Source: Actinobacteria bacterium HGW-Actinobacteria-1
GTDB taxonomy: Bacteria; Actinomycetota; Coriobacteriia; Anaerosomatales; Anaerosomataceae
Reading direction: 5' to 3'
Assembly (NCBI GenBank): GCA_002841355.1
Contig: PHFB01000003.1
Span: 124,001 to 188,000, forward strand
DNA: 64,000 nucleotides
Shown here piece by piece: positions 1-64,000 of the stretch (positions within the stretch are counted from its first letter, which is position 1; each line of letters starts with the position of its first letter). The notes beneath the pieces were generated by a model that saw only the letters and a program-made list of their open reading frames with translations, did no database searches and had not been told where the DNA came from. The position numbers and the translations under genes are program-made.

Positions 1-1
1 C

Positions 2-466
2 ATCATCACGTACCTGCCGCCGCGCAAAGGTCACCGCCAGTTCCTTGCGATCCTCGAAGCGCTCTATTCCGCCGAGGGACGCGTGGAGGAGCCCGACTAC
101 ACCCGCGCGCTCACGTACCTGGCGGCGCGTCTGTCGAAGCGCTCGCTCATCGTGCTGTTCACCGACATCCTCGGCACGGAGCCATCGAAGCGCCTGCTCG
201 GCGTGCTCGGCGGGCTGGCGCCGCGCCACCTGCCGCTCGTGCTCACACAGCGCAACCGCGTCATCGAGGCTCGTGCTCGCCAAGAAGTGAAGACTGAGGC
301 CGAGGCGTACGCGTCCGCAGTCGCCGAAGGCGTGCTGCGCGACAAAGCCGAGGCGCTCGGCGTTCTCTCGGCTCGCGGAGCGCTCGCCCTCGATGTGGAG
401 CCCGAGCAACTGTCAGTGGCGGCGGTCAACCACTACCTGGAGATCAAGGCGCGAGGACGGCTGTAG
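2..466 (+). CDS. DUF58 family protein, C-terminal part (5' truncated by window edge)
   Basis: The frame is open from base 2 with no start in the window, so only the last ~154 residues are seen. The segment beginning IITYLPPRKGHRQFL and the later KRSLIVLFTDIL strand fit the end of a DUF58 protein, a vWA-like domain usually encoded beside MoxR AAA+ ATPases. The C-terminal YLEIKARGRL is also typical of the family. The function of DUF58/MoxR systems is thought to be chaperone-like or envelope-related; no specific substrate can be read here. The MoxR partner would be expected upstream, outside the window. Confidence 0.75.
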   Translation: MITYLPPRKGHRQFLAILEALYSAEGRVEEPDYTRALTYLAARLSKRSLIVLFTDILGTEPSKRLLGVLGGLAPRHLPLVLTQRNRVIEARARQEVKTEAEAYASAVAEGVLRDKAEALGVLSARGALALDVEPEQLSVAAVNHYLEIKARGRL

Positions 467-531
467 GGGTGCGCATGCGACCGATTTGCAGAGTGGTCGT
501 GCAGGATTCCGGCCGGTGAAAGGACGCTGAG

Positions 532-972
532 TTGTCCATGAGTATTTCGCGGAATCGCGTGTTCGTAGTGGGAGTCGTTGTCATCGCCGCGCTCGTGGGT
601 ATCACGGCATACAGCGTGAGCTCGGCAACTGCGGCAGCGGAGCAGTTTGTGGTTGAAGTGCTGACAGGCGATTCTGATGGGATCGCCGCATCCGCCGGGA
701 ATCTCGGTGCGAGCACAACGGAGAGTTGGGCGCAGACGAGGACATCCTGGGTCGGCACCCCTGAACTCGCCCAGAGCATCGATACGAGGTCGCGAGTGGA
801 CATGGTCTGGCCAGTGCCGTTTCGGATCGGGGTGAATGTGGACGTTTCAGGGGACTGGCTAGACGGCCGCCGCAAGGCGACGGTCGAGACCACCACCAGA
901 TTCGATCTGCGGCGTGGGTGGGTCGTGGACACCTGGCTTGAGGACGCCCCCGGCATGCAGCGCACGGACTAG
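532..972 (+). CDS. Small membrane-anchored hypothetical protein
   Basis: I do not recognise this 146-residue protein. It has one hydrophobic N-terminal helix (about residues 9-30, VFVVGVVVIAALVGITAYSV) followed by a soluble domain of alternating beta-like segments ending in QRTD. A single-pass, outward-facing or secreted protein is likely. A GAAAGGA Shine-Dalgarno at 518-524 favours the TTG start at 532; an ATG at 538 is the alternative and would shorten it by two residues. It stands alone between the DUF58 gene and vapBC, with about 65 and 95 bases of spacing. Confidence 0.55.
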   Translation: MSMSISRNRVFVVGVVVIAALVGITAYSVSSATAAAEQFVVEVLTGDSDGIAASAGNLGASTTESWAQTRTSWVGTPELAQSIDTRSRVDMVWPVPFRIGVNVDVSGDWLDGRRKATVETTTRFDLRRGWVVDTWLEDAPGMQRTD

Positions 973-1036
973 CTCGCGCGACGCCGTGATCTTCGACGGA
1001 CTCCGATTGGCCCGCTCCTCCCACGGGCATACTCTT

Positions 1037-1055
1037 GGTATGAACGACGGTATGA
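1037..1055. promoter_or_regulatory. Candidate VapB operator: direct repeat GGTATGA
   Basis: GGTATGA occurs at 1037-1043 and again at 1049-1055, a 12-base period, immediately before the vapB ribosome-binding site (CCAGGAGG, 1056-1063). Ribbon-helix-helix antitoxins commonly bind closely spaced short repeats at their own promoter, so autoregulation is a reasonable inference. The binding itself is not shown. Confidence 0.35.
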
Positions 1056-1067
1056 CCAGGAGGCGCC

Positions 1068-1355
1068 ATGACCGCCAAGATCACCATCTCGGTTCCCGAT
1101 GAGCTGCTTAGCCGCCTTGATGCCGAGGCCGAGTCTCTCGGCACATCACGCAGCCAGCTCGTGCAGGAGTCGGTTGCCACCTACCTCACGAAGACGCCCG
1201 ACGAGCGCGCGGACGACGCACGGCGTGTGCGCATTCTCGGCGCCATCGAGCGGATGCGTCACTTCGACGAGGGACGCACCATTCATGACGATCGGCCAAC
1301 GCTCGAGATCCTGCGCGAAGTACGGGAGACGGATGACGGGAGCCCACTGCGATGA
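1068..1355 (+). CDS. vapB: VapB-type ribbon-helix-helix antitoxin
   Basis: A 95-residue protein whose first ~45 residues (KITISVPDELLSRLDAEAES then SRSQLVQESV) match the CopG/RHH DNA-binding fold: a short beta strand followed by two helices. The acidic, probably flexible C-terminus would wrap the toxin. Its stop overlaps the next start (ATGA at 1352-1355), so it is translationally coupled to the PIN toxin. The antitoxin should neutralise VapC and repress the operon. The RBS CCAGGAGG sits five bases before ATG 1068. Confidence 0.8.
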   Translation: MTAKITISVPDELLSRLDAEAESLGTSRSQLVQESVATYLTKTPDERADDARRVRILGAIERMRHFDEGRTIHDDRPTLEILREVRETDDGSPLR

Positions 1356-1762
1356 GCCCCGCCACCCGGCTGCTGGTCCTCGATGCGTCCATCGGTGTGA
1401 AGTGGTTCAAGCCGGAGTCCGGCCGAGAGGCCGCGCTTCAGCTGCTGCATGAAGCGGCCGCTGGCGAGATCGCCATCGCCGTGCCGACGCACTTCGTACA
1501 CGAGGTGCTTTCAGTCGTGCGGAGGTACTTCGCGCACGAGGACATCATCCCGGCGTGGGAGACGCTCCAGGACGCAGGCGTCAGTGTCGTCCCGCTCACC
1601 GACGAAGTCGTGCGCGAGGCTGCCCGGCAGTGCGGGCTCCTCGGCTGCTCGTTCTACGATGCGCTTGCGCCCGCGTGCGCGGCGCTCCTCGGCGCGACGC
1701 TCGTGAGCGCAGACGCGCACGCACACGGCGAGTACCCCGACGTGCAGCTTATCGCGCAGTAG
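1352..1762 (+). CDS. vapC: VapC-type PIN domain ribonuclease toxin
   Basis: A 136-residue PIN domain. The four acidic metal-binding positions are all present: D11 (VLDAS), E51 (HEVLS), D103 (FYDAL) and D121 (SADAHAH). Family members are Mg/Mn-dependent RNases that cut tRNA or rRNA; the target here cannot be inferred. It overlaps vapB by four bases, and its 3' end overlaps the convergent membrane-protein gene by 14 bases. With the intact catalytic set it is probably active rather than a relic. Confidence 0.85.
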   Translation: MSPATRLLVLDASIGVKWFKPESGREAALQLLHEAAAGEIAIAVPTHFVHEVLSVVRRYFAHEDIIPAWETLQDAGVSVVPLTDEVVREAARQCGLLGCSFYDALAPACAALLGATLVSADAHAHGEYPDVQLIAQ

Positions 1763-2735
1763 CCGGGGCTTTCCGACCCGGCAGTGCCACGTACGCCACC
1801 AGCAGCAGGAAGACGACTCCCCCAAAGGCGATCTTCATCGTCGGGTCGATGCCGCCCCGTGGCGTGAGAAACGCCTCGATGATGCCCGCGATGATGAGCA
1901 GCGGCACCGCGCCGATCACGAGCCGCACCGCATCGCCGGAGTTCGTGCGCAACGCGTCGGTGCGCGTGAGGTCGCCGGGAAAGAGCAGCGCGCGCGCCAG
2001 CACGAGGCCGGCCGCGCCCGCCAGGATGATCGCCGGCAGCTCGAGCGCGCCGTGCGGCACGATGAGCGCCCAGAACCCGAGCGACCCGCCCGCCTTGGCG
2101 AACATCCCCGCCATCGCCCCCAGCAGCAGGCCGTTCATCGTGAGCGCATATGCCGTGAGCGCGCCGAAGGTGATGCCTCCGGCGAACGCCATGAGTGAGA
2201 CCTGGATGTTGTTGCTCGTGATGTACGCCGAGAACACCGGCGCGAATGACACCATCTGCTCGTTGCTGCCGCTGTTGCCGCCGCGCGCGATCGAATCCGC
2301 GATGGTGTCGCGGTACTGCGCAGGCAACAGGAGCCGGGCCACGGGGTAGTTCACGAACGCCAGCGTGAAGCCAAGCGCCATGGCCACCGTGAAGATGCCG
2401 CCGGAGATCGCAAGCGTTCGCCAGTGCTTTCGCACCAGCTGCGGATACCCCGTTGCGAGGAAGCGCCACACGGCTGCGAGCCGTCTCGGCGGCGTGCCGT
2501 AGAGCTCACCGTGCGCGAAGGCGACGAGCCGGTTGAGATACGCGACCGTCTCGGTGGACGTGTAGTGCGTTTGCGCGTAGGCGAGATCGGCGGCGGCGTG
2601 GCGGTAATCCTCGTGCATCTGCTTGAGGGCGGGGGCGCTCAGGCGGCGCACGCCGTGCTCGCGTGCGTCTTCGACCGCGACGGCGAGCCGCTCCCACACA
2701 CCCTTGGACCCGGCGACGAACTCCCGCTCCTCCAC
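1749..2735 (-). CDS. SpoIIM/DUF95 family integral membrane protein
   Basis: A minus-strand protein of 328 residues. The first ~110 residues are soluble and helical, containing YLNRLVAFAHGELYG. They are followed by a transmembrane domain with about six helices and a phosphate-like loop region (SLGFWALIVPHGALELPAI), characteristic of the stage II sporulation M / DUF95 family. An ATG lies 24 bases further upstream, but the GTG at 2735 has a well-spaced GGAAGG and is preferred. It is divergent from the RDD gene. The two families are often neighbours of DUF58/MoxR genes, which matches the fragment at the left edge. Involvement in sporulation is not implied. Confidence 0.75.
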   Translation of the reverse strand: MEEREFVAGSKGVWERLAVAVEDAREHGVRRLSAPALKQMHEDYRHAAADLAYAQTHYTSTETVAYLNRLVAFAHGELYGTPPRRLAAVWRFLATGYPQLVRKHWRTLAISGGIFTVAMALGFTLAFVNYPVARLLLPAQYRDTIADSIARGGNSGSNEQMVSFAPVFSAYITSNNIQVSLMAFAGGITFGALTAYALTMNGLLLGAMAGMFAKAGGSLGFWALIVPHGALELPAIILAGAAGLVLARALLFPGDLTRTDALRTNSGDAVRLVIGAVPLLIIAGIIEAFLTPRGGIDPTMKIAFGGVVFLLLVAYVALPGRKAPATAR

Positions 2736-2813
2736 GTGCTTCCTTCCGCCTCGGTGCATCCTCGACTATGCTAGCACCCGGAGGCGGTCAGCACAGACCC
2801 AAGGGGGAAGCGC

Positions 2814-3548
2814 GTGAACAATGACGGACGCCCGGATCTCGTCTCGGTAGAGACGCCGGAATCGGTCGCGTTCGCCTACGAGCTCGCGGGCGCGGGCTCG
2901 CGCGGCGCCGCCATCCTCATCGACACCGTTTTTGTCACGCTTATCATCGCCGCCGAGATCGGCGTTGGTCTGCTTGCCGCCACCGCGCTCACCGCGGTGA
3001 AGCTCTCGGACGCCCCGGTATGGGTCTTCGGCGTCGTCATCGCCGTCGCGTTCATCACGTACTGGGGCTACTACGTCTTCGGCGAGGTGTTCCGCAACGG
3101 CCGCACGCCGGGCAAGCGCTACCTCGGCATCCGCGTGGTGCGCGACGACGGCTCGCGCGTGAGCGCGCTCGACTCGGTCATCCGCAACGCGATGCGCATC
3201 GTCGACATGATGCCCGGCTACTACGGCGTGGGCCTCGTGGCGATGCTCCTCTCGGCCAGAAGCAAGCGGCTTGGCGACATGGTCGCGGGCACCATCGTGG
3301 TGCGCGACTCGGGCGAACTCTCGCTGCGCTTCGAGGGTGGCTCTCAGCCCCGCCGAGAAGCCCTCGCCGCCGAGTACCTCGAGCGTCGCGCCACGCTGCG
3401 CGACGAAGCGCGCTACCAGGTCGCCGTCTCCGTGCTGGCGATGTACGGTGAGGAGCCGGGGTACTGGGACGAGCCCACCATCGCTGGCCGCATCGCCGAC
3501 CTCGCGGGGCTGCGTCCCGCCGTTGACGCGTCGCCCGAAGCCGTCTAG
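2814..3548 (+). CDS. RDD family membrane protein
   Basis: A 244-residue protein. The RDD domain starts around residue 22 with the family's arginine (AGAGSRGAAILIDT). Helices follow at about 32-62 and 72-92, and then the typical GRTPGKRYLGIRVVRDDG segment. The C-terminal ~80 residues are a charged cytoplasmic tail. RDD proteins are linked to ion or small-molecule transport in some species, but most are uncharacterised. The GTG start at 2814 is preceded by AAGGGGGAAG. It is divergent from the SpoIIM-like gene with about 78 bases between starts. Confidence 0.8.
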   Translation: MNNDGRPDLVSVETPESVAFAYELAGAGSRGAAILIDTVFVTLIIAAEIGVGLLAATALTAVKLSDAPVWVFGVVIAVAFITYWGYYVFGEVFRNGRTPGKRYLGIRVVRDDGSRVSALDSVIRNAMRIVDMMPGYYGVGLVAMLLSARSKRLGDMVAGTIVVRDSGELSLRFEGGSQPRREALAAEYLERRATLRDEARYQVAVSVLAMYGEEPGYWDEPTIAGRIADLAGLRPAVDASPEAV

Positions 3549-3603
3549 GGTTGAGCGAGCCGTCCCCCGGCGGCATATGACGCGCTCTGACCGAGGAGGT
3601 CCC

Positions 3604-4044
3604 ATGCCTGCAGTTTCCGGTGACGTCGTCACCGTCCACTACCGCGGTACGCTTGCCGATGGCAGCCAGTTCGATTCCAGCGAAGGCCGAGAGCCGCTGC
3701 TGTTCACTCTCGGCGCCGGCGATGTCATCCCCGGTTTCGAGACCGCCGTTCTTGGCCTGGAGCCGGGCGAGAAGGCGACCGTCGTGATCCCGCCGGAGGA
3801 GGCGTACGGCCCCCGCTACGACGAGGCCGTGCAGATCGTCCCGATCGACGCCTTCGGCGAGGGTGCACCCGAGGTCGGCGCCGTCATCACCGTCATCGCC
3901 GATGACGACTCCCGTATGTCCGCCACCGTCACCGCGATCAGCGAAGACATGATGGACGTCACGGTCGACTTCAACCACCCGCTCGCGGGCCAGGAGCTCA
4001 CCTTCGAGATCGAGCTCGTGGAGATCGTCCCGCCGCAGGCGTAG
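3604..4044 (+). CDS. FKBP-type peptidyl-prolyl isomerase, SlyD-like
   Basis: A 146-residue cytoplasmic protein. The FKBP fold is recognised by VTVHYRGTLADGSQFDSS, then GAGDVIPGFETAVLGLEPGE and PPEEAYGPR. An inserted IF-type flap domain spans roughly residues 70-125, and the closing strand is NHPLAGQELTFEIEL. This is the short SlyD class, which combines proline isomerisation with chaperone activity. It lacks the His/Cys-rich metal-binding tail of E. coli SlyD. GAGGAGGT precedes ATG 3604. It is not obviously part of the downstream electron-transfer operon, which has its own promoter. Confidence 0.9.
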   Translation: MPAVSGDVVTVHYRGTLADGSQFDSSEGREPLLFTLGAGDVIPGFETAVLGLEPGEKATVVIPPEEAYGPRYDEAVQIVPIDAFGEGAPEVGAVITVIADDDSRMSATVTAISEDMMDVTVDFNHPLAGQELTFEIELVEIVPPQA

Positions 4045-4059
4045 GGCGTTTCCCATTCG

Positions 4060-4088
4060 TTGACACCGTTTAGCCCTCTCTCTATTGT
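4060..4088 (+). promoter_or_regulatory. Sigma70-type promoter of the first cytochrome operon
   Basis: A perfect -35 TTGACA (4060-4065) and a -10 TATTGT (4083-4088) lie 17 bases apart. Transcription would start near 4095, about 175 bases before the cytochrome b start codon, leaving a long leader. A second, weaker -10 (TACAAT, 4205-4210) lies closer to the gene. Confidence 0.7.
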
Positions 4089-4270
4089 GGGGGCAAGGTC
4101 ATGCGACCCCCGACGACCACGCCGTCCGGTAGCGGCACTTGCGGTCTAGGGAAGGTGCCGGTACACCTGTGCGCACGACGGCGGTCGGACCCGCAACGCT
4201 TGGCATACAATGGTCGGTGAGAGCCTGGGGGCAGGCGCACGCGCGCCCAGTCCCGGCACGAGGGTAGGGG
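4089..4270 (+). promoter_or_regulatory. Structured 5' leader of the cytochrome operon, class unknown
   Basis: This roughly 180-base untranslated leader is rich in pairing. GGTC (4097-4100) and GACC (4105-4108) form a first hairpin flanked by G and C runs. CGACC-ac-GCCGTC (4114-4126) pairs with GACGGCGGTCG (4177-4187) as an 11-bp stem with a two-base bulge. Inside it CGGCAC (4133-4138) pairs with GTGCCG (4155-4160). AGGTG (4153-4157) could instead pair with CACCT (4165-4169), so the two inner hairpins are mutually exclusive. The segments AGGGAAGG and GGACCCGCAAC resemble part of a cobalamin riboswitch core, but the rest does not fit. A switching regulatory RNA is plausible but not identified. 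Confidence 0.4.
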
Positions 4271-5128
4271 GTGACGGCGATTCTTCTCGCTGAAGTGAAC
4301 GTATGGCTAGACGTGATCTTTGTTGTGCTTGAGATTCTCGTGTTCTGTGTGTTCTTCATCGTGCACCTGGGAGTGAGCATTCCCACGGGGCGGTTCAAGA
4401 AGCAGTGGATAGACAAGCAGTGGCCGAAGCACGACTGGGCGCCACCTGCGCTTCCGAAGTTCATCCACTTCCAGCACCTGACGATGATGCTGCTGCTCGG
4501 CCTTTCGGGTATGTACATCCGCTTCCCGTTCTTTGAGGGCGGACGCACCCCGATGCGCTACGTGCACTACGTGGCGATGGTCATCGTCGGACTCAACTTC
4601 TTCTGGCGGCTCTGGTACGCGTTCTTCTCCAAGGAGCGCGACTGGAAGGAATTCGCTGTCGGCAAGAAGGACCTGGCGACGCTTCTCGGCGTTGCTGCCT
4701 ACTACACCTACTTCAGCAACAACAAGCCGCACGTCGCGAAGTACAACGTCATGCAGAAGCTGGCGTACGACCTCTTCGGCGTGCTCATGATCGTGCAGGG
4801 CTTCACGGGACTGGCGCTCCTCACGCAGCCGTTCCTGTTCGGTACGAGCCCGCGCGAGATCCTCGTTGGATGGTGGCTCGGGCCGCTCGTCGGCGGCACG
4901 GCGATGGCCGGCGCCTGGGTGCGCATCGTCCACTACTCCGTGAACTGGCTCTTCATCATCGTGACCACGGTGCACATCTACCTGGCTGCCGGCATCGACC
5001 TGCCGTGCACACTCGACTTCTTCGGCATCAAGAAGCTGGAAGTCGATCCCAACGCGTATCACCACGATCACGATGATGACCATGCAGACGCACCGGCGCA
5101 TGCGCCGGCTGTGGCCGAAGCAGACTGA
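4271..5128 (+). CDS. Membrane b-type cytochrome (formate dehydrogenase gamma / hydrogenase cytochrome b-like)
   Basis: A 285-residue membrane protein with about five hydrophobic helices, starting at GTG 4271. Candidate heme-ligating histidines are in FIHFQHLTMMLLLG, VHYVAMVIVGL, the IVHYSVNWL helix and TTVHIYLAAG. The layout resembles the di-heme b561 family that links periplasmic dehydrogenases to menaquinone. The C-terminus is His/Asp-rich (YHHDHDDDHAD), possibly metal-binding. It heads an operon of exported multiheme cytochromes, so quinol to heme-wire transfer is the likely job. It could also be the missing quinone-side subunit for the formate dehydrogenase encoded 7 kb downstream, which has no gamma subunit beside it. 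Confidence 0.75.
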   Translation: MTAILLAEVNVWLDVIFVVLEILVFCVFFIVHLGVSIPTGRFKKQWIDKQWPKHDWAPPALPKFIHFQHLTMMLLLGLSGMYIRFPFFEGGRTPMRYVHYVAMVIVGLNFFWRLWYAFFSKERDWKEFAVGKKDLATLLGVAAYYTYFSNNKPHVAKYNVMQKLAYDLFGVLMIVQGFTGLALLTQPFLFGTSPREILVGWWLGPLVGGTAMAGAWVRIVHYSVNWLFIIVTTVHIYLAAGIDLPCTLDFFGIKKLEVDPNAYHHDHDDDHADAPAHAPAVAEAD

Positions 5129-5140
5129 GAGTCGGAGGTG

Positions 5141-6064
5141 ATGAGCGTCGTGAGGACACGGTTGGCGATAGCGGCGGTGTTCGCCGCACTGATGCTCGCG
5201 ATCGTTCCGGGCGTTGCCTTTGGGGCGCAGAGCACGACTTCAACGGTGATGCCTACGACCACCGCGACTCGTTCGGTCTCGCCGACCGCTCCGTACGCGC
5301 TGGATTTCACGCTCCCCACTGAGAGCAAGGCCGGTTGCATGGTGTGTCACGGTGACACCAACCTGACGCGCCTGAAGGCCGGCAAGACCGTCAGCTTCTA
5401 CGTGGACGGCGAAGCGTACGCCAAGTCCATCCACGCCAAGACGCTCTGCGTCGGGTGTCATATCGACTTCGCATACACGGCCCCCCATGACGGAACGTCC
5501 GACTGGCAGTCCACCGCGAAGCTCGCCTGCAAGAACTGCCACGAAAAGCAGTTCCTCTCGATGGGTCAAGGCGTGCACCGCCGCTCGGTGGCCGCCACTG
5601 GCGCAGCTGCACTTGCCGAGGCGAAGAAGCCGCTGTGCGGCGACTGTCACGGCGGCCACGACATCACGCAGATCACGGACTCGCCCGCGGGCAAGGCCGC
5701 GCTGCATGAGAACGGCTACCAGATCTGCGGACGTTGCCACCAGGACTACTGGGACAACTACGACGACTACTACCACGGGGCCGCCTACAAGGCGGGTGCC
5801 GAGGATGCACCGGCATGCTGGGACTGCCACGGCTGGCACGATATCCGGTCGTCGAAGGACTCGGCGTCGCTGGTCAACAAGTCACACCTCGTCGAGACGT
5901 GCGGCACTGGCGATTGCCACGACCAGCACGGAACGGCGAGCGATACGTTCATTCAGGACGCCGCACAGATGATCCATGGGAAGCGTGCCGTCAGAGCAGA
6001 GAACCCGCTGGTCGTGTTCTTCACTCGCATCTTCGACGGTATCGGCAAGATCTTCGGCAAGTAA
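5141..6064 (+). CDS. Exported multiheme c-type cytochrome, 7 heme motifs
   Basis: A 307-residue secreted or membrane-tethered cytochrome. An N-terminal signal helix (about residues 7-30) ends near VAFGAQ. Six CxxCH motifs follow (CMVCH, CVGCH, CKNCH, CGDCH, CGRCH, CWDCH) plus one CX4CH (CGTGDCH). A block of aromatic residues, DYWDNYDDYYHGA, lies between the fifth and sixth hemes and recurs in the next gene. The C-terminus (NPLVVFFTRIFDGIGKIFGK) is hydrophobic or amphipathic and may associate with the membrane. Start choice is uncertain: GGAGG at 5134-5138 is only two bases from ATG 5141, while a GTG at 5150 is 11 bases away. It lies 12 bases after the cytochrome b gene, in one operon. Confidence 0.85.
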   Translation: MSVVRTRLAIAAVFAALMLAIVPGVAFGAQSTTSTVMPTTTATRSVSPTAPYALDFTLPTESKAGCMVCHGDTNLTRLKAGKTVSFYVDGEAYAKSIHAKTLCVGCHIDFAYTAPHDGTSDWQSTAKLACKNCHEKQFLSMGQGVHRRSVAATGAAALAEAKKPLCGDCHGGHDITQITDSPAGKAALHENGYQICGRCHQDYWDNYDDYYHGAAYKAGAEDAPACWDCHGWHDIRSSKDSASLVNKSHLVETCGTGDCHDQHGTASDTFIQDAAQMIHGKRAVRAENPLVVFFTRIFDGIGKIFGK

Positions 6065-6122
6065 ACCGAAAGTCGCTCCTCACGATCGGACGCGTTCGGC
6101 GCATAGGTAAGGGGAAACAAGG

Positions 6123-7382
6123 GTGAGAAAAGAGGCACGCTCCGGCAAGCATGTCTCGCGAGCTCTGCTGGTTCTGGTCGTGCTGGCCGTCGTCGCTATC
6201 GCGCCGGCAGCCTACTCGGCCGTCACGACAATCCAGCTGGGCGGCGAAGTGTACAAAGAGAACTGCACGTACTGCCACGCGAACTACGCGCAGGTGAAGA
6301 ATCTCAACATCAACTTCACCCACGGCACGCACATCACGACCGCATGCAGCTCGTGCCACACCGAGTCACCACACGGTCCTGGCGCGCTCATCAAGCGCGT
6401 GCCCATGAAGCAGTGCTTCAACTGCCACGGCCTCAACCACGGGTCGCAGGGCGTGATGGCCACCGCGGTGTGCGTCGACTGCCACAAGGCCGGACCGGTC
6501 AAGCTGCGCCCGGCATCGCACACGACCGACTGGAAGAACAAGCCGCACGTGGCGCCGTCGATTGCGGGACAGAACACCGAGTGCGCTATGTGCCACACGC
6601 AGAAAGACTGCGACACCTGTCACCTCAAAGAAGGTGTCAACTGGGTGCCGAAGGAGCCATTCGCGTACAACGTGGGCAACGGCTGCCAGGCATGCCACGG
6701 CAACCCGAACCTGACGAAGCTCTCCAACGGCGTCATCAAGTCGTATCAGGTGCTCGGCGTTGAGGCATCTGCTCACCGCGACATCACGTGCGTGCAGTGC
6801 CACGTCGACTTCACCTACGGCTCAACGGCGCCCGCGCCCAAGACGAAGGTGTGGAGCATCAACGCGGGCATGGCCTGCGCGGATTGCCACGATCACGACT
6901 CGGCGAAGGCCGCATACGAGGGCTCCGTGCACGCCGAGCAGATCGCCAAGGGCAACCTCGCCTCGGCCACCTGCGGATCCTGCCACGGAGGTCATACGAT
7001 CCCGCTGACCGACACCGAGGAAGCAAGCATGACGGTGCATGCGGCGTCGTACGAGATGTGTGGCAAGTGCCACAAGGACTACTATGACAACTATGGCGAC
7101 TACTACCACGGCGCACCGTACAAAGAAGGTGCTGGGGACGCCCCGGCGTGCTGGCAGTGTCACGACTACCACGCGATACAGCCCAAGGCCGACAAGGCAT
7201 CCACAGTGAACCCCGCGAATCTTGCGACCACGTGCGGTGCAGGCTCCTGTCATGACCAGCACGGCACCGCGACGGAGGACTTCACGAAGAGCGCGGCTGG
7301 GATGATTCACGGCAAGACGAAGGCACGGCAAGACAACCCGGTCCTGAAGTTCATCGGAACGATCTTCGGAGGCGGCTCGTAG
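6123..7382 (+). CDS. Exported multiheme c-type cytochrome, 13 heme motifs
   Basis: A 419-residue exported cytochrome starting at GTG 6123, with a signal/anchor helix around residues 13-33. It has twelve CxxCH motifs and a last CX4CH (CGAGSCH). The C-terminal ~200 residues are paralogous to the preceding 7-heme protein: both have CGxCH, an aromatic block (DYYDNYGDYYHGAPY), CWxCH and CX4CH-DQHGTA in the same order. Both also end in a short hydrophobic tail. The N-terminal part instead shares the CFNCHGLNHG...CVDCH...LRPASH module with the 20-heme protein that follows. It therefore looks like a hybrid of the two flanking cytochromes, suggesting descent by duplication and domain fusion. It probably carries electrons across the envelope. 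Confidence 0.9.
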   Translation: MRKEARSGKHVSRALLVLVVLAVVAIAPAAYSAVTTIQLGGEVYKENCTYCHANYAQVKNLNINFTHGTHITTACSSCHTESPHGPGALIKRVPMKQCFNCHGLNHGSQGVMATAVCVDCHKAGPVKLRPASHTTDWKNKPHVAPSIAGQNTECAMCHTQKDCDTCHLKEGVNWVPKEPFAYNVGNGCQACHGNPNLTKLSNGVIKSYQVLGVEASAHRDITCVQCHVDFTYGSTAPAPKTKVWSINAGMACADCHDHDSAKAAYEGSVHAEQIAKGNLASATCGSCHGGHTIPLTDTEEASMTVHAASYEMCGKCHKDYYDNYGDYYHGAPYKEGAGDAPACWQCHDYHAIQPKADKASTVNPANLATTCGAGSCHDQHGTATEDFTKSAAGMIHGKTKARQDNPVLKFIGTIFGGGS

Positions 7383-7386
7383 CCTG

Positions 7387-8997
7387 ATGGCACGTTCTCG
7401 CGCAGCAAGGGGCATAGTGCTCGCGGCGGTCGCCGTGATATCGACCGCCGCGTTCCTTGCTGTCCCGGCGCTGCAGGCGCGAAGCGTCGTCGACTCGCCG
7501 CCGATAGACCTCACCGCGCCCGTTGCCGCCCGCAACTGCACCCCGTGTCACCCGGTCATCGGCGCGTCTCGGAATGCCTCGGTCATCTTCAATCATGCGG
7601 CGCACCTCACCGCAGATTGCTCGGCGTGTCACTTCGTGAACCCGCACGAGAACGGCAAGACGGCCGTGCCCACCATGGCATCGTGCTTCACCTGCCACGG
7701 TCTCGAGCACGGGCCGACCGGCATGATCGCCAGTAGCGCGTGCACCGACTGCCACCCCAAGACGTTCACGCTGCGTCCGGTGACGCACGTCAAGGACTGG
7801 AAGGCGAAGCCGCACGCGACCAAGGCGAAGCAGCTCGGCGTGAACGGCTGTCTGCTGTGCCATGACCCGGTGAAGGATTGCGACGTCTGTCACGATAAGG
7901 AAGTGCCAGGCCTTGGCGCGATGCCCTCGATCTACTTGCGAACCGTGCCCATCAAGACCGAGGAGCCTTCCAAGCTGATCGACCCGGACGATCCCACCAG
8001 CATCGGGCAGTGCAACTTCTGCCACCCCGATGTGGATGCGTTCAAGCCCGGGCGCATCATCTTCGCGCACGAGGATCACCTGAAGCGCGACTTCCAGTGC
8101 ACGGTCTGTCACCCGCGCTTCGCTCACCAGCCACTAGGCACCGACAAGAACACGATGCAGTCGTGCTACCGGTGTCACGGACTACAGCACGCAAGCAGCG
8201 GGGCGGTGGCCACAGATAAGTGCGAGGCGTGCCATCCCAAGAGCTTCAAGCTCGAGCCCGCGACACACACCGTCAAGTTCCTGAGCGGTGGTCACAAGGA
8301 CCAAGCGAAGGTCGGCGTTTCCTACTGCGCCATGTGTCACAAGTCCGAATCTTGTGTGAAGTGTCACAACGGTGGCACGAAGCTTGCCGATGGCAGGGTG
8401 GGACTTAAAGTCATCCCCGCGGATCACCGGAAGCCACAGTGGGCGTCAGAGCATGGCGGCCTCTACCTTGCACAGAAAGGGGACTGCGCGGTCTGCCACG
8501 ACTCACCGTCGTGCCAGCAATGCCATCTGACCACGATGCCGCATCCCACCGACTGGCTCGAGGTCCACGCGCAAAGCGGTCGTGGGCTCCAAGGCGAGGA
8601 CTGCCGGGTGTGTCACAAGGATCGGGAGGCGTGCCAGGACTGTCACCACGCATCTGTGCGCTCGGCAGAACTGGTCGCGGCGAATTGCGTGAAGTGTCAC
8701 CCTGAGATGAAGACCGAGCCTGCCACGAAGATCAAGGTGGCCGGACTTGCCGAGCACGCCGTGCACTTCAACGTGACGACGAAAGCCCAGTACAAGAAGG
8801 ACAAGCCGTACGTGTGCGATGACTGCCACATCGGTTTCGGTTCAACTGGCATCCGGGTCGACAACCCGCTGACCGGTCCCCACGACATGCGTGGCTGCTA
8901 CGATTGCCACGGAGCACTTGATATCCGCAACCAACGTATCGCGCCATGGCCGGGTTCGGAACTCTGCCGGCGCTGTCACACAGACCTCAATCTCTGA
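7387..8997 (+). CDS. Exported 20-heme c-type cytochrome
   Basis: A 536-residue protein with an N-terminal signal helix (about residues 9-30) and twenty CxxCH motifs, one per ~25 residues after the signal. It begins four bases after the previous stop. A module of the form CxxCHGLxH-xxG-CxxCHPKxFxLxPxTH occurs twice (CFTCHGLEHG and CYRCHGLQHA), so part of the protein arose by internal duplication. Many CxxCH motifs are in close pairs (for example CAMCH with CVKCH, CAVCH with CQQCH, CRVCH with CQDCH), as expected for tightly stacked hemes. No heme-free catalytic domain is visible, which argues for an electron conduit or capacitor rather than an enzyme. Confidence 0.92.
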   Translation: MARSRAARGIVLAAVAVISTAAFLAVPALQARSVVDSPPIDLTAPVAARNCTPCHPVIGASRNASVIFNHAAHLTADCSACHFVNPHENGKTAVPTMASCFTCHGLEHGPTGMIASSACTDCHPKTFTLRPVTHVKDWKAKPHATKAKQLGVNGCLLCHDPVKDCDVCHDKEVPGLGAMPSIYLRTVPIKTEEPSKLIDPDDPTSIGQCNFCHPDVDAFKPGRIIFAHEDHLKRDFQCTVCHPRFAHQPLGTDKNTMQSCYRCHGLQHASSGAVATDKCEACHPKSFKLEPATHTVKFLSGGHKDQAKVGVSYCAMCHKSESCVKCHNGGTKLADGRVGLKVIPADHRKPQWASEHGGLYLAQKGDCAVCHDSPSCQQCHLTTMPHPTDWLEVHAQSGRGLQGEDCRVCHKDREACQDCHHASVRSAELVAANCVKCHPEMKTEPATKIKVAGLAEHAVHFNVTTKAQYKKDKPYVCDDCHIGFGSTGIRVDNPLTGPHDMRGCYDCHGALDIRNQRIAPWPGSELCRRCHTDLNL

Positions 8998-9022
8998 TCC
9001 GGCCAAATGGAGTGACGCTCGA

Positions 9023-10021
9023 GTGAAGCTACGTTTGAACACACATGTGCTCGACATCGCGGTCAAGGTCGTCGGACTGCTGGTCGTAGTCGCCCTGGTC
9101 TATCTCGGCTACACGGTTTGGTCGACGCAGCGCAGCGTCGAACAGAACTCCGTGACGGGACGCGCGATCCAGACACTGGTCGAACAGGTGAAGAAGTCGC
9201 CCCGCGACGCGAACGCACGCGTGCTGCTTGCGCAGGCGCTCGCCTCGGCGGGACGGCTCGACGACTCTGTCGAGCAGTTCCAGAACGCGCTCAAGATCGA
9301 GAAGGACAACCCTGCAGCGCTCGAGGGGCTCGGCCTGATCGCGATGAAGCGCGAGGAATGGCGCACCGCCGAGGGGTACTGGCAGCGGCTTGTGGATAGT
9401 CTGAAGTCCGCTCAGTTCTCGAACCAGGACCAGCGGCTCGAGCGTGCCTACTACTACCGAGGCGTAACGCTCATCTCGCTCAAGGAGTACGAGGACGCGG
9501 TGCTCTACCTCAAAGAAGCGCTTCGGATGAAGCGCGATGATGCCGATACCCACTACGCGCTTTCGGTCGCGTATCGCGAGCTTGGATCGAGCTCGAACCA
9601 GCGCAAGGAACTCGAGACCGCGCTGGCCTTCGTGCCCACCATGGCCGAGGCGAACTACGACATGGGGCTACTGTTGCTCGCGGATGGCGACAAGGCCGGT
9701 GCGGCTGAGCTGTTCCGGCGCTCGGTCGACAACGCCCCGGGTCGCGCAGAGCCAATGGCCGAACTCGAGAAGTTCGGGCCCATGCAGCCCTACCTCGACA
9801 AGGCGAAGTCATTGCAGGCCACCGACGCGAAGGCCGCACTCCTTGAGGCTCGCATCGCGATCGCGCTCGATCCTACCAGCGTGGACGCAGCCCGGATCGT
9901 GGCGGTGCTGCTTGAAGAGGTTGGCACGAAGGACGAAGCTATCACTGCCTATGAGCGAGTGTTGCAGCTCGTGCCGCAGGATCCCGATGCAACCGAGGCG
10001 CTCGTGCGGCTCGGCAAGTGA
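9023..10021 (+). CDS. Membrane-anchored TPR repeat protein
   Basis: A 332-residue protein. The first ~12 residues are basic, followed by a transmembrane helix (VVGLLVVVALVYLGYTVW) and then repeated helix-turn-helix units. Clear TPR-like stretches are NARVLLAQALASAGRLDDSV, PAALEGLGLIAMKREEW, ADTHYALSVAYRELG and EANYDMGLLLLADGDK. The last unit ends AITAYERVLQLVPQDP. Topology suggests that the repeats face outside the membrane. TPR proteins usually scaffold complexes, so an assembly role for the cytochromes is likely. GTG 9023 is chosen because an upstream frame extension would overlap the cytochrome; GGAG at 9009-9012 supports it. Confidence 0.8.
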   Translation: MKLRLNTHVLDIAVKVVGLLVVVALVYLGYTVWSTQRSVEQNSVTGRAIQTLVEQVKKSPRDANARVLLAQALASAGRLDDSVEQFQNALKIEKDNPAALEGLGLIAMKREEWRTAEGYWQRLVDSLKSAQFSNQDQRLERAYYYRGVTLISLKEYEDAVLYLKEALRMKRDDADTHYALSVAYRELGSSSNQRKELETALAFVPTMAEANYDMGLLLLADGDKAGAAELFRRSVDNAPGRAEPMAELEKFGPMQPYLDKAKSLQATDAKAALLEARIAIALDPTSVDAARIVAVLLEEVGTKDEAITAYERVLQLVPQDPDATEALVRLGK

Positions 10022-10052
10022 CCACCGTCGCGATGAACACGGAGCGTGAAGC

Positions 10053-11567
10053 GTGACCGAATCAAACCGCAAACTCTCGAACTTCCTCGCCGAGCGTGAG
10101 CGCCGTGGGCGTCTCAAGAAGATAGTGGCCATAGTGCTGCTGCTCCTCTTGCTGCTCCTGCTGGTGTGGTCGACGTTCAACTATCTGCAGAACGGTAGGA
10201 TCGTGGTGCCGTTCATCGGTGGTGGAAGGGAAGCGATCACGCCGCCCGAGTACCTGTACTCCATCGCCGGGCCCGAGGGTCCCGATGCCCTCACACAGCC
10301 CATCGGCGTGGCGGTCACGAACTCCGATCTCGTCTACACCGTGGACAACAAGAACGAGCTGGTCCGGTGCTACGACGTCGACGGCTCGTACAACTTCTCG
10401 TTCGGCGCGATCGTCAGCGCCGAGGCGACTTCGCTCGCTCAGCCGGGGCGCGTGGCTGTAGATGCCAAGGGTCAGGTGTGGGTCACCGACCGGCTGCTTC
10501 GCGGCATCTTCATCTTCGATCGCAACGGTACCTTCGTGCGCAAGTTCGAGCCCGAGGGTGACGCGTCTGCGACGTGGGCACCCATCGCCGTGGCGTTCGA
10601 CAGCAAGGGCAACGTGTACGTTGCCGACGTGGGCGTCATGAAGGAGCACCGCATCTTCAAGTTCGACCAGAACGGCACAGAGCTGTTGCGCTGGGGTAAG
10701 ACCGTACAGACGAAGCGCATGGATGAGTCGCCCGGCGGCTTCTACTACCCCAACGGCATAGCGGTCGCCAAGAACGGCGACGTGTTCGTGTCGGACAGCA
10801 ACAACCGCCGGGTGCAGGTGTTCTCTTCCGAGGGCGAGTTCAAGTACTTCATCCCCACGTCCGGTACTCCGCGCGGCATGATCATCGACGATCAGCAGCG
10901 CCTCTACGTGGTGGACGCCTTCGCGCATGCCGTTGATATCTACGACCTCAAGGGCAAGCGCATTGCCGGCTTTGGCGGCAATGGAGTCGCGCTTGGGCAG
11001 TTCCAGTATCCAAGCGATGTTGCTCTCGACAAGCGCGGCCGGATCTTCGTCTCGGACCGAGAGAATCATCAGGTGCAGGTCTGGGGTTGGCCCAAGGTCG
11101 GTGTCCTGCCCTCAGTCGAGGCGCCCAAGACCCCGATGCAGTGGACCATCTGCCTGTCTCCGCTCCTTCTCCTGCTCATCCCGCTGCTTCGTCGCAAGCG
11201 CTCCATCGTGGTGACCAGCGACTTCATCGAGGGCATGGCCCTTGCCGAGAAGATGGACTTCATGAACGACAAGCGCTTCAAGTGGGTCGTTCCGGCTGAA
11301 GGATTCTCCGAGTACGAAGGCCGCATGCTTGATGGTGTGGCACTGAGCGATCTGCTCAAGCCGGAACCGCATTCCGAGTCCGACGTTGTGGAGCTCATCG
11401 AGAAGGGCGGCGTCGATCGCGCCTCGGCGATTCTGCTCACGATGTCACAGCGCGTGGGTAGACTTGCGACGGAAGATGACAGTCTTGCTCGCTCGGCGCG
11501 GGCGATGGGCGTGGAGGTTTTCGATCGGAAGACGTTCCTCGACACGTTCGGCGGCGGAGCGGCGTGA
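10053..11567 (+). CDS. NHL beta-propeller membrane protein with a C-terminal PIN-like domain
   Basis: A 504-residue protein with an unusual layout. A basic N-terminus leads to a leucine-rich transmembrane helix (about 23-45). An extracytoplasmic six-blade-type NHL propeller (about 60-350) has repeats such as PIGVAVTNSDLVYTVD, YPNGIAVAKNGDVFVSD and YPSDVALDKRGRIFVSD. A second helix (about 366-384) is followed by RRKR, so the last ~120 residues are cytoplasmic. That tail ends LATEDDSLARSARAMGVEVF, which resembles the C-terminal half of PIN domains. The N-terminal catalytic aspartate appears as VVTSDFIEG, so nuclease activity is uncertain. It is the last gene of the first cytochrome operon; a related NHL protein without the tail closes the formate dehydrogenase operon. 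Confidence 0.75.
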   Translation: MTESNRKLSNFLAERERRGRLKKIVAIVLLLLLLLLLVWSTFNYLQNGRIVVPFIGGGREAITPPEYLYSIAGPEGPDALTQPIGVAVTNSDLVYTVDNKNELVRCYDVDGSYNFSFGAIVSAEATSLAQPGRVAVDAKGQVWVTDRLLRGIFIFDRNGTFVRKFEPEGDASATWAPIAVAFDSKGNVYVADVGVMKEHRIFKFDQNGTELLRWGKTVQTKRMDESPGGFYYPNGIAVAKNGDVFVSDSNNRRVQVFSSEGEFKYFIPTSGTPRGMIIDDQQRLYVVDAFAHAVDIYDLKGKRIAGFGGNGVALGQFQYPSDVALDKRGRIFVSDRENHQVQVWGWPKVGVLPSVEAPKTPMQWTICLSPLLLLLIPLLRRKRSIVVTSDFIEGMALAEKMDFMNDKRFKWVVPAEGFSEYEGRMLDGVALSDLLKPEPHSESDVVELIEKGGVDRASAILLTMSQRVGRLATEDDSLARSARAMGVEVFDRKTFLDTFGGGAA

Positions 11568-11597
11568 TACCTGGCCCTCGATAGGGCATTGATAGGA

Positions 11598-11626
11598 TTG
11601 ACACCTGCCGACGGTGTCGGTACGCT
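11598..11626 (+). promoter_or_regulatory. Promoter of the formate dehydrogenase operon
   Basis: TTGACA (11598-11603) and TACGCT (11621-11626) are 17 bases apart. The predicted start near 11633 lies just before the palindrome at 11640-11657 and the riboswitch. A small GCCCT/AGGGC hairpin before it (about 11573-11587) may end the upstream operon but lacks a U tract. Confidence 0.6.
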
Positions 11627-11639
11627 GGATAGAGAGTGT

Positions 11640-11657
11640 TTGTAACTCTAGTTACAA
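11640..11657. promoter_or_regulatory. Palindromic operator TTGTAAC-N4-GTTACAA
   Basis: A perfect inverted repeat with 7-base arms (TTGTAAC, spacer TCTA, GTTACAA). The inner 6-base arms recur at 21287-21302. The GTA-N8-TAC core fits the CRP/FNR superfamily geometry. It lies just downstream of the predicted transcription start, a position more usual for repression. The regulator is not in the window as far as I can tell. Confidence 0.6.
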
Positions 11658-11709
11658 TCCCTGGAATCGGGAATCCCGGCAGATTTCCCCAGGGCAACAG
11701 AATAGGCAG

Positions 11710-11816
11710 TTCGTCTCCGAGCTCTCCGACCTACAGCGTGGCCGTGCGCCACGGTCCTTGAGCCGATAGGGTGCCACTGGAAACGGTGACGCCTCCCCCC
11801 TTGGAAAGGAGACAAC
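11710..11816 (+). ncRNA. Molybdenum cofactor (Moco) riboswitch, aptamer region
   Basis: The leader of the formate dehydrogenase operon contains CTCCGAGCTCTCCGACC at its 5' side and GACGCCTCCCC...TTGGAAAGGAGA at its 3' side. TCTCC (about 11723-11727) can pair with GGAGA right after the GGAAA. This is the same arrangement as the E. coli moaA Moco RNA, where GCCTCCC, TGGAAAGG and a pairing 5' strand are conserved. GTGGCC/GGTCAC-like and GGTG/CACC hairpins fill the interior. Its position before a molybdopterin enzyme fits known Moco RNA distribution. Boundaries are approximate, and I rely on remembered motif similarity rather than a covariance score. Confidence 0.65.
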
Positions 11817-11888
11817 GCCGACGGGCCCCCCGGCAAAAGGGGTCTGAGGCGTGTCATCTCTGGGGTAAGGGAGGCGAGAGCCTGATAG

Positions 11889-11940
11889 GACCGGTTACAC
11901 ACGCAGTTCTGACGCGTGGGTAGACCGGTTTTCTTTTTTC
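11889..11940 (+). terminator. Intrinsic terminator, probable riboswitch expression platform
   Basis: CCGGTTACACACGC pairs imperfectly with GCGTGGGTAGACCGG, and the stem is followed by TTTTCTTTTTTC. It lies after the Moco aptamer and about 115 bases before the formate dehydrogenase start. It is therefore best read as an attenuator that decides whether the operon is transcribed, rather than an end-of-operon signal. A GC-rich hairpin between the two (about 11816-11852) could act in switching. Confidence 0.75.
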
Positions 11941-12054
11941 CCCCGAGACGGCCCTGAGCATGAAGGAGGTGTCGCTAGGCAGGTCGGTTTGGACCGGAGG
12001 TCTCTTCGGACCATCGTGGATCACCAAGGATTCACGAAACAGAGAGGGAAAGGT

Positions 12055-15000
12055 ATGGCTACACAAGACAAGGACACGGAAGGGAAGTTCGAGCTTTCAC
12101 GGCGAGACTTCCTGAAGGCGGGCGCTGCAGCGGCCGTTGTCGGGGCTACCGGTGCCGACATGGTATTCACCGCGTCTCGCGCGGTTGCTGCTGACGTCGC
12201 CGCAACGTATACGACCACCTGTCCGTACTGCTCAGCGCAGTGTGGCCAGAAGGTCGACGTAGACGCGAGCGGCAACGTTCTCGACGTCTACGGTGACTGG
12301 AACAACCCGACCAGCCGCGGCGGCCTGTGCTCCAAGGGCGCCGGTTCGTATCAGCTGGTCACGAACGTTCGTCGTCTCGGCGTGCCGGAGCACACTGCAG
12401 ATGTCGATGGGTTCGACTTCACGGGCACTGCGTGGAAGCGCGTCGGTAACGAGGCGTGGACCGCGATGACGCTCGACGACGCGATGACCGAGATCGTTCA
12501 GGGCGACGCTGCCACCACGAACAAGCACGCTGGCCTCAAGGCCATCCGCGACTCGCTCGGCGCAGTCACCCCCGGTTCCACCGCAGCTTCGAACGCCAAG
12601 ACGGTCATGTTCTTCGGCTCCTCGCACATGAACAACGAGCCGAACTACGTGTATCGCAAGCTCATCGCCGAATTCGGCACCAGCCTGGTCGAGCACCAGG
12701 CGCGTATATGACACTCGTCCACAGTGGCCGGTCTTGGCCGCACATTTGGACGAGGCGCAATGACGAACAACTGGGTGGACCTCGATAACTCCACTATGTT
12801 CCTCGTCTGCGGAGCTAACCCCGCCGAGAACCACCCCGCATCGATTGGGCACGTGAACACCGCTCGTTTCGACGTCAACGGTCGCGGCCGGAACGCCGCG
12901 CTCATCGTCGTCGACCCGCGGCAGACGCGCACCGCACGCATGATCAATGCTGGCTACGACGCCACGAACGTCAACGACATGCGCAAGCATGACCGCTACG
13001 TTCGCATCCGCCCCGGAACCAACATTGCCTTCATCAACGGCGTGTTGAACTCCATCATCACGTGGATGTACGCGAATCCGACCGAGCCTGCGTCGATCAA
13101 CTTCTTCGCATGGCACAACAGCACCGCAGGGAATGCGGCATCTGCTGGCCGTGCGTTTGTTGACGACGGTGGCACGCAGCGTACGCTGAGCCTGGCCGAG
13201 CTGGCCACGGCCCAGTACTCCACCGACGGTGGGGCAACCTGGACCGCCGCTCCGCTTACTGCGGGTTGGCCGAAGTACTGCGACTCGCGCATCAAGGTGA
13301 ACAGCGCTGATTCCACTGGCGTGGCAGGGCCGATTCTCACCCAGAATCAGATCAAGGACGACTACCAGCGCGCGATTCTCAAGTCCAACTCGAACGCTGC
13401 GGACGGTGCGGACTGGCGCTGGAGCAACATGCCGGTCTTCGCGGCCAACGTGGACGACCCGGACTGCGTCTTCCAGAAGCTCAAGAACCACGTTGCGAAG
13501 TACGACGCGACGACGGTTTCTGAGATCTGCGGATGCACCGTCGCCGATATCGCGGCAGTGCGTGACGCGTTCATCGCAAACAGTCGCTGCTCCAGCTCCG
13601 ACTTCGGCGCAGCCTCGCAGGCACTCACCGCTCCCGGCTACCGTGCCGCGTGCATCATGTACGCCATGGGCGCCACGCAGTTCACGAGCGGTTCGCAGGG
13701 CGTTCGCTCCTACGCCGTCATCCAGACCCTCATGGGCAACATGGGTCGTGCGGGCGGCGGTATCAACGCCCTCCGCGGTATCCACAACGTCCAGGGTTCG
13801 ACGGACATGGGCACCCTGTACGACCTGATCCCTGGCTACTCGGGCAACCCGGGTGTCGGTCAGGCGTACACCGACTACAGCAACAAGCTCTTCGGTAACC
13901 GCGTTCTCGGCACCACCACGAGGAGCGCCTACAACGAGGCGGACATCGCCTGGCAGCAGCGCGGCTTCTTCAACATGACGCGCGAGTGGTTCGGCAGCCG
14001 TGCTCTGGGCGGCACCGTAGCCACATCCGCCGATTTCGACAAGATGTACGCATGCTGGCCTAAGGGCAACGGCGTGCCTCACATCGAGTCGTTCCGTCGG
14101 ATGGACCCGGTATGGGCTGCAGCCAACTCGGTTCCGAACATCAGGGCCGCAGTGGTTTGGGGTCAGAACCCAGCCGTCACCGAGCCGAACCAGAGCGCGG
14201 TGCGTACGGGTCTCGAGGCCCTCGACCTTCTGGTCTGCACCGACATGTTTGCCAACGAGACCGCACAGTGCAAGCGCAAGGCCGACGGCGTGACCTATCT
14301 GCTCCCCGCATGCTCGCATGTTGAGGAAGCCGGCTCGGTCACCAGCTCCGGTCGCTGGATCCAGTGGCGCGATCGTGCGCGTGCTCCCAAGGGCAACAGC
14401 AAGTCCGACCTTGAGCTGCTGCATCGGTTTGCCAAGGCCCTGAGCGATGCTGGCGCGTTCAGCCACATCACGGCTCAGTGGGCCGGGACCGCGCTCGACG
14501 GGCTCAATGCGTACGACGTCCTCTGGGGCAAGTACGGTTGGAACGGCACGGGCGACTTCGAGGCAGTCACCGGCGTGGACTACGAGGGCAACACCCTCGT
14601 CGGCAGCGAGTACGTTGCCGAGCAGGTCTACAAGGAGATGTGTGCTCCGCTCGACGGCTATGCCGGCACGGGCGCCGCAGGCTTCGTTGGTGGCCACAAG
14701 GGCACCATGTGGATCTACTCCACCGGTAGCGCTGGCTCGCAGGGCGGCGGCTACAACCCAGATCAGGTCGGGAACGTCACGCCTGCTCTGACAGACACCG
14801 ATGGTGCTGCAGTACCGTGGGGCATCGCCAACAAGGCGAAGTCCCGACTCGGCGCTGCGAAGTACGCCGGTGCGCATCTGCAGTACCCGCGCTACGGCTG
14901 GGCATGGCTGCTCAACCGCCGCATCTTCTACAACAACGGCGAGCTCACTGGCGACGTCGCGGATGTCTTCGTGGCTCCTGGCTACCTCGCACGTCTGTGG

Positions 15001-15720
15001 ACGATCGCTGGCGGCAACACGCTCGCCGACTGGTCGTGGCTGTACCGCACGTACAACCAGCTCTCCGACATGCCTGACGCCGGAACCGGCGTTGGCGGGA
15101 ACCACGTCCATCCCGGGCGCTTCCCGGCCTTCACGGAGCCCTACGAGACGCCGTACGACGGTACCGGCACCAAGCCCAACTACGTGGCGACATGGGGTCG
15201 CAACACCAAGAACGGGACCACCGGCAACCTGATCTTCTCGGATAGCGCGAGAGGCACGGCTGCGAACTTCCCGCTGGTGCTCACCTCGATTCGTTGCGTC
15301 GAGCACTTCCAGGGTGGCCCGATCACCCGTAACAACCCGTGGAACGTCGAGCTCGAGCCGGAGCCGTGGATCGAGATCAACTCGGTCGACGCGCTTGCCA
15401 AGGGCATCAAGGATGGCGACTACGTCAACATCACGACCGCCCGTGGCGACAGCATCACGGACCAGAACAACCGCACGATCATGTCGGGGCCGCTCTCGGC
15501 CGGCGCATGGAACAAGGGCTTCAAGGCTCGCGTGGGTGTCGGAACGCTCGCGAATCAGCGTGTCGCTCCCGGTACCGTAGCGATCCCGTGGCACTGGGGC
15601 GATCGTGGTCTCGGCGTAGGCGCTCGCGCCAACGACCTGTGCATCGATGCTTGGGATGCGAACACCACGATTCCTGAGTACAAAGCCTGCCTGTGCAAAA
15701 TCGACAAGGTCATCCTGTAG
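12055..15720 (+). CDS. fdhA: Selenocysteine-containing formate dehydrogenase, catalytic subunit
   Basis: One 1221-residue molybdenum or tungsten enzyme read through TGA at 12709-12711 as selenocysteine 219. A conventional gene caller would split it. From ATG 12055, a Tat signal (SRRDFLKAG, residues 15-23) is followed by a [4Fe-4S] motif CPYCSAQC with its fourth Cys in GGLCSKG. Next comes HQARI-U-HSSTVAGLGRTFGRG, directly equivalent to the Sec site of E. coli FdnG, and then TNNWVD. The molybdopterin domains end with a dinucleotide-binding C-terminal barrel (VAIPWHWGD). It oxidises formate outside the membrane. AGAGAGGGAAAGG precedes the start. It has inserts relative to FdnG (about 1015 aa). 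An iron-sulfur subunit follows after 17 bases. Confidence 0.93.
12709..12741 (+). promoter_or_regulatory. Selenocysteine UGA codon with bacterial SECIS hairpin
   Basis: After TGA (12709-12711) the mRNA forms GTGGCC (12724-12729), loop GGTCTT (12730-12735), GGCCGC (12736-12741): six base pairs including one G-U. The loop carries the GGUCU that SelB recognises in E. coli. It begins 18 bases after the UGA, the same spacing as in E. coli fdhF. The codon after UGA is CAC (His), as in other formate dehydrogenases. Confidence 0.9.
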
Positions 15721-15737
15721 AAAGGGGGTGGTGAGTG

Positions 15738-16592
15738 ATGAGTACTATGGCGATTCTTCAAGACGTCGATAAGTGCATGCGCTGCAACGGCTGTGTCGTG
15801 AGCTGCAAGCGGACGTGGAAGATGAAGGCGCTGAACCCGGGTATCCACAAGACCGCTCCCGATCAGCGGGTGATCATCAAGTCCCAGAAGCGTGTCGACA
15901 TGGGTCCGTTCATGCGGTACAGCTGCTGGCATTGCACCAACCCGCCTTGCACGAAGCGGTGCCCGTTTGCGGCCATCAACAAGATGCCGAACGGCGCAGT
16001 CGCGATCGATGCGGCGAAGTGCACGCCCGGCGGCACCAACGCCAGTGGCGTGGTCTGCACCTATCAGTGCCAGGTTGACTGTGGTCGCGGTGGGTATCCG
16101 AAGGTCGGAGCTGGTAGCGACCTGTACGCCGCCGATGAGCCTAAGTCATGGAAGTGCACGCTGTGCTACGGTCGCGCTGGTATCGGCGAGAGCCTCATCG
16201 CATCGTACGGCACACCGCTCCCGACCAAGGCCACACAGGCTGAGATCGATGCGGTGCCCGAGAAGGCACACCAGCCTTCATGCGTGTACACCTGCCCCGC
16301 CAAGGCGATGAACTGGGATACCAAGACCAACATCCTCGCCTACATCAACTCCGCCTCCAACGGGTTCATTTCGGCCCAGGGTGACGGTTCGATGTACTGG
16401 GCAAGCCGCAAGTTCCTGCTGATTGCTCCGAAGGCCGACCCGTTCGTGGAAGACCACGTGTCTCCGCTTATGTCGAGCCTGGTCTCCGGACCTTTCGCAA
16501 AGGCAGCGCTTGTGCCTACACTGCTGGCAGGCGGTCTTGTAGCCGTCATCGCACGTCGTCAGCGTATCGCCGATGAAGTTGGGGAGGTGTAA
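15738..16592 (+). CDS. fdhB: Formate dehydrogenase iron-sulfur (beta) subunit
   Basis: A 284-residue four-cluster ferredoxin subunit. Cysteine groups occur in order: CMRCNGCVVSC, CWHCTNPPCTKRCP, single cysteines around VVCTYQCQVDC, CTLCYG and CVYTCPAKA, enough for four [4Fe-4S] clusters. A C-terminal hydrophobic helix (about 255-275, AALVPTLLAGGLVAVIA) anchors it to the membrane, as in FdnH. It would pass electrons from FdhA towards a cytochrome. AAAGGGGG lies nine bases before ATG 15738. Its stop overlaps the next start by one base (TAATG), so the 6-heme cytochrome is translationally coupled and is probably the redox partner in place of a gamma subunit. Confidence 0.9.
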   Translation: MSTMAILQDVDKCMRCNGCVVSCKRTWKMKALNPGIHKTAPDQRVIIKSQKRVDMGPFMRYSCWHCTNPPCTKRCPFAAINKMPNGAVAIDAAKCTPGGTNASGVVCTYQCQVDCGRGGYPKVGAGSDLYAADEPKSWKCTLCYGRAGIGESLIASYGTPLPTKATQAEIDAVPEKAHQPSCVYTCPAKAMNWDTKTNILAYINSASNGFISAQGDGSMYWASRKFLLIAPKADPFVEDHVSPLMSSLVSGPFAKAALVPTLLAGGLVAVIARRQRIADEVGEV

Positions 16593-17743
16593 TGGCTGTG
16601 AGGAAGCGTCTTCTTCTCATCGCGCTGGTCGCGGTGGCCGCAGCGGTCATACTGACCCCGGGTGTCGCATTCGCGAACTACTCCGTTCACGGCAGCTACA
16701 CGATGAGCACGGATGCCTGCGCCGGTTGTCACCGCGCGCACACGGCAGCCAGCAGCATCACGTGGACCAAGACGGACCTGACGGAGGGCAGCGCCCTGCT
16801 GCTCGGCACGTCGACGAGCATCGATGACTTCTGCTACACGTGCCACGGCACAGCGATGCTTGGCGCTGACACCAACGTGTTCGACGGTGTCTACGAGGGC
16901 AGCAACGCTCTCAACGCCTTCGGCGAGCCGCTCAACGGCGGTGGCTTCGATCCGGCGATGTTCCCGACCCAGCACTATCCCAACAACACCACTTGGGTCG
17001 CCTACGGCGGCGGCACCACCGGCCAGGATGGCATCATCAGCACCGGTGGTACGCAGGTCACGATCGGCTGCTCCGTGTGCCACGATGTACACGGTTCGTC
17101 GAACTACCGCCTGCTCAAGGACGTTGTGAACGGCGTGACCGTTGGTGGTTACGACGGCACGATCGACCCGGTCGATCCGACCCCGACTCCGTGGGTCATC
17201 TCGACCGAGGCGGGCTACCCGACGAGCGGCTGGCTGCTTCATGAGCCCGGCGCCCTTCAGGTCGCAGGCTACACGCCGGACTACACCGATCCGCAGTACG
17301 CGAAGGCCCCTGCTGGCGACGTCACCAAGGGCATCAGCGGTTGGTGTGCTTCCTGCCACACGCAGTACAACACCGGCGCTATCGGCAACTTCAGCGTGTA
17401 TGACGCGAACGACGGCTTCGGCCTCGTGACCCGTCACCGTCACCCGGTGAACGTTCCGCTCAGCAACTACCTGGGCGCCCGTTCGCTGATCGTGACGGAC
17501 AACGTGTTGCCGCTCGCGCACGATGCTGTAGACGCTACGACGCAGGATTCCAGCGACTGGATCGACTGCCTGACGTGCCACGTGGCCCACGGTTCCTCCG
17601 CGGTCATGACCGGCTACGCCAACGTCGCCGATGCAACCGACCCGCTGCCCGATTCGGGTACCGGCCAGGTTCCGCCGGACGACGGCAACGCACTGCTTCG
17701 GTCCAACAACCGCGGCGTGTGCGAGGCGTGCCACAACAAGTAA
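16592..17743 (+). CDS. Exported 6-heme c-type cytochrome in the formate dehydrogenase operon
   Basis: A 383-residue protein with a signal peptide ending near GVAFANYS and six CxxCH motifs (CAGCH, CYTCH, CSVCH, CASCH, CLTCH, CEACH). Heme motifs are sparse: long Gly/Asn/Thr-rich stretches separate them, unlike the dense cytochromes of the first operon. CxxCH-xxHGS appears twice (CSVCHDVHGS, CLTCHVAHGS), the doubled-CxxCH style common in bacterial extracellular cytochromes. It is coupled to fdhB by a one-base overlap, which argues that it takes electrons from formate oxidation. The last heme motif (CEACHNK) is at the extreme C-terminus. Confidence 0.88.
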   Translation: MAVRKRLLLIALVAVAAAVILTPGVAFANYSVHGSYTMSTDACAGCHRAHTAASSITWTKTDLTEGSALLLGTSTSIDDFCYTCHGTAMLGADTNVFDGVYEGSNALNAFGEPLNGGGFDPAMFPTQHYPNNTTWVAYGGGTTGQDGIISTGGTQVTIGCSVCHDVHGSSNYRLLKDVVNGVTVGGYDGTIDPVDPTPTPWVISTEAGYPTSGWLLHEPGALQVAGYTPDYTDPQYAKAPAGDVTKGISGWCASCHTQYNTGAIGNFSVYDANDGFGLVTRHRHPVNVPLSNYLGARSLIVTDNVLPLAHDAVDATTQDSSDWIDCLTCHVAHGSSAVMTGYANVADATDPLPDSGTGQVPPDDGNALLRSNNRGVCEACHNK

Positions 17744-17751
17744 GTGAGCCG

Positions 17752-19233
17752 ATGACGTCGAAGATCAACGTCAAACGCGAAGGGAAGGGTCGGGACATCC
17801 CCGGCCCTTCCTCTTCGCGGCGGGTCGGGACGGCGGCGGCGATTGCCGCGGCCGTCCTGGCGCTCGCCTCGGCAGCCGGCTTCGCGGTCGGCATTGAAGC
17901 TCGTCGTACGCTCTCGGCCGAGGCGCTCGCCTCGGCATCCGCCATCGCTTCGGCGGTCGGCATCCTGCTCGTGAGCGGCGACGTTCGCCGCATTCGGCTT
18001 CGCGCCGCCTCCGAGCCGCTCTTCTCGCTCGTCCTCGGTGCGCTGGGACTTTTCGGCGCACCGTACGCGGTGCTCGTGCACCGCTACTCCGACGCACCGG
18101 CCGGCAGTGAGATCCTTTTCCTCACGACCGCCGCGTGGGCCGCAATCCTCGTGCTCTTCACGCTCGGTCGCCGCCGCTCCGAGGTCGTTCCGATCGCTGG
18201 TGCGTTGCTCGGCTTGGCCGGCATCGTGGGTGTCGTAGGCAACTGGGAGCGCCCAAGTTCCTTCTCGCCATTCGTACGGTTCGTGCCCGAGGAACTTTGG
18301 ATGCTCGCAGCCGGCGTTGCATGGGCCGCGCTGTGGTGGCATCTCGGCCGAGCACGCGACAGGGGCGATCTTGACGCTGCGGCTGTACCTGCAGCCGTCG
18401 GCGGCGTTCTTGCAGCTGCGATGATGCTCGTCGCGCGCTGGGTAACGGCCGATGTGCCCACGGCGCTTGCGCACGGTGGATTCTGGCTGTACGCCGTCGC
18501 GTGTATGGCTGCCGCAGCCGCCGCGCTGCTGGCATTACGCTCGGCGGGTCCGAGGGCTATTGCGGCGGCCATGGTGTTGCCTGCGGTCGCCCTCACGGCA
18601 CTCACGCTCGTCGAGCAGGCCACCGGCGCGTTCGGTCCGCAGCCGATCCTGCTCGGACCGGCGTCTGCGGGCTCGGCAATCGCGCTTGTCGGCGCGCTGC
18701 TCATCTGGCCGAGAGAGCCCGCGACCGAGACCCTCCCGCCCACGAAGCCCTGCCGCGCGGCCGTTGTCGTCGCGGCCCTGTCCGCGTTGGTCGCCGCCGT
18801 CGGGCTCGCACTGCCTGCCCTTGAGGGAACCGCAACGGGTCTGCGCACGAGCGGAGCGGCTTTTGAGGCGTCCTTCACCCTGCGAGGTGTCGAGGTTGTC
18901 GGCCCGTGGACCGTGCTTGCCCTCGCGGTTGCGGTACTCGGAATCGCGCTCTCCCGTGATTTGCGACTGCCGAGCATGCTTGCGCTCGTCGCGGCCGCAC
19001 TCGCGTGGCCGTTCGTCTGGAACACTCCGCTTCGTACGTTCACGACCTTCATCCCTTCCGAGGTGCAGGTCGACTTTGGCAGCGAATTCGCCGCGATCGC
19101 GTTCAAGCAACTCCCGATTCCCGTCACGCTCGTGGCGCTCGGTGGCGTGGTTGTCGCGGTCGCGTTACTGTTGGTATGTCGTTCGGCGCCGAGAACCGGT
19201 ACCGCGTCCCAAACGAGAGGTGATCGTCCGTGA
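17752..19233 (+). CDS. Alanine-rich polytopic membrane protein of unknown function (about 14 TM)
   Basis: I do not recognise this family. It has 493 residues. After a basic, probably cytoplasmic N-terminus of ~25 residues come about fourteen hydrophobic segments, very rich in Ala, Leu and Val. Near the end, a longer extracytoplasmic loop (PLRTFTTFIPSEVQVDFGSEF) precedes the last helix. No CxxCH, heme-ligand pattern or transporter signature stands out. It starts eight bases after the 6-heme cytochrome and overlaps the following lipoprotein gene by four bases, so it belongs to the formate dehydrogenase operon. A quinone-interacting or anchoring subunit is possible but is only inference. Confidence 0.6.
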   Translation: MTSKINVKREGKGRDIPGPSSSRRVGTAAAIAAAVLALASAAGFAVGIEARRTLSAEALASASAIASAVGILLVSGDVRRIRLRAASEPLFSLVLGALGLFGAPYAVLVHRYSDAPAGSEILFLTTAAWAAILVLFTLGRRRSEVVPIAGALLGLAGIVGVVGNWERPSSFSPFVRFVPEELWMLAAGVAWAALWWHLGRARDRGDLDAAAVPAAVGGVLAAAMMLVARWVTADVPTALAHGGFWLYAVACMAAAAAALLALRSAGPRAIAAAMVLPAVALTALTLVEQATGAFGPQPILLGPASAGSAIALVGALLIWPREPATETLPPTKPCRAAVVVAALSALVAAVGLALPALEGTATGLRTSGAAFEASFTLRGVEVVGPWTVLALAVAVLGIALSRDLRLPSMLALVAAALAWPFVWNTPLRTFTTFIPSEVQVDFGSEFAAIAFKQLPIPVTLVALGGVVVAVALLLVCRSAPRTGTASQTRGDRP

Positions 19234-20054
19234 AGCGACTTGCATCGGCGTTCCTTGCCGTCATCCTTGTCACATCACTGCTCGGTACGGCCGGCTGCAA
19301 GCCGCGAACCGTCACCGTGAAGACCGGCGAGATCGTACTCTGCACGGCCGGTGAGGTCGTCGAGGACAAGACCACCGACGTGAAGGTGCCCGAGAAGGAC
19401 GTTGCCAAGTACTCGGTGACGACGCGCATCATCACGTGCCCCGACCATCAGAACGTCGGTAGCCTCTACGATGAGGCGCAGAAGGCGATTGCCGCCGGCG
19501 ATCTCAAGACCGCCGCCGACAAGCTCAAGGCCGTTCTTGCCCTCAACCCAGACTACAAGAACGCATCGTCGCAGCTCAGTGACATCGACGGCGGCAAGAC
19601 GCCCACGCCTGACACCACCGGCGGCAGCACCGGTACGACCACCACGCCGTCACCTGACGAGCCCACCGACGCGGTCTCCAACCTTGTGAAGTACGTGCCG
19701 GATACGATCGCGGGGTACTCGGCACAGGGCATCATCGCGGATCCGGCATCGATCACGCGCAACTACCTGCCGACATCTGGCAACGCCGACCAACTCGTGA
19801 TCTTCGCCGAGCAGACCGTTGACGCGAAGAGCGCCCAGGCCACGCTTGACACCCTCAAGCAGTCGTATCCCACCTCGGGCGCAGCGGTGACCGTTGGTTC
19901 GAAGTCCGGCTACTTCGGCGTTCGCGACACCTTCGCGGTCGTGATATTCATCGATGGGCCCGTCGTGGTCTCGGTCGAGCTGCATGCCAAGACCGGCAAG
20001 GCCGTGGACCTCAAGGATGCGGCCATGAAGGTCGCTGCCGCGCTTGCCGGATAG
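19230..20054 (+). CDS. Predicted lipoprotein
   Basis: A 274-residue protein starting at GTG 19230, which overlaps the previous stop (GTGA). A type II signal peptide ends at LLGTAGC, giving lipidated Cys23; position -3 is Thr rather than the usual Leu. Residues ~80-110 contain one TPR-like unit (YDEAQKAIAAGDLKTAADKL). A Thr/Gly/Pro linker (about 125-150) leads to a C-terminal domain of ~120 residues with alternating strands. I do not recognise that domain. Two further cysteines (IVLCTAG, IITCPDH) lie before the linker. It is presumably attached to the outer face of the membrane as an accessory of the formate-cytochrome system. Confidence 0.65.
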   Translation: MKRLASAFLAVILVTSLLGTAGCKPRTVTVKTGEIVLCTAGEVVEDKTTDVKVPEKDVAKYSVTTRIITCPDHQNVGSLYDEAQKAIAAGDLKTAADKLKAVLALNPDYKNASSQLSDIDGGKTPTPDTTGGSTGTTTTPSPDEPTDAVSNLVKYVPDTIAGYSAQGIIADPASITRNYLPTSGNADQLVIFAEQTVDAKSAQATLDTLKQSYPTSGAAVTVGSKSGYFGVRDTFAVVIFIDGPVVVSVELHAKTGKAVDLKDAAMKVAAALAG

Positions 20055-20061
20055 GCGAGCG

Positions 20062-21261
20062 GTGGATCGCACTCCCGCGGGCAGACCACGCGTGCGCTCC
20101 CTCTCGGGCGCCCAGCTGCGTATGCGCTGGCTCCTTGGTGGCGGCATCACGTTGCTCCTCGCGGCGGGCATCACGCTTGCGCTCATGCCAGAGCCCACGA
20201 CACCCGTGCCCTCCGTCGGCGACATCGGCGCGGCGCTCGGTAGGCGACCGCAGTACTCCTTCGCCTTCCCTGCCGAGGGAACCACGCCGCTCGAGCGACC
20301 GGTGAGCGTCCTCTCGGCGCCGGGTCGCGTCTACGTCGTGGATTCGCAGGCGAAAGCCGTGCGCGTCTTCGATGACCGCGGCGGCGAGCGTTCCGTGATC
20401 GGCAGCGGCACGCTCGGAGTGCCAGTGTACGCGGCACGGGACGGTAAACGCGGCGTGCTGTACGTGACCGACCGCGAGAAGCGCACGGTCTTTGCCTTCG
20501 ACGACACCGACGGCTCGCTCATCGGCACCATCGCGCCGCAGCCATCAACCGACGACACGCGCAGCGCCGAGGCGACTGCCTGGGCACCGCTCGGCATCGA
20601 TGTGGCCGAGGACGGTACGCTGTGGGTGTCCGACGTCCTGTCGCGGCACCGCGTGTTGGAACTCGAGCCCGACGGCACCATCGTGCGCGAGCTTGGCGGA
20701 GCACGTGCCGCTGAGGAGGCGACCGGTGTGGCGGTCGTGCTGGACTACCCCAACGGTGTCGCGCTCAGCGCTGACGAGGTGTGGGTCTCGGACAGCAACA
20801 ATCGGCGTATCGTCGTGTTCGGTCGCGACGGCGGCTTCAGGCGCGTTCTCGATGTCGACGCGCTTGCTCGTGGCATGGCGTTTCTGCCTGCTTCCGCCGA
20901 GACGAGCAGTTTCGTGGTGGTGGCCGACGCGCTCGCGCAGGACATCGCGGTCTGGGATCTCTCCGGCGCCGTGCTCGGCAGATTCGGCGGGCCGGGCGTT
21001 GCGGCGGGGCAACTCTCGTTCCCGAACGACATCGCCGCATCCGCGGACGGCGAGCGACTCTACGTGGCCGACACGGGAAACCGGCGTATCCAGGTCTGGA
21101 CCTGGGTAGATGCCGAGAAGGCCCCCTTCGGGGGCGTGGCGGGGGAGAGCGATGCGAGCGGCCGGGTACCGTACGTCGCGGCGGCGATCGTGCTCGGACT
21201 GCTCGGCATCGGGTTGGTCGTGGCGGCGTCCTGGCGGCCGCGCGTGGAGCTGCGGCACTGA
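20062..21261 (+). CDS. NHL beta-propeller membrane protein (second copy, no PIN-like tail)
   Basis: A 399-residue protein with a basic N-terminus, a transmembrane helix (LLGGGITLLLAAGITLAL) and an NHL propeller. The blades are PVSVLSAPGRVYVVD, APLGIDVAEDGTLWVSD, YPNGVALSADEVWVSD and FPNDIAASADGERLYVAD. A C-terminal helix (VPYVAAAIVLGLLGIGLVVA) is followed by a short basic tail. It has the same layout as the NHL protein at 10053 but stops after the second helix. The GTG at 20062 is chosen; an ATG at 20122 is also in frame. It closes the formate dehydrogenase operon eight bases after the lipoprotein. A sensing or complex-assembly role is a guess based on position. Confidence 0.75.
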   Translation: MDRTPAGRPRVRSLSGAQLRMRWLLGGGITLLLAAGITLALMPEPTTPVPSVGDIGAALGRRPQYSFAFPAEGTTPLERPVSVLSAPGRVYVVDSQAKAVRVFDDRGGERSVIGSGTLGVPVYAARDGKRGVLYVTDREKRTVFAFDDTDGSLIGTIAPQPSTDDTRSAEATAWAPLGIDVAEDGTLWVSDVLSRHRVLELEPDGTIVRELGGARAAEEATGVAVVLDYPNGVALSADEVWVSDSNNRRIVVFGRDGGFRRVLDVDALARGMAFLPASAETSSFVVVADALAQDIAVWDLSGAVLGRFGGPGVAAGQLSFPNDIAASADGERLYVADTGNRRIQVWTWVDAEKAPFGGVAGESDASGRVPYVAAAIVLGLLGIGLVVAASWRPRVELRH

Positions 21262-21302
21262 CGCGCTGGCATGGCGCCTGCTAGACTGTAACGACTGTTA
21301 CA
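21258..21302 (+). promoter_or_regulatory. Promoter with palindrome TGTAAC-N4-GTTACA
   Basis: A -35-like CTGACG (21258-21263) and a -10 TAGACT (21282-21287) are 18 bases apart. The inverted repeat TGTAAC-GACT-GTTACA (21287-21302) begins on the last base of the -10. It is the same palindrome as the one at 11640, with a different spacer, and here too it sits at the transcription start. The downstream gene is the CWB2 surface protein. Confidence 0.55.
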
Positions 21303-21356
21303 AGTAACACCCGCCTGCCTGTGTGGCGACCGGCAACGCCTTGAGGACGTGGTGTG

Positions 21357-24300
21357 ATGAAGATGATGAGACGCCGCATTGCGGCGATTCTTGCGGTGGC
21401 CATCGCGTTCGCGATGCCGCTGCCCGTTGTTGCAGCTCCCGAGTCGGCGGCGACGGTTGTGCCCACGGCGCTGACCTCGACTGCGGTAACGACCGCGGAC
21501 CTCAAGTGCGTGACGATGGTGAGCGACACGCTCGCATTCGCGGCGGGCGCCAGCGGCACGATCATCAAGACCACCGACGGCGGCGACAACTGGGTGAAGC
21601 TTGTCGACTCGGACCTTGCCGTGACCGATGACTTTCGGGGCATCGCATTCTGGGACGCCAACAACGGTGTGGCTGTCACGTACAACCGCAAGGTCGTGGG
21701 GACGAGCGACGGCGGGGTCACGTGGGAATCCCGGAACGCGGACATGACCTACTACGCCCTCGGGTCACCGCCGATAGGTGTCTCGGGTGTCACGAAGATT
21801 CCGGGCTCGTCGACGAGCGCCATCCTCTTCGGCGGCACCAAGCCGAACGACGGCCTGCAACTGCAAGAGCAGGCATGGCAGACCGGCAATAGCGGGCAGT
21901 ACTGGGGTAACTCCCCGGTGCTCGCACCCACCGTGCACGTCTTCGACGACGGTCTCGGCAACACGTACCCGGTCGGCGACGGCGAGTTCCTCGGTATGGA
22001 CTTCTTCGACGCCTCGCGCGGCTGGGTCGTTGGCGACGATATGTACCCGAACGAAGACACCTCCACGGTCTACGCCACCACCAACGGCGGCACGAGTTGG
22101 AGTCGCCAGACGTTCCCCGCAGCCCTCCGACTCACCGGCGTCGCGTTCGGCAGCAGCACGAACGGTGTGATCGTGAGTTCGGTCGGACGCGTGTTCCGCA
22201 CCACGAACGGCGGCACCTCCTGGGGCGAGGGCACCTCACCGGTTACCTCGTCGATCAACGGCGTCGACATGGCGAACAGCACCGCGGGCTGGGCCGCAGG
22301 CGCCACCGGCAGGCTGCTACGCACCACCGACGGCGGGTCAACCTGGTCGCTCGGCACGAGTCCGACAAGCCAGGACCTTGCGGCGATAGCGCTCTCCGGC
22401 ACGCGGGGCATCGCGGTGGGCAAGTTCGGCACCATCGTGGTCACTACGGACAGCACCACCTGGCGTATGCCGATACCGGACACGACCGGCCCGACGATGA
22501 CATCGCTCACCTCGGCAACGCATCCCGATGAGGCCGGCTGGTACAAGAGCGCGTCTGCGACCTTCTCGTGGAGCGCGACCGATTCCGCGGGCGTCTCGGG
22601 CTACTCGTACGTCCGCGATACCTCGCCTTCGACGCGTCCAGCTGCGACTAATCTGGGCTCGGCTACCACCACGAGCGTGACCGTGCCCGAGGGCGTGAGC
22701 TACTTCCACGTGATCGCACTCGACTCATTCGGCAACTCGAGCGCCACACCGTTGCATCGTACGGTGCGCGTCGACCTTACGGCGCCGTCAACGACCGACT
22801 CGCACGTTTCGCTCTACGAGACCGGGACCGCCGATATCACGCTCACCCCCGACGATGCGCTCTCGGGCGTGGCCAAGACCGAGTGGACCGATAATAACGG
22901 TGCGGTCCAGACCGGCACGCATGTCGTCGTCGTGGGCGACGGTGCGCACACGCTGCGGTACGCGTCGACCGATGCCGCCGGCAACAAGGAAGCCACGCAG
23001 ACAGCGACATTCGACATCACCTCGCCGCCTGTCGATACCGAGGCGCCCGTCTTCTCGTCGCTAGTCGCTACACCGCAAGCCGATCCCGCAACGTACTACA
23101 AGAGCACTTCCGCGACGGTGTCGTGGAGCGCAAGCGACCCGAGCGGCGTGGCGGGCTACGCGTTCGCGCTCGACTCGGCGCTCTCCACGGCGTCACCCGT
23201 GACAAGCACGAGCACATCGCTGAGCGCGCTCACCGACGGCCCGCACACCTTCCGGATTCGCGCTGTCGATACCGTCGGCAACTGGACGAGCGAGCAGACT
23301 CTCACCATCAAGACGGACAGCAGCACCCCGACCTCGACCGTGACCGTTTCGCCACAGGTGGGCGAGGATGCAACGGTGACGATCTCGGCGACTGACGCGT
23401 ACTCTGGCGTCGCGCGCATCGAGTGGGCGATCGACGGCGTGCCAGCGGGGTCGGCGGCAGCGTCGCCTGCGGCTGTACATCTGAGCGGCGTGGCGACCTA
23501 CACCATCACCTACTCGGCCACTGATCTCGCCGGCAACCGCGAGGCGACCAAGACGGTTCCTGTTGTCATCGTGCGGCCAGACACGCAATACGTGCCTGTC
23601 GAGGGTTCCAACCGCTATGCGACTGCCGCCGCGGCGTCGCAGCTGGCGTTTCCCTCCGGCGCGCCCGCGGTGGTGATCGCGACAGGCGCGAACTGGCCTG
23701 ATGCGCTTGGCGGAGCGGCGCTGGCAGGCGCCGTTGGCGGACCGATATTGCTGACCGACCCCAAGACGCTGCCCTCGGCGATCCATGACGAGATCGTGCG
23801 GCTCGGCGCGACGCACGCGTACGTGCTCGGCAGCGAGGCGGCGGTCTCCAAGCCCGTCTACGATGCTGTCGACGCCATCCCAGGCGTGGTCGTGGAGCGC
23901 GTCGCCGGGGCCAATCGATACGCCACCGCGAACGCGATCGCCGTGAAGACGACCGACCTGCTCAATGGCACTTACGATGGCACCATGTTCGTCGCCACCG
24001 GGCTTAACTTCCCCGATGCGCTCGCCGCTTCGCCTCTGTCGGCAGCGAATGGCTGGCCACTCTACCTCGCCGCGCCGACCGGGCTATCGGACGCGACGCT
24101 CGCAACCATGCAGGCGCGCGGATCGAGGGTCATCATCCTCGGCAGCGCATCTGCGGTGCCCGTACTCGTGGAGAACCAGCTCAAGACGGCGTTCCCGGGT
24201 GCTGTCGAACGCGTGTATGGCGGCGACCGTTACGGTACCGGCATCGCGATCGCGAACTACGGCGTCTCGAACGCGGGCCTCAACTGGCGCGTGCCGGCGC

Positions 24301-24518
24301 TTGCGACCGGCACGAACTTCCCCGATGCCCTCGCCGGCGGTGTGTTGCAGGGCCTTGATGGCTCGGTCTTGCTGCTCACGAACGGCACCGTCTTGACGCC
24401 CGCGGTGGGCGACACGCTGGGCGCTCACAAGGCCGATATCCGAGAGGTGCGTTACCTAGGGAGCGTGTCGGCTGTCTCGGCGGCCGTGAGGACAGCGGTG
24501 CAGAGCATCGTCCAGTAG
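21357..24518 (+). CDS. Cell wall-anchored propeller protein with three CWB2 repeats
   Basis: A 1053-residue surface protein. After the signal peptide (ends near VVAAPES), residues ~40-380 hold BNR/Ycf48-like propeller repeats (TTDGGDNW, TSDGGVTW, TTNGGTSW twice, TTDGGSTW). Residues ~390-740 hold three Ig-like or OmpL47-like modules with ATDSAGVSGYS and TDAAGNKEAT motifs. The C-terminal ~310 residues are three cell wall-binding repeat 2 domains marked by SNRYATAAA, ANRYATANA and DRYGTGIA, each with a WPDAL/FPDAL motif. CWB2 domains bind anionic wall polymers in Gram-positives, so this protein sits on the outside of a monoderm wall. ATG 21357 is used; GTG 21354 is in frame just before it. Confidence 0.88.
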   Translation: MKMMRRRIAAILAVAIAFAMPLPVVAAPESAATVVPTALTSTAVTTADLKCVTMVSDTLAFAAGASGTIIKTTDGGDNWVKLVDSDLAVTDDFRGIAFWDANNGVAVTYNRKVVGTSDGGVTWESRNADMTYYALGSPPIGVSGVTKIPGSSTSAILFGGTKPNDGLQLQEQAWQTGNSGQYWGNSPVLAPTVHVFDDGLGNTYPVGDGEFLGMDFFDASRGWVVGDDMYPNEDTSTVYATTNGGTSWSRQTFPAALRLTGVAFGSSTNGVIVSSVGRVFRTTNGGTSWGEGTSPVTSSINGVDMANSTAGWAAGATGRLLRTTDGGSTWSLGTSPTSQDLAAIALSGTRGIAVGKFGTIVVTTDSTTWRMPIPDTTGPTMTSLTSATHPDEAGWYKSASATFSWSATDSAGVSGYSYVRDTSPSTRPAATNLGSATTTSVTVPEGVSYFHVIALDSFGNSSATPLHRTVRVDLTAPSTTDSHVSLYETGTADITLTPDDALSGVAKTEWTDNNGAVQTGTHVVVVGDGAHTLRYASTDAAGNKEATQTATFDITSPPVDTEAPVFSSLVATPQADPATYYKSTSATVSWSASDPSGVAGYAFALDSALSTASPVTSTSTSLSALTDGPHTFRIRAVDTVGNWTSEQTLTIKTDSSTPTSTVTVSPQVGEDATVTISATDAYSGVARIEWAIDGVPAGSAAASPAAVHLSGVATYTITYSATDLAGNREATKTVPVVIVRPDTQYVPVEGSNRYATAAAASQLAFPSGAPAVVIATGANWPDALGGAALAGAVGGPILLTDPKTLPSAIHDEIVRLGATHAYVLGSEAAVSKPVYDAVDAIPGVVVERVAGANRYATANAIAVKTTDLLNGTYDGTMFVATGLNFPDALAASPLSAANGWPLYLAAPTGLSDATLATMQARGSRVIILGSASAVPVLVENQLKTAFPGAVERVYGGDRYGTGIAIANYGVSNAGLNWRVPALATGTNFPDALAGGVLQGLDGSVLLLTNGTVLTPAVGDTLGAHKADIREVRYLGSVSAVSAAVRTAVQSIVQ

Positions 24519-24583
24519 GCAGGAACGGGCGCTCAGCTAGAGAAATCCGCAGCTAGAGGGTGCGGAACGTCATGGCTTCGTCG

Positions 24584-24589
24584 TATACT
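24584..24589 (+). promoter_or_regulatory. Probable -10 box before the 14-heme cytochrome gene
   Basis: TATACT at 24584-24589 lies 70 bases before the chosen start. No good -35 is visible at the expected distance, so the promoter is tentative. The 141-base gap between the wall protein and this cytochrome holds nothing else recognisable. Confidence 0.35.
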
Positions 24590-24659
24590 CTGGCGAGGGG
24601 TTGTGCGGCGCGTTTCCGGCAGATTCGCGTCGCCGCACACGACAATCCGGGATGGTGTG

Positions 24660-27600
24660 ATGGACTGGGGTCCGGGGTATCGTCGCCGCATGGTTCTCGC
24701 GGCTGTGGCGCTCGCGTTCGCGTGCGTCTTCTTCGGCTCCCCGGCGGCCTTTGCCGCCACCGCGCCGCACGTGGCGACTTCTCCCACAACCGACACCTGT
24801 GCGATGTGCCACCGCGCTCACACGGCTCCTGGCTCCTTCGGCCGAGTCACCCCCGATAGCTGGGAGATGACGTCGAGCGCGCTTGCCGTCGCGGTTCCCT
24901 CGGATACCGGAGACACGCAGCTTTGCTACGTCTGTCACGGGTTCGAAGCGCTCGGCTCGGGCACCGACGTGCAGTCCTCGTTCAACGCCACCTCCGCGCA
25001 CACGCTTGCGCCGATCGCCTCACCGTATGGCCCGTCGATCAAGCAGTGCAGCAGCTGCCACGATTCCCACGGCGCCGACAAGGTCGCCACCGACACGCCA
25101 TTCCCCAAGCTGCTCCGTTCGCGGATGTCCTCGGGCACTCCCGTCTTCCAGGCCGAGGAGTACTGCGCCACCTGCCACCAGGACCGGCCGCTCGACACCT
25201 TCGACGGCCTCGCGATCTACCGCCAGACCGGCCACTACACGCAGTTGCCCGATCCGGCGAACGGCACGAAGGCCCGTTGCTCGATCTGCCACGTCGCCCA
25301 CGGCTCGACGATCGCTCCGCTCATCGTGAGCGAGATCACCTCGCCTGCGCTCACCTCGACCTTCACCGTCCCAGCGAATGACCGGCGCCTCTGCTTCGGG
25401 TGCCACCCGACCTCGCTCGGCACGTATGCCGGTCCTGCAACGTATGCAGTCTCCGGTCACGGCGTCTCCTCGGCGGTCAGCACGATCGCGGGCGAGTGGC
25501 CGGCAGCGAACTCGACGCGCCTGGTCGGCGAATGTCAGACCTGCCACGCGTCGATGGGACGCGATGACGGTACCGGCAATGCGATTCCCAAGCTGGCCGA
25601 TGCGACTGGTCGCGCGCTCTGCGACCGCTGCCACGACGCCGACGGCCCCGCTGCCACCGACATCAAGTCGCTCGGCTATCCCACAAGCGCGGCCGCGGAC
25701 CCCGAACTCGTCGTTGCGGTCTCACCTGACGCAGCAACGGCCGCCTTCGGACGCATTGCGCTCTACGGCACCGAGGCGACATCGACGGTTCCGCGTACCG
25801 TGCGCGGTCCGCGTGAATATCGCGCCGCTGCTGCGGTGGGCGACATGGCGACCGGCGACATCGACGGCGACGGGACGATTGACGTGATCGTGGCCGACCC
25901 CGCCGTCGCAAGGGTGACGGTACTCATCCAAGACGACCTCAAGGGCATCACCTCGAACTTCGGACCCGGCGTGCAGCCGATCGCCGCAACCGCCGAATTC
26001 GTTGCAATCGCCAACGTCTTCGACGACGCCAGCAACCTCCCCGAGCTGCTCGCTCTCGACGCGGATGCCGGCAACCTGTACGTCTACCGCTGGGACGGCT
26101 TCGGCTCGCTCGCGCTGGTCGACGGGCCGATTGCAGTCGGCGCGAATCCGACCGGCATGGCAACCGGAGCCCTCACCGGCACGGTGGCATTCGCCGACGT
26201 CATCGTCACCGACTCGTCTGTGCCCGAGTACAACCTTCTCACCGAAACGGCTGCCGATACGCTCACGATCGTTGATACCGCCGCGACCAAGGCGGGCCCG
26301 CGCGGGCCGAGCATCGGAGACGTCTGGCCGGACGCCGGCACGGAGATCGTCATCGCGAACAGCGGCGATCCGGTCGACAGCGTCTCGGTGTTCGGGGCTG
26401 ACGGCACGCTTCTCGGCGATGTCAGCGTGGATGCCGCGGTTGGTGCGCAGGCTTGGGACACGCTGGTGGCCGACGTGCTGCCCGCTAGCGCGACCGACGA
26501 GCTCGCGGTCGCGGTCTACGGCGCCGATGGACTCAGCACCGTGAACGTCTTCGAGCAGACCGGCGTTGGGCTCGACACGCCACAACGCTACGACACGGGC
26601 ACCGGTTTCGGCACCGGATCGCTCGCCGCTGGCGACATCGACGGTGACGGCAACATCGAACTCGTCGCAGGTAACGGCGGTTGGTGGGATCGCGATGACA
26701 CCAAGGCCCATGCGCCGAGCGTACAGATCTTCAACCACAACGTCGGTGGCACGGCGCTGGCCGGCACGCTGACCTTCTCGGGCGGCGGCGTCGAGCGGGC
26801 GGGTACGCCTCCGGCGGTTGCGGTGGCGGACCTCGGGATGGTCGGATACTCCCGACACCCCGTGAGCGCGGTTCCCGGAGCGCACAATTCCACCGAAACG
26901 CCCCCGTATGCGGCCCGTCACGTCGAGTGCGTCGACTGCCACGAGGTGCATGAGGCCACGTCGACCGTGTCCGTCGCGCCGCTCGTGTACGGTAGGCTCA
27001 AGGGCGTCTTCGGTTCGACGATCACCAATACCGGCAGCGGGACGTCGATTACCTATGGCGACGCTCAGCCTGTGACGAACGAGTACGAGGTCTGTCTGAA
27101 GTGCCACTCGGCATACTCCGATCTCGAGGGCGGGCGCGATATCGCCGCCGAGGTGAACCCGCTGAACGCGTCGGTCCACGCCGTCGAGCAGGCCGGCTCC
27201 GCTGTTGCCCAGAACGGGTCGTTCGTGGGTACGTGGACGAACACGAGCACGCTCTTCTGCAAGGACTGCCACGGTACGGCGGATCCCACCGCGCCGGTGG
27301 GCACGCATTCCTCGGCACAGGCACCGATCCTGCTCAAGCCGTACCTGGGCGTGAGCCCGGCGGATAACGGCATGCTCTGCTACTCGTGCCACAAGTACTC
27401 GGTTTACTACACCAGCGTGGACGACACGAGCACCACCGGCAGCTTCTTCTACAACTCCGCGGGCACTGTGCCCGAACTGCACGGCCTTCACGTGCGCGTG
27501 CATGGCTTCGGGTGTGCGTCCTGCCACGTGAGTCATGGTTCGCCCACGGAGGCACGTCTCATCCGAGACGACATCGGGTTCGTTTTGCCCGACGCGCCCG

Positions 27601-27662
27601 ACGATGGCAGCTGCACGAACGCTTGCCACACCGGCGGCGCGAAGCACGCCTACACCCGTTAG
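24660..27662 (+). CDS. Large exported cytochrome: 8 hemes, FG-GAP propeller, then 6 heme motifs
   Basis: A 1000-residue protein. The signal peptide (about 10-36) ends near AAFAATAP. Eight CxxCH motifs occupy residues ~45-330 (CAMCH to CDRCH). A heme-free region of ~420 residues follows, with integrin-like calcium loops (GDIDGDGTIDVIVADP, GDIDGDGNIELVAGN) and repeated DGTL/ADG blades, typical of an FG-GAP/VCBS beta-propeller. Five more CxxCH motifs (CVDCH to CASCH) and a final CX3CH (CTNACH) close it. Propellers of this kind bind ligands or partners on surfaces, so this may be the outermost cytochrome, docking to an acceptor or to another protein. ATG 24660 gives a proper signal peptide. Confidence 0.85.
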   Translation: MDWGPGYRRRMVLAAVALAFACVFFGSPAAFAATAPHVATSPTTDTCAMCHRAHTAPGSFGRVTPDSWEMTSSALAVAVPSDTGDTQLCYVCHGFEALGSGTDVQSSFNATSAHTLAPIASPYGPSIKQCSSCHDSHGADKVATDTPFPKLLRSRMSSGTPVFQAEEYCATCHQDRPLDTFDGLAIYRQTGHYTQLPDPANGTKARCSICHVAHGSTIAPLIVSEITSPALTSTFTVPANDRRLCFGCHPTSLGTYAGPATYAVSGHGVSSAVSTIAGEWPAANSTRLVGECQTCHASMGRDDGTGNAIPKLADATGRALCDRCHDADGPAATDIKSLGYPTSAAADPELVVAVSPDAATAAFGRIALYGTEATSTVPRTVRGPREYRAAAAVGDMATGDIDGDGTIDVIVADPAVARVTVLIQDDLKGITSNFGPGVQPIAATAEFVAIANVFDDASNLPELLALDADAGNLYVYRWDGFGSLALVDGPIAVGANPTGMATGALTGTVAFADVIVTDSSVPEYNLLTETAADTLTIVDTAATKAGPRGPSIGDVWPDAGTEIVIANSGDPVDSVSVFGADGTLLGDVSVDAAVGAQAWDTLVADVLPASATDELAVAVYGADGLSTVNVFEQTGVGLDTPQRYDTGTGFGTGSLAAGDIDGDGNIELVAGNGGWWDRDDTKAHAPSVQIFNHNVGGTALAGTLTFSGGGVERAGTPPAVAVADLGMVGYSRHPVSAVPGAHNSTETPPYAARHVECVDCHEVHEATSTVSVAPLVYGRLKGVFGSTITNTGSGTSITYGDAQPVTNEYEVCLKCHSAYSDLEGGRDIAAEVNPLNASVHAVEQAGSAVAQNGSFVGTWTNTSTLFCKDCHGTADPTAPVGTHSSAQAPILLKPYLGVSPADNGMLCYSCHKYSVYYTSVDDTSTTGSFFYNSAGTVPELHGLHVRVHGFGCASCHVSHGSPTEARLIRDDIGFVLPDAPDDGSCTNACHTGGAKHAYTR

Positions 27663-27676
27663 AGACCTCACCTGCG

Positions 27677-27731
27677 TTGACCCGCTTGTTGTGTACGGCT
27701 AGAGTAAACCGCACCAAACACGTCGGTTTAC
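27677..27731 (+). promoter_or_regulatory. bioY promoter with BirA operator
   Basis: TTGACC (27677-27682) and TAGAGT (27700-27705) are 17 bases apart. A BirA-type operator, GTAAACC (27704-27710), 14-base spacer, GGTTTAC (27725-27731), overlaps the -10 and the start point. This matches the known BirA box (GTAAACC-N14/16-GGTTTAC) and predicts biotin-dependent repression by biotin-protein ligase. Confidence 0.8.
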
Positions 27732-27747
27732 AGACCGGAGGACACAG

Positions 27748-28293
27748 GTGGCACGTAGCCGGACCCGCACTATGGTCGTCGGCGCGCTGGTTGCGGCTCT
27801 TATAGCCGTATCAGCGTTCGTGAGCGTGCCCGTCGGGGCCGTGCCGATCACGCTGCAGGTGATGGCGATCGTGCTCGCAGCGCTCGTTCTCCCGCCCTCC
27901 GGCGCATTCGCGGCAACATCGGTCTACCTGCTGCTTGGCGCGATCGGGCTGCCCGTGTTCGCCGGCGGCAAAGCCGGCCTCGCGGTGCTTGTAGGCCCCA
28001 CAGGCGGCTTCCTGCTGGGGTTCGTGCTCGGTGCCACCCTCGGCGCGTGGGTTCGACGCGCGGTGATCGCGAGTTTCGGCGCGCTTGTCGCCGACATCGC
28101 TGCCGCGGCGACGGTAGTCGTAGTCGTGTACATGTCGGGCTGGCTCCAGCTCACGCTCGTCACGGGCATGAGCCCGATCGAGGCCGCAGCGGTCGGCGTG
28201 GCGCCGTTCCTGGTGTGGGATGCGCTCAAGGCCGTGGCGGCCGTCGGTTTCGCGGTGTCGATTCGCAAAGCGGGCGCGTTGCCTTCGCTCTGA
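27748..28293 (+). CDS. bioY: Biotin ECF transporter substrate-binding subunit BioY
   Basis: A 181-residue membrane protein with about six helices. The BioY pattern is visible: PVGAVPITLQVMAIVLAALVLPP, YLLLGAIGLPVFAGGKAG and GPTGGFLLGFVLGA. It captures biotin and works with the shared EcfT/EcfA module, which is not in this window. No biotin synthesis genes are nearby, so uptake may be important. GTG 27748 is preceded by GGAGGACACAG. The BirA box at its promoter supports the assignment independently. Confidence 0.95.
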   Translation: MARSRTRTMVVGALVAALIAVSAFVSVPVGAVPITLQVMAIVLAALVLPPSGAFAATSVYLLLGAIGLPVFAGGKAGLAVLVGPTGGFLLGFVLGATLGAWVRRAVIASFGALVADIAAAATVVVVVYMSGWLQLTLVTGMSPIEAAAVGVAPFLVWDALKAVAAVGFAVSIRKAGALPSL

Positions 28294-28361
28294 GCCTTCC
28301 TTGTGTCAGACCCTCCCTATAGGATGGTGGGTGCCGGGGAACCGGGACTCACGGAGGGCAG

Positions 28362-29612
28362 ATGGGCAGACCCGTTCGCTTCATACATGCGGCCGACCTT
28401 CATCTCGATGCGCCGTTCGGCGGCATCGACGCGCAGGACGCCCGCGTCCGAGACGCCCTCGCTGCCTCCACATATCGTGCTCTCGACGCGCTGGTAGCCG
28501 CTTGCATCGAGCGCGGAGCTGATTTTCTCGTGATCTCCGGTGACCTCTACAACCAGGCCGAGCGACGCGTTCGCTCTCAACTGGCCTTCGCGAAGGCAGC
28601 GGCAACGCTCGATCACGCGGGTATCCCCGTCTTCGTCGTGCACGGCAACCACGACCCCTCCTCCGGTTGGTCGGCGGGAATCGCGATGCCTGAGAATGTT
28701 CACGTCTTTGCGGACGACCGAGTGGAGCGAATCCCGTTCGAGCGCGACGGCGAGCTTGTCTGCGCGCTCTATGGTCGCAGTTATCGACGCGCAGCCGAGA
28801 CGACCAACCTCGCCAGTGGCTTCAAGCGCGAGATCGGCGACACGGTCGCTATCGGCGTGCTTCACACCAACGTGGGTGGTCGCCCGGGGTACGACGACTA
28901 CGCGCCCTGCACGCTCGATGATCTGCGCACGTGCGGGATGGATTACTGGGCGCTCGGACACATTCACAAGCCCGAAGTGCTTTCGCAAGCGCCGTTCGCG
29001 GTGTACGCCGGCTGTCCGCAGGGGCTCGACCCCACGCAGTCCGGGCCGCGCGGTTGCTTCGAAGTCACGATCGACGGCGGTATCGTAGAGGCGGCGTTCC
29101 TTCCGCTCGCCGTCATCGAATGGCGGTACGCCGAGGTCGATCTGTCGTCGGCTTCGCGTCTTGATGATGTCCGCGATGCCATCGCGGCAGCCGTTGATGC
29201 AGCGCTCGCAGAGGCAACGGCGCCGGTCGTCGTGCGGCTCGACCTCACCGGGCGCTCCGACACGCATGAATCGCTGCAGGTCGCCGGTGCGCTCGCAGCG
29301 CTCGTGGACGACGCGCGAGAAGAGGCGCTCGGTCTCGAGCCATGGGTGTGGATCGACCGGGTGCGGGACCGCACACGACCCGCGATCGATCTCGATTCCT
29401 TGCGTGTAGCAGAGGACTTCACGGGCGACGTCATTCGTCTTGCAGACGACCTGCTCGGTGACACGGAAGAAGGTGCGGCCTTCGTTGGCGAGGTCGCCGC
29501 TGCCCTACTCGACCGGGTCGGCGACCCGGGTCTGGTGCCAGACGTCGCCGACATTCTCACGCGTGCACGCGATCTCGCACTTGATCGTTTGCTGGGCGGT
29601 GACGCCCGATGA
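28362..29612 (+). CDS. SbcD/YhaO-like DNA repair metallophosphoesterase
   Basis: A 416-residue nuclease of the calcineurin-like phosphoesterase fold. The metal-binding motifs appear in order: HAADLHLDAPF, VISGDLYNQ, VHGNHDPSS, GVLHTNVGG and GHIHKPEVL. The last ~170 residues form the capping and ATPase-binding region. It overlaps the following SMC-like ATPase gene by four bases (ATGA), the standard arrangement for SbcCD/YhaON or Mre11-Rad50-type complexes that process DNA ends and hairpins. It is most like the Gram-positive YhaO branch. Confidence 0.88.
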   Translation: MGRPVRFIHAADLHLDAPFGGIDAQDARVRDALAASTYRALDALVAACIERGADFLVISGDLYNQAERRVRSQLAFAKAAATLDHAGIPVFVVHGNHDPSSGWSAGIAMPENVHVFADDRVERIPFERDGELVCALYGRSYRRAAETTNLASGFKREIGDTVAIGVLHTNVGGRPGYDDYAPCTLDDLRTCGMDYWALGHIHKPEVLSQAPFAVYAGCPQGLDPTQSGPRGCFEVTIDGGIVEAAFLPLAVIEWRYAEVDLSSASRLDDVRDAIAAAVDAALAEATAPVVVRLDLTGRSDTHESLQVAGALAALVDDAREEALGLEPWVWIDRVRDRTRPAIDLDSLRVAEDFTGDVIRLADDLLGDTEEGAAFVGEVAAALLDRVGDPGLVPDVADILTRARDLALDRLLGGDAR

Positions 29613-32278
29613 GGCTTCGAAGGATAGAGGCGGAAGCGTTCGGTGCACTCTCGTCGCGCACGCTCGGCGACCTCGGTGACGGCCTGACGGTCGTTCTCGG
29701 GCCCAATGAGGCCGGCAAGAGCTCGTTCACGGCACTCACCCGATACGTTCTCTACGGATTCCCCACGGCTCGCGAGAAGGAGCCGCAGTATACACCGGCC
29801 AGCGGACGTCGCGCCGGTCGGCTGGTGTTCGAAGAGGGCGACGGCAGGTGGGTCATCGAACGCACCGAAGGCCCGCATGGCGGTCCCGTCTCGGTCCGTA
29901 CGCTGGCCGGCGGCGCTCGTTCCGGGCTCCACAGCGAGATCACGGCGGGTGTGAGCCCGCTCGCGTACAAGGTCGTCTTCGGCTTCGGCCTCGACGAGAT
30001 GTCGGCGATCGAGGCGCAACGAGGTTCGGGCGATGACATCATCGCGAAGCTGTACGCCGCAAGCGCCGGGCTTCGCACCAGTCCGCAGGACGTTCGCGCA
30101 CAGCTTGAGAAAGAGGCCGAGGAGTACTTCGCGCCTCGCGGTCGTTCGAAGCGCGTGAACGAACTCCTCTCGGAACTCAGGGACATACGGGCCGAGATTC
30201 GCGCCGTTCGTGATGAAGGCGCTGCTTTCGCCGAGGACCGTGAGCGTCTCTCGGCACTCGACGAGCGGCTGAATGCCGCCCAGGAGACACGTGCAGCCAA
30301 GCGTTCCGCGCATGCGGTGCTGGCGAGTGCGGTCTCGAGCTACGAGGAGCGCATCGCGCAGCTCGAGGAGCGCGAGCGGGAGCTTGCCGAGCTTCGCCGT
30401 CAGCTCAAGTCCGCCGAGGAGGCGCTCGAGCGCGGCGTGCCCGATGCGACACTGCTCGATTCGGCCGCCGAGATCGACGCGATCGTGGGCGACGCATCGG
30501 CGTTCACGCAGAACCTTGCGGCACTTCGCGAGGCTATCGCGGAGCTCTCCACCGCCGAGCGTGCGCTTGATGCCGCGCTTGCCGAGACCGGCCTGCCACC
30601 TGAGCGTGCTCTTTCGATTGACGCTGGCCCGGAGCTGCTTGTTGCTGTCGAGGAGGCGCGAGACGACCTGCGGCACCTCGAGGCCGACCGGGATGCCCGC
30701 GTGCGCGAAGCCGACCGCCTCGCAGGCGTCGCAGCCAAGGCTGAGACGGCGCTTCCCGCGGCATTCGAGTCGCTCGGGATCTCGCCTGGTCCGGACGCCG
30801 ATCGCGCGCTCGATGCGGTCGCTTCCGAACTCGACGCAGTCGAGTCAGCAGACTCCGGCGGCCCTCGGAGTCGCGTTGACGTTCCCGCGATCTTCATACT
30901 CATCGCCGGAGTCGCTTCACTCGTGGCGGGGCTCATCCTGAGCGAGATGGTGGCGGCCATCATTGGCGGCATCAGCGTCATCGCTGGCGCGTTCTTTGTC
31001 GCGCGTGCGTTCCTCGGGAATCGCCCTCGCGCGATCGCCCCCATCGCCACGACCGCTGACACGTTCCGCGCTCGTCGCGCGCTCGACGCGGCGCGTTCGG
31101 CATGGCGAATCGCCGAGGAGGCTCGCGGCGCGGCAGATATCGCGGCAGCAGATGCCGTCCTGGCCACCGATACGTACACGACACGGCAGGCGCTCTTCGC
31201 GAAGCGCATGGCCGAGGCAGGGTTCCCGTCCGGCACCACGCCAGCGGCAGCCGCGCAGATCATCACGCGTGTCCGCGATGCGCGCAGAGCGTCGGGTGAG
31301 GTTCAGTCGAAGCGAGAGACGCTTGCAGCGCTGCAGTCACGGGTCGATGCGTTCGCGGCGCGGGTCGGTTCGATCGCGGCAGCGACGCTCGGCGTGTCCG
31401 GCGCGGTCGATCCCGACGCCGTGCCCGGTCTTGTCGGGCGCCTGAAGGATGCGCTCGCAGGTGCGCGGGAAGCGGGGATTCGACATACCCAGCACGACGA
31501 TGCCGTCCGGGACCTTGTGTCGCGCATCAAGGCGGCCGAGGAGCGCCACGCCCGCAGCAAGGATGAGGCTCGCGCGATTCTGGTCGAGCGCGGCCTTGAG
31601 GAGGGCGGGTCCCTCGGTCTGCTGCGCGAGCAGCTCGCACTCGCCGAGGCGGAATCTCGTGATGCCGACGCTATCTACGATGAAGTCGCCGCAGAGCGCT
31701 CGCGGCTGCAGGGCACGCTAGACACACTTGGAGTCGAGGACCGTGGCGCGCAATTGCGCCTGAGCGAATCATCCGTGCGCGAACGTCTTGCCGACGCTGT
31801 CGATCGGTACCTCGTGACCGCAACCGCGGCGCGCCTGGTCGGCAAGGCTCAGGAGCGGTACGAGCGTGAGCGCCAGCCCGAGGTCGTCAAGCGTGCCGAG
31901 GAGATCTTCCGCACGCTGACCGGTGAGCGCTACGTCGGTCTCAGTGTTCCGCTCGGCAGCAACCGCCTTGAGGTCTTCGATGAGCGCTCTGCTGCGAAGA
32001 CTAGCATGGAGCTCTCGCGCGGGACCGCCGAGGCGCTCTACCTGGCGCTGCGGCTTGGACTGGTCTCGCAACTCGAGGACGTGGGGCCTGGGCTCCCGAT
32101 CCTGATGGACGACGTGCTCGTTAACCTCGACCCGGAACGCCGCCGCGGCGCCGCAGTGGCGGTGGCCGACCTTGCGCGCGAACGCCAGATCGTGCTGTTC
32201 ACCTGCCACCCCGACACCGCGGAGCTGCTCGGGCAGATCGCGCCCGATCGTACCGAGATTACGCTGGACCGCTGCTGA
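29609..32278 (+). CDS. YhaN-like SMC-type ATPase, partner of the SbcD-like nuclease
   Basis: An 889-residue Rad50-like ATPase. Walker A is GPNEAGKSS (near residue 32). Long Glu/Arg/Ala-rich coiled coils flank a central hydrophobic pair (about 430-475, IFILIAGVASLVAGLIL and IIGGISVIAGAFF). This membrane-like hairpin, instead of a zinc hook, is typical of the YhaN branch. The ABC signature is LSRGTAEALYLALRLG and Walker B is LPILMDDVLVNLD. It pairs with the preceding nuclease. Its 3' end overlaps the convergent CreD-like gene by 20 bases. Confidence 0.85.
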   Translation: MRLRRIEAEAFGALSSRTLGDLGDGLTVVLGPNEAGKSSFTALTRYVLYGFPTAREKEPQYTPASGRRAGRLVFEEGDGRWVIERTEGPHGGPVSVRTLAGGARSGLHSEITAGVSPLAYKVVFGFGLDEMSAIEAQRGSGDDIIAKLYAASAGLRTSPQDVRAQLEKEAEEYFAPRGRSKRVNELLSELRDIRAEIRAVRDEGAAFAEDRERLSALDERLNAAQETRAAKRSAHAVLASAVSSYEERIAQLEERERELAELRRQLKSAEEALERGVPDATLLDSAAEIDAIVGDASAFTQNLAALREAIAELSTAERALDAALAETGLPPERALSIDAGPELLVAVEEARDDLRHLEADRDARVREADRLAGVAAKAETALPAAFESLGISPGPDADRALDAVASELDAVESADSGGPRSRVDVPAIFILIAGVASLVAGLILSEMVAAIIGGISVIAGAFFVARAFLGNRPRAIAPIATTADTFRARRALDAARSAWRIAEEARGAADIAAADAVLATDTYTTRQALFAKRMAEAGFPSGTTPAAAAQIITRVRDARRASGEVQSKRETLAALQSRVDAFAARVGSIAAATLGVSGAVDPDAVPGLVGRLKDALAGAREAGIRHTQHDDAVRDLVSRIKAAEERHARSKDEARAILVERGLEEGGSLGLLREQLALAEAESRDADAIYDEVAAERSRLQGTLDTLGVEDRGAQLRLSESSVRERLADAVDRYLVTATAARLVGKAQERYERERQPEVVKRAEEIFRTLTGERYVGLSVPLGSNRLEVFDERSAAKTSMELSRGTAEALYLALRLGLVSQLEDVGPGLPILMDDVLVNLDPERRRGAAVAVADLARERQIVLFTCHPDTAELLGQIAPDRTEITLDRC

Positions 32279-33008
32279 ACGGTTCGGCGATCGGAACACC
32301 CTTCGGCTTGCTGAAGACCGTCTCCCAGTCGACGTGTGCCGTCTTGGCCATGAAGTAGCCGAGGGTGATAACGGAGCCTATCGTGACCGCAAGCCCGGTG
32401 AGTCCCTCGAAGAAGAAGCTGTAGCTGAACAGCACGAGGAACACGAACTGGCTGAGGGCGATCTCCACGAGCGCCTTGCCGGTGCCCAACACCATCCACA
32501 GGTACCCCACGCAGAGCGCCACCGACGCTGCAGCGGCGATCAGGAACGACACGTTGATGTTGACCCGGTCGACCAGGTAAGCGAAGAGCAGGTGGAAGGC
32601 GAAGAAGCCGGCCGCGAGGAATCCGTAGTTGATCGGGTGAAGTCGGATGCCCTGGGTGGCGGTCAGAAGCACGAGTCCCGCGAAGAAGAAGAGCAGCGAG
32701 ACCGGTGCGAACATCGAGATGCGTGTGGCCAGCGGTCCGGGGTTCATCGGCTTAGGCATGGTGAGCGTAATGGGGCGCCCGCTTACCAGGTTCTCATACT
32801 GCCACGTCAGCGTCTTGTGGCCGCCCTCCTCGGCGCTGAATGTCGGGGCAAGCTGTGCCTGCGGGCCTCCCCATAGCCCCTCGACCTGCATGGAGAGCGC
32901 TTCATCTGAGCTGTTGGTGCGGTAGTCGACGCTTCCGGCGAGTACGAACCAAGCACCCGCAGCGAGCATGAAGATAAGTGCGATAGCGACAAGCCGCAGT
33001 ACGGTCAT
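32259..33008 (-). CDS. CreD-like inner membrane protein
   Basis: A 249-residue minus-strand membrane protein. An N-terminal helix (about 4-24) is followed by a ~75-residue outside domain containing VEGLWGGPQAQLAP, then about five closely packed helices including RLHPINYGFLAAGFFAFHLLF. Family members end with the same multi-helix domain, as E. coli CreD does. This protein is shorter than E. coli CreD (about 450 aa) because the outside domain is reduced. GGAGGGG lies six bases before ATG 33008. CreD is linked to envelope stress, but its molecular role is unknown. The two-component genes upstream could control it, though the gap of 116 bases leaves this open. Confidence 0.6.
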   Translation of the reverse strand: MTVLRLVAIALIFMLAAGAWFVLAGSVDYRTNSSDEALSMQVEGLWGGPQAQLAPTFSAEEGGHKTLTWQYENLVSGRPITLTMPKPMNPGPLATRISMFAPVSLLFFFAGLVLLTATQGIRLHPINYGFLAAGFFAFHLLFAYLVDRVNINVSFLIAAAASVALCVGYLWMVLGTGKALVEIALSQFVFLVLFSYSFFFEGLTGLAVTIGSVITLGYFMAKTAHVDWETVFSKPKGVPIAEPFSSGPA

Positions 33009-33124
33009 GGCGTTCCCCTCCACTGATCGATGCTGTCTGTCTCAGTGTGCGTGTCGAAGTTCACAGCACGGTGGAGGAGAGATGACGACAGATGAGCGAA
33101 GCGGTGCCGGGATGGGCGCGGTCG

Positions 33125-34564
33125 TCAGTCAGCTATGACCGGCAGCTTCATGGTGAACGCGCTCCCGCCCTCGGGGCGGTTCGACGCGGTGATCGTGCCC
33201 GCGTGGGCACGCGCGATCGCGCTTACAATCGCGAGCCCGAGTCCGGCGCCGCCGGTCGAGCGGTCGCGGCTTGCCTGAGCGCGGTAGAAGCGTTCGAAGA
33301 GGTGAGGCAGGGCGTCTTCGGGAATGCCAGGGCCCTCGTCGAGGACGCTCAGGACGGCGAAGTCGCCTTCTCGGCCAAGCTCGACCGTGACGCGCCCGCC
33401 GGCACCGGTCATGCGAGAGGCGTTGTCCACGAGGTTGGCGATCACCTGCTGTAGGCGATCGACGTCACCGAGCACCGTAGGCGCATCGCCGACGATCGAT
33501 ACTTGCACGCCGCGCGCGTCGGTGAGCGGCGCAAGCGCCCCGACCGCCCTCTCGGCAGTGTCCCGGAGCTTGATGCGGCGCAGCGGCAACTCGCCCGTAG
33601 CGCCCTCGATCCGCTGCAGCGTAAGCAGGTCGTTGGCGAGGCGTGTGAGCCGGTCCGCCTCCCGGATGATCGTCTCCAGGAAGCGCCGCTCGTCCTGCTC
33701 GGGCACATCACCTTCAAGCAGGGTTTCGGCGGTGCCTCGGATCGCTGTCAGCGGCGTGCGCAGCTCGTGGCTGACGTCCGACACGAAGCGGCTCTTGCGG
33801 CGCTCCTCCTGTTTGAGCTCGGTCACGACGTGGTCGACCTCGTCGCCCATCGCGTTGAACGCCGACGCCAACATGCGTGTCTCACGCGATCCGCTCGGCG
33901 TGGCGCGAACTGCGTGGTCTCCGGCGGCGAACGCCGTGGCTGTTGCCGAGAGGCTCTGCAGTGGCCTCGACAGCCAGCGCGAGAGCAACTCGGTGAGGAC
34001 AAGCGTGACCACGATGAAGAGCGCGATCACGATGATCAGCCGCGTGCGATACGTCGCGAGCAACGTGACGATCGAGAAGGTGGTCGAGGACGCATACACG
34101 GCACCGCGGACCTGACCGTCCTGCTCTATCGGGACGGCGACGTAGAGGGCGACCCGGCCCAGTTCGGTGATTCGCGTCGCCGCGCCGTACTCGCCCGCAA
34201 GCGCACGCTTGACCTCGATGCGGTCACCGTACGGGTCGCCGACATCCCCGGGTGTGGTGTCGGCTATCGCCGCGCCTTCGACGTCGAGTACCCGCATGCG
34301 CGAAGCCGCGTACGGGGTGGCTTGGTCGAGCGCCGCCTGGATCTGGCGTGCATCGGTCGCCGAGAACCTGCCGGTGCCGTCAAGGTACGTCGTGGACGCG
34401 ACAGCAGCGAGCACGCGTGCCTGCGTGTGGAGCCGCTCCTCAAGCTTGCGTAGCGCGAAACCTTCCAGCTCCTTGAGGAAGTAGAAAGAGAGCCCGGCTG
34501 CCGCGACGACCGCGACGATCAGGAATGCAGCGAGTAGGCGCGTTCGTATCGAGGTGGCTCGCAT
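33125..34564 (-). CDS. Membrane sensor histidine kinase (HAMP, HisKA, HATPase)
   Basis: A 479-residue kinase. Two helices (about 10-30 and 175-197) flank a ~145-residue extracytoplasmic sensor domain of the double Cache/PAS-like kind. A HAMP region follows (SRWLSRPLQSLSATATAF). The phosphoacceptor is in FVSDVSHELRTPLTAI. The ATPase motifs are NLVDNAS (N box), DEGPGIPE (G1) and GGAGLGLAI (G2). It lies nine bases after the response regulator on the same strand, so the two form an operon. The input signal cannot be inferred. Confidence 0.9.
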   Translation of the reverse strand: MRATSIRTRLLAAFLIVAVVAAAGLSFYFLKELEGFALRKLEERLHTQARVLAAVASTTYLDGTGRFSATDARQIQAALDQATPYAASRMRVLDVEGAAIADTTPGDVGDPYGDRIEVKRALAGEYGAATRITELGRVALYVAVPIEQDGQVRGAVYASSTTFSIVTLLATYRTRLIIVIALFIVVTLVLTELLSRWLSRPLQSLSATATAFAAGDHAVRATPSGSRETRMLASAFNAMGDEVDHVVTELKQEERRKSRFVSDVSHELRTPLTAIRGTAETLLEGDVPEQDERRFLETIIREADRLTRLANDLLTLQRIEGATGELPLRRIKLRDTAERAVGALAPLTDARGVQVSIVGDAPTVLGDVDRLQQVIANLVDNASRMTGAGGRVTVELGREGDFAVLSVLDEGPGIPEDALPHLFERFYRAQASRDRSTGGAGLGLAIVSAIARAHAGTITASNRPEGGSAFTMKLPVIAD

Positions 34565-34573
34565 CGCTCCGCG

Positions 34574-35272
34574 CTATGCCGAGATGCGGTAGCCGTACCC
34601 GCGAACGGTCTCGACGATCGCCGGATCAGCACCGGCCTGCGTGAGCTTGTCGCGAAGGCGCTTGACGTGTGTATCCACGGTCTTGGTCTCAACGAGGTAC
34701 TGCCAGCCCCACGCTTCGCGAAGCAGCTGCTCTCGGGAGAGCACCTTGCCGGCGTGACGGATGAGGCAGGCGAGCAGTTCGAACTCGCGCGGCGTGAGAT
34801 CGATGAGTGTGCCGCTGAAGGTCGCCTCGTGGGCGGCCTCGTCGAGGTGGATGCCGGCGGCGTCGATGGGGGTGCCTTCGACGGTTCCCACGCCCGTGCC
34901 CTTGCCCGCCGAACGCCTCAGGAGCGCCTTCACCCGTGCCTGCAGCTCGCGGATTCCAAACGGCTTGGAGAGGTAGTCGTCGCCGCCGAGTTCCAGCCCC
35001 ACGACCTTGTCGAGCTCGGTATCCCGTGCCGAGAGGAACAGCACCGGTACATCACCGATGGCTCTGAGCTTCCGGCACACTTCGTAGCCGTCGGTGCCGG
35101 GCAGCATGATGTCGAGTATGACCAGGTCGAACCTGTCGGAGGCCGCGAATGCGAGCGCTTCGTCGCCGTCCTTAGCGCAAGTGACCTCGTACCCCTCTTT
35201 GCGAAGGTTGTACGATACGAACTGCAGGATGGAGTCTTCGTCGTCTACGACGAGAATGCGCGCAGTGGTCAT
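34574..35272 (-). CDS. OmpR/PhoB-type response regulator
   Basis: A 232-residue regulator. The receiver domain has the acidic pair in VVDDED, phosphoacceptor D54 (VILDIMLPG) and the conserved Lys in YLSKPFG. The winged-helix domain begins around residue 125, contains LTPREFELLACLIRHAG and ends with VDTHVKRLRDKL and VRGYGYRI. GGAGG lies six bases before the ATG. An upstream GTG in the same frame would add ~60 low-quality residues and is rejected. It is divergent from coaX with 154 bases between starts. The genome-wide targets are unknown. Confidence 0.92.
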   Translation of the reverse strand: MTTARILVVDDEDSILQFVSYNLRKEGYEVTCAKDGDEALAFAASDRFDLVILDIMLPGTDGYEVCRKLRAIGDVPVLFLSARDTELDKVVGLELGGDDYLSKPFGIRELQARVKALLRRSAGKGTGVGTVEGTPIDAAGIHLDEAAHEATFSGTLIDLTPREFELLACLIRHAGKVLSREQLLREAWGWQYLVETKTVDTHVKRLRDKLTQAGADPAIVETVRGYGYRISA

Positions 35273-35426
35273 CGGTCGCCTCCAGTGCCAGAGGGTATTC
35301 TTGGAACGATGCGATGATAACACCGCGTTACCTGGCGTTCGTCGGCGTTGACGAGCCGTCAGCGGCACGACGCGTGCCTGATACGAGCGTCCCGGCACCG
35401 CGCGGGACCGACGAAGGGAGCCGGCG

Positions 35427-36191
35427 ATGATCCTCGCCGTGGATGTGGGCAACACGCAAACGGTGCTCGGGTTGTTCGAAGACGACCAGCTGCACGGTCA
35501 CTGGCGCGTCGCCACCGACGCTACCCTCACCGCCGACGAGCTGAGGGTCAAGATCGGCGGCCTGCTCGCTCTGGACGGTCTCGGCTGGAGCGACATCGAG
35601 CGTCTCGTGCTCTCCTCGGTGGTTCCGACGCTCACCGGCCACTACGAGGAGATGGCGCTGCGCGCCACCGGTGTGTCGCCCATGGTGGTCGGGCCGGGGC
35701 TCAAGACCGGCATGCCCATCCGCTACGACAATCCCCACGAGGTTGGAGCCGACCGAATCGTCAACGGCGTAGCTGCTTTCGATGCGTACGGCGGACCGGT
35801 GATCGTCGTCGACTTCGGAACCGCGACCACTCTTGATGTCATCGATGCAAGCGGAGCGTATCTCGGCGGTGCGATCGCTCCGGGTGTCGAGACCAGCGCC
35901 GAGGCGCTCTTCTCGCGCGCGGCGCGACTGGCCAAGGTAGACCTTGAGCCGCCGACGAAAGTGATCGGCACGAACACGCGGGAGTCGGTGCAGGCCGGCC
36001 TCATGTTGGGCGAGGCGGCGATGGTCGACGGGCTGACGCGACGCGCGTGGTCCGAACTGGGCGGAGCGTGCACCGTGGTCGCTACCGGCGGGCTGGCCGA
36101 GCGCATGGCGCCGCTCTGCGAGACGATAGAACACGTGGAGCCGGACCTCACGCTTCGCGGACTCATGATTATTTACGGGCGCAACGCCTAG
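35427..36191 (+). CDS. coaX: Type III pantothenate kinase
   Basis: A 254-residue ASKHA-fold kinase for the first step of coenzyme A synthesis. Signature motifs are LAVDVGNTQTVLGLF (phosphate loop), PHEVGADRIVNG, VVDFGTATTLDVID, GGAIAPGVETSAEALF and VATGGLAE. The length fits the family. The start codon is ATG 35427, with GAAGGGAG upstream. It is followed by a 215-base gap holding the ccm promoter, so it is not part of the cytochrome maturation operon. Confidence 0.95.
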   Translation: MILAVDVGNTQTVLGLFEDDQLHGHWRVATDATLTADELRVKIGGLLALDGLGWSDIERLVLSSVVPTLTGHYEEMALRATGVSPMVVGPGLKTGMPIRYDNPHEVGADRIVNGVAAFDAYGGPVIVVDFGTATTLDVIDASGAYLGGAIAPGVETSAEALFSRAARLAKVDLEPPTKVIGTNTRESVQAGLMLGEAAMVDGLTRRAWSELGGACTVVATGGLAERMAPLCETIEHVEPDLTLRGLMIIYGRNA

Positions 36192-36268
36192 AGAGTAGCC
36201 GAGGGCGCTCGGCATACCGTTTGCTCATGTTTCCGTGGATGTTCGAAGTACCTCAAGGCGCTTTGCCG

Positions 36269-36295
36269 TGGTACTATCCGAGTGTTCAGGCAAGC
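36269..36295 (+). promoter_or_regulatory. ccm operon promoter with 12-mer GTTCAGGCAAGC
   Basis: An extended -10 (TGG-TACTAT, 36269-36277) is followed after six bases by GTTCAGGCAAGC (36284-36295), which would be the first twelve bases of the transcript. The hemA promoter at 43921 has the same layout and the identical 12-mer. No clear -35 is present, as is usual for extended -10 promoters. The rest of the ~120-base leader holds two small hairpins (GGCGG/CCGCC near 36305-36321 and GGGCC/GGTCC near 36324-36338). Confidence 0.6.
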
Positions 36296-36406
36296 AGGTG
36301 ACGCAGGCGGTGTTCCTCCGCCCGGGCCATGTCGGTCCGCGGGCGCTCACTCGAGAAGCAATGATGCCGGGTTTCTGCGCGCTCATGCGCGCGAGGGAGT
36401 GAAAAC

Positions 36407-37087
36407 GTGAACAAGCGCGCAAGGCAACGTCTCATCGGTGTGACCGTGATCGTCCTCATCGTCGTCGGTGCTCTGGTCTTCGGAACGACCGTGACCGGAC
36501 TCGGCGGCGCTTACAAGAAGAGCATCGCCGAGATCCGCTCGGATTCGGCGCTCGTTGGCAAGCAGGTGCAAGTTGAAGGCCCGGTCGTCAAGGGCTCATG
36601 GACGCCTGGCGCGACTCCGTTCGTGTTCTCCATCGGCGAGAAGGACGACCCGAACGCCGAGGGCCTCAAGATCGTCTGGGATCGTCCGGTCCCGAGCGCG
36701 TTCGGTGACGGCACCACGGCGATCGTGACCGGTATCGTGAACGAAGACGGATCTGTCACCGCCAAGACGCTCATCACCCAGTGCCCGTCGAAGTACGCCT
36801 CGGCAACCGACGCACTGAGCGTGGACGCGCTTTTGAAGAGCACGCTTGGCGCGGCGACGGTGAAGGTCACCGGCTACATCGTGAACGACAGCATCAAGCC
36901 CGCCGGCTCGGCCGAGCGGTTCTTCGTGGGCACGCTCTCTACGGGTGGCGAAAGCGTGGCCGTTGCGTTCGACGGAGCCCTGCCGCAGGGCATCGTGGAC
37001 GGAGCGAAAGTGGTTATCACCGGCTCACTCGAGGACAACGGCGTGTTCAACGCGACCGATGTCGCTCTTGACGAGGCGCAGAAGTAG
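36407..37087 (+). CDS. ccmE: CcmE heme chaperone, Cys-type, with an extra C-terminal domain
   Basis: A 226-residue protein with an N-terminal membrane helix (about 10-30) and an OB-fold domain (VGKQVQVEGPVVKG...ALVTGIVN-like strands). The heme-binding site reads CPSKY (CxxxY), the cysteine variant found in archaea, some Gram-positives and sulfate reducers, instead of the HxxxY of E. coli. A second OB-like repeat covers residues ~145-226 (VKVTGYIVNDSI...VVITGSLEDNGVF), so the protein is about 80 residues longer than typical CcmE. It carries heme from CcmC to CcmF outside the membrane. It is the first gene of the ccm operon. Confidence 0.88.
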   Translation: MNKRARQRLIGVTVIVLIVVGALVFGTTVTGLGGAYKKSIAEIRSDSALVGKQVQVEGPVVKGSWTPGATPFVFSIGEKDDPNAEGLKIVWDRPVPSAFGDGTTAIVTGIVNEDGSVTAKTLITQCPSKYASATDALSVDALLKSTLGAATVKVTGYIVNDSIKPAGSAERFFVGTLSTGGESVAVAFDGALPQGIVDGAKVVITGSLEDNGVFNATDVALDEAQK

Positions 37088-37141
37088 CAATCCTCTGACA
37101 ACGGTGCGACGTCACGTCGCACGCAGGCGAACGGAGCCAGT

Positions 37142-39199
37142 ATGGATCTGCAGGTTCTCGGCAACAGTCTCCTGGTCATGGCGAGCATCTCGGCGATAGC
37201 GTCGATCGGTGCACTCGCCTTCGCTGCGCTCCCAAACGGCAGCGAAGGTGTCCGCAAAGCGGGGCACTACCTGTCGCTTGCGACGCTCGCATTCACGACT
37301 CTGGCGGTGCTGCTCATCGCCTCCGCGTTCCTCGGCGAGAACTTCACGCTGCAGTACGTTGCCTACAACCACCCGACCACGGTCGGTCCGTGGGCGTGGC
37401 TCTATCGCCTCAGCGGTGTGTGGGCCGGACGTGAAGGGTCGCTCCTGTTCTGGGAATGGCTGCTGGCTGGCTTCGCCGGCTGGGTTGCGATCCGCTTCAT
37501 GAAACAGGGCGAGCGCATTGCGACGGCGGCGCTCGGAATCCTGAACTTTGTGCAGATGTTCTTCCTCTCGGCGTTGTTCATTCCGCTCAACAACCCGTTC
37601 GGGCTGCTGCCTCCGCAGTATCTTGATGCCAACGGGAAGCTTCTTATCGAGGCAGCGATGAGCCCGCTTCTGCAGACGTGGGCCATGGTCGCGCATCCGC
37701 CGACGCTCTTCCTCGGCTATGCGGGACTTGCCGTTCCGTTCGCGTTTGCGATGGCCGCGCTGCTCACCGGCGACACCTCGAAGCGCTGGGTCGAGATCTC
37801 GGACCGCATCACGGTCTTCGCATGGCTGATGCTTGGTATCGGCATCGGGCTTGGCGCCATCTGGGCGTACATTGAACTCGCCTTCGGCGGCTACTGGGCA
37901 TGGGATCCGGTGGAGAACGCATCGATCCTGCCGTGGCTCACGGGCGTCGGTCTCTTGCATTCGATGACGGTGTATCGCAAGCGCGGCGGGTTCCGCGCGT
38001 GGACCATCCTGATGGCGGCGTTCACCTTCGTGTTCGTGCTGCTTGGCACGTTCATCACCCGTTCGGGTGTTGTCAGCTCCGTCCACACCTTCCAGGAAGA
38101 CATGCTCTCGTTCTGGCTGTTCCTCGCGATGATGGTGGGTACGCTCGTCGTGGCTGGAATCGGAGTCGCGATTCGCTGGGACAAGCTCAAGGGCAACGAC
38201 TCGTTCGAGCGAATCTTCTCCAAGGAAGGCTCGTACTACTTCAACAACGTGATCATGCTCATCGCGGCGATCATGGTGGCGTACCTCACTATGGCGCAGG
38301 CATTCCCAACGTGGATGCCAGGTGGCGGCATGACCTTCGGACCCGACACGTTCAACGCGCTTGCCCGTCCGCTTGGCATCTTCTACATCCTCGTGATGTC
38401 GGTGTGCCCGATCCTCTCATGGGGTGGTGCGGGCTGGAATGCGTTCTGGCAGAGAGCCAAGTGGCCGCTCGCCGGAGCTGCGGTGATCGGTACTGGGCTC
38501 ATCGCGGTCTGGGCGTTCGCCATGATGCCGTACTACACCTACGAGCGCGGTATCCCGGCGCTTCACCACGCAACGGCGCTTATCGGTCTGCTGACCGCAT
38601 CACTCGCAATCGCGCTGCCGATCTACCTGTTCATCGACGGTGCTCGCAAGCGGGCAGCGGCGAAGGGCGAGGGCTTCGGCACAGCGCTCTTCCGCATCCT
38701 TACGAAAGCACGCACCCAGTCCGGTGGATACCTCACGCACCTTGGCATGGGCATCATCCTGGTGGGTCTCATCGGTTCGACGATGTACGTTAAGTCGTAC
38801 GAGAACGCGGTACCGCAGACTGTCGGCGCGCCGATCGCCACCGGGACGTACACCTTCACCTTCGAGAGCATCAAGGAAGTGACCGCCGACAACGGCGATG
38901 ACGTCGTGACGGCCACGCTGAACGTGCTTCGCGACGGCAAGCCCGCCGGAACCGTGAAGCCGCGACTCGTGTATCCGATCCAGACCCAGCAAGAGGGTTC
39001 AGCAACGATGAAGGTCGCGCTGATCCAGCAGCCGCTCAAGGACATCTTCATCTCGTTCAACGGAGTGGACCAGGCTGGCAACGCCGTCATCACGATCAAG
39101 TTCTTCCCGATGCAGTGGTGGGTCTGGGCCGGCTTCATCGTCACCATCCTCGGCAGCGGTCTGGCTATGTGGCCGAAGCGCACGCCGCAGGCTGCGTAG
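37142..39199 (+). CDS. ccmF: Cytochrome c heme lyase subunit CcmF
   Basis: A 685-residue membrane protein with about fifteen helices. The WWD heme-handling motif is FGGYWAWDPVENASILPW. The conserved HPP (MVAHPPTLFLGYAG) and the later histidines that ligate heme are present. The C-terminal outside domain (GTYTFTFESIKEVTADNG) is followed by the final helix. It attaches heme to CxxCH motifs of the exported cytochromes. No CcmH, CcmG or CcmI gene is seen in the operon, so thiol reduction must be supplied from elsewhere. It starts 54 bases after ccmE. Confidence 0.95.
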   Translation: MDLQVLGNSLLVMASISAIASIGALAFAALPNGSEGVRKAGHYLSLATLAFTTLAVLLIASAFLGENFTLQYVAYNHPTTVGPWAWLYRLSGVWAGREGSLLFWEWLLAGFAGWVAIRFMKQGERIATAALGILNFVQMFFLSALFIPLNNPFGLLPPQYLDANGKLLIEAAMSPLLQTWAMVAHPPTLFLGYAGLAVPFAFAMAALLTGDTSKRWVEISDRITVFAWLMLGIGIGLGAIWAYIELAFGGYWAWDPVENASILPWLTGVGLLHSMTVYRKRGGFRAWTILMAAFTFVFVLLGTFITRSGVVSSVHTFQEDMLSFWLFLAMMVGTLVVAGIGVAIRWDKLKGNDSFERIFSKEGSYYFNNVIMLIAAIMVAYLTMAQAFPTWMPGGGMTFGPDTFNALARPLGIFYILVMSVCPILSWGGAGWNAFWQRAKWPLAGAAVIGTGLIAVWAFAMMPYYTYERGIPALHHATALIGLLTASLAIALPIYLFIDGARKRAAAKGEGFGTALFRILTKARTQSGGYLTHLGMGIILVGLIGSTMYVKSYENAVPQTVGAPIATGTYTFTFESIKEVTADNGDDVVTATLNVLRDGKPAGTVKPRLVYPIQTQQEGSATMKVALIQQPLKDIFISFNGVDQAGNAVITIKFFPMQWWVWAGFIVTILGSGLAMWPKRTPQAA

Positions 39200-39205
39200 G
39201 CAGCG

Positions 39206-39937
39206 ATGGAGGAGACTCCCAGGAACGATCTCGCCGTCCAGGTCCGGGGACTTACCCGGGCCTTCGGCGTGCGCAAAGCCCTGAACGACGTCAGCTTCGA
39301 GCTGCCGAAGGGCGCGTTCCTGAGCATCTTCGGTCCGAACGGTGCCGGCAAGACGACGTTGGTTAAGGTACTCACGACGCTGCTGAACCCGAGCAAGGGC
39401 ACCGCGAGCGTGCTCGGGTGCGATGTGGTGAGCGAAGCCGTTGAGTTGCGACACCGCATCGGCCTTATCAGCCACAACCCTCTGCTCTATCCGGACCTGA
39501 CCGCCGAGGAGAACCTGCTGTTCTTCGCCGAGATGTACGGTCTCGATGATCCGAAGACCCGCGTTCGTGAGCTTCTGAGCGACGTCGAGCTCGACCATCG
39601 TCGGCTGGATGTCGTGAGCACGTTCTCCCGGGGCATGCTCCAGCGACTTTCGATCGCGCGGGCGCTGCTCCACAAGCCAGACGTGCTCTTCCTGGACGAG
39701 CCGTACTCGGGCCTGGATCCGCATGCGGTGGACATTCTGGATGGACTCATCGCGCAGATTCGCGGAGATCATACATTCGTCATGATCAGCCACGACCTGG
39801 ACAAGGGGCTCGAGCTCTGCTCACACGCGCTGATCCTTGCGAACGGAAAGGTCGTGCTGTTCGAGAATCGCGAAGACATCGACGTCGAGCAGTTCCGTCA
39901 GACATATCGCGCCACCGTGGGCACGGGGGTGGCGTAG
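39206..39937 (+). CDS. ccmA: Cytochrome c maturation ABC transporter ATP-binding protein CcmA
   Basis: A 243-residue ABC ATPase. Walker A is FGPNGAGKTTLVKVL, the signature is FSRGMLQRLSIARALL and Walker B is VLFLDEPYSGLDP, with a switch His in MISHDLDKG. It drives release of heme-loaded CcmE from CcmCD rather than bulk heme export. It lies six bases after ccmF and is followed directly by ccmB with no gap. Confidence 0.9.
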   Translation: MEETPRNDLAVQVRGLTRAFGVRKALNDVSFELPKGAFLSIFGPNGAGKTTLVKVLTTLLNPSKGTASVLGCDVVSEAVELRHRIGLISHNPLLYPDLTAEENLLFFAEMYGLDDPKTRVRELLSDVELDHRRLDVVSTFSRGMLQRLSIARALLHKPDVLFLDEPYSGLDPHAVDILDGLIAQIRGDHTFVMISHDLDKGLELCSHALILANGKVVLFENREDIDVEQFRQTYRATVGTGVA

Positions 39938-40645
39938 ATGGCGAAATCCAACAGTTGGCGCCAGTTCAAAGCGATCCTGCGCAAGGACCTCGTCATGGAG
40001 CTGCGCACCAAAGAGATGATCACCTCGATGGGCCTGTACGCGCTCCTCACGATGGTGGTCTACCAGATCGCACTTGCCGAGGCGGGCGACAGCTTCGATG
40101 TCCGACTCGTCATGCCGGGGCTCATCTGGGTGGCGTTCATCTTCATGTCGATGCTCGGCCTCAATCGTTCGTTCGTCCATGAAAAGGACCAGGGTTGCAT
40201 CGACGCGCTGCTGCTTTCCCCGGTGGACCGTCCGGTGATCTTCTTCGCTAAGTTCGCTGGCAACCTGCTGTTCCTGATGGTGGTCGAGCTCCTATCGTTG
40301 CCCGTCTTCTCGTTCCTGTTTCTGCAGGGTCGCGTGGGCTTCGGTAACCCCGTCTGGCTCATCGGTGTCGTGCTGCTCGGCGCGTCGATCGGCATCTCCG
40401 GCGTTGGCACGCTTCTCGCGACGATGACGGTGAACACCAAGGGCAAGGACGTGATGCTTGCGGTGCTCTTCGTGCCGATCATGTATCCGTTGCTTCGAGC
40501 GGCCGTTGGCGCAACGTTCGCAGCGGTCATCGGAGGACCTGGCACGGTCACGACGTTCTGGCTGTACATGGCGTGGGTAGCGGCCTTCGATGTCATAATG
40601 GTGGCCATCGCCTACGCGCTCTATGAGTTCGTTATCGGTGTCTGA
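39938..40645 (+). CDS. ccmB: Cytochrome c maturation ABC permease CcmB
   Basis: A 235-residue membrane protein with six hydrophobic helices. The N-terminus WRQFKAILRKDLVMELRTKEMI is the usual cytoplasmic coupling segment of CcmB. The loop FVHEKDQGCIDALLLSPVDR is also characteristic. The ATG start is immediately after the ccmA stop. It pairs with CcmA. Confidence 0.92.
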   Translation: MAKSNSWRQFKAILRKDLVMELRTKEMITSMGLYALLTMVVYQIALAEAGDSFDVRLVMPGLIWVAFIFMSMLGLNRSFVHEKDQGCIDALLLSPVDRPVIFFAKFAGNLLFLMVVELLSLPVFSFLFLQGRVGFGNPVWLIGVVLLGASIGISGVGTLLATMTVNTKGKDVMLAVLFVPIMYPLLRAAVGATFAAVIGGPGTVTTFWLYMAWVAAFDVIMVAIAYALYEFVIGV

Positions 40646-40667
40646 CACAGCAAGGAGGGAGCGGACG

Positions 40668-41360
40668 GTGAAGCGAAACCCGCTTGCCGAGATAATGCTC
40701 GGACTGGGTGGTCTGTTGACCACGGCCGCGTTCTTCATGGCGTTCTTCTGGGCGCCCGGGACGTCGTATCCCGACGGTCGTGTGGACTTTGCGCAGAAGA
40801 TCTTCTACTTCCACGTACCGGTGGCGGAGGCGTCGTTCCTCGTCTTCATCTTCACCGCGTTCTACGGCATCCGATTCCTCATGACTCGGGAGCGCATCTA
40901 CGACACCAAGGCTCGCATCGCCACGGAGGTGACGCTGTTCTTCGTGCTCCTCACGATGGCCACGGGTATCCTCTGGACCCGGGTCGAGTGGGGTGTCTGG
41001 TGGCAGTGGGAGCCGAGGCTCACCACGTACTTCATCCTCACCTTGCTCGTCATAGCGTACTTCGTCCTGCGCAACTCGGTTGAGGATGAGGAGAAGCGCG
41101 CCGTGTATGCCTCGGCATTCGGTATCCTGGCGTTCATCGACGCGCCCATCTCGTTCTTCATCACCCGGTGGCTGAACTCGATCCACCCGATCGTCTTCGG
41201 TGGCGGGGAGAGCTCCGGGCTGGAAACGAGCATGCTCATCACCTTCATCGTCGCGCAGGTCGGCATGCTCATGCTCGGCTATGCGTTCTACCAGCTCCGC
41301 CTGCGTGAAGAAGAGCTCAGAGAGCGCCTCGAGGCGCTCAAGATCGAGATCGGAGACTAG
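40668..41360 (+). CDS. ccmC: Heme transporter CcmC, with a WWxWE variant of the tryptophan motif
   Basis: A 230-residue protein with six helices. The tryptophan-rich heme site reads EWGVWWQWEPRLTTYF, where most CcmC proteins have WD in place of WE. The flanking histidines (FYFHVPVAEASF and SIHPIVFGG) are conserved. It places heme onto CcmE. GTG 40668 is chosen because it has AAGGAGGGA eight bases upstream; a longer frame would overlap ccmB. The last ~15 residues are a charged helix (LREEELRERLEALKIEIGD), longer than usual. Confidence 0.92.
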   Translation: MKRNPLAEIMLGLGGLLTTAAFFMAFFWAPGTSYPDGRVDFAQKIFYFHVPVAEASFLVFIFTAFYGIRFLMTRERIYDTKARIATEVTLFFVLLTMATGILWTRVEWGVWWQWEPRLTTYFILTLLVIAYFVLRNSVEDEEKRAVYASAFGILAFIDAPISFFITRWLNSIHPIVFGGGESSGLETSMLITFIVAQVGMLMLGYAFYQLRLREEELRERLEALKIEIGD

Positions 41361-41362
41361 CC

Positions 41363-41536
41363 ATGATGGATCTCTACGCCGCTGTTATCCCGCAGGCTCC
41401 GTACATCATCGGGGCGTACGGCCTTATCTGGGTCGGCCTGCTCGGCTTCGTGTACATGGTGTTCGGCCGTATCGGCCGGCTGGAGAAGGAACTGCGTGTG
41501 CTCGAGGAGTCGATCGAGCGCCGCGCCAAGTCCTAG
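41363..41536 (+). CDS. ccmD: CcmD-like small membrane protein
   Basis: A 57-residue protein encoded just after ccmC: one transmembrane helix (about 16-36, YIIGAYGLIWVGLLGFVYMV) and a basic/acidic cytoplasmic helix (RIGRLEKELRVLEESIERR). Size, position and layout match CcmD, which holds CcmC, CcmE and CcmAB together. Sequence similarity in this family is always low, so the call rests on context. ATG 41363 and ATG 41366 are both possible starts. Confidence 0.8.
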   Translation: MMDLYAAVIPQAPYIIGAYGLIWVGLLGFVYMVFGRIGRLEKELRVLEESIERRAKS

Positions 41537-41560
41537 TCCGATCGCCGAGGAGGCACCGCG

Positions 41561-42385
41561 TTGGCACAGAGCGCCGTCATACTGTTCTGGTTCGCGACCG
41601 TCGCGTACGTGGCGGCCACGGTGCTGTACGCGTATTTCTTCCTGAGCAAGCGCGCTGCGTACTCCTGGTATGCGACGTTCTTCACGGGCGCCGGCTTCTT
41701 GTGCCATACCGCATCGGTGGGCCTTCGTTCGATCGCCGAGCATGGCACCGACCTGAGTGGACCGAACACCCTCATCCTCTCGGCGTGGGCGCTCGTGTTC
41801 GCCTACTTCGTGGTGGAGCACCTCATCCGGATGAAGGTGTACGGGACGCTGCTCGTGCCCGTCTCGCTTGTACTCATGGCGGTCTCCCAGCTCATGACCG
41901 TGAAGGTCGGCGCTGCCTCACCGCTCGTCGAGAACTGGAAGATCGGCATCCACGTCGCACTGATCGTCTTCGCGAATGCAGGCTTCTTCATTGCCGGCGT
42001 TGGGGCGCTCGCGTACCTGATTCAGGAATCGCAGCTCAAGCGGCACCGTACCAGCGTGCTCTTCAAGCGGCTGCCCTCGCTCGCGAACATCGACCTGCTC
42101 TCGCGGCGCGCGGTTGCGTTCGCGTATCCGGCGTATTCGGCGGGCTTGCTCCTTGGCGTGTTCCGCGCCATCGAGACCGACCCGCCCGGCTGGTGGGCCG
42201 ACCCGCGCGTCATGCTGGCGGGCCTGGTGTGGGGCGTTTTCGGGACGTACATCGTGTTGCACTACACGCAGCGTGCTTCGGCACGGACGACGGCATGGCT
42301 TGCGCTTGCGGGCGTGCTCGCCGTCTCGGTGCTCGCGATCATCGCGCGCACCGTACCCGCTGGCTTCCACGTCTTCGGACTGTAG
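41561..42385 (+). CDS. CcsA/HemX-like cytochrome c assembly membrane protein
   Basis: A 274-residue protein with eight hydrophobic helices, starting at TTG 41561 after GAGGAGG. It belongs to the CcmC/CcsA/HemX superfamily; conserved histidines appear in GFLCHTASVG, IGIHVALIVFA and IVLHYTQRAS. The tryptophan motif is degenerate (PPGWWADPRVMLAGLVWG), unlike the WGSYWSWD of true ResC/CcsA. Its place between ccmD and siroheme/hemA genes matches HemX, which in Bacillus influences glutamyl-tRNA reductase levels. A role at the join between heme synthesis and heme export is inferred. Confidence 0.7.
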   Translation: MAQSAVILFWFATVAYVAATVLYAYFFLSKRAAYSWYATFFTGAGFLCHTASVGLRSIAEHGTDLSGPNTLILSAWALVFAYFVVEHLIRMKVYGTLLVPVSLVLMAVSQLMTVKVGAASPLVENWKIGIHVALIVFANAGFFIAGVGALAYLIQESQLKRHRTSVLFKRLPSLANIDLLSRRAVAFAYPAYSAGLLLGVFRAIETDPPGWWADPRVMLAGLVWGVFGTYIVLHYTQRASARTTAWLALAGVLAVSVLAIIARTVPAGFHVFGL

Positions 42386-42394
42386 GGATACTTC

Positions 42395-43048
42395 GTGCCT
42401 GACTACTCCAAGCCGTATTACCCCGTATTCCTCGACCTCGCCGAGCGGCTCGCCGTGATTGTCGGTGGCGGTGGGGTGGCGGAGCGCAAGGTCGTCACGC
42501 TACTGGAGTACGGTCCACGCGTACGCGTCGTCTCGCCGGACGTCACGCCTGCGCTAGAGAAGCTGGCGGCATCCGGTGCGATCGAGCTTGAACGCCGCGG
42601 CTACGTCCGTGGCGACCTGGATGGCGCCTTCATCGCGATCTGCGCTACCTCTTCCGAGGAAGTGAACCGCGCGGTGCATGCCGAGGCCGAGGAACGTGGC
42701 TGCATCGTGAACGTGGTCGACGTCCCCGAGCTCTGTTCGTTCATCGTGCCCTCGATCGTTCGCCGAGGGACCCTCTCGGTGGCGATTTCAACGGGTGGCG
42801 CCGCGCCTACAGTGGCGAAGCGGCTTCGCAAGCACGTGCAAGAGCACCTCGGTCCCGAGTGGGAGACGTACGTGACGCTGCTTGGTGAGGTGCGCGTGCT
42901 CGTCATGGAGCGCATTCCCGGCGGCGAGGCCGTCCGCAAGCCGATCTTCGAGTCCATCGCGGATTCGGACCTGCTCGACCGCATCCGCGCGGGTGCACGC
43001 CCGACGGCGGATGAGGTCTACGACGAGTTCGTGGGTGATCCGGCGTGA
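42395..43048 (+). CDS. Precorrin-2 dehydrogenase / sirohydrochlorin ferrochelatase (siroheme synthase)
   Basis: A 217-residue Met8p/CysG-N-type enzyme. The NAD-binding fold is at the N-terminus (YYPVFLDLAERLAVIVGGGGVAERK), followed by NVVDVPELCSFIVPSIVRRG and STGGAAPTVAKRLR. It oxidises precorrin-2 to sirohydrochlorin and probably inserts iron to give siroheme, the precursor used by the Ahb route encoded downstream. It starts at GTG 42395, nine bases after the HemX-like gene, and overlaps the SDR gene by four bases. No CysG methylase domain is fused; that activity is in the CobA-HemD protein. Confidence 0.9.
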   Translation: MPDYSKPYYPVFLDLAERLAVIVGGGGVAERKVVTLLEYGPRVRVVSPDVTPALEKLAASGAIELERRGYVRGDLDGAFIAICATSSEEVNRAVHAEAEERGCIVNVVDVPELCSFIVPSIVRRGTLSVAISTGGAAPTVAKRLRKHVQEHLGPEWETYVTLLGEVRVLVMERIPGGEAVRKPIFESIADSDLLDRIRAGARPTADEVYDEFVGDPA

Positions 43049-43884
43049 GAATCGACGGCATTACAGCGATCGTCACCGGCGGCTCAAGCGGCATCGGGCT
43101 TGCGACCGCCGAGCTGCTGGCTGCGCGAGGTGCGAACGTCGCGATCATCGCGCGCGACCCCGAGCGGCTTGAGGCGGCGCGCGAGGCGGTCGCCTGTGCC
43201 CGGCGCGCTGAGTCGCAGCATGTGCTCGCCATCTCCTGCGATGTCTCGGATTACGAGGCCGTGTCCGAGATGGTGCGACGCGTCGAGTCCGAGCTGGGAC
43301 CCGTCGACCTGCTGATGGCGTGCGCGGGCTTCTGCACGCCGATGCGCTTCACCGAGCTCCCGATCGAGGAATTCCAGGCGCACATCGACACCAACCTTCT
43401 CGGTGTGACGTACCCCGCACGGGCAGTAGCACCGGGAATGATGGCGCGCGGTCGCGGCCACATCGCGATGGTGTCGTCGATGGGCGGTTTCGTCGGCGTC
43501 TACGGCTACTCGGCGTACAGCCCCGCGAAGTTCGGCGTCATGGGACTTGCCGAGGTGCTCCGCAGCGAGCTCAAGCCGTATGGCATTGGCGTGACGGTGC
43601 TCTGCCCGCCAAATGTCGACACGCCCGGCTACGCCCGCGAAGTGAGCATCGAGCCCGCCGAGACAGCCAAGATCAACGGCGGTGCGAAGACCGTATCCCC
43701 GGCCGAGATGGCCAAGCGGTTCGTGGCGGCTGTGGAGCGGAACAAGTATCTGGTCGTTCCGGGACTAACGAACGCGATTCTGTACCGCCTCAAAGGAGTC
43801 CTGCCGGAGCTGTTCTTCGCGGTCTTCGACGGCGACATCGCATCCGTGGGGAAGCAAGGGAAGGCGGTCGCTGATGAGTCCTGA
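43045..43884 (+). CDS. Short-chain dehydrogenase/reductase
   Basis: A 279-residue classical SDR. The cofactor loop is TGGSSGIGLATAE, a structural NAG-like motif appears as ACAGF, and the catalytic Ser and YxxxK are in MVSSMGGF and YSAYSPAK. An Arg in IIARDPERL suggests NADPH preference. The C-terminal hydrophobic part (ILYRLKGVLPELFFAVF) and overall length resemble 3-ketodihydrosphingosine-reductase-like SDRs. Its substrate is unknown. It overlaps the siroheme synthase gene (GTGA), yet no SDR step is known in heme synthesis, so the link may be only operonic. Confidence 0.8.
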   Translation: MRIDGITAIVTGGSSGIGLATAELLAARGANVAIIARDPERLEAAREAVACARRAESQHVLAISCDVSDYEAVSEMVRRVESELGPVDLLMACAGFCTPMRFTELPIEEFQAHIDTNLLGVTYPARAVAPGMMARGRGHIAMVSSMGGFVGVYGYSAYSPAKFGVMGLAEVLRSELKPYGIGVTVLCPPNVDTPGYAREVSIEPAETAKINGGAKTVSPAEMAKRFVAAVERNKYLVVPGLTNAILYRLKGVLPELFFAVFDGDIASVGKQGKAVADES

Positions 43885-43899
43885 AATGGCCTCCGCGCG

Positions 43900-43929
43900 T
43901 TGTTCGCGACCCCTCTCAAATGCTACGAT
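43900..43929 (+). promoter_or_regulatory. hemA promoter, extended -10
   Basis: TTGTTC (43900-43905), 18-base spacer and TGC-TACGAT (43921-43929) form an extended -10 promoter. The predicted start is 43936, the first base of GTTCAGGCAAGC, six bases after the -10 exactly as at the ccm promoter. Confidence 0.6.
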
Positions 43930-43935
43930 GCTTTC

Positions 43936-44063
43936 GTTCAGGCAAGCGCACATGGTGCGTTCTATAGCGTTTTACACCGCCCCCGCCGGGCCTGCTTGCC
44001 TGAACAACAACGCACCGCACCGGCGGGGGCGACCCATGCCCCTACACACGACGTCTGGTCGTG
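43936..44063 (+). promoter_or_regulatory. hemA leader with two interleaved 12-bp inverted repeats (predicted pseudoknot)
   Basis: GTTCAGGCAAGC (43936-43947) is perfectly complementary to GCTTGCCTGAAC (43994-44005). CGCCCCCGCCGG (43978-43989) is perfectly complementary to CCGGCGGGGGCG (44020-44031). The order is A, B, A', B', so the two helices interlock as an H-type pseudoknot. CGCAC-atg-GTGCG (43947-43959) is a small hairpin inside. A last hairpin CACGAC/GTCGTG (44047-44063) abuts the GAGG Shine-Dalgarno region before the hemA ATG. I know of no named class with this layout. The A/A' pair could alternatively be two DNA operator sites. Confidence 0.65.
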
Positions 44064-44082
44064 AGGTAACGAAGCGAGTCCC

Positions 44083-45450
44083 ATGCATCTGATCCTTGTC
44101 GGTCTGAGCCATAAGACCGCGCCTATCGAGATTCGGGAGCGGCTGACCTTCCCTGCCCACAAGCAGGCGGAGGCGCTAGCGCTTCTCACCTCTCAGGATG
44201 CGATTGCCGAGGCGGTGATCGTCTCCACGTGCAACCGCACTGAGATCTACGCGGTCGCCTCGGGTGGGGACGAGGGCGTGGATGCAGTCATCGATTTCAT
44301 GACCGAGTACCACTCGCTCGACCGTCACGAGCTCGTGCGCTCGCTCTACCTGAATCACGGCGAGAGCGTCGTCCGGCACCTGTTCCGGGTCGTCGCGTCG
44401 CTCGACTCGATGGTGATCGGCGAGGCGCAGATTCTCGGCCAGGTCAAAGAGGCGTACGATCACGCGCTCAACAACGGCGCTACCGGCAAGGTGTTCAACA
44501 AACTCTTCCGACAGAGCTTCGAGGTGGGCAAGCGCGTCCGCACCGAGACGGAGATCGGCGAGAATGCCGTTTCGATCAGCTACGCTGCCATCGAGCTTGC
44601 GAAGAAGGTCTTCGACACGCTTGAGGGCCGCACGATCCTCGTGCTTGGCGCCGGCAAGATGAGTGAGCTTACCGCAAAGCACCTCGTGAGCCAGGGTGTG
44701 AAGAGCGTGCTCGTCGCGAACCGCACCTTCGAGCGCGCGCAGGAGCTTGCCGAGCGCTTCAACGGCGAGGCCATCCGCTATGACGATCTCTACGAGCGCA
44801 TGCATGACGCCGACATCGTCATCTCCTCCACTGCAGCCACGCACTACGTGATCACCAAGGAGCACGTGGCGCAATCCATGCGCGGGCGTGGCGGACGGCC
44901 GCTCTTCCTCATCGATATCGCTGTGCCGCGCGACATCGAGCCTGCGGTGAACGAGCTCGGCAACGTATTCCTCTACGACATCGACGACCTCTCCGGTGTT
45001 GTGGAGTCGAACCTCGAGGAGCGCATGCGCGAAGCGCGGCGCGCGGAGGTCATCATCGAAGACGAGTTTGCGGCCTTCGCGCGGTGGCGCGAGTCGCTTG
45101 AGGTGCAGCCGACGGTTGCCGCCATCCGCGCGCGTGCCGACGTGATCCGTCAGGCGGAACTCGAGAAGGCGTGCAAGCGCCTCGGGAACCTCTCGGAGAA
45201 GGACCTTGAGACCATCAACGCGCTTACCTGCGCGATCGTGAACAAGATGCTGCATGGCCCGACACAGCGCCTCAAGCAGGCTGCCGAGGCCAAAGATGGC
45301 TACGAGTACATCGAGACGGCCCGGCATCTGTACGGGCTGGACGAGAGCGAGGGTCGCGGTCACGGCAAGCTGCGCGACCTGCTAAACCGGCGCACCAAGG
45401 ACGTCGTTGAGACCGCGGGGAACGAGATGGGAGATTCGCTTGGGTGCTGA
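44083..45450 (+). CDS. hemA: Glutamyl-tRNA reductase
   Basis: A 455-residue enzyme that reduces glutamyl-tRNA(Glu) to glutamate-1-semialdehyde, the committed step of tetrapyrrole synthesis. The N-terminus MHLILVGLSHKTAPIEIRER is standard; the catalytic Cys50 is in STCNRTEIYAV. The NADPH fold is at ILVLGAGKMSELTAKHL, and the C-terminal dimerisation helix follows. Length is normal, and the ~25 C-terminal residues after GRGHGKLRDL are basic and probably disordered. The long, highly structured leader suggests that this gene is the control point. It overlaps hemC by 11 bases. Confidence 0.96.
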   Translation: MHLILVGLSHKTAPIEIRERLTFPAHKQAEALALLTSQDAIAEAVIVSTCNRTEIYAVASGGDEGVDAVIDFMTEYHSLDRHELVRSLYLNHGESVVRHLFRVVASLDSMVIGEAQILGQVKEAYDHALNNGATGKVFNKLFRQSFEVGKRVRTETEIGENAVSISYAAIELAKKVFDTLEGRTILVLGAGKMSELTAKHLVSQGVKSVLVANRTFERAQELAERFNGEAIRYDDLYERMHDADIVISSTAATHYVITKEHVAQSMRGRGGRPLFLIDIAVPRDIEPAVNELGNVFLYDIDDLSGVVESNLEERMREARRAEVIIEDEFAAFARWRESLEVQPTVAAIRARADVIRQAELEKACKRLGNLSEKDLETINALTCAIVNKMLHGPTQRLKQAAEAKDGYEYIETARHLYGLDESEGRGHGKLRDLLNRRTKDVVETAGNEMGDSLGC

Positions 45451-46408
45451 GCGGACAGGACTGACGATCGGGACGCGGGGTAGCAAGCTCGCGCTCTGGC
45501 AGTCGGAGTACATCAAAGCGAAGGTCGAAGAGATCACCGGGCTTCCGGTGTGCCTCGAGATCATCAAGACCACCGGCGACAAGATTCTTGACGTGCCGTT
45601 GGCGAAGGTCGGCGGGAAGGGCCTGTTCACCAAGGAGCTCGAGGTCGAGCTCATGGCCGGGACCGTGGATCTGTGCGTGCACTCCATGAAAGACGTTCCG
45701 ACCGAGCTGCCCGAGGGCCTCGTGATCGCCGCGATGCCGCCGCGGGTGGATCCGCGCGACGCGATCGTCTCGGGCGCCGGGTATGACCTGGACACGCTGC
45801 CGCAGGGCGCGCGTCTGGGTACGTCATCGTTGCGCCGTCGCTCGCAGGTGAAGGCGCTGCGTCCGGACCTGGAGATCGTGGACGTCCGTGGCAACCTCGA
45901 CACGCGCATGCGTAAGGCCGAGAACGGCGAGGTCGACGCGGTCATCCTGGCAAGCGCAGGCATCACGCGCATGGGCTGGGCCGATCGCATCACGCACTAC
46001 ATCGACCCCGTGCAGATGACGCCGGCAGTGGGTCAGGGTGCCATCGGTATCGAGATCCGCGAGGATGACGAGTTCATGCAGAAGGTGTGCGCGGCGATCA
46101 ACGATGCCGTCACCTTCACGTGCGTGAGCGCCGAGCGCGTCGTGATGCGGTCCCTCGAGGGCGGCTGCCAGGTACCCATCGGTGCCTACGCCACGCCGAC
46201 CGGGGACGGCGGCCTCACGATGGACGCGTTCGTGGGTTCGCTCGACGGCGTGACGCTTCTGCGTCACACGCTCACCGGCACGATGGCCGAGCCTGAGCTG
46301 CTCGGCGCGGCTATGGTGGACCGCATGCTCGATATGGGCGCCTCGGAGATTCTCGCCGAGATTCGCGCTGCCGGTGACGGCGGCGTGAGCACGTTGATCC
46401 AGACCTGA
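45440..46408 (+). CDS. hemC: Hydroxymethylbilane synthase (porphobilinogen deaminase)
   Basis: A 322-residue enzyme that polymerises four porphobilinogens. The motifs are IGTRGSKLALWQSEYI, HSMKDVPTELPEGL, GTSSLRRRSQ and DVRGNLDTRMRK. The dipyrromethane cofactor Cys243 is in SLEGGCQVPIGAYA. TTG 45440 is the best start: GGGAG is six bases upstream and the reading frame begins inside the end of hemA, implying translational coupling. An upstream in-frame start within hemA is less likely. Confidence 0.95.
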   Translation: MGAERTGLTIGTRGSKLALWQSEYIKAKVEEITGLPVCLEIIKTTGDKILDVPLAKVGGKGLFTKELEVELMAGTVDLCVHSMKDVPTELPEGLVIAAMPPRVDPRDAIVSGAGYDLDTLPQGARLGTSSLRRRSQVKALRPDLEIVDVRGNLDTRMRKAENGEVDAVILASAGITRMGWADRITHYIDPVQMTPAVGQGAIGIEIREDDEFMQKVCAAINDAVTFTCVSAERVVMRSLEGGCQVPIGAYATPTGDGGLTMDAFVGSLDGVTLLRHTLTGTMAEPELLGAAMVDRMLDMGASEILAEIRAAGDGGVSTLIQT

Positions 46409-46456
46409 CGAACCGCGGCCGAATGCGCCGCTCGATCGAAGGAAGAAGGAGGACGG

Positions 46457-48001
46457 ATGGGTCGTCCGCTTGTATATCTCATCGGTGCCGGTCCGGGTGA
46501 TCCCGGGCTCATCACCGTCAAAGGCCTCAAGTGCATCGAGGAGGCCGACGTCATCGTGTACGACTACCTCGCGAACTCGCGGTTCCTCGCGCATGCCCGC
46601 GAGGACGCCGAGGTCATCTACGTCGGCAAGAAGGGCTTCACCCAGCATGTGACGCAGGAAGAGATCAACGCCGTCATCGTGCAGAAGGCGCTTGAAGAGG
46701 GCGGCAAGACCGTTGCGCGCCTCAAGGGCGGCGACCCGTTCATCTTCGGTCGCGGCGGCGAAGAGGCGCTCGCGCTCGTGGACGCCGGCATCCGCTTTGA
46801 GGTCGTACCGGGCATCAGCTCCGGCTACGCCGCGCCGGCGTACGCGGGCATTCCCGTGACGCATCGCGGCATCACGACGGAGATGGCGTTCGTGACCGGC
46901 CACGAGGACCCCACCAAGTCCGAGAGCGACATCGACTGGGAGCACCTCGCCAAGGGTGTGGGCACGGTGTGCTTCTTCATGGGCATCAAGAACCTCCCGA
47001 ACATCGTGGAGAACCTCACCAAGTACGGTCGCCCGGCCACCACGCCGGTCGCGCTCGTGCGCTGGGGTACGACCGCGAAGCAGGAAGTACTCGTCGGCAC
47101 GCTGGCCACCATCGCCCAGAAGGCGGCGGAAGTCGGCTTCAAGGCGCCGGCCATCACGGTCGTGGGCGAGGTCGTGAACCTGCGCGAGAAGCTCGCATGG
47201 TTCGACACCCGCCCGCTCTTTGGCAAGACGGTCGTCGTGACGCGCTCGCGCGCCCAGGCCTCGGCGCTCACTGATGCGCTCGAGGATCTCGGCGCCGAGG
47301 TGCTCGAGTTCCCAGCGATCAAAGTCGTCGACCCGGAGAGCTTCGAGCCGGTCGATGACGCGATTCGCAACCTCGATCTCTACTCGTGGCTGGTGCTCAC
47401 GTCGGTGAACGGCGTGGAGCGCTTCTTCGACCGCCTCGAGTACGCCGACAAGGACGCCCGTGCGCTTGCCGGCCTCCGCGTCGCGGCCATCGGCCCGGCC
47501 ACCGCTGCGGCGTGCATCGCGCGCGGCGTACGCCCGGACTACGTGCCGGACGAGTACCGTGCCGAGGGCGTGCTGGAAGGCCTCTGCGAGCGCGGCGTGG
47601 GCGCCGGCACCAACGTGCTGCTCGCCCGTGCGCTCGAAGCGCGCGAAGTGCTGCCCGAGAAGCTCCGCGAACGCGGTGCGCGCGTGGATGTCGTTCCGGT
47701 GTACCGTACGATCGTGGGCGAGGGCGAGCCCGGCGTGCTGGATCGACTACGCGACGGTGACATCGATGCGGTGACGTTCACGTCATCCTCGACGGTCACG
47801 AACTTCATCACGCTCACTGAAGGCATCGACCTTGCTGATGCACTGAAGGGCGCGCTTGTGGCGTCCATCGGCCCGATCACCTCGGACACGGCGCGTGCAG
47901 CCGGTCTGACGGTCGGCGTCGAGGCTGAGGAGTACACGATTCCGGGGCTCGTGACAGCCGTTGCGAAGCACTTCGGGGTCGACGTGGACGAGGACGAATA
48001 G
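46457..48001 (+). CDS. cobA-hemD: Fused uroporphyrinogen-III methyltransferase / uroporphyrinogen-III synthase
   Basis: A 514-residue bifunctional protein. Residues 1-~245 are the SAM-dependent methylase (VYLIGAGPGDPGLITVKG, LKGGDPFIFGRGGEE, GYAAPAYAGIPVTHRG), which makes precorrin-2. Residues ~255-510 are HemD (TVVVTRSRAQASALTDAL, WLVLTSVNGVERFF, AIGPATAAACIARG, TFTSSSTVTNF). Joining ring closure to methylation channels uroporphyrinogen III towards siroheme, in keeping with the Ahb genes downstream. GAAGGAGGA precedes ATG 46457. This fusion is known in several anaerobic lineages. Confidence 0.95.
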   Translation: MGRPLVYLIGAGPGDPGLITVKGLKCIEEADVIVYDYLANSRFLAHAREDAEVIYVGKKGFTQHVTQEEINAVIVQKALEEGGKTVARLKGGDPFIFGRGGEEALALVDAGIRFEVVPGISSGYAAPAYAGIPVTHRGITTEMAFVTGHEDPTKSESDIDWEHLAKGVGTVCFFMGIKNLPNIVENLTKYGRPATTPVALVRWGTTAKQEVLVGTLATIAQKAAEVGFKAPAITVVGEVVNLREKLAWFDTRPLFGKTVVVTRSRAQASALTDALEDLGAEVLEFPAIKVVDPESFEPVDDAIRNLDLYSWLVLTSVNGVERFFDRLEYADKDARALAGLRVAAIGPATAAACIARGVRPDYVPDEYRAEGVLEGLCERGVGAGTNVLLARALEAREVLPEKLRERGARVDVVPVYRTIVGEGEPGVLDRLRDGDIDAVTFTSSSTVTNFITLTEGIDLADALKGALVASIGPITSDTARAAGLTVGVEAEEYTIPGLVTAVAKHFGVDVDEDE

Positions 48002-48037
48002 CGCCGGATTCGGCGAGAGTGAAAGGACCGCACAACC

Positions 48038-49312
48038 ATGATCGGTATCTCAAAGCTGTACTGCGGAGCCGTCGAGCCTGGCGACGTCCTGCGTTACGAC
48101 CGCGACTCGGGCAAGCTGCCGAGCGAGCTGCTCCAGTTCTCCCGCGACAAGAAGCCCGTCGTGGTGTGGAACTGCACCCAGCGCTGCAACCTCAAGTGCG
48201 TTCACTGTTACGCGCAGTCCGAGGATCGCAACTATCCCGGCGAGATGAGCACCGAAGAGGGCAAGGCCATGATCGACGACCTGGCCGCCTACGGTGCACC
48301 GGTGCTGCTCTTCTCGGGCGGCGAGCCGACCATCCGTAAGGACCTGCTCGAGCTCATGCACTACGCGAAGTCCAAGGGCATGCGCGTGGTCATCTCCACG
48401 AATGGCACGCTTATCACTGAGGAGAAGGCGAAGCAGTTCGCCGAGGTCGGCCTCTCCTACGTAGGCGTTTCGCTCGACGGTGGCCGAGAAACCCACGACA
48501 GCTTCCGCGGTATCCCGGGCAGCTTCGACAAGGCGATCGCCGGTATCCGCAACTCGATGGCCGCCGGCATCAAGGTCGGCCTGCGTATGACCATCAACAA
48601 GCGCAACTGGCAGGACATCCCCGAGCTCTTCAAGGTCATGCGTGAAGAGGGCATCCCGCGCGCGTGCTTCTACCACCTGGTCTACACGGGTCGCGGCTCT
48701 GAGCTCATGAAGGAAGACCTCGACCACGAGGAGACCCGCAAGGCCGTTCGCCTCATCATGGATGAGACGAAGGCCATGTTCGCCGATGGCCTCGAGCCCG
48801 AGGTCCTCACCGTCGACAACCACGCCGATGGCCCCTTCCTCTATATGGAGATGCTGAAGGAGGATCCGGAGCGTGCCGAGGATGTTCTCCAGCTTCTGCA
48901 GTGGAACCAGGGCAACTCGACCGGCAACGGCATCGGTTGCGTGAGCTGGAACGGCGAGGTCTACGCCGACCAGTTCTGGCGTCACTTCTCGCTCGGCAAC
49001 GTGCGCGAGCGTCCGTTCTCGGAGATTTGGACGGATGTCTCGGGCGACACCGAGCAGTCCGAGATGATGAAGCGCCTCAAGGATAAGAAGCCGTACGTGA
49101 CCGGCCGGTGTGCCGAGTGCAAGTGGCTGCAGATCTGCGGCGGCAACTTCCGCGTGCGTGCCGAGGCTGCCACGGGCGACCTGTGGGCTCCTGATCCGGC
49201 GTGCTACCTCACTGACGAGGAGATTGGCCTGGGCGATATCGCGGACCTCGCGGATCGCGCAGAGGCCGACATGCTCGTTGGCGATGCACCCATCGGCTGC
49301 GAGGTCGACTAG
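48038..49312 (+). CDS. ahbC: AhbC radical SAM protein (12,18-didecarboxysiroheme deacetylase)
   Basis: A 424-residue radical SAM/SPASM enzyme. The N-terminus MIGISKLYCGAVEPGDVLRY is typical of AhbC. The SAM cluster motif is C50-NLK-C54-VH-C57, with SGGEPTIRKDLLE following. The C-terminal auxiliary cluster region holds CAECKWLQICGG. It removes the two acetate side chains from didecarboxysiroheme to give Fe-coproporphyrin III. It is the last gene of the hemA-started operon before the tRNA. Confidence 0.93.
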   Translation: MIGISKLYCGAVEPGDVLRYDRDSGKLPSELLQFSRDKKPVVVWNCTQRCNLKCVHCYAQSEDRNYPGEMSTEEGKAMIDDLAAYGAPVLLFSGGEPTIRKDLLELMHYAKSKGMRVVISTNGTLITEEKAKQFAEVGLSYVGVSLDGGRETHDSFRGIPGSFDKAIAGIRNSMAAGIKVGLRMTINKRNWQDIPELFKVMREEGIPRACFYHLVYTGRGSELMKEDLDHEETRKAVRLIMDETKAMFADGLEPEVLTVDNHADGPFLYMEMLKEDPERAEDVLQLLQWNQGNSTGNGIGCVSWNGEVYADQFWRHFSLGNVRERPFSEIWTDVSGDTEQSEMMKRLKDKKPYVTGRCAECKWLQICGGNFRVRAEAATGDLWAPDPACYLTDEEIGLGDIADLADRAEADMLVGDAPIGCEVD

Positions 49313-49347
49313 CACCAGAATGCGGTCGCAAACGGCGGTCGCAAGCG

Positions 49348-49376
49348 TTGACAAAGAGCGATTCGCTCGGCATTGT
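49348..49376 (+). promoter_or_regulatory. Probable tRNA-Ala promoter
   Basis: TTGACA (49348-49353) is perfect; the best-spaced -10 is CATTGT (49371-49376) after 17 bases, with a TATACA five bases further on. Just upstream GCGGTCGCAA is directly repeated (49322-49331 and 49335-49344). The promoter strength is uncertain. Confidence 0.45.
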
Positions 49377-49413
49377 ATACACTTGCGCTGACCGCCTCGG
49401 TGGTCGTGCACAA

Positions 49414-49489
49414 GGGGATGTAGCTCAGCTGGGAGAGCGCTGCGTTCGCAACGCAGAGGTCGGCGGTTCGAGCCCGCTCATCTCCACCA
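49414..49489 (+). tRNA. tRNA-Ala (anticodon CGC), CCA encoded
   Basis: A 76-base cloverleaf. Acceptor arm GGGGATG pairs with CATCTCC (one G-U). The D arm is AGCTCAGCTGGGAGAGC, the anticodon stem CTGCG/CGCAG has loop TTCGCAA (anticodon CGC at 49447-49449), and the T arm carries GGTTCGAGCCC. The discriminator A and CCA are encoded at 49486-49489. Confidence 0.95.
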
Positions 49490-49500
49490 ACGGATGCGAT

Positions 49501-49534
49501 GTCGAGGCGGCCTGCACGTGCAGGCCGCCTCGAC
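49501..49534. repeat. 34-bp perfect palindrome after the tRNA
   Basis: GTCGAGGCGGCCTGCAC is followed directly by its exact reverse complement, giving 17-base arms with no spacer. As RNA it makes a very stable hairpin 12 bases after the tRNA. There is no U tract, so it is either a non-canonical terminator/processing signal or a DNA-level site. Confidence 0.7.
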
Positions 49535-49612
49535 TGCTTCAATCGGCCGGCAGGCCGCAGGGTCATGTAGGTGTGGCGACATGGGGTCGCACAGGATGAG
49601 GGGAGCGGTTCG

Positions 49613-49825
49613 ATGACCGGTAGCGCCAACGAGTTTCTGACGTGGTTCAACTCCTGGGGCAACGTGATCTTCGTGGTCGCCCAGATCCTGTTCTGGACCG
49701 CCATCGGCTTCGCGGCCGTGTACGGCTCACTGGCGTACAAGCGCCTGGTGGATCACAACACCGGCGTACACGCTGCGCCGCCCGTTGCACCGATGACCGT
49801 CAAGATCGACGAATTCGTCGAGTAG
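49613..49825 (+). CDS. Small single-pass membrane protein at the head of the hemB-ahb operon
   Basis: I do not recognise this 70-residue protein. A short outside or cytoplasmic N-terminus ([16 protein letters not shown]) leads to one helix (about 17-39, [21 protein letters not shown]). A basic stretch (AYKRLVDH) and a Pro/Ala-rich tail follow. GAGGGGAG precedes ATG 49613. It ends 47 bases before hemB in the same direction. The gene lies between cytochrome-maturation/heme genes, so a small partner of a membrane heme-handling complex is possible, as CcmD is for CcmC. That is inference only. Confidence 0.6.
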
Positions 49826-49872
49826 CAGTGCCCACGGGCCGCGTGCCCGTACCCGATCAGCCGGAGGTTGCC

Positions 49873-50853
49873 ATGCAGTTCCCCACGTACCGGCCGCGCC
49901 GTTTGCGGCGGACCGAGACGCTGCGCGCGATGGTGCGCGAGACGTCGCTTGATGCGAACGATTTCATCTACCCGCTCTTCGTCGAGTTCGGCGTGGGCGT
50001 GCGTCGTGAGGTCGCCTCGATGCCCGGCGTCTTCAACATCTCGCTCGACCAGCTGCCCGCCGAGATCGACGAGCTCAAAGCACTCGGCATTCCGGCCGTG
50101 ATCCTGTTCGGCAATCCCGACACCAAGGACGAGGCCGGCAGCGGCGCCTATGCCGAGGACGGCATCATCCAGCAGGCGATCCAGGCCATCAAGGCGCATG
50201 ACCCCGAGTTCTACGTGATCACAGACGTATGCATGTGTGAGTACACCTCGCACGGGCACTGTGGCGCGCTCGACGACAACGGCTGCGTTATGAACGATGT
50301 CACGCTCGAGATGCTCGCGCAGACCGCCGTGAGCCACGCCGAGGCGGGCGCCGATATGGTCGCCCCGAGCGACATGATGGACGGACGCGTGGCCGCGATC
50401 CGTGCGGCACTCGACGCCGAGGGCTTCAGCGAGGTGCCGATCATGGCGTACTCGGCCAAGTATGCGAGCGCGTACTACGGGCCGTTCCGCGATGCCGCCA
50501 ACAGCGCGCCGACCTTCGGTGATCGCAAGGGGTACCAGATGGATCCCGCCAATGGCGAGGAGGCGCTCCGTGAGACCGCCCTCGATATCGAGGAGGGTGC
50601 CGACATCGTCATGGTGAAGCCGGCGCTCGCGTATATGGACATCATCCGCCGGGTGAAAGACGAATTCGGCTACCCCACGTGTGCCTACAATGTGAGCGGC
50701 GAGTACGCCCTCGTGAAGGCCGCCGCCGGAAATGGCTGGATCGACGAGCGCCGTGTGGTGCTCGAGACGCTTCTCGGCTTCAAGCGCGCCGGAGCGGACC
50801 TCATCATCACGTATCACGCCAAGGACGCCGCACGTTGGCTCAAGGAAGGCTAG
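49873..50853 (+). CDS. hemB: Delta-aminolevulinic acid dehydratase (porphobilinogen synthase)
   Basis: A 326-residue enzyme that condenses two aminolevulinates. N-terminal [18 protein letters not shown] is typical. The metal site reads [14 protein letters not shown], the cysteine-rich (zinc-type) version. The two active-site lysines are in MAYSAKYAS and [15 protein letters not shown] lies before ATG 49873. It is followed after seven bases by ahbD, so early and late steps of the pathway share an operon. Confidence 0.96.
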
Positions 50854-50860
50854 GAACCGC

Positions 50861-52207
50861 ATGGCTGACAACGTAGGCAACGCCGACGCACGCCCCGACC
50901 TGGAACTCGAAGAGGAGTTCGGGGACGAGCGTCCCACAATAGACGAGCAGGAGATGGCAGACGCCGAGAAGGGCTGCGGCCAGACCGCCATCGGCATGCC
51001 GATGGGGCATCCCGCAGGCGTCCCGATGACCGGTGGCCATCCGGGTGGCCATCCGGGCGGCACGCAGCGCCACGGTGGCGCGCGCTCGATGGGCTTCCGG
51101 CCCGGCGGCGGCGAGGCGGCTGCCGCGTATGAGGCGCGGACCGGCATCAAGGCACCGCGCATCATCGCGTGGGAGATCACGCGCTCCTGTAATCTCTCGT
51201 GCGCGCACTGTCGCGCGGCCGCCGAGTTCGGGCACTACCACGGCGAGCTCTCGCTCGACCAGATCAAGAGCAACATCGACGACATCGTCACCATCACGAA
51301 CCCGATCATCATCCTCACCGGCGGCGAGCCGCTCATGCGGCCCGACATCTGGGAGATCATCGACTATGCGCACGAGAAGGGTGCCATGCCGGTCATCGGC
51401 ACGAACGCCACGCTCATCACAGACGAGATCGCCGCGAAGATGGCCGAGCACAAGATCCCGCGCATCTCGGTCAGTGTCGACTTTCCAACAGCCGAGGAGC
51501 ATGACGCGTTCCGCGGCCAGGTCGGGTGCTTCGACTCCACCATCGAGGGCATCAAGATCGCCAAGCGTCACGGCGTTGGTGTGCAGATCAACATGACCGT
51601 CACCACGCTCAACTACAAGAAGGTCGAAGCGGTCCACGACCTCGCTGAATCGCTCGGCGTGGATGCCTTCCACATCTTCATGCTGGTGCCGACCGGCCGA
51701 GGCGAGGACCTGCTCGACAAGGAGCTGCCGCCCGAGGACTACGAGGCCGTGCTGGAGTGGGCGTACGAGCGCCAGAAGACGTCGCCTTTGCACTTCAAGC
51801 CTACCGACGCGCCGCACTACTACCGCATCATCCGCCAGAAGGCGAAGGCCGAAGGTAAGAAGGTCACGCGCGAGGAGTACGGCCTCGATGCGATGACGCG
51901 CGGGTGCCTCGGCGGTATCACCTTCTGCTTCATCAGCCACGTGGGCGATATCCAGCCGTGCGGCTACTTCGACATGCAGCTCGGCAACGTGAAAGAGCAG
52001 CCGTTCAGCCAGATATGGACAGAGTCCAAGGTCTTCAACGAGCTGCGCGACTACTCGCTCCTCAAGGGCAAGTGCGGCGCCTGCGAGTACAAGGCCGTCT
52101 GTGGCGGCTGCCGGGCGCGAGCGCTTTCGGTGACCGGCGACTATCTCGCCGAGGAGCCCTACTGCGTGTATGTGCCTGCGTCCATGCGACCGGATTGCGA
52201 GGAGTAG
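50861..52207 (+). CDS. ahbD: AhbD radical SAM heme synthase, with a His/Gly-rich N-terminal extension
   Basis: A 448-residue radical SAM/SPASM enzyme that converts Fe-coproporphyrin III to heme b. The cluster motif is SCNLSCAHCRA (near residue 108), followed by LTGGEPLMRPDIWEI. The C-terminal auxiliary motifs are CGACEYKAVCGGCRARA and a final PYCVYVP. The first ~85 residues are not part of the fold: an acidic stretch, then a Met/Gly/His/Pro-rich segment (MGHPAGVPM, GGHPGGHPGG). This could bind metal or heme but is unproven. GAAGG upstream of ATG 50861 supports the long form. The gene ends two bases before the fused ahbAB gene. Confidence 0.93.
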   Translation: MADNVGNADARPDLELEEEFGDERPTIDEQEMADAEKGCGQTAIGMPMGHPAGVPMTGGHPGGHPGGTQRHGGARSMGFRPGGGEAAAAYEARTGIKAPRIIAWEITRSCNLSCAHCRAAAEFGHYHGELSLDQIKSNIDDIVTITNPIIILTGGEPLMRPDIWEIIDYAHEKGAMPVIGTNATLITDEIAAKMAEHKIPRISVSVDFPTAEEHDAFRGQVGCFDSTIEGIKIAKRHGVGVQINMTVTTLNYKKVEAVHDLAESLGVDAFHIFMLVPTGRGEDLLDKELPPEDYEAVLEWAYERQKTSPLHFKPTDAPHYYRIIRQKAKAEGKKVTREEYGLDAMTRGCLGGITFCFISHVGDIQPCGYFDMQLGNVKEQPFSQIWTESKVFNELRDYSLLKGKCGACEYKAVCGGCRARALSVTGDYLAEEPYCVYVPASMRPDCEE

Positions 52208-52209
52208 CG

Positions 52210-53229
52210 GTGGCCCTGGCCGAACTCACCGACCTCGATCGCCTGGTGCTCGATCGCATCCAGGCGTCGTTCCCCGTCGCGTCACGTCCGTTCGCAACGC
52301 TTGCGAAGGACTTCGGCGTGGCCGAAGCCGACGTGCTTGCGAGCGTGCGCGGCCTGAAGTCCTCGGGCGTCATCCGGCGCATCGGCGCGATCTTCGACTC
52401 GCACCGCCTCGGCTACAAGAGCACGCTTTGCGCGATTGCCGTGCCCGAGGAGCGCATCGAGGAAGTGGCGGCGCTCATCTCGGAGTACCCGAACGTCACG
52501 CACAACTACGAGCGCGAGGACCGCTACAACGTGTGGTTCACGCTCATCGCGCATTCGCCCGCGCGCGTGCAGGCGATTCTCGATGAGATCGCCGAGCGGA
52601 CCGGCATCGATGACATCCTCGACCTGCCGGCGATCCGCCTGTTCAAGATCAAGGTCGACTTCGACTTCACCGGGGAGCGCGGCGAGCGCGTGGAGGCCCC
52701 GCCCACCACGAAGCCTGCCGAGACCGAGGCGGTGGAGCTCTCTCGCGAGGAGAAGGCGCTCGCCCGGCTGCTACAGGCCGACCTGCATGTCGTGGAGCGA
52801 CCGTTCCTGGAGCTGGCGAAAACGCTCACCGAGTGCGGCTACGACGTCGACGAGGCGTGGGTGCTCGAGCGCACGCGCGAGTGGGTCGACGCCCGCGTCA
52901 TCAGGCGGTTCGGCGCTGCGATCCGCCATCACCGCACCGGCTTCTCGGCCAACGCGATGGGTGTGTGGCATGCCTCTGAGGAACGCGTAGAGGAAGTTGG
53001 CAGGATCATGGCATCGTTCCCCGAGGCGAGCCACGTCTACCAGCGCCCGAGCGCGCCCACGTGGCCGGCGAACCTCTATACGATGATCCACGGACGCAGC
53101 CGCGAGGACGTCGAGGCGACCGCCGATCGCATCCGGGAAGCCACCGGTCTTGAGGCGCCCCGCCTGCTGTACTCTGTACGGGAGTTCAAGAAGACATCGA
53201 TGAAGTACTTCGCCGAGGGAGACAGCTAG
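52210..53229 (+). CDS. ahbAB: Fused siroheme decarboxylase AhbA-AhbB
   Basis: A 339-residue fusion of two Lrp/AsnC-like halves. Residues 1-~155 form one half with a helix-turn-helix (LAKDFGVAEADVLASVRGLKSSGVIRRIGA) and a RAM-like domain containing NYEREDRYNVWFTL. A Pro/Thr/Glu linker (about 158-178) leads to the second half (LAKTLTECGYDVDEAWVLER, VIRRFGAAIRHHRTGFSANA). In characterised systems AhbA and AhbB are separate subunits of a heterodimer that removes two carboxylates from siroheme. The conserved RRxGA and RHH positions are kept in the second half. GTG 52210 directly follows the ahbD stop. Confidence 0.9.
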   Translation: MALAELTDLDRLVLDRIQASFPVASRPFATLAKDFGVAEADVLASVRGLKSSGVIRRIGAIFDSHRLGYKSTLCAIAVPEERIEEVAALISEYPNVTHNYEREDRYNVWFTLIAHSPARVQAILDEIAERTGIDDILDLPAIRLFKIKVDFDFTGERGERVEAPPTTKPAETEAVELSREEKALARLLQADLHVVERPFLELAKTLTECGYDVDEAWVLERTREWVDARVIRRFGAAIRHHRTGFSANAMGVWHASEERVEEVGRIMASFPEASHVYQRPSAPTWPANLYTMIHGRSREDVEATADRIREATGLEAPRLLYSVREFKKTSMKYFAEGDS

Positions 53230-53241
53230 GATCTCCCCGGC

Positions 53242-54054
53242 TTGTCGAGACGGAGCGTGGGCGGCACTTTGGGCGGAACGACTGCTCGGACGATTCGACA
53301 CATCGAGGTCGTCCTCCCGGCGTTCAACGAGTCACGCTCCATCGGTGACCTTATAGCGCGCGTGTCGACCGTGCTTCGCGACGCCGGCTTCGATTACAGC
53401 ATCCTGGTCGTCGACGATGGCAGTGCCGACACGACCGCCGAGGACGCACGCCGTGCCGGCGAGGGACTGCCGGTGCGGGTCGTGAGCAACGAGCGCAATC
53501 TCGGGCTCGGGCGAACCATCGCGCGCGGGCTTCGCATGGCAAGCGAGCAGGCGGCTCCCGGCGACGTGATCGTGACGCTCGACGCCGACCTCACGCAGGA
53601 TCCCGTGTACATCCCGTCCATGGCCGAGGCGTACCTTGGCGGCTGCGACGTCGTCATCGCATCGCGCTTCCGTCCCGGCTCCCAGGTGCACGGTCTCTCG
53701 GCGTTTCGGAAGGCCATGACGGCCGGTGCACGTATCGGCTGCACGATCGCGCTCAACGTGCCCGGCGTCCGCGACTACAGCTGCGGATTCCGGCTCTACG
53801 ACGCGCCGATGCTCCGCGAGATGTTCGCGCGTCACGGCGACGACTTCGTGCTGCAGAACGGCTTCGCGTGCATGGTCGAGATCCTCGGCAAGCTGCGTCG
53901 TCGCGCGACCATTTGCGAGGTGCCGTTCGAGTTGCACTACGAAGCGAAGCGCAGCGCCAGCACCATGCACGTTTGGCGCACGGTCGGCCAGTACGTTGAC
54001 GTGGTGCGCGACGTGCACCGCTTCGAGGCCGCTGAGCGCAGGACGCAGCGATGA
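53242..54054 (+). CDS. GT2 glycosyltransferase (dolichyl-phosphate mannose synthase type)
   Basis: A 270-residue family 2 glycosyltransferase. The nucleotide-sugar site is VVLPAFNESRSIGDLI, ILVVDDGSADTTAE and the DxD in LDADLTQDP. The usual acceptor-side motif is CGFRLYDAPML. No membrane helices follow, so it probably transfers a sugar to undecaprenyl phosphate at the membrane surface. The start is uncertain: TTG 53242 or GTG 53257. Its end overlaps the small EmrE-like gene by four bases; the two-gene flippase-like pair and a GT39 transferase downstream fit one lipid-linked-sugar pathway. Confidence 0.82.
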   Translation: MSRRSVGGTLGGTTARTIRHIEVVLPAFNESRSIGDLIARVSTVLRDAGFDYSILVVDDGSADTTAEDARRAGEGLPVRVVSNERNLGLGRTIARGLRMASEQAAPGDVIVTLDADLTQDPVYIPSMAEAYLGGCDVVIASRFRPGSQVHGLSAFRKAMTAGARIGCTIALNVPGVRDYSCGFRLYDAPMLREMFARHGDDFVLQNGFACMVEILGKLRRRATICEVPFELHYEAKRSASTMHVWRTVGQYVDVVRDVHRFEAAERRTQR

Positions 54055-54440
54055 GCGCTGCCCCGTCTCGAACGGCATCCTATGTGCTCATCGCGGCGAG
54101 CATCCTCGCCGCGTCAGTCGGGCAGGCGCTCATGAAGAGCGGGCTCGCGGGCGTTGACGGAGCAGGGAGCGCGCTTTCGGTGCTTGGCAGTGCTGCCGGC
54201 CGCCCGGTCGTGTGGGTGGGGCTCATCTCGTACGCGCTTTCCTCGGCGCTCTGGCTTGTGGTGCTCTCGCGCGTCGAGCTCTCAGTGGCGTATCCGCTTG
54301 GCTCGCTCTCGTACGTGATCGTCGTGCTCGCCTCGCTTGCGATGGGGGAGCACGTCAGCGCGCTACGGTGGTTTGGCGTTGTGCTCATCGTGGGCGGTGT
54401 ATGGGCGATCGGCGCCACAAGAGCCGGTGATGGCGCATGA
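54051..54440 (+). CDS. Small 4-TM EamA/EmrE-like protein (ArnE-like)
   Basis: A 129-residue membrane protein with four helices. The last part, VELSVAYPLGSLSYVIVVLA followed by MGEHVSALRWFGVVLIVGG, is typical of the EmrE/ArnE/ArnF superfamily. It overlaps the preceding GT2 and the following homologous gene by four bases each (ATGA). The pair most likely forms a heterodimer that flips an undecaprenyl-phospho-sugar, as ArnE/ArnF do in Gram-negative bacteria. Confidence 0.75.
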   Translation: MSAAPSRTASYVLIAASILAASVGQALMKSGLAGVDGAGSALSVLGSAAGRPVVWVGLISYALSSALWLVVLSRVELSVAYPLGSLSYVIVVLASLAMGEHVSALRWFGVVLIVGGVWAIGATRAGDGA

Positions 54441-54811
54441 GCCAGCTCCCTCTGATTCTCGGGACGGTCTCGTTCGTGGTCTGCGGCCAGCTGCTGCTCA
54501 AGACCGGCATGCGCCGGGTGGGCGTGATCGACGGTGAGCGCTTGCGCTCGCCGCTGCGGCTGGTCGTGGACGTCGTACGGACACCGGCGGTAGTGCTCGG
54601 CCTCGGCATCTACGGGGCCTCGGCGCTTGCGTGGATCGTGGTGCTCTCGCGCACGGAGCTCTCCTTCGCGTACCCTTTCCTTAGTCTCGCGTACGTCATC
54701 GTGACGGTTGCGGCGATGGTGCTTCTGGGCGAGCGGTTCTCGGCGCGCCAGTGGGCGGGACTTGTGGCAGTGGTGGCGGGCGTGTTGCTCGTGGCGTTGT
54801 CGGCAGGGTAG
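54437..54811 (+). CDS. Small 4-TM EamA/EmrE-like protein (ArnF-like)
   Basis: A 124-residue homologue of the preceding gene product with four helices. The shared core is TELSFAYPFLSLAYVIVTVAAMV and LGERFSARQWAGLVAV. N-terminal LILGTVSFVVCGQLLLKTGM contains the helix 1 pattern of the family. Overlapping reading frames suggest equal synthesis of the two subunits. A flippase role is inferred from family and neighbours. Confidence 0.75.
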   Translation: MSQLPLILGTVSFVVCGQLLLKTGMRRVGVIDGERLRSPLRLVVDVVRTPAVVLGLGIYGASALAWIVVLSRTELSFAYPFLSLAYVIVTVAAMVLLGERFSARQWAGLVAVVAGVLLVALSAG

Positions 54812-54819
54812 GAGACTCG

Positions 54820-55932
54820 GTGACGCGATCGGTGCTCTTCGTGTTCGGAACGCGGCCGGAGGCCATCAAGATGGCTCCGGTGATCGAGCGCGTGCGCGAC
54901 CACGACGGCTTGCGCGCCGTCGTCGCGGTCACCGCACAGCACCGGGAGATGCTCGACCAGGTGCTTGAGCTCTTCGGCATCGTGCCGGACTTCGACCTCG
55001 ATCTCATGCGCGATCGCCAGCTGCCCGAGGAGGTACTGGCGCGCGCGGTCACGGCGCTCTCGGCGCTCATCCGCGACACGCAGCCCGACATCGTCCTCGT
55101 GCAGGGCGACACCACCACGACGCTTGCCGGTGCGCTCGCCGGCTTCTACGCGCACGTCCCGGTGGGACACCTCGAGGCCGGCTTGCGCACGGGTAACCTC
55201 GCAAGCCCGTTTCCCGAGGAAGCCAACCGCCGGCTCGTCTCGCAGCTGGCGGCGCTGAGCTTCGCTCCAACACGTCACGCAGCCGACCGGCTGCTTGCTG
55301 AGGGTGCGGATCCGGCGTCCGTCATCGTCACGGGCAACACGGTCGTCGACGCCGTCACCGAGGTCGCCACGCGTGCTGCGACGCTGCCGCCGGAGCTTGC
55401 GGCGCTCGTGAGCGGCGAGCGGCGGCTCGCGGTCGTCACCTTGCACCGACGTGAGAGCTGGGGCGAGCCGCTCGAGCAGGCGTGCCTCGGCGTACGCGAC
55501 GTGCTCGACGCCGTGAGCGACCTGGTCGTCGTGCTTCCCGTGCACCGCAACCCGGTGGTCTCCGAAGTGGTGGAGCGTGTTCTCGGCGATCACGAGCGCG
55601 CGGTGCTCACCGACCCGCTCGGCTACCTTGAGTTCGTGCAGCTCCTGAAGGCGTGCACGATCGTGCTCTCGGACTCCGGCGGGCTGCAGGAAGAGGCGGC
55701 GGCGCTTGGCAAGCCACTGCTGTTGCTGCGCGAGACGACCGAGCGGCCCGAGGGTGCCGAGGCGGGCACGCTCAAGCTTGTCGGTACCGATCGCTCGGCG
55801 ATCGCGCGTGAGACGCAAGCGCTGCTCTCCGACGCCGACGCGTATCGGGCAATGTCCGAGGCGCCCAACCCGTTCGGCGACGGTCGTGCCTCAGAACGGA
55901 TCGTTGCCGCTATCGAGGAGTTCCTCGCATGA
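54820..55932 (+). CDS. wecB: UDP-N-acetylglucosamine 2-epimerase (non-hydrolysing)
   Basis: A 370-residue WecB/MnaA-type epimerase that makes UDP-ManNAc. The motifs are FGTRPEAIKMAPVIERV, TAQHREMLDQVLELF, VQGDTTTTLAGALAG, HLEAGLRTGN, EEANRRLVSQLAAL, TLHRRESWG and LSDSGGLQEEAAALGKP. GGAG lies five bases before GTG 54820. ManNAc is used for teichoic acid linkage units and surface glycans in Gram-positives. It overlaps the following GT39 gene by four bases. Confidence 0.93.
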   Translation: MTRSVLFVFGTRPEAIKMAPVIERVRDHDGLRAVVAVTAQHREMLDQVLELFGIVPDFDLDLMRDRQLPEEVLARAVTALSALIRDTQPDIVLVQGDTTTTLAGALAGFYAHVPVGHLEAGLRTGNLASPFPEEANRRLVSQLAALSFAPTRHAADRLLAEGADPASVIVTGNTVVDAVTEVATRAATLPPELAALVSGERRLAVVTLHRRESWGEPLEQACLGVRDVLDAVSDLVVVLPVHRNPVVSEVVERVLGDHERAVLTDPLGYLEFVQLLKACTIVLSDSGGLQEEAAALGKPLLLLRETTERPEGAEAGTLKLVGTDRSAIARETQALLSDADAYRAMSEAPNPFGDGRASERIVAAIEEFLA

Positions 55933-57479
55933 AGCAGACCGAGAATCGACGCAAGCTCGTGATGCTGCTCGCGCTTGCCGCGATCCTGATCGTGGCATTC
56001 GCACTTCGGGTGCACCGCATCGCCGATCCGATCGGCGGCTTCCACGCGTTCAACGAGGGCTTCTACACCAAGATCGCCGCCGGCGACATGCACCGGGGTG
56101 CGTTCGACTGGCTGATATCGCCCGCGGATCGCCTCAACCCACCGCTCTACTCGCTCGTCGTCACGGGGCTCTTCCTCGTCTTCGGACAGAGCGTTGCCCT
56201 TGCGCGTCTCGTCTCGGTCGCTGCCGGCGTGGCGACGGTGTACTACACGTTCCTGCTCGGGCGAACGCTTTATACCGAGCGTATCGGGCTGCTTGCGGCG
56301 GCCGTCCTTGCCGTCACGCCCGGATTCGCGCTCGTGAATCACAACATCCAGGTCGATTCGCTCATGGTCTTCTTCATCATCGCGGGCACCTACCACTACA
56401 TCCACGCGATCCCGAGTGACGATCGCCGAGAGGCGCTTGTCGGCGGCGCACTCATGGGCCTTGCACTGGCTACGAAGCTACCGGCTGCGGTTGCGCCGGT
56501 CGTCCTTGCGCTCTGGGAGACCTGGCGCACCCGAGGTGTGAAGTGGGTGCGGGCGAAGCGTGTTCTGCCGTTTACGGGCGGCATGTTCGCACTCGGCCTA
56601 CCGTGGTACATCACGCGCCTCGTGATCGACGGTTCGTCGTATCTCTCCGGACAGGCCGCGCTTTCGGGCAATGCGGCAAGCGTGGATAGCTGGATTACCT
56701 TCCGCTACAAGGTGCTGAACGAGCTTCTCTGGATGCTCTCTCCGGTGCTCGCTGCGCTGGCGATCGCGGCCATCATCTACCTGCTCCGCAAGCGCAGTTC
56801 GGGGGACCGTCTCGTGCTGCTCTCCGTCGGCGCGTACGTCGGCTTCTACCTGGTGTACAACTTCCACTCGTACTACCTGATACCGCTTGCGCCGTTCGTC
56901 GCCCTGGCCGTGGCGCGCGCGGCATTCGCGCTTGAACGGCGGATCCCCAGGACGTTGTGGGCTGCGGCTGTGGTGCTGCCGTACCTGCTTGTAGCCACGA
57001 TGATGATGTTCGCGGGCCAGAAGTACGGTCTGTGGTCGCCGTCGCAGGTGGCCGAGACGATACCCGCGCGCGCCGGAATCACCGTCTACGACACTTCCGA
57101 GATCGGCGGTTCGTATCAACCGGCGATTGACTACGCGCTCGCCCCTGCGACGGTCGTGCCGCTTCCCGAGGGGTTCGACCCCGCTCGTGACATCGCCGAC
57201 GCCAGGCCGGGCGAGGCGTACATTCTCACGTCGCTGACGCTGACCTCGGACACCGGGGTCACGGTCGATCCGATCGCGGCGTACTCGGAGCATTTCACGA
57301 GCATCAGGCTCTTCGGTTTCGAACTCGAGCAGGTTGCGCCGAATCGGCACTTCTTCGGCAATGGCGTGTGGCATGTGGAGTGGCGCGGCGCCCCGTACTT
57401 CGGCTCGAGTGTCCGGGAGAGCGACACGTACATCCGACTCTACGATGCGAAGGCGTTCCGCGACTTCCTCACCGAGTAG
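55929..57479 (+). CDS. GT39/ArnT-like integral membrane glycosyltransferase
   Basis: A 516-residue GT-C fold protein. The acidic site in the first outside loop reads HAFNEGFYTKIA, in place of the DE pair of PMT-type transferases. About eleven helices follow. The C-terminal ~120 residues (from MMFAGQKYGLW) form an outside domain. Such enzymes use lipid-phosphate sugars outside the membrane to glycosylate proteins or polymers. With the GT2 and ArnE/F-like genes just upstream, it completes a make-flip-transfer set. The acceptor is unknown; exported cytochromes or wall polymers are both possible. Confidence 0.75.
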   Translation: MKQTENRRKLVMLLALAAILIVAFALRVHRIADPIGGFHAFNEGFYTKIAAGDMHRGAFDWLISPADRLNPPLYSLVVTGLFLVFGQSVALARLVSVAAGVATVYYTFLLGRTLYTERIGLLAAAVLAVTPGFALVNHNIQVDSLMVFFIIAGTYHYIHAIPSDDRREALVGGALMGLALATKLPAAVAPVVLALWETWRTRGVKWVRAKRVLPFTGGMFALGLPWYITRLVIDGSSYLSGQAALSGNAASVDSWITFRYKVLNELLWMLSPVLAALAIAAIIYLLRKRSSGDRLVLLSVGAYVGFYLVYNFHSYYLIPLAPFVALAVARAAFALERRIPRTLWAAAVVLPYLLVATMMMFAGQKYGLWSPSQVAETIPARAGITVYDTSEIGGSYQPAIDYALAPATVVPLPEGFDPARDIADARPGEAYILTSLTLTSDTGVTVDPIAAYSEHFTSIRLFGFELEQVAPNRHFFGNGVWHVEWRGAPYFGSSVRESDTYIRLYDAKAFRDFLTE

Positions 57480-57483
57480 CCCT

Positions 57484-57492
57484 GGTATACTC
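57484..57492 (+). promoter_or_regulatory. hemL promoter, extended -10 (TGG-TATACT)
   Basis: TGG-TATACT at 57484-57492 lies 50 bases before the hemL start. The bases after it (TCCGAGTG, 57494-57501) are shared with the ccm promoter region (36278-36284), but the 12-mer GTTCAGGCAAGC is absent here. Confidence 0.5.
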
Positions 57493-57542
57493 TCCGAGTG
57501 CATTTACGGTGGCGCAGCGCGCCCGAAAGGAGCTCTTCTCCC

Positions 57543-58826
57543 ATGCAGCACACGAACTCTTCGCGTCTGTTCGCCGAAGCGGGACGTTTCATCCCCGGCG
57601 GCGTGAACTCCCCCGTCCGCGCCTTCAAGAGCGTGGGTGCCGAGCCGGTCTTCTACGACCGCGCGAAGGGCTCCCGCGTCTGGGACGTGGACGGCAACGA
57701 GTACGTCGACTTCGTCGCCTCCTGGGGTCCGATGATCCTGGGGCACGCGCCCGAGGACGTTCTTGCCGCAGTACGCGAGCAGCTCGAGCGCGGCACCAGC
57801 TACGGCGCGCCCACGGAGGTCGAGGTCCGCATGGCCGAGGCGGTCATCAACGCGGTTCCGTCCGTGGAGATGGTGCGCATGGTCTCCTCGGGCACCGAGG
57901 CGACGATGAGTGCGATCCGCCTCGCGCGCGGCTACACCGGACGCGAGAAGTTCATCAAGTTCGACGGCAACTACCACGGCCACTCCGACGCGCTCTTGTG
58001 CGCGGCGGGCAGCGGGCTCGTGACACTCGGCATCCCCGGCACGCCCGGCGTGACCGCCGGCGCGACCGCCGACACAATCGTGCTGCCGTACAACGACCTC
58101 GACGCCGTCTCGGCGGCGCTTGCCGAGGTGGGCGAGCAGGTGGCGGCCATCATCCTGGAGCCGATCGCAGGCAACATGGGCGTCGTTCCGCCAGCCGAGG
58201 GATACCTCGCAGGCCTGCGCGCGCTCTGCGACGAGTACGGCGTCGTGCTCATCTTCGACGAGGTCATCTCCGGCTTCCGAGTGGCGCTTGGTGGCGCGCA
58301 GGAGCTCTATGGCGTCACCCCGGACCTCACCACGCTCGGCAAGATCATCGGTGGCGGTTTCCCGGTGGGTGCCTTCGGCGGCAAGCGCGAGATCATGGAG
58401 CACCTTGCACCGGTCGGCCCCGTCTACCAGGCCGGGACGCTCTCGGGCAACCCGGTGGCGATGATCGCTGGCCTCGCGCTCATCGACGCGCTCAGCAAGC
58501 CTGGCGTGTACGCCGAGCTCGAGCGCAAGGGCGCGCTCCTCGAGTCCGGCCTTCGCTCGGCGGTGGCCGCGGCCGGTATCGACGCGTACCTCACTCGTGT
58601 GGGCTCGATGGCGTGCATGTTCTTCACCGCCGAGACGGTCCGCGACTGGAAGTCAGCCGCCACGTGCGACACCGAGCGCTATGCCCGCTACTTCAAGGGC
58701 ATGCTCGATCGCGGCATCACACTCGCGCCGAGCCAGTTCGAGGCGACGTTCGTCGGACTTGCGCACAGTGACGCCGACATCATCACGATGACCGATGCCG
58801 CTGCCGAGGTGCTCGCGGGCCTGTAG
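57543..58826 (+). CDS. hemL: Glutamate-1-semialdehyde 2,1-aminomutase
   Basis: A 427-residue PLP enzyme producing aminolevulinate, the step between HemA and HemB. The motifs are PGGVNSPVRAFKSVG, SSGTEATMSAIRLARG, FDGNYHGHSD, IFDEVISGFRVA and the PLP lysine in TLGKIIGGGFPVGAFGG. It is placed away from the other heme genes with its own promoter among glycan genes. AAAGGAG precedes ATG 57543. It completes the C5 pathway in the window. Confidence 0.96.
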   Translation: MQHTNSSRLFAEAGRFIPGGVNSPVRAFKSVGAEPVFYDRAKGSRVWDVDGNEYVDFVASWGPMILGHAPEDVLAAVREQLERGTSYGAPTEVEVRMAEAVINAVPSVEMVRMVSSGTEATMSAIRLARGYTGREKFIKFDGNYHGHSDALLCAAGSGLVTLGIPGTPGVTAGATADTIVLPYNDLDAVSAALAEVGEQVAAIILEPIAGNMGVVPPAEGYLAGLRALCDEYGVVLIFDEVISGFRVALGGAQELYGVTPDLTTLGKIIGGGFPVGAFGGKREIMEHLAPVGPVYQAGTLSGNPVAMIAGLALIDALSKPGVYAELERKGALLESGLRSAVAAAGIDAYLTRVGSMACMFFTAETVRDWKSAATCDTERYARYFKGMLDRGITLAPSQFEATFVGLAHSDADIITMTDAAAEVLAGL

Positions 58827-58920
58827 GTCCGCGCGGAGTGCGTCGTGGTGGTAACCTAGTAGTTTGTTCGTTCGAAATCGTCGCGCGGTAGCCTCGCGCG
58901 GAAGGCGAGGGCACGAGAGC

Positions 58921-59772
<852 letters not shown>

Positions 59773-59820
59773 AGCGAAGCATACCGTCGCGCGCAGGCGC
59801 ATGGATTCCGGAGGCACGAC

Positions 59821-60876
59821 GTGTCGAAGTTGTTCGAAGGCAAACACGTTCTCGTAACCGGGGGTACCGGGTCGCTCGGCCAGGTTCTTACCCGAAGGCT
59901 GCTTTCAGGTTCCGAAGGCGTGCCTGAGAGCGTGACGGTCTTCTCGCGCGACGAGGCGAAGCAGCACTACATGCGGCTCGACTTCATGCAGCGCCGCAAT
60001 GCCACCGACGAGGTGATCTTCGAGAACTCGCGCCAGGCACTGCGGTTCATCATCGGCGACGTGCGCGACTACGCGAGCGTGGTCCGAGCCGCACAGAACG
60101 CCGACATCGTGTTCGCTGCCGCTGCGCTCAAGCAGGTCCCTAGCTGCGAGTACTACCCCTGGGAGGCCGTGCGCACGAACATCGCCGGTGCCGAGAACCT
60201 CGTTCGCGCCATCGCCGAGAACAGACTGCCCGTCGAGACCGTCGTCGGCATCTCCACCGACAAGGCATGCAAGCCCGTGAACGTGATGGGCATGACGAAA
60301 GCCATCCAGGAGCGCGTCTACATCGACGGCAACCTGCGCGCCCCGGACACGCGGTTCATCGCCGCCCGCTACGGCAATGTGCTCGCGTCGCGCGGCTCGG
60401 TGGTTCCGCTCTTCCTCGATCAGATCGCGGCTGGCGGCCCCGTCACCATCACGACCGCCGACATGACGCGCTTTCTGCTCACCCTCGAAGACGCCGTCGA
60501 CACCATCTTCGCGGCGGTCCGCTCGGCATCGCCCGGCGAGACGTACATCCCCAAGTGCCCCAGCGCCAAGATGACCGACCTAGCGCGCTTCCTGATCGGC
60601 GACAAGGACATCGAGATGATCATCACCGGTATCCGCCCGGGTGAGAAGATCCACGAGATCCTGCTCTCCGAGGAGGAGGCCACGCGCACCATCGCGGGCC
60701 ACGAAGGATATTTCGCGCTTCGCCCGATGTTGCCGGAGCTCGCGGGCCCCGTCACCGAGCCGGCGCTCGTAGGCGACTACAGCTCCGCGGGCGCTCTCAT
60801 GACACCCGAGGCCCTCGCGAAGTTCCTGGCCGAGAAAATCCCCGAAGTCGTGGGCGAAAGCTACCTGGAGGCGTAG
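59821..60876 (+). CDS. UDP-N-acetylglucosamine 4,6-dehydratase (CapE/WbjB type)
   Basis: A 351-residue extended SDR. The NAD loop is VTGGTGSLGQVLTRRLL. The catalytic Met-Lys pair replacing Tyr-Lys is in NVMGMTKAIQERV, as in inverting 4,6-dehydratases. AAALKQVPSCEYYPWEAVRTN is also characteristic. It acts on UDP-GlcNAc as the first step towards UDP-L-FucNAc-type sugars. GTG 59821 is the start, and the next gene begins directly after its stop. Together with the 2-epimerase and reductase downstream it forms a three-gene set. Confidence 0.88.
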   Translation: MSKLFEGKHVLVTGGTGSLGQVLTRRLLSGSEGVPESVTVFSRDEAKQHYMRLDFMQRRNATDEVIFENSRQALRFIIGDVRDYASVVRAAQNADIVFAAAALKQVPSCEYYPWEAVRTNIAGAENLVRAIAENRLPVETVVGISTDKACKPVNVMGMTKAIQERVYIDGNLRAPDTRFIAARYGNVLASRGSVVPLFLDQIAAGGPVTITTADMTRFLLTLEDAVDTIFAAVRSASPGETYIPKCPSAKMTDLARFLIGDKDIEMIITGIRPGEKIHEILLSEEEATRTIAGHEGYFALRPMLPELAGPVTEPALVGDYSSAGALMTPEALAKFLAEKIPEVVGESYLEA

Positions 60877-61953
60877 ATGCCGAAAGTCATGACCCTGCTC
60901 GGCACGCGGCCCGAGATCATCCGGCTCTCGCGCGTCATCGAGGTGCTCGACGAGACGTGCGACCACCTGCTGGTGCACACCGGCCAGAACTACGATGATC
61001 GCCTCTCGGGCATGTTCTTCCGCGAGTTGGGCGTTCGCGAGCCCGATGTCTACATGGGCGTGCGGGGCACCGGCTTCGCCGATCAGATCGGGCAGATGCT
61101 CGCCCGCGCCGAGGAACTCTTCGCCGCCGAGAAGCCCGACACGGTGCTCATCCTGGGCGACACGAACACCGGCATCGCGGCGTTCGTCGCCAAGCGCATG
61201 GGCATCCGGGTGTGCCACATGGAAGCGGGCAACCGCTGCTACGACGACCGCGTGCCGGAGGAAGTGAACCGGCGCGTCATCGACCACTCCTCGAGCGTGC
61301 TCATGCCGTACACGTACCGCAGTGCCGAGAACCTCGTCCGCGAGGGCATCGAGCGCGAGCGGATCTTCGTGACCGGCAACCCGATCAAAGAGGTGCTCGA
61401 CTTCTACTCGCCGCAGATCGACGCCGCGGACCCGTTCACGGCGTTCGACGTGCTTCCCGATGAGTACTTCCTCGTGACGGCGCACCGTGCCGAGACGACC
61501 GACGATCCCGCCCGTCTCGCTTCGCTGGTCGAGGCGCTCAACAGCGCCGTCGAGCAGTACGGCATGCCGGCGCTCGCGTCGCTTCACCCGCGAACGGCGG
61601 ACAAGATGCAGCAGTTCGGCGTGGCCGAGGGTGCCGTTCGCTTCGTCCCGCCGATGGGCCTGTTCGACTTCGTCCGCCTCGAGAAGGAGGCGTTCTGCGT
61701 CCTCTCTGACAGCGGTACCGTGCAGGAGGAATGCTGCATCTTCGGCGTGCCGACAGTCACGATGCGCGATGTCACCGAGCGTCCCGAGACCATCGAGTGC
61801 GGCAGCAACATCCTCGCCGGCGTAGAGGCCGAGCGGATCTTGCCCGCCATCGACCTGGCGGTACGTTCCGCTGGCACCTGGACGCCGCCCGCCGAGTACC
61901 TCGCTCGCAACGTCTCCGATATCGTCGCCCGTATCGTGCTGGGGATCGCGTGA
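60877..61953 (+). CDS. UDP-sugar 2-epimerase (CapG/WbjD type)
   Basis: A 358-residue non-hydrolysing 2-epimerase, a paralogue of WecB at 54820. The motifs are LLGTRPEIIRLSRVIEVL, HTGQNYDDRLSGMFF, ILGDTNTGIAAFVAKRMG, HMEAGNRCYDDRVPEE, TAHRAETTDD and LSDSGTVQEECC. Adjacency to the 4,6-dehydratase and reductase suggests the CapG step that makes UDP-L-FucNAc. It overlaps the reductase gene by four bases. Confidence 0.85.
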   Translation: MPKVMTLLGTRPEIIRLSRVIEVLDETCDHLLVHTGQNYDDRLSGMFFRELGVREPDVYMGVRGTGFADQIGQMLARAEELFAAEKPDTVLILGDTNTGIAAFVAKRMGIRVCHMEAGNRCYDDRVPEEVNRRVIDHSSSVLMPYTYRSAENLVREGIERERIFVTGNPIKEVLDFYSPQIDAADPFTAFDVLPDEYFLVTAHRAETTDDPARLASLVEALNSAVEQYGMPALASLHPRTADKMQQFGVAEGAVRFVPPMGLFDFVRLEKEAFCVLSDSGTVQEECCIFGVPTVTMRDVTERPETIECGSNILAGVEAERILPAIDLAVRSAGTWTPPAEYLARNVSDIVARIVLGIA

Positions 61954-62855
61954 GCACGAGCCGCATCCTGGTCGTCGGCGCGAGCGGCATGCTCGGGCAT
62001 GAGGCGATGCGCGTTCTCGCGCCTGACTTCGAGGTCTGGGGGGCGTGCCGGAACCCCGAGTTGCTGCCCGACCTCGGCGTACCCGAGGAACGGCTGCTCG
62101 GCGGTCTGGACGCCACGGATCCCGGCGACGCGTATCGACTGCTCGATATGGTCGAGCCCGACGTCGTGATCAACGCGCTTGGCATCGTGAAGCACCGCCC
62201 CGAGGCCACCGACGCGATCCCGTCGATCGAAGTGAACAGCCTGTGGCCGCATGTGCTTGCCGACGCGTGCGTGGCCGCAAACGCGCGCATGGTGCACGTG
62301 AGCACCGACTGCGTCTTCAGCGGCAGCCGGGGCGGCTACCGAGAGGACGACGTGCCGGACGCATTCGACCTCTACGGACGCTCGAAGCTCCTCGGTGAGG
62401 TGACCGAGTGCGAGAACGTCGTAACGCTTCGGACCTCCATCATCGGCTGGCAGCTCGGCGATCCGATCGGCCTGGTCGCGTGGTTCGCCGCGCACCGACA
62501 CGAGGCGCTCAAGGGCTTCACGAAGGCGGTCTTCAGCGGACTCACGACGCAGGCGCTCACCGAGATGATCCGCGATGTCGTGCTGCCCGATGCAAGCCTC
62601 TCTGGACTGTGGCACGTCTCCGCCGAGCCGATCGACAAGCACACGCTGCTCTCGGAGCTTGCCGAGAAGCTCGATTGGGACGTGAACCTGACGCCGTCAG
62701 AGGCGTTCGTCATCGACCGCACCCTCGATAGCTCGCGGTTCCGCGAGCGCACCGGCTGGACGCCGCCGAGCTGGGACGAGATGCTCGAAGCGCTGGCTGC
62801 GGAGTGGGTGCAGGACATGGACGCAGATCGATCGACAGCCGACCGCGCGAGATAG
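61950..62855 (+). CDS. RmlD-like nucleotide-sugar reductase
   Basis: A 301-residue extended SDR with NAD(P) loop VVGASGMLGHEAMRVLA, STDCVFSGSRGGYREDD and active-site Tyr-Lys in DLYGRSKLLGE. This is the layout of dTDP-4-dehydrorhamnose reductase (RmlD). In the analogous CapE-CapF-CapG pathway the reductase is CapF, which has an added C-terminal cupin; no cupin is present here. It probably reduces the 4-keto sugar made by the neighbouring dehydratase. GTG 61950 overlaps the preceding stop. Confidence 0.85.
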   Translation: MSTSRILVVGASGMLGHEAMRVLAPDFEVWGACRNPELLPDLGVPEERLLGGLDATDPGDAYRLLDMVEPDVVINALGIVKHRPEATDAIPSIEVNSLWPHVLADACVAANARMVHVSTDCVFSGSRGGYREDDVPDAFDLYGRSKLLGEVTECENVVTLRTSIIGWQLGDPIGLVAWFAAHRHEALKGFTKAVFSGLTTQALTEMIRDVVLPDASLSGLWHVSAEPIDKHTLLSELAEKLDWDVNLTPSEAFVIDRTLDSSRFRERTGWTPPSWDEMLEALAAEWVQDMDADRSTADRAR

Positions 62856-62860
62856 GAACG

Positions 62861-63445
62861 GTGCCGCCTGTGTTCGGACGACGCAAAGACGACTGGAAGA
62901 ACGATCCGCTGAAGTGGCACATCCAGTTCATCGCTGATCTCGCCCGGCTGCTTAAGCCTGAGGTCTACGTTGAACTCGGCGTTCATCGGGCCGAGTTGTT
63001 CAACCAGGTTCTACCGCACGCTGGGCGGCTCATCGGTGTAGACATCGACCTGACGTCAGGCGACTTCATGCGAACGTCCGAGAGGGCTCGGTTCGTCTGC
63101 AGTACGACGGGGGCGTTCGTGGAGGAGTTGCGTGAGAACCCGGTTCTCATCGACCTTCTGTTCATCGACGCCGACCACTGCGCCGAATCGGTTCTCCAGG
63201 ACTTCCGCGACTACTTCCCATTCGTGCGCCAGCACGGGATCATATTGCTCCACGACACGCACCCCGGGAACGCACAGCTCATCGAGCCCGGCTGGTGCGG
63301 TGACGCTTACAAGGCGATCGAGGTGCTCCAGCACGAATCCGGCGGGTTCGAGATGATGACGATTCCGGTCTCGCCCGGGCTGACGCTGTGCCGAAAGCGT
63401 ATCGCGCAGCTTTCGTGGATGGAGTCTGAGGGGGCTACCGCATGA
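62861..63445 (+). CDS. Class I SAM-dependent methyltransferase-like protein
   Basis: A 194-residue protein with a Rossmann-like core. The first glycine motif is YVELGVHRAELFNQVL, the acidic end of strand 2 is IGVDIDLTSGD, and LLFIDADHCAESVLQDF and GIILLHDTHPG follow, as in the Methyltransf_24 group. The position in a glycan cluster suggests sugar or glycan methylation. The start is uncertain: GTG 62861 (close to AGGA) or GTG 62870. Its stop overlaps the next ATG (ATGA at 63442-63445). Confidence 0.75.
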   Translation: MPPVFGRRKDDWKNDPLKWHIQFIADLARLLKPEVYVELGVHRAELFNQVLPHAGRLIGVDIDLTSGDFMRTSERARFVCSTTGAFVEELRENPVLIDLLFIDADHCAESVLQDFRDYFPFVRQHGIILLHDTHPGNAQLIEPGWCGDAYKAIEVLQHESGGFEMMTIPVSPGLTLCRKRIAQLSWMESEGATA

Positions 63446-64000
63446 TCTACCTCAACCCCGAGATCGTGAGTGGACTCGGCGAAGACACCTTCTGGACGTG
63501 GCTGCACCGCGAGTTTCCCTCCTCGGTGTTTGACGAGCCTGATCACCTTGAGGACACGGATATCGTGTTGCGATACTCCACGCTTGGCATTCTTCCGATC
63601 GTTGGCAAGCAGGTCGCGCTCTGTTGGGAGCTTTACCCGGCGATGCGGGACCGTTTCGGCTCGACCATATGGGACGACAAGATCGCGATGGTGCGCGAGA
63701 CGGCGCGTTACGCGACATATAGGACCGTCGCATCGAGCCTGACGCAGCCCGACTACGAGCAGTATGGGTCGGTTGAGATCATCCCGATCGGCGTGGACAT
63801 CGACACGTTCCGACCGCTCGGCAACAAGGCCGAGCTCCGCGAGAAGTATGGGCTGCCGCAGGACCGCGAGATCGGCGTTTGGATCGGCACGATGCACCCC
63901 ATGAAGGGCTACGCCCTGCTTCTCGAGTACGCGCGGAAGCATCCTGACATCCACTGGATCACGATCTGCAAGACAGAGCATGAGGCAGTATCGATGCCGG
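63442..64000 (+). CDS. GT4-like glycosyltransferase, N-terminal part (truncated by window edge)
   Basis: The frame is open from ATG 63442 to the end of the window (186 codons). N-terminal MIYLNPEIVSGLGEDTFWTW is followed by a helix-strand domain. Then VEIIPIGVDIDTFRPLGNKA and GVWIGTMHPMKGYALLLEYA mark the domain boundary and start of the nucleotide-sugar domain of GT-B family 4 enzymes. It overlaps the methyltransferase gene by four bases and continues the glycan operon to the right. Confidence 0.8.
   Translation, partial: MIYLNPEIVSGLGEDTFWTWLHREFPSSVFDEPDHLEDTDIVLRYSTLGILPIVGKQVALCWELYPAMRDRFGSTIWDDKIAMVRETARYATYRTVASSLTQPDYEQYGSVEIIPIGVDIDTFRPLGNKAELREKYGLPQDREIGVWIGTMHPMKGYALLLEYARKHPDIHWITICKTEHEAVSMP

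Follow-up and report, generated by a model that had tools for sequence, protein, structure and literature searches.

The gap ahead of hemA, the gene for glutamyl-tRNA reductase, in a 64,000-nt stretch of an Actinomycetota genome (hereafter the window) carries two perfect 12-bp inverted repeats whose arms are interleaved. A sequence-only reading of this DNA had seen in them a pseudoknotted and possibly new regulatory RNA, which could serve as a ligand- or protein-responsive switch on the committed step of heme synthesis. Is such an RNA real, and with what does it pair?

Inverted repeats and fold of the hemA leader

Both repeats, designated P1 and P2, are exact at the positions first assigned to them and follow the order of a pseudoknot. 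Their rarity was also confirmed: when the 198-nt gap was shuffled 20,000 times with its dinucleotides preserved, one 12-bp repeat arose in 12 shuffles and two in none. The whole window has just three perfect 12-bp inverted repeats whose gap does not exceed 60 nt, namely P1, P2 and a site following tRNA-Ala. The latter (49501-49535, about 15 bp) lies directly 3' of the tRNA gene (49414-49489) and is perhaps a terminator. A third crossing pair in the leader, b/b' (43954-43961/44009-44016), had been overlooked; along the leader, the strands run a b c a' b' c'. The features of the hemA region are as follows.

43900-43905 and 43924-43929, + strand: predicted hemA promoter (TTGTTC, 18-nt spacer, TACGAT; from sequence), predicted start 43936
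43936-43947 and 43994-44005, + strand: arms of P1, GTTCAGGCAAGC and GCTTGCCTGAAC, exact 12-bp match
43978-43989 and 44020-44031, + strand: arms of P2, CGCCCCCGCCGG and CCGGCGGGGGCG, exact 12-bp match
43936-43947, + strand: a, the 5'-terminal tag GUUCAGGC(AAGC) and 5' arm of P1, with an 8-nt core at 43936-43943; P1 covaries across classes
43954-43961, + strand: b, GGUGCGUU, partner of b' in the third crossing helix; 91% paired, in the order only
43978-43989, + strand: c, the 5' side of P2, the carrier hairpin; across the class, compensation at 10 of 12 pairs
43991-44005, + strand: antisense loop CCUGCUUGCCUGAAC, consisting of a' and a 5' extension and containing the 3' arm of P1; nearly invariant in Coriobacteriia copies
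44009-44016, + strand: b', AACGCACC, pairs with b
44020-44031, + strand: c', the 3' side of P2, the carrier hairpin; covariation
44083-45450, + strand: hemA, glutamyl-tRNA reductase (Pfam GlutR_N, Shikimate_DH, GlutR_dimer)

The predicted promoter would set the start of the hemA transcript at 43936, so that strand a would constitute the extreme 5' end of the mRNA. The succession of -10 box, 6-8 nt and GTTCAGGC is conserved in the order Anaerosomatales (class Coriobacteriia), to which the window genome belongs.

Folding of the single leader sequence was uninformative (z -1.3), and an alternative register, in which 43943-43990 would pair, is confined to one clade. The simultaneous formation of P1, P2 and b/b' is sterically doubtful, and the b/b' helix may preclude the coexistence of P1 and P2 in one molecule. 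The further hairpin that had been noted near the ribosome-binding region of hemA (44047-44052/44058-44063) is present in the sequence. Comparable hairpins, judged by eye, occur in many genomes of the same family and are missing from other families; the hairpin is outside the conserved core.

Three other explanations of the leader were discarded. An intrinsic terminator in the window copy would call for a U-run 3' of c', and there is none; a coding function is at odds with single-base length differences in the conserved core. In a switch between c and the Shine-Dalgarno region of hemA, c could pair with GGCGAG in some of these regions, yet the Shine-Dalgarno sequence of f1 ignores changes in c.

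Conservation and covariation of the leader RNA

The leader was detected upstream of hemA in 57 of the 61 searched genomes of the order (the window genome counted), as one copy per genome, with DNA matches that were 76-98% identical and best conserved in the central 60 nt. By named public records, these genomes belong to the Coriobacteriia, and a part of them carry the label Anaerosomatales. In this order, c/c' pairs completely (100%) and shows compensatory changes, P1 is nearly invariant, and b/b' is 91% paired, three of its pairs being changed on both sides, with support restricted to the order. A covariance model recovered divergent copies in other orders of the Coriobacteriia, and the rebuilt model detected copies in further families belonging to other classes of the Actinomycetota; the E-values of these models are rough owing to a shortened calibration.

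When the divergent copies of the class were included, 99.1% of the c/c' cells were paired and 10 of the 12 pairs were changed on both sides (0 of 500 shuffles). P1 covaries in cis across classes, from C-G to U-A in 11 sequences, from G-C to A-U in four and from U-A to C-G in one, in an alignment that included copies from outside the class and rested on a model without P1. The interleaved helices of an H-type pseudoknot therefore both covary, with three double-changed pairs in P1 and nine in P2. Comparative sequence evidence thus shows both the hairpin and the cis pairing, and the compensatory changes in related genomes bear out the interleaved helices that had been proposed from a single sequence.

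The suggestion that the RNA is new was also supported. Comparison with Rfam 15, T-box and known riboswitches included, gave no relevant match for the leader or its distant homologs at either gathering or permissive thresholds (E up to 10), and no description of such an RNA was found in the open-licence literature. Judged from these comparisons, the folded RNA ahead of hemA is real and previously undescribed. Elsewhere in the window (11704-11827, + strand), a Moco (molybdenum/tungsten cofactor) riboswitch, Rfam RF01055, was identified with 64.7 bits.

Forms and contexts of the hairpin

The conserved unit, according to the aligned sequences, is the 12-bp hairpin with the loop CCUGCUUGCCUGAAC, and it is broader than the hemA leader. 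The hairpin occurs in leaders of hemA and of the cytochrome c maturation (ccm) genes, as an intercistronic element, as a 3'-end element in genomes without detected hemA, and in apparent sRNA genes of two families (f74 and f93). It is located in cis upstream of the presumably regulated gene in the order and in f17, f46, f87 and f96, and otherwise in f21, f74 and f93. The hairpins of f20 and f21 have no 5' arm next to them and a re-sequenced stem, yet the loop UUGCCUGAACA (UUACCUGAACA in two) is retained; the 5' arm likewise does not adjoin the hairpin in f74 and f93.

No hemA gene was found in a search of f21, where the hairpin is positioned directly 3' of ccmC and a small ccmD-like gene. In two of these genomes (G081 and G077) a terminator-like hairpin lies downstream of the conserved one, and at the single locus read closely, that of G081, no same-strand gene follows. 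Only in f21 genomes does the element stand at the 3' end of the operon to whose 5' region it is complementary. The presence of the hairpin after ccmC in the absence of hemA led to the search for another partner. In f46 only a cis form on ccm was detected, and a second tagged site was looked for with none that made sense; trans action is therefore not universal.

These contexts bear on the notion of a cis-acting riboswitch, in which the pseudoknot would be an aptamer that recognises heme, siroheme or a signal akin to them and would control hemA (in f46 also ccm) by uncovering or masking a terminator or ribosome site. Such a switch would agree with a cis pseudoknot whose helices both covary, with associated genes that are all heme-related, and with two individual hemA leaders: in G611 a terminator is located right at c', and in G064 (L154) c' (CCGAGGGGGAU) lies 8-9 nt ahead of the hemA ATG, such that the hairpin would cover the likely Shine-Dalgarno sequence. 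There would also be a place for it, as a 2022 review, according to which no heme riboswitch is known, lists this class as conspicuously absent (PMC9971707). Against it stand the hairpins of f20, f21, f74 and f93, devoid of an adjoining 5' arm, and the G081 locus, where no same-strand gene follows. Of the original proposal, the conserved new hemA leader RNA with interleaved helices was retained; no support emerged for the ligand- or protein-responsive switch. The hairpin also occurs in genomes without detected hemA and in apparent sRNA genes.

A shared tag at the predicted 5' end of the ccm mRNA

The loop strand, conserved in other orders even where no 5' arm adjoins it, would owe this conservation to its partner, the ccm mRNA 5' end. 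The corresponding features of the window are listed here.

36272-36277, + strand: TACTAT, the -10 box in the promoter of the ccm operon (from sequence; conserved)
36284-36298, + strand: GUUCAGGCAAGCAGG, the tag with which the ccm mRNA is predicted to begin; complementary to 43991-44005 at every position
36407-41360, + strand: ccmE, ccmF, ccmA, ccmB and ccmC, cytochrome c maturation (Pfam, ORFs)
41561-42385, + strand: CcsA/HemX-like gene, between the ccm genes and hemA (Pfam, ORFs)
42395-43048, + strand: siroheme synthase domain protein, between the ccm genes and hemA (Pfam, ORFs)
43045-43884, + strand: SDR, the last gene before hemA (Pfam, ORFs)

A second GTTCAGGCAAG is found at position 36284, 7.6 kb upstream of the hemA leader and immediately 3' of the ccm -10 box; several other GTTCAGGCAAG sites were set aside as coding or unrelated. 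Both the hemA mRNA (in cis) and the ccm operon mRNA are predicted to begin with the 8 nt GUUCAGGC. The ccm tag is conserved at the identical spot after the -10 box in the order, and the predicted ccm mRNAs of f17, f20, f21, f74, f93 and f96 also open with GUUCAGG or a variant.

In the window genome, the loop and the ccm mRNA 5' end are complementary at 15 of 15 positions; when 12,794 30-mers were sampled from the window, this 5' end proved the best sense partner of the loop, and structure prediction leaves its first 12 nt unpaired. Across 35 genomes, all 280 pairs between the loop and the 8 nt that open the ccm mRNA are standard, and the full 15/15 pairing is reached in 21 of these genomes. 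Permutation of the partners equalled the observed pairing 3 times in 10,000, a figure that overstates independence since the genomes are related and the independent events fewer. Pairing in cis on hemA is mostly shorter in the order (9-13 nt in a row), and is degraded in G007 and G011.

Comparative evidence for the trans complementarity includes compensatory changes between separate loci in three lineages. In G677 the loop reads GGAC and the ccm tag, on another contig, GUCC, the cis arm being changed as well; in G064 and G083 a UACC loop is matched by a GGUA tag; and in f74/f93 a change at position 15 is compensated. By the sequences and predicted starts, the loop is thus complementary to the extreme 5' end of its target mRNAs, as in mechanisms of the RoxS/FasX type. 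Pairing with the ccm tag would explain the conservation of the loop, which a ligand pocket does not, and we regard the cis-acting riboswitch, the chief rival, as unlikely. Somewhat less likely still is an RNA that senses heme or a porphyrin and whose aptamer would come together either on the hemA mRNA alone, in cis, or by joining the ccm mRNA 5' end, in trans; if true, such a two-message riboswitch would be the first natural one of the heme class.

The identical tag just 3' of the -10 box at both hemA and ccm could alternatively reflect DNA recognition, with GTTCAGGC as a transcription factor site at +1 of both units and the inverted leader copy as a second site; a change of specificity could then account for G677. 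The inverted copy is, however, always in an RNA hairpin loop with a compensated stem, also at terminators and operon ends. Moreover, the uncompensated transitions at tag positions 1-13 retain G-U pairs in 32 of 32 cases and never produce A-C, and therefore fit RNA pairing better than a DNA operator, which we consider very improbable.

In G000 (G000:C21:140216; L201:417), GTTCAGGCAAGC precedes, by about 20 nt, the likely Shine-Dalgarno region belonging to a gene for a membrane-anchored protein of about 180 amino acids. The same site precedes this gene in G001, G003, G004, G006, G008 and G009, and the gene is a possible further antisense target.

Co-occurrence of tag and hairpin

In 13 ccmE-containing genomes that lack the hairpin, the tag is also absent: G040 of the order, three members of one f20 genus, eight of f19 and one of f22. 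G040 (L158, L369), which is 99% complete and contains both hemA and ccmE, represents a natural double loss. The tag without a detected hairpin was observed in three genomes, G071 and the clearly incomplete G034 and G075; in G611, which has the hairpin, a search near ccmE revealed no tag. The joint absences indicate that hairpin and tag are mostly retained or missing together, and they cluster in few lineages.

Apparent stand-alone RNA genes

The hairpins of f74 and f93 are intrinsic terminators; upstream of them, all four genomes have TTGAT(T/C), 17 nt and TAnnnT, and the predicted RNA is 72-99 nt long. By their predicted promoter and terminator, these copies appear to be independent sRNA genes. 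That of G659 (L291) is flanked by moaC- and moaB-like genes (so named from their sequences); in G732 (L290) a moaB-like gene lies directly 3' of the stand-alone RNA. The tag opens hemA (at predicted starts) and the presumed first gene of the ccm operon in G544, G650 and G659, as well as a TlpA/ResA-like thioredoxin gene in G650 and G659, which in G659 is followed by a CcdA-like gene (both named from sequence motifs). The ccm, hemA and resA-like leaders of these families (L348, L349, L353, L350, L365, L367, L351) have terminator-like hairpins, the loops of which have diverged and can partly pair with their own tag. There are hints of attenuation at the tagged leaders. In the window genome no free short RNA was predicted, there being no U-run after c', and the hemA leader would therefore act within the mRNA or after processing.

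The stand-alone copies weigh on two further readings. Binding of a protein to the leader, e.g., autoregulation by glutamyl-tRNA reductase, would suit a compact, structured and strongly conserved leader ahead of a single enzyme gene, but the element also exists without detected hemA and as apparent stand-alone RNAs, its stem sequence is freely replaced, and pairing accounts for the constraint on the loop; we consider such binding the most improbable reading of all. Long-range pairing within one polycistronic ccm-to-hemA mRNA, which would protect or circularise the message without acting in trans, is suggested by f20 and f21, in which the same operon opens with the tag and is followed by the hairpin. 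It is disfavoured by the predicted promoter and terminator of the f74/f93 hairpins, by G079 and G677, whose hairpin and ccm tag are on different contigs, and by the predicted hemA promoter of the order. As a general explanation, it has a small chance of being correct.

A model for 5'-end capture

The reading that we favour, with a probability of about two in three, is that of a new Actinomycetota antisense RNA family that coordinates heme synthesis with cytochrome c maturation via capture of mRNA 5' ends. RNA pairing probably enables these bacteria to tune heme synthesis and cytochrome c assembly jointly. The GC-rich, 12-bp carrier hairpin c/c' would present the loop CCUGCUUGCCUGAAC, which would pair with the tag GUUCAGGC(AAGCAGG), the very first bases of mRNAs for heme and cytochrome c biogenesis. 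Within the hemA transcript itself, the tag would be engaged in cis to form the pseudoknot, and the ccm mRNA would be paired in trans, or over a long range within one operon mRNA. As the hemA leader of the window holds both tag and loop, it could either close on itself as a pseudoknot or pair with the ccm mRNA. Capture would set the fate of the target mRNA and couple the supply of heme to cytochrome c maturation, most likely through protection of the target 5' end from degradation, and by leader attenuation in lineages whose hairpin is a terminator. We infer the trans action in the window genome, the direction of control, its trigger and the start sites; the latter, together with RNA ends and lengths and co-transcription, are predictions.

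If true, this would be, within the literature searched here, the first case in which an RNA-based regulon of Actinomycetota is described that joins heme synthesis to cytochrome c maturation; several of its mRNAs would share a 5'-terminal tag read by one conserved antisense loop. Since leader, intercistronic, 3'-end and stand-alone forms coexist, the path between cis leader and trans sRNA would be traceable in living lineages, and the compensation between separate loci renders the mechanism directly testable by swap mutants.

Comparison with known systems

In pseudoknot riboswitches of the SAM-II and preQ1 types, a short leader ahead of a biosynthetic gene contains two helices that interleave. 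The hemA leader resembles them in this respect, and differs in the lack of an Rfam match and in the many members without one pseudoknot arm in cis.

Control of heme or cytochrome genes by sRNAs, predicted here, is reported for iron sRNAs of the IsrR and RyhB type (PMC12607789, PMC5826389). Those RNAs are iron-regulated and from other phyla; no sequence link was seen, and their abstracts report no conserved 5'-terminal tag.

OppZ and CarZ of Vibrio cholerae, which arise at operon ends by RNase E cleavage, pair with the mRNA of their own operon and inhibit translation (PMC7398697). The f21 copies at the end of the ccm operon are similarly placed; their target, in contrast, would be the extreme 5' end.

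A parallel in mechanism is provided by RoxS-yflS in Bacillus subtilis and FasX-ska in Streptococcus: the sRNA base-pairs at the very 5' end of its target mRNA, which blocks RNase J1 and raises expression (PMC5419742). The position of the pairing, predicted here, is alike, and no relationship was revealed by any test made. Unlike these systems, the present element also occurs in cis on hemA, and a single loop would read a 5' tag shared by the hemA, ccm and resA-like mRNAs.
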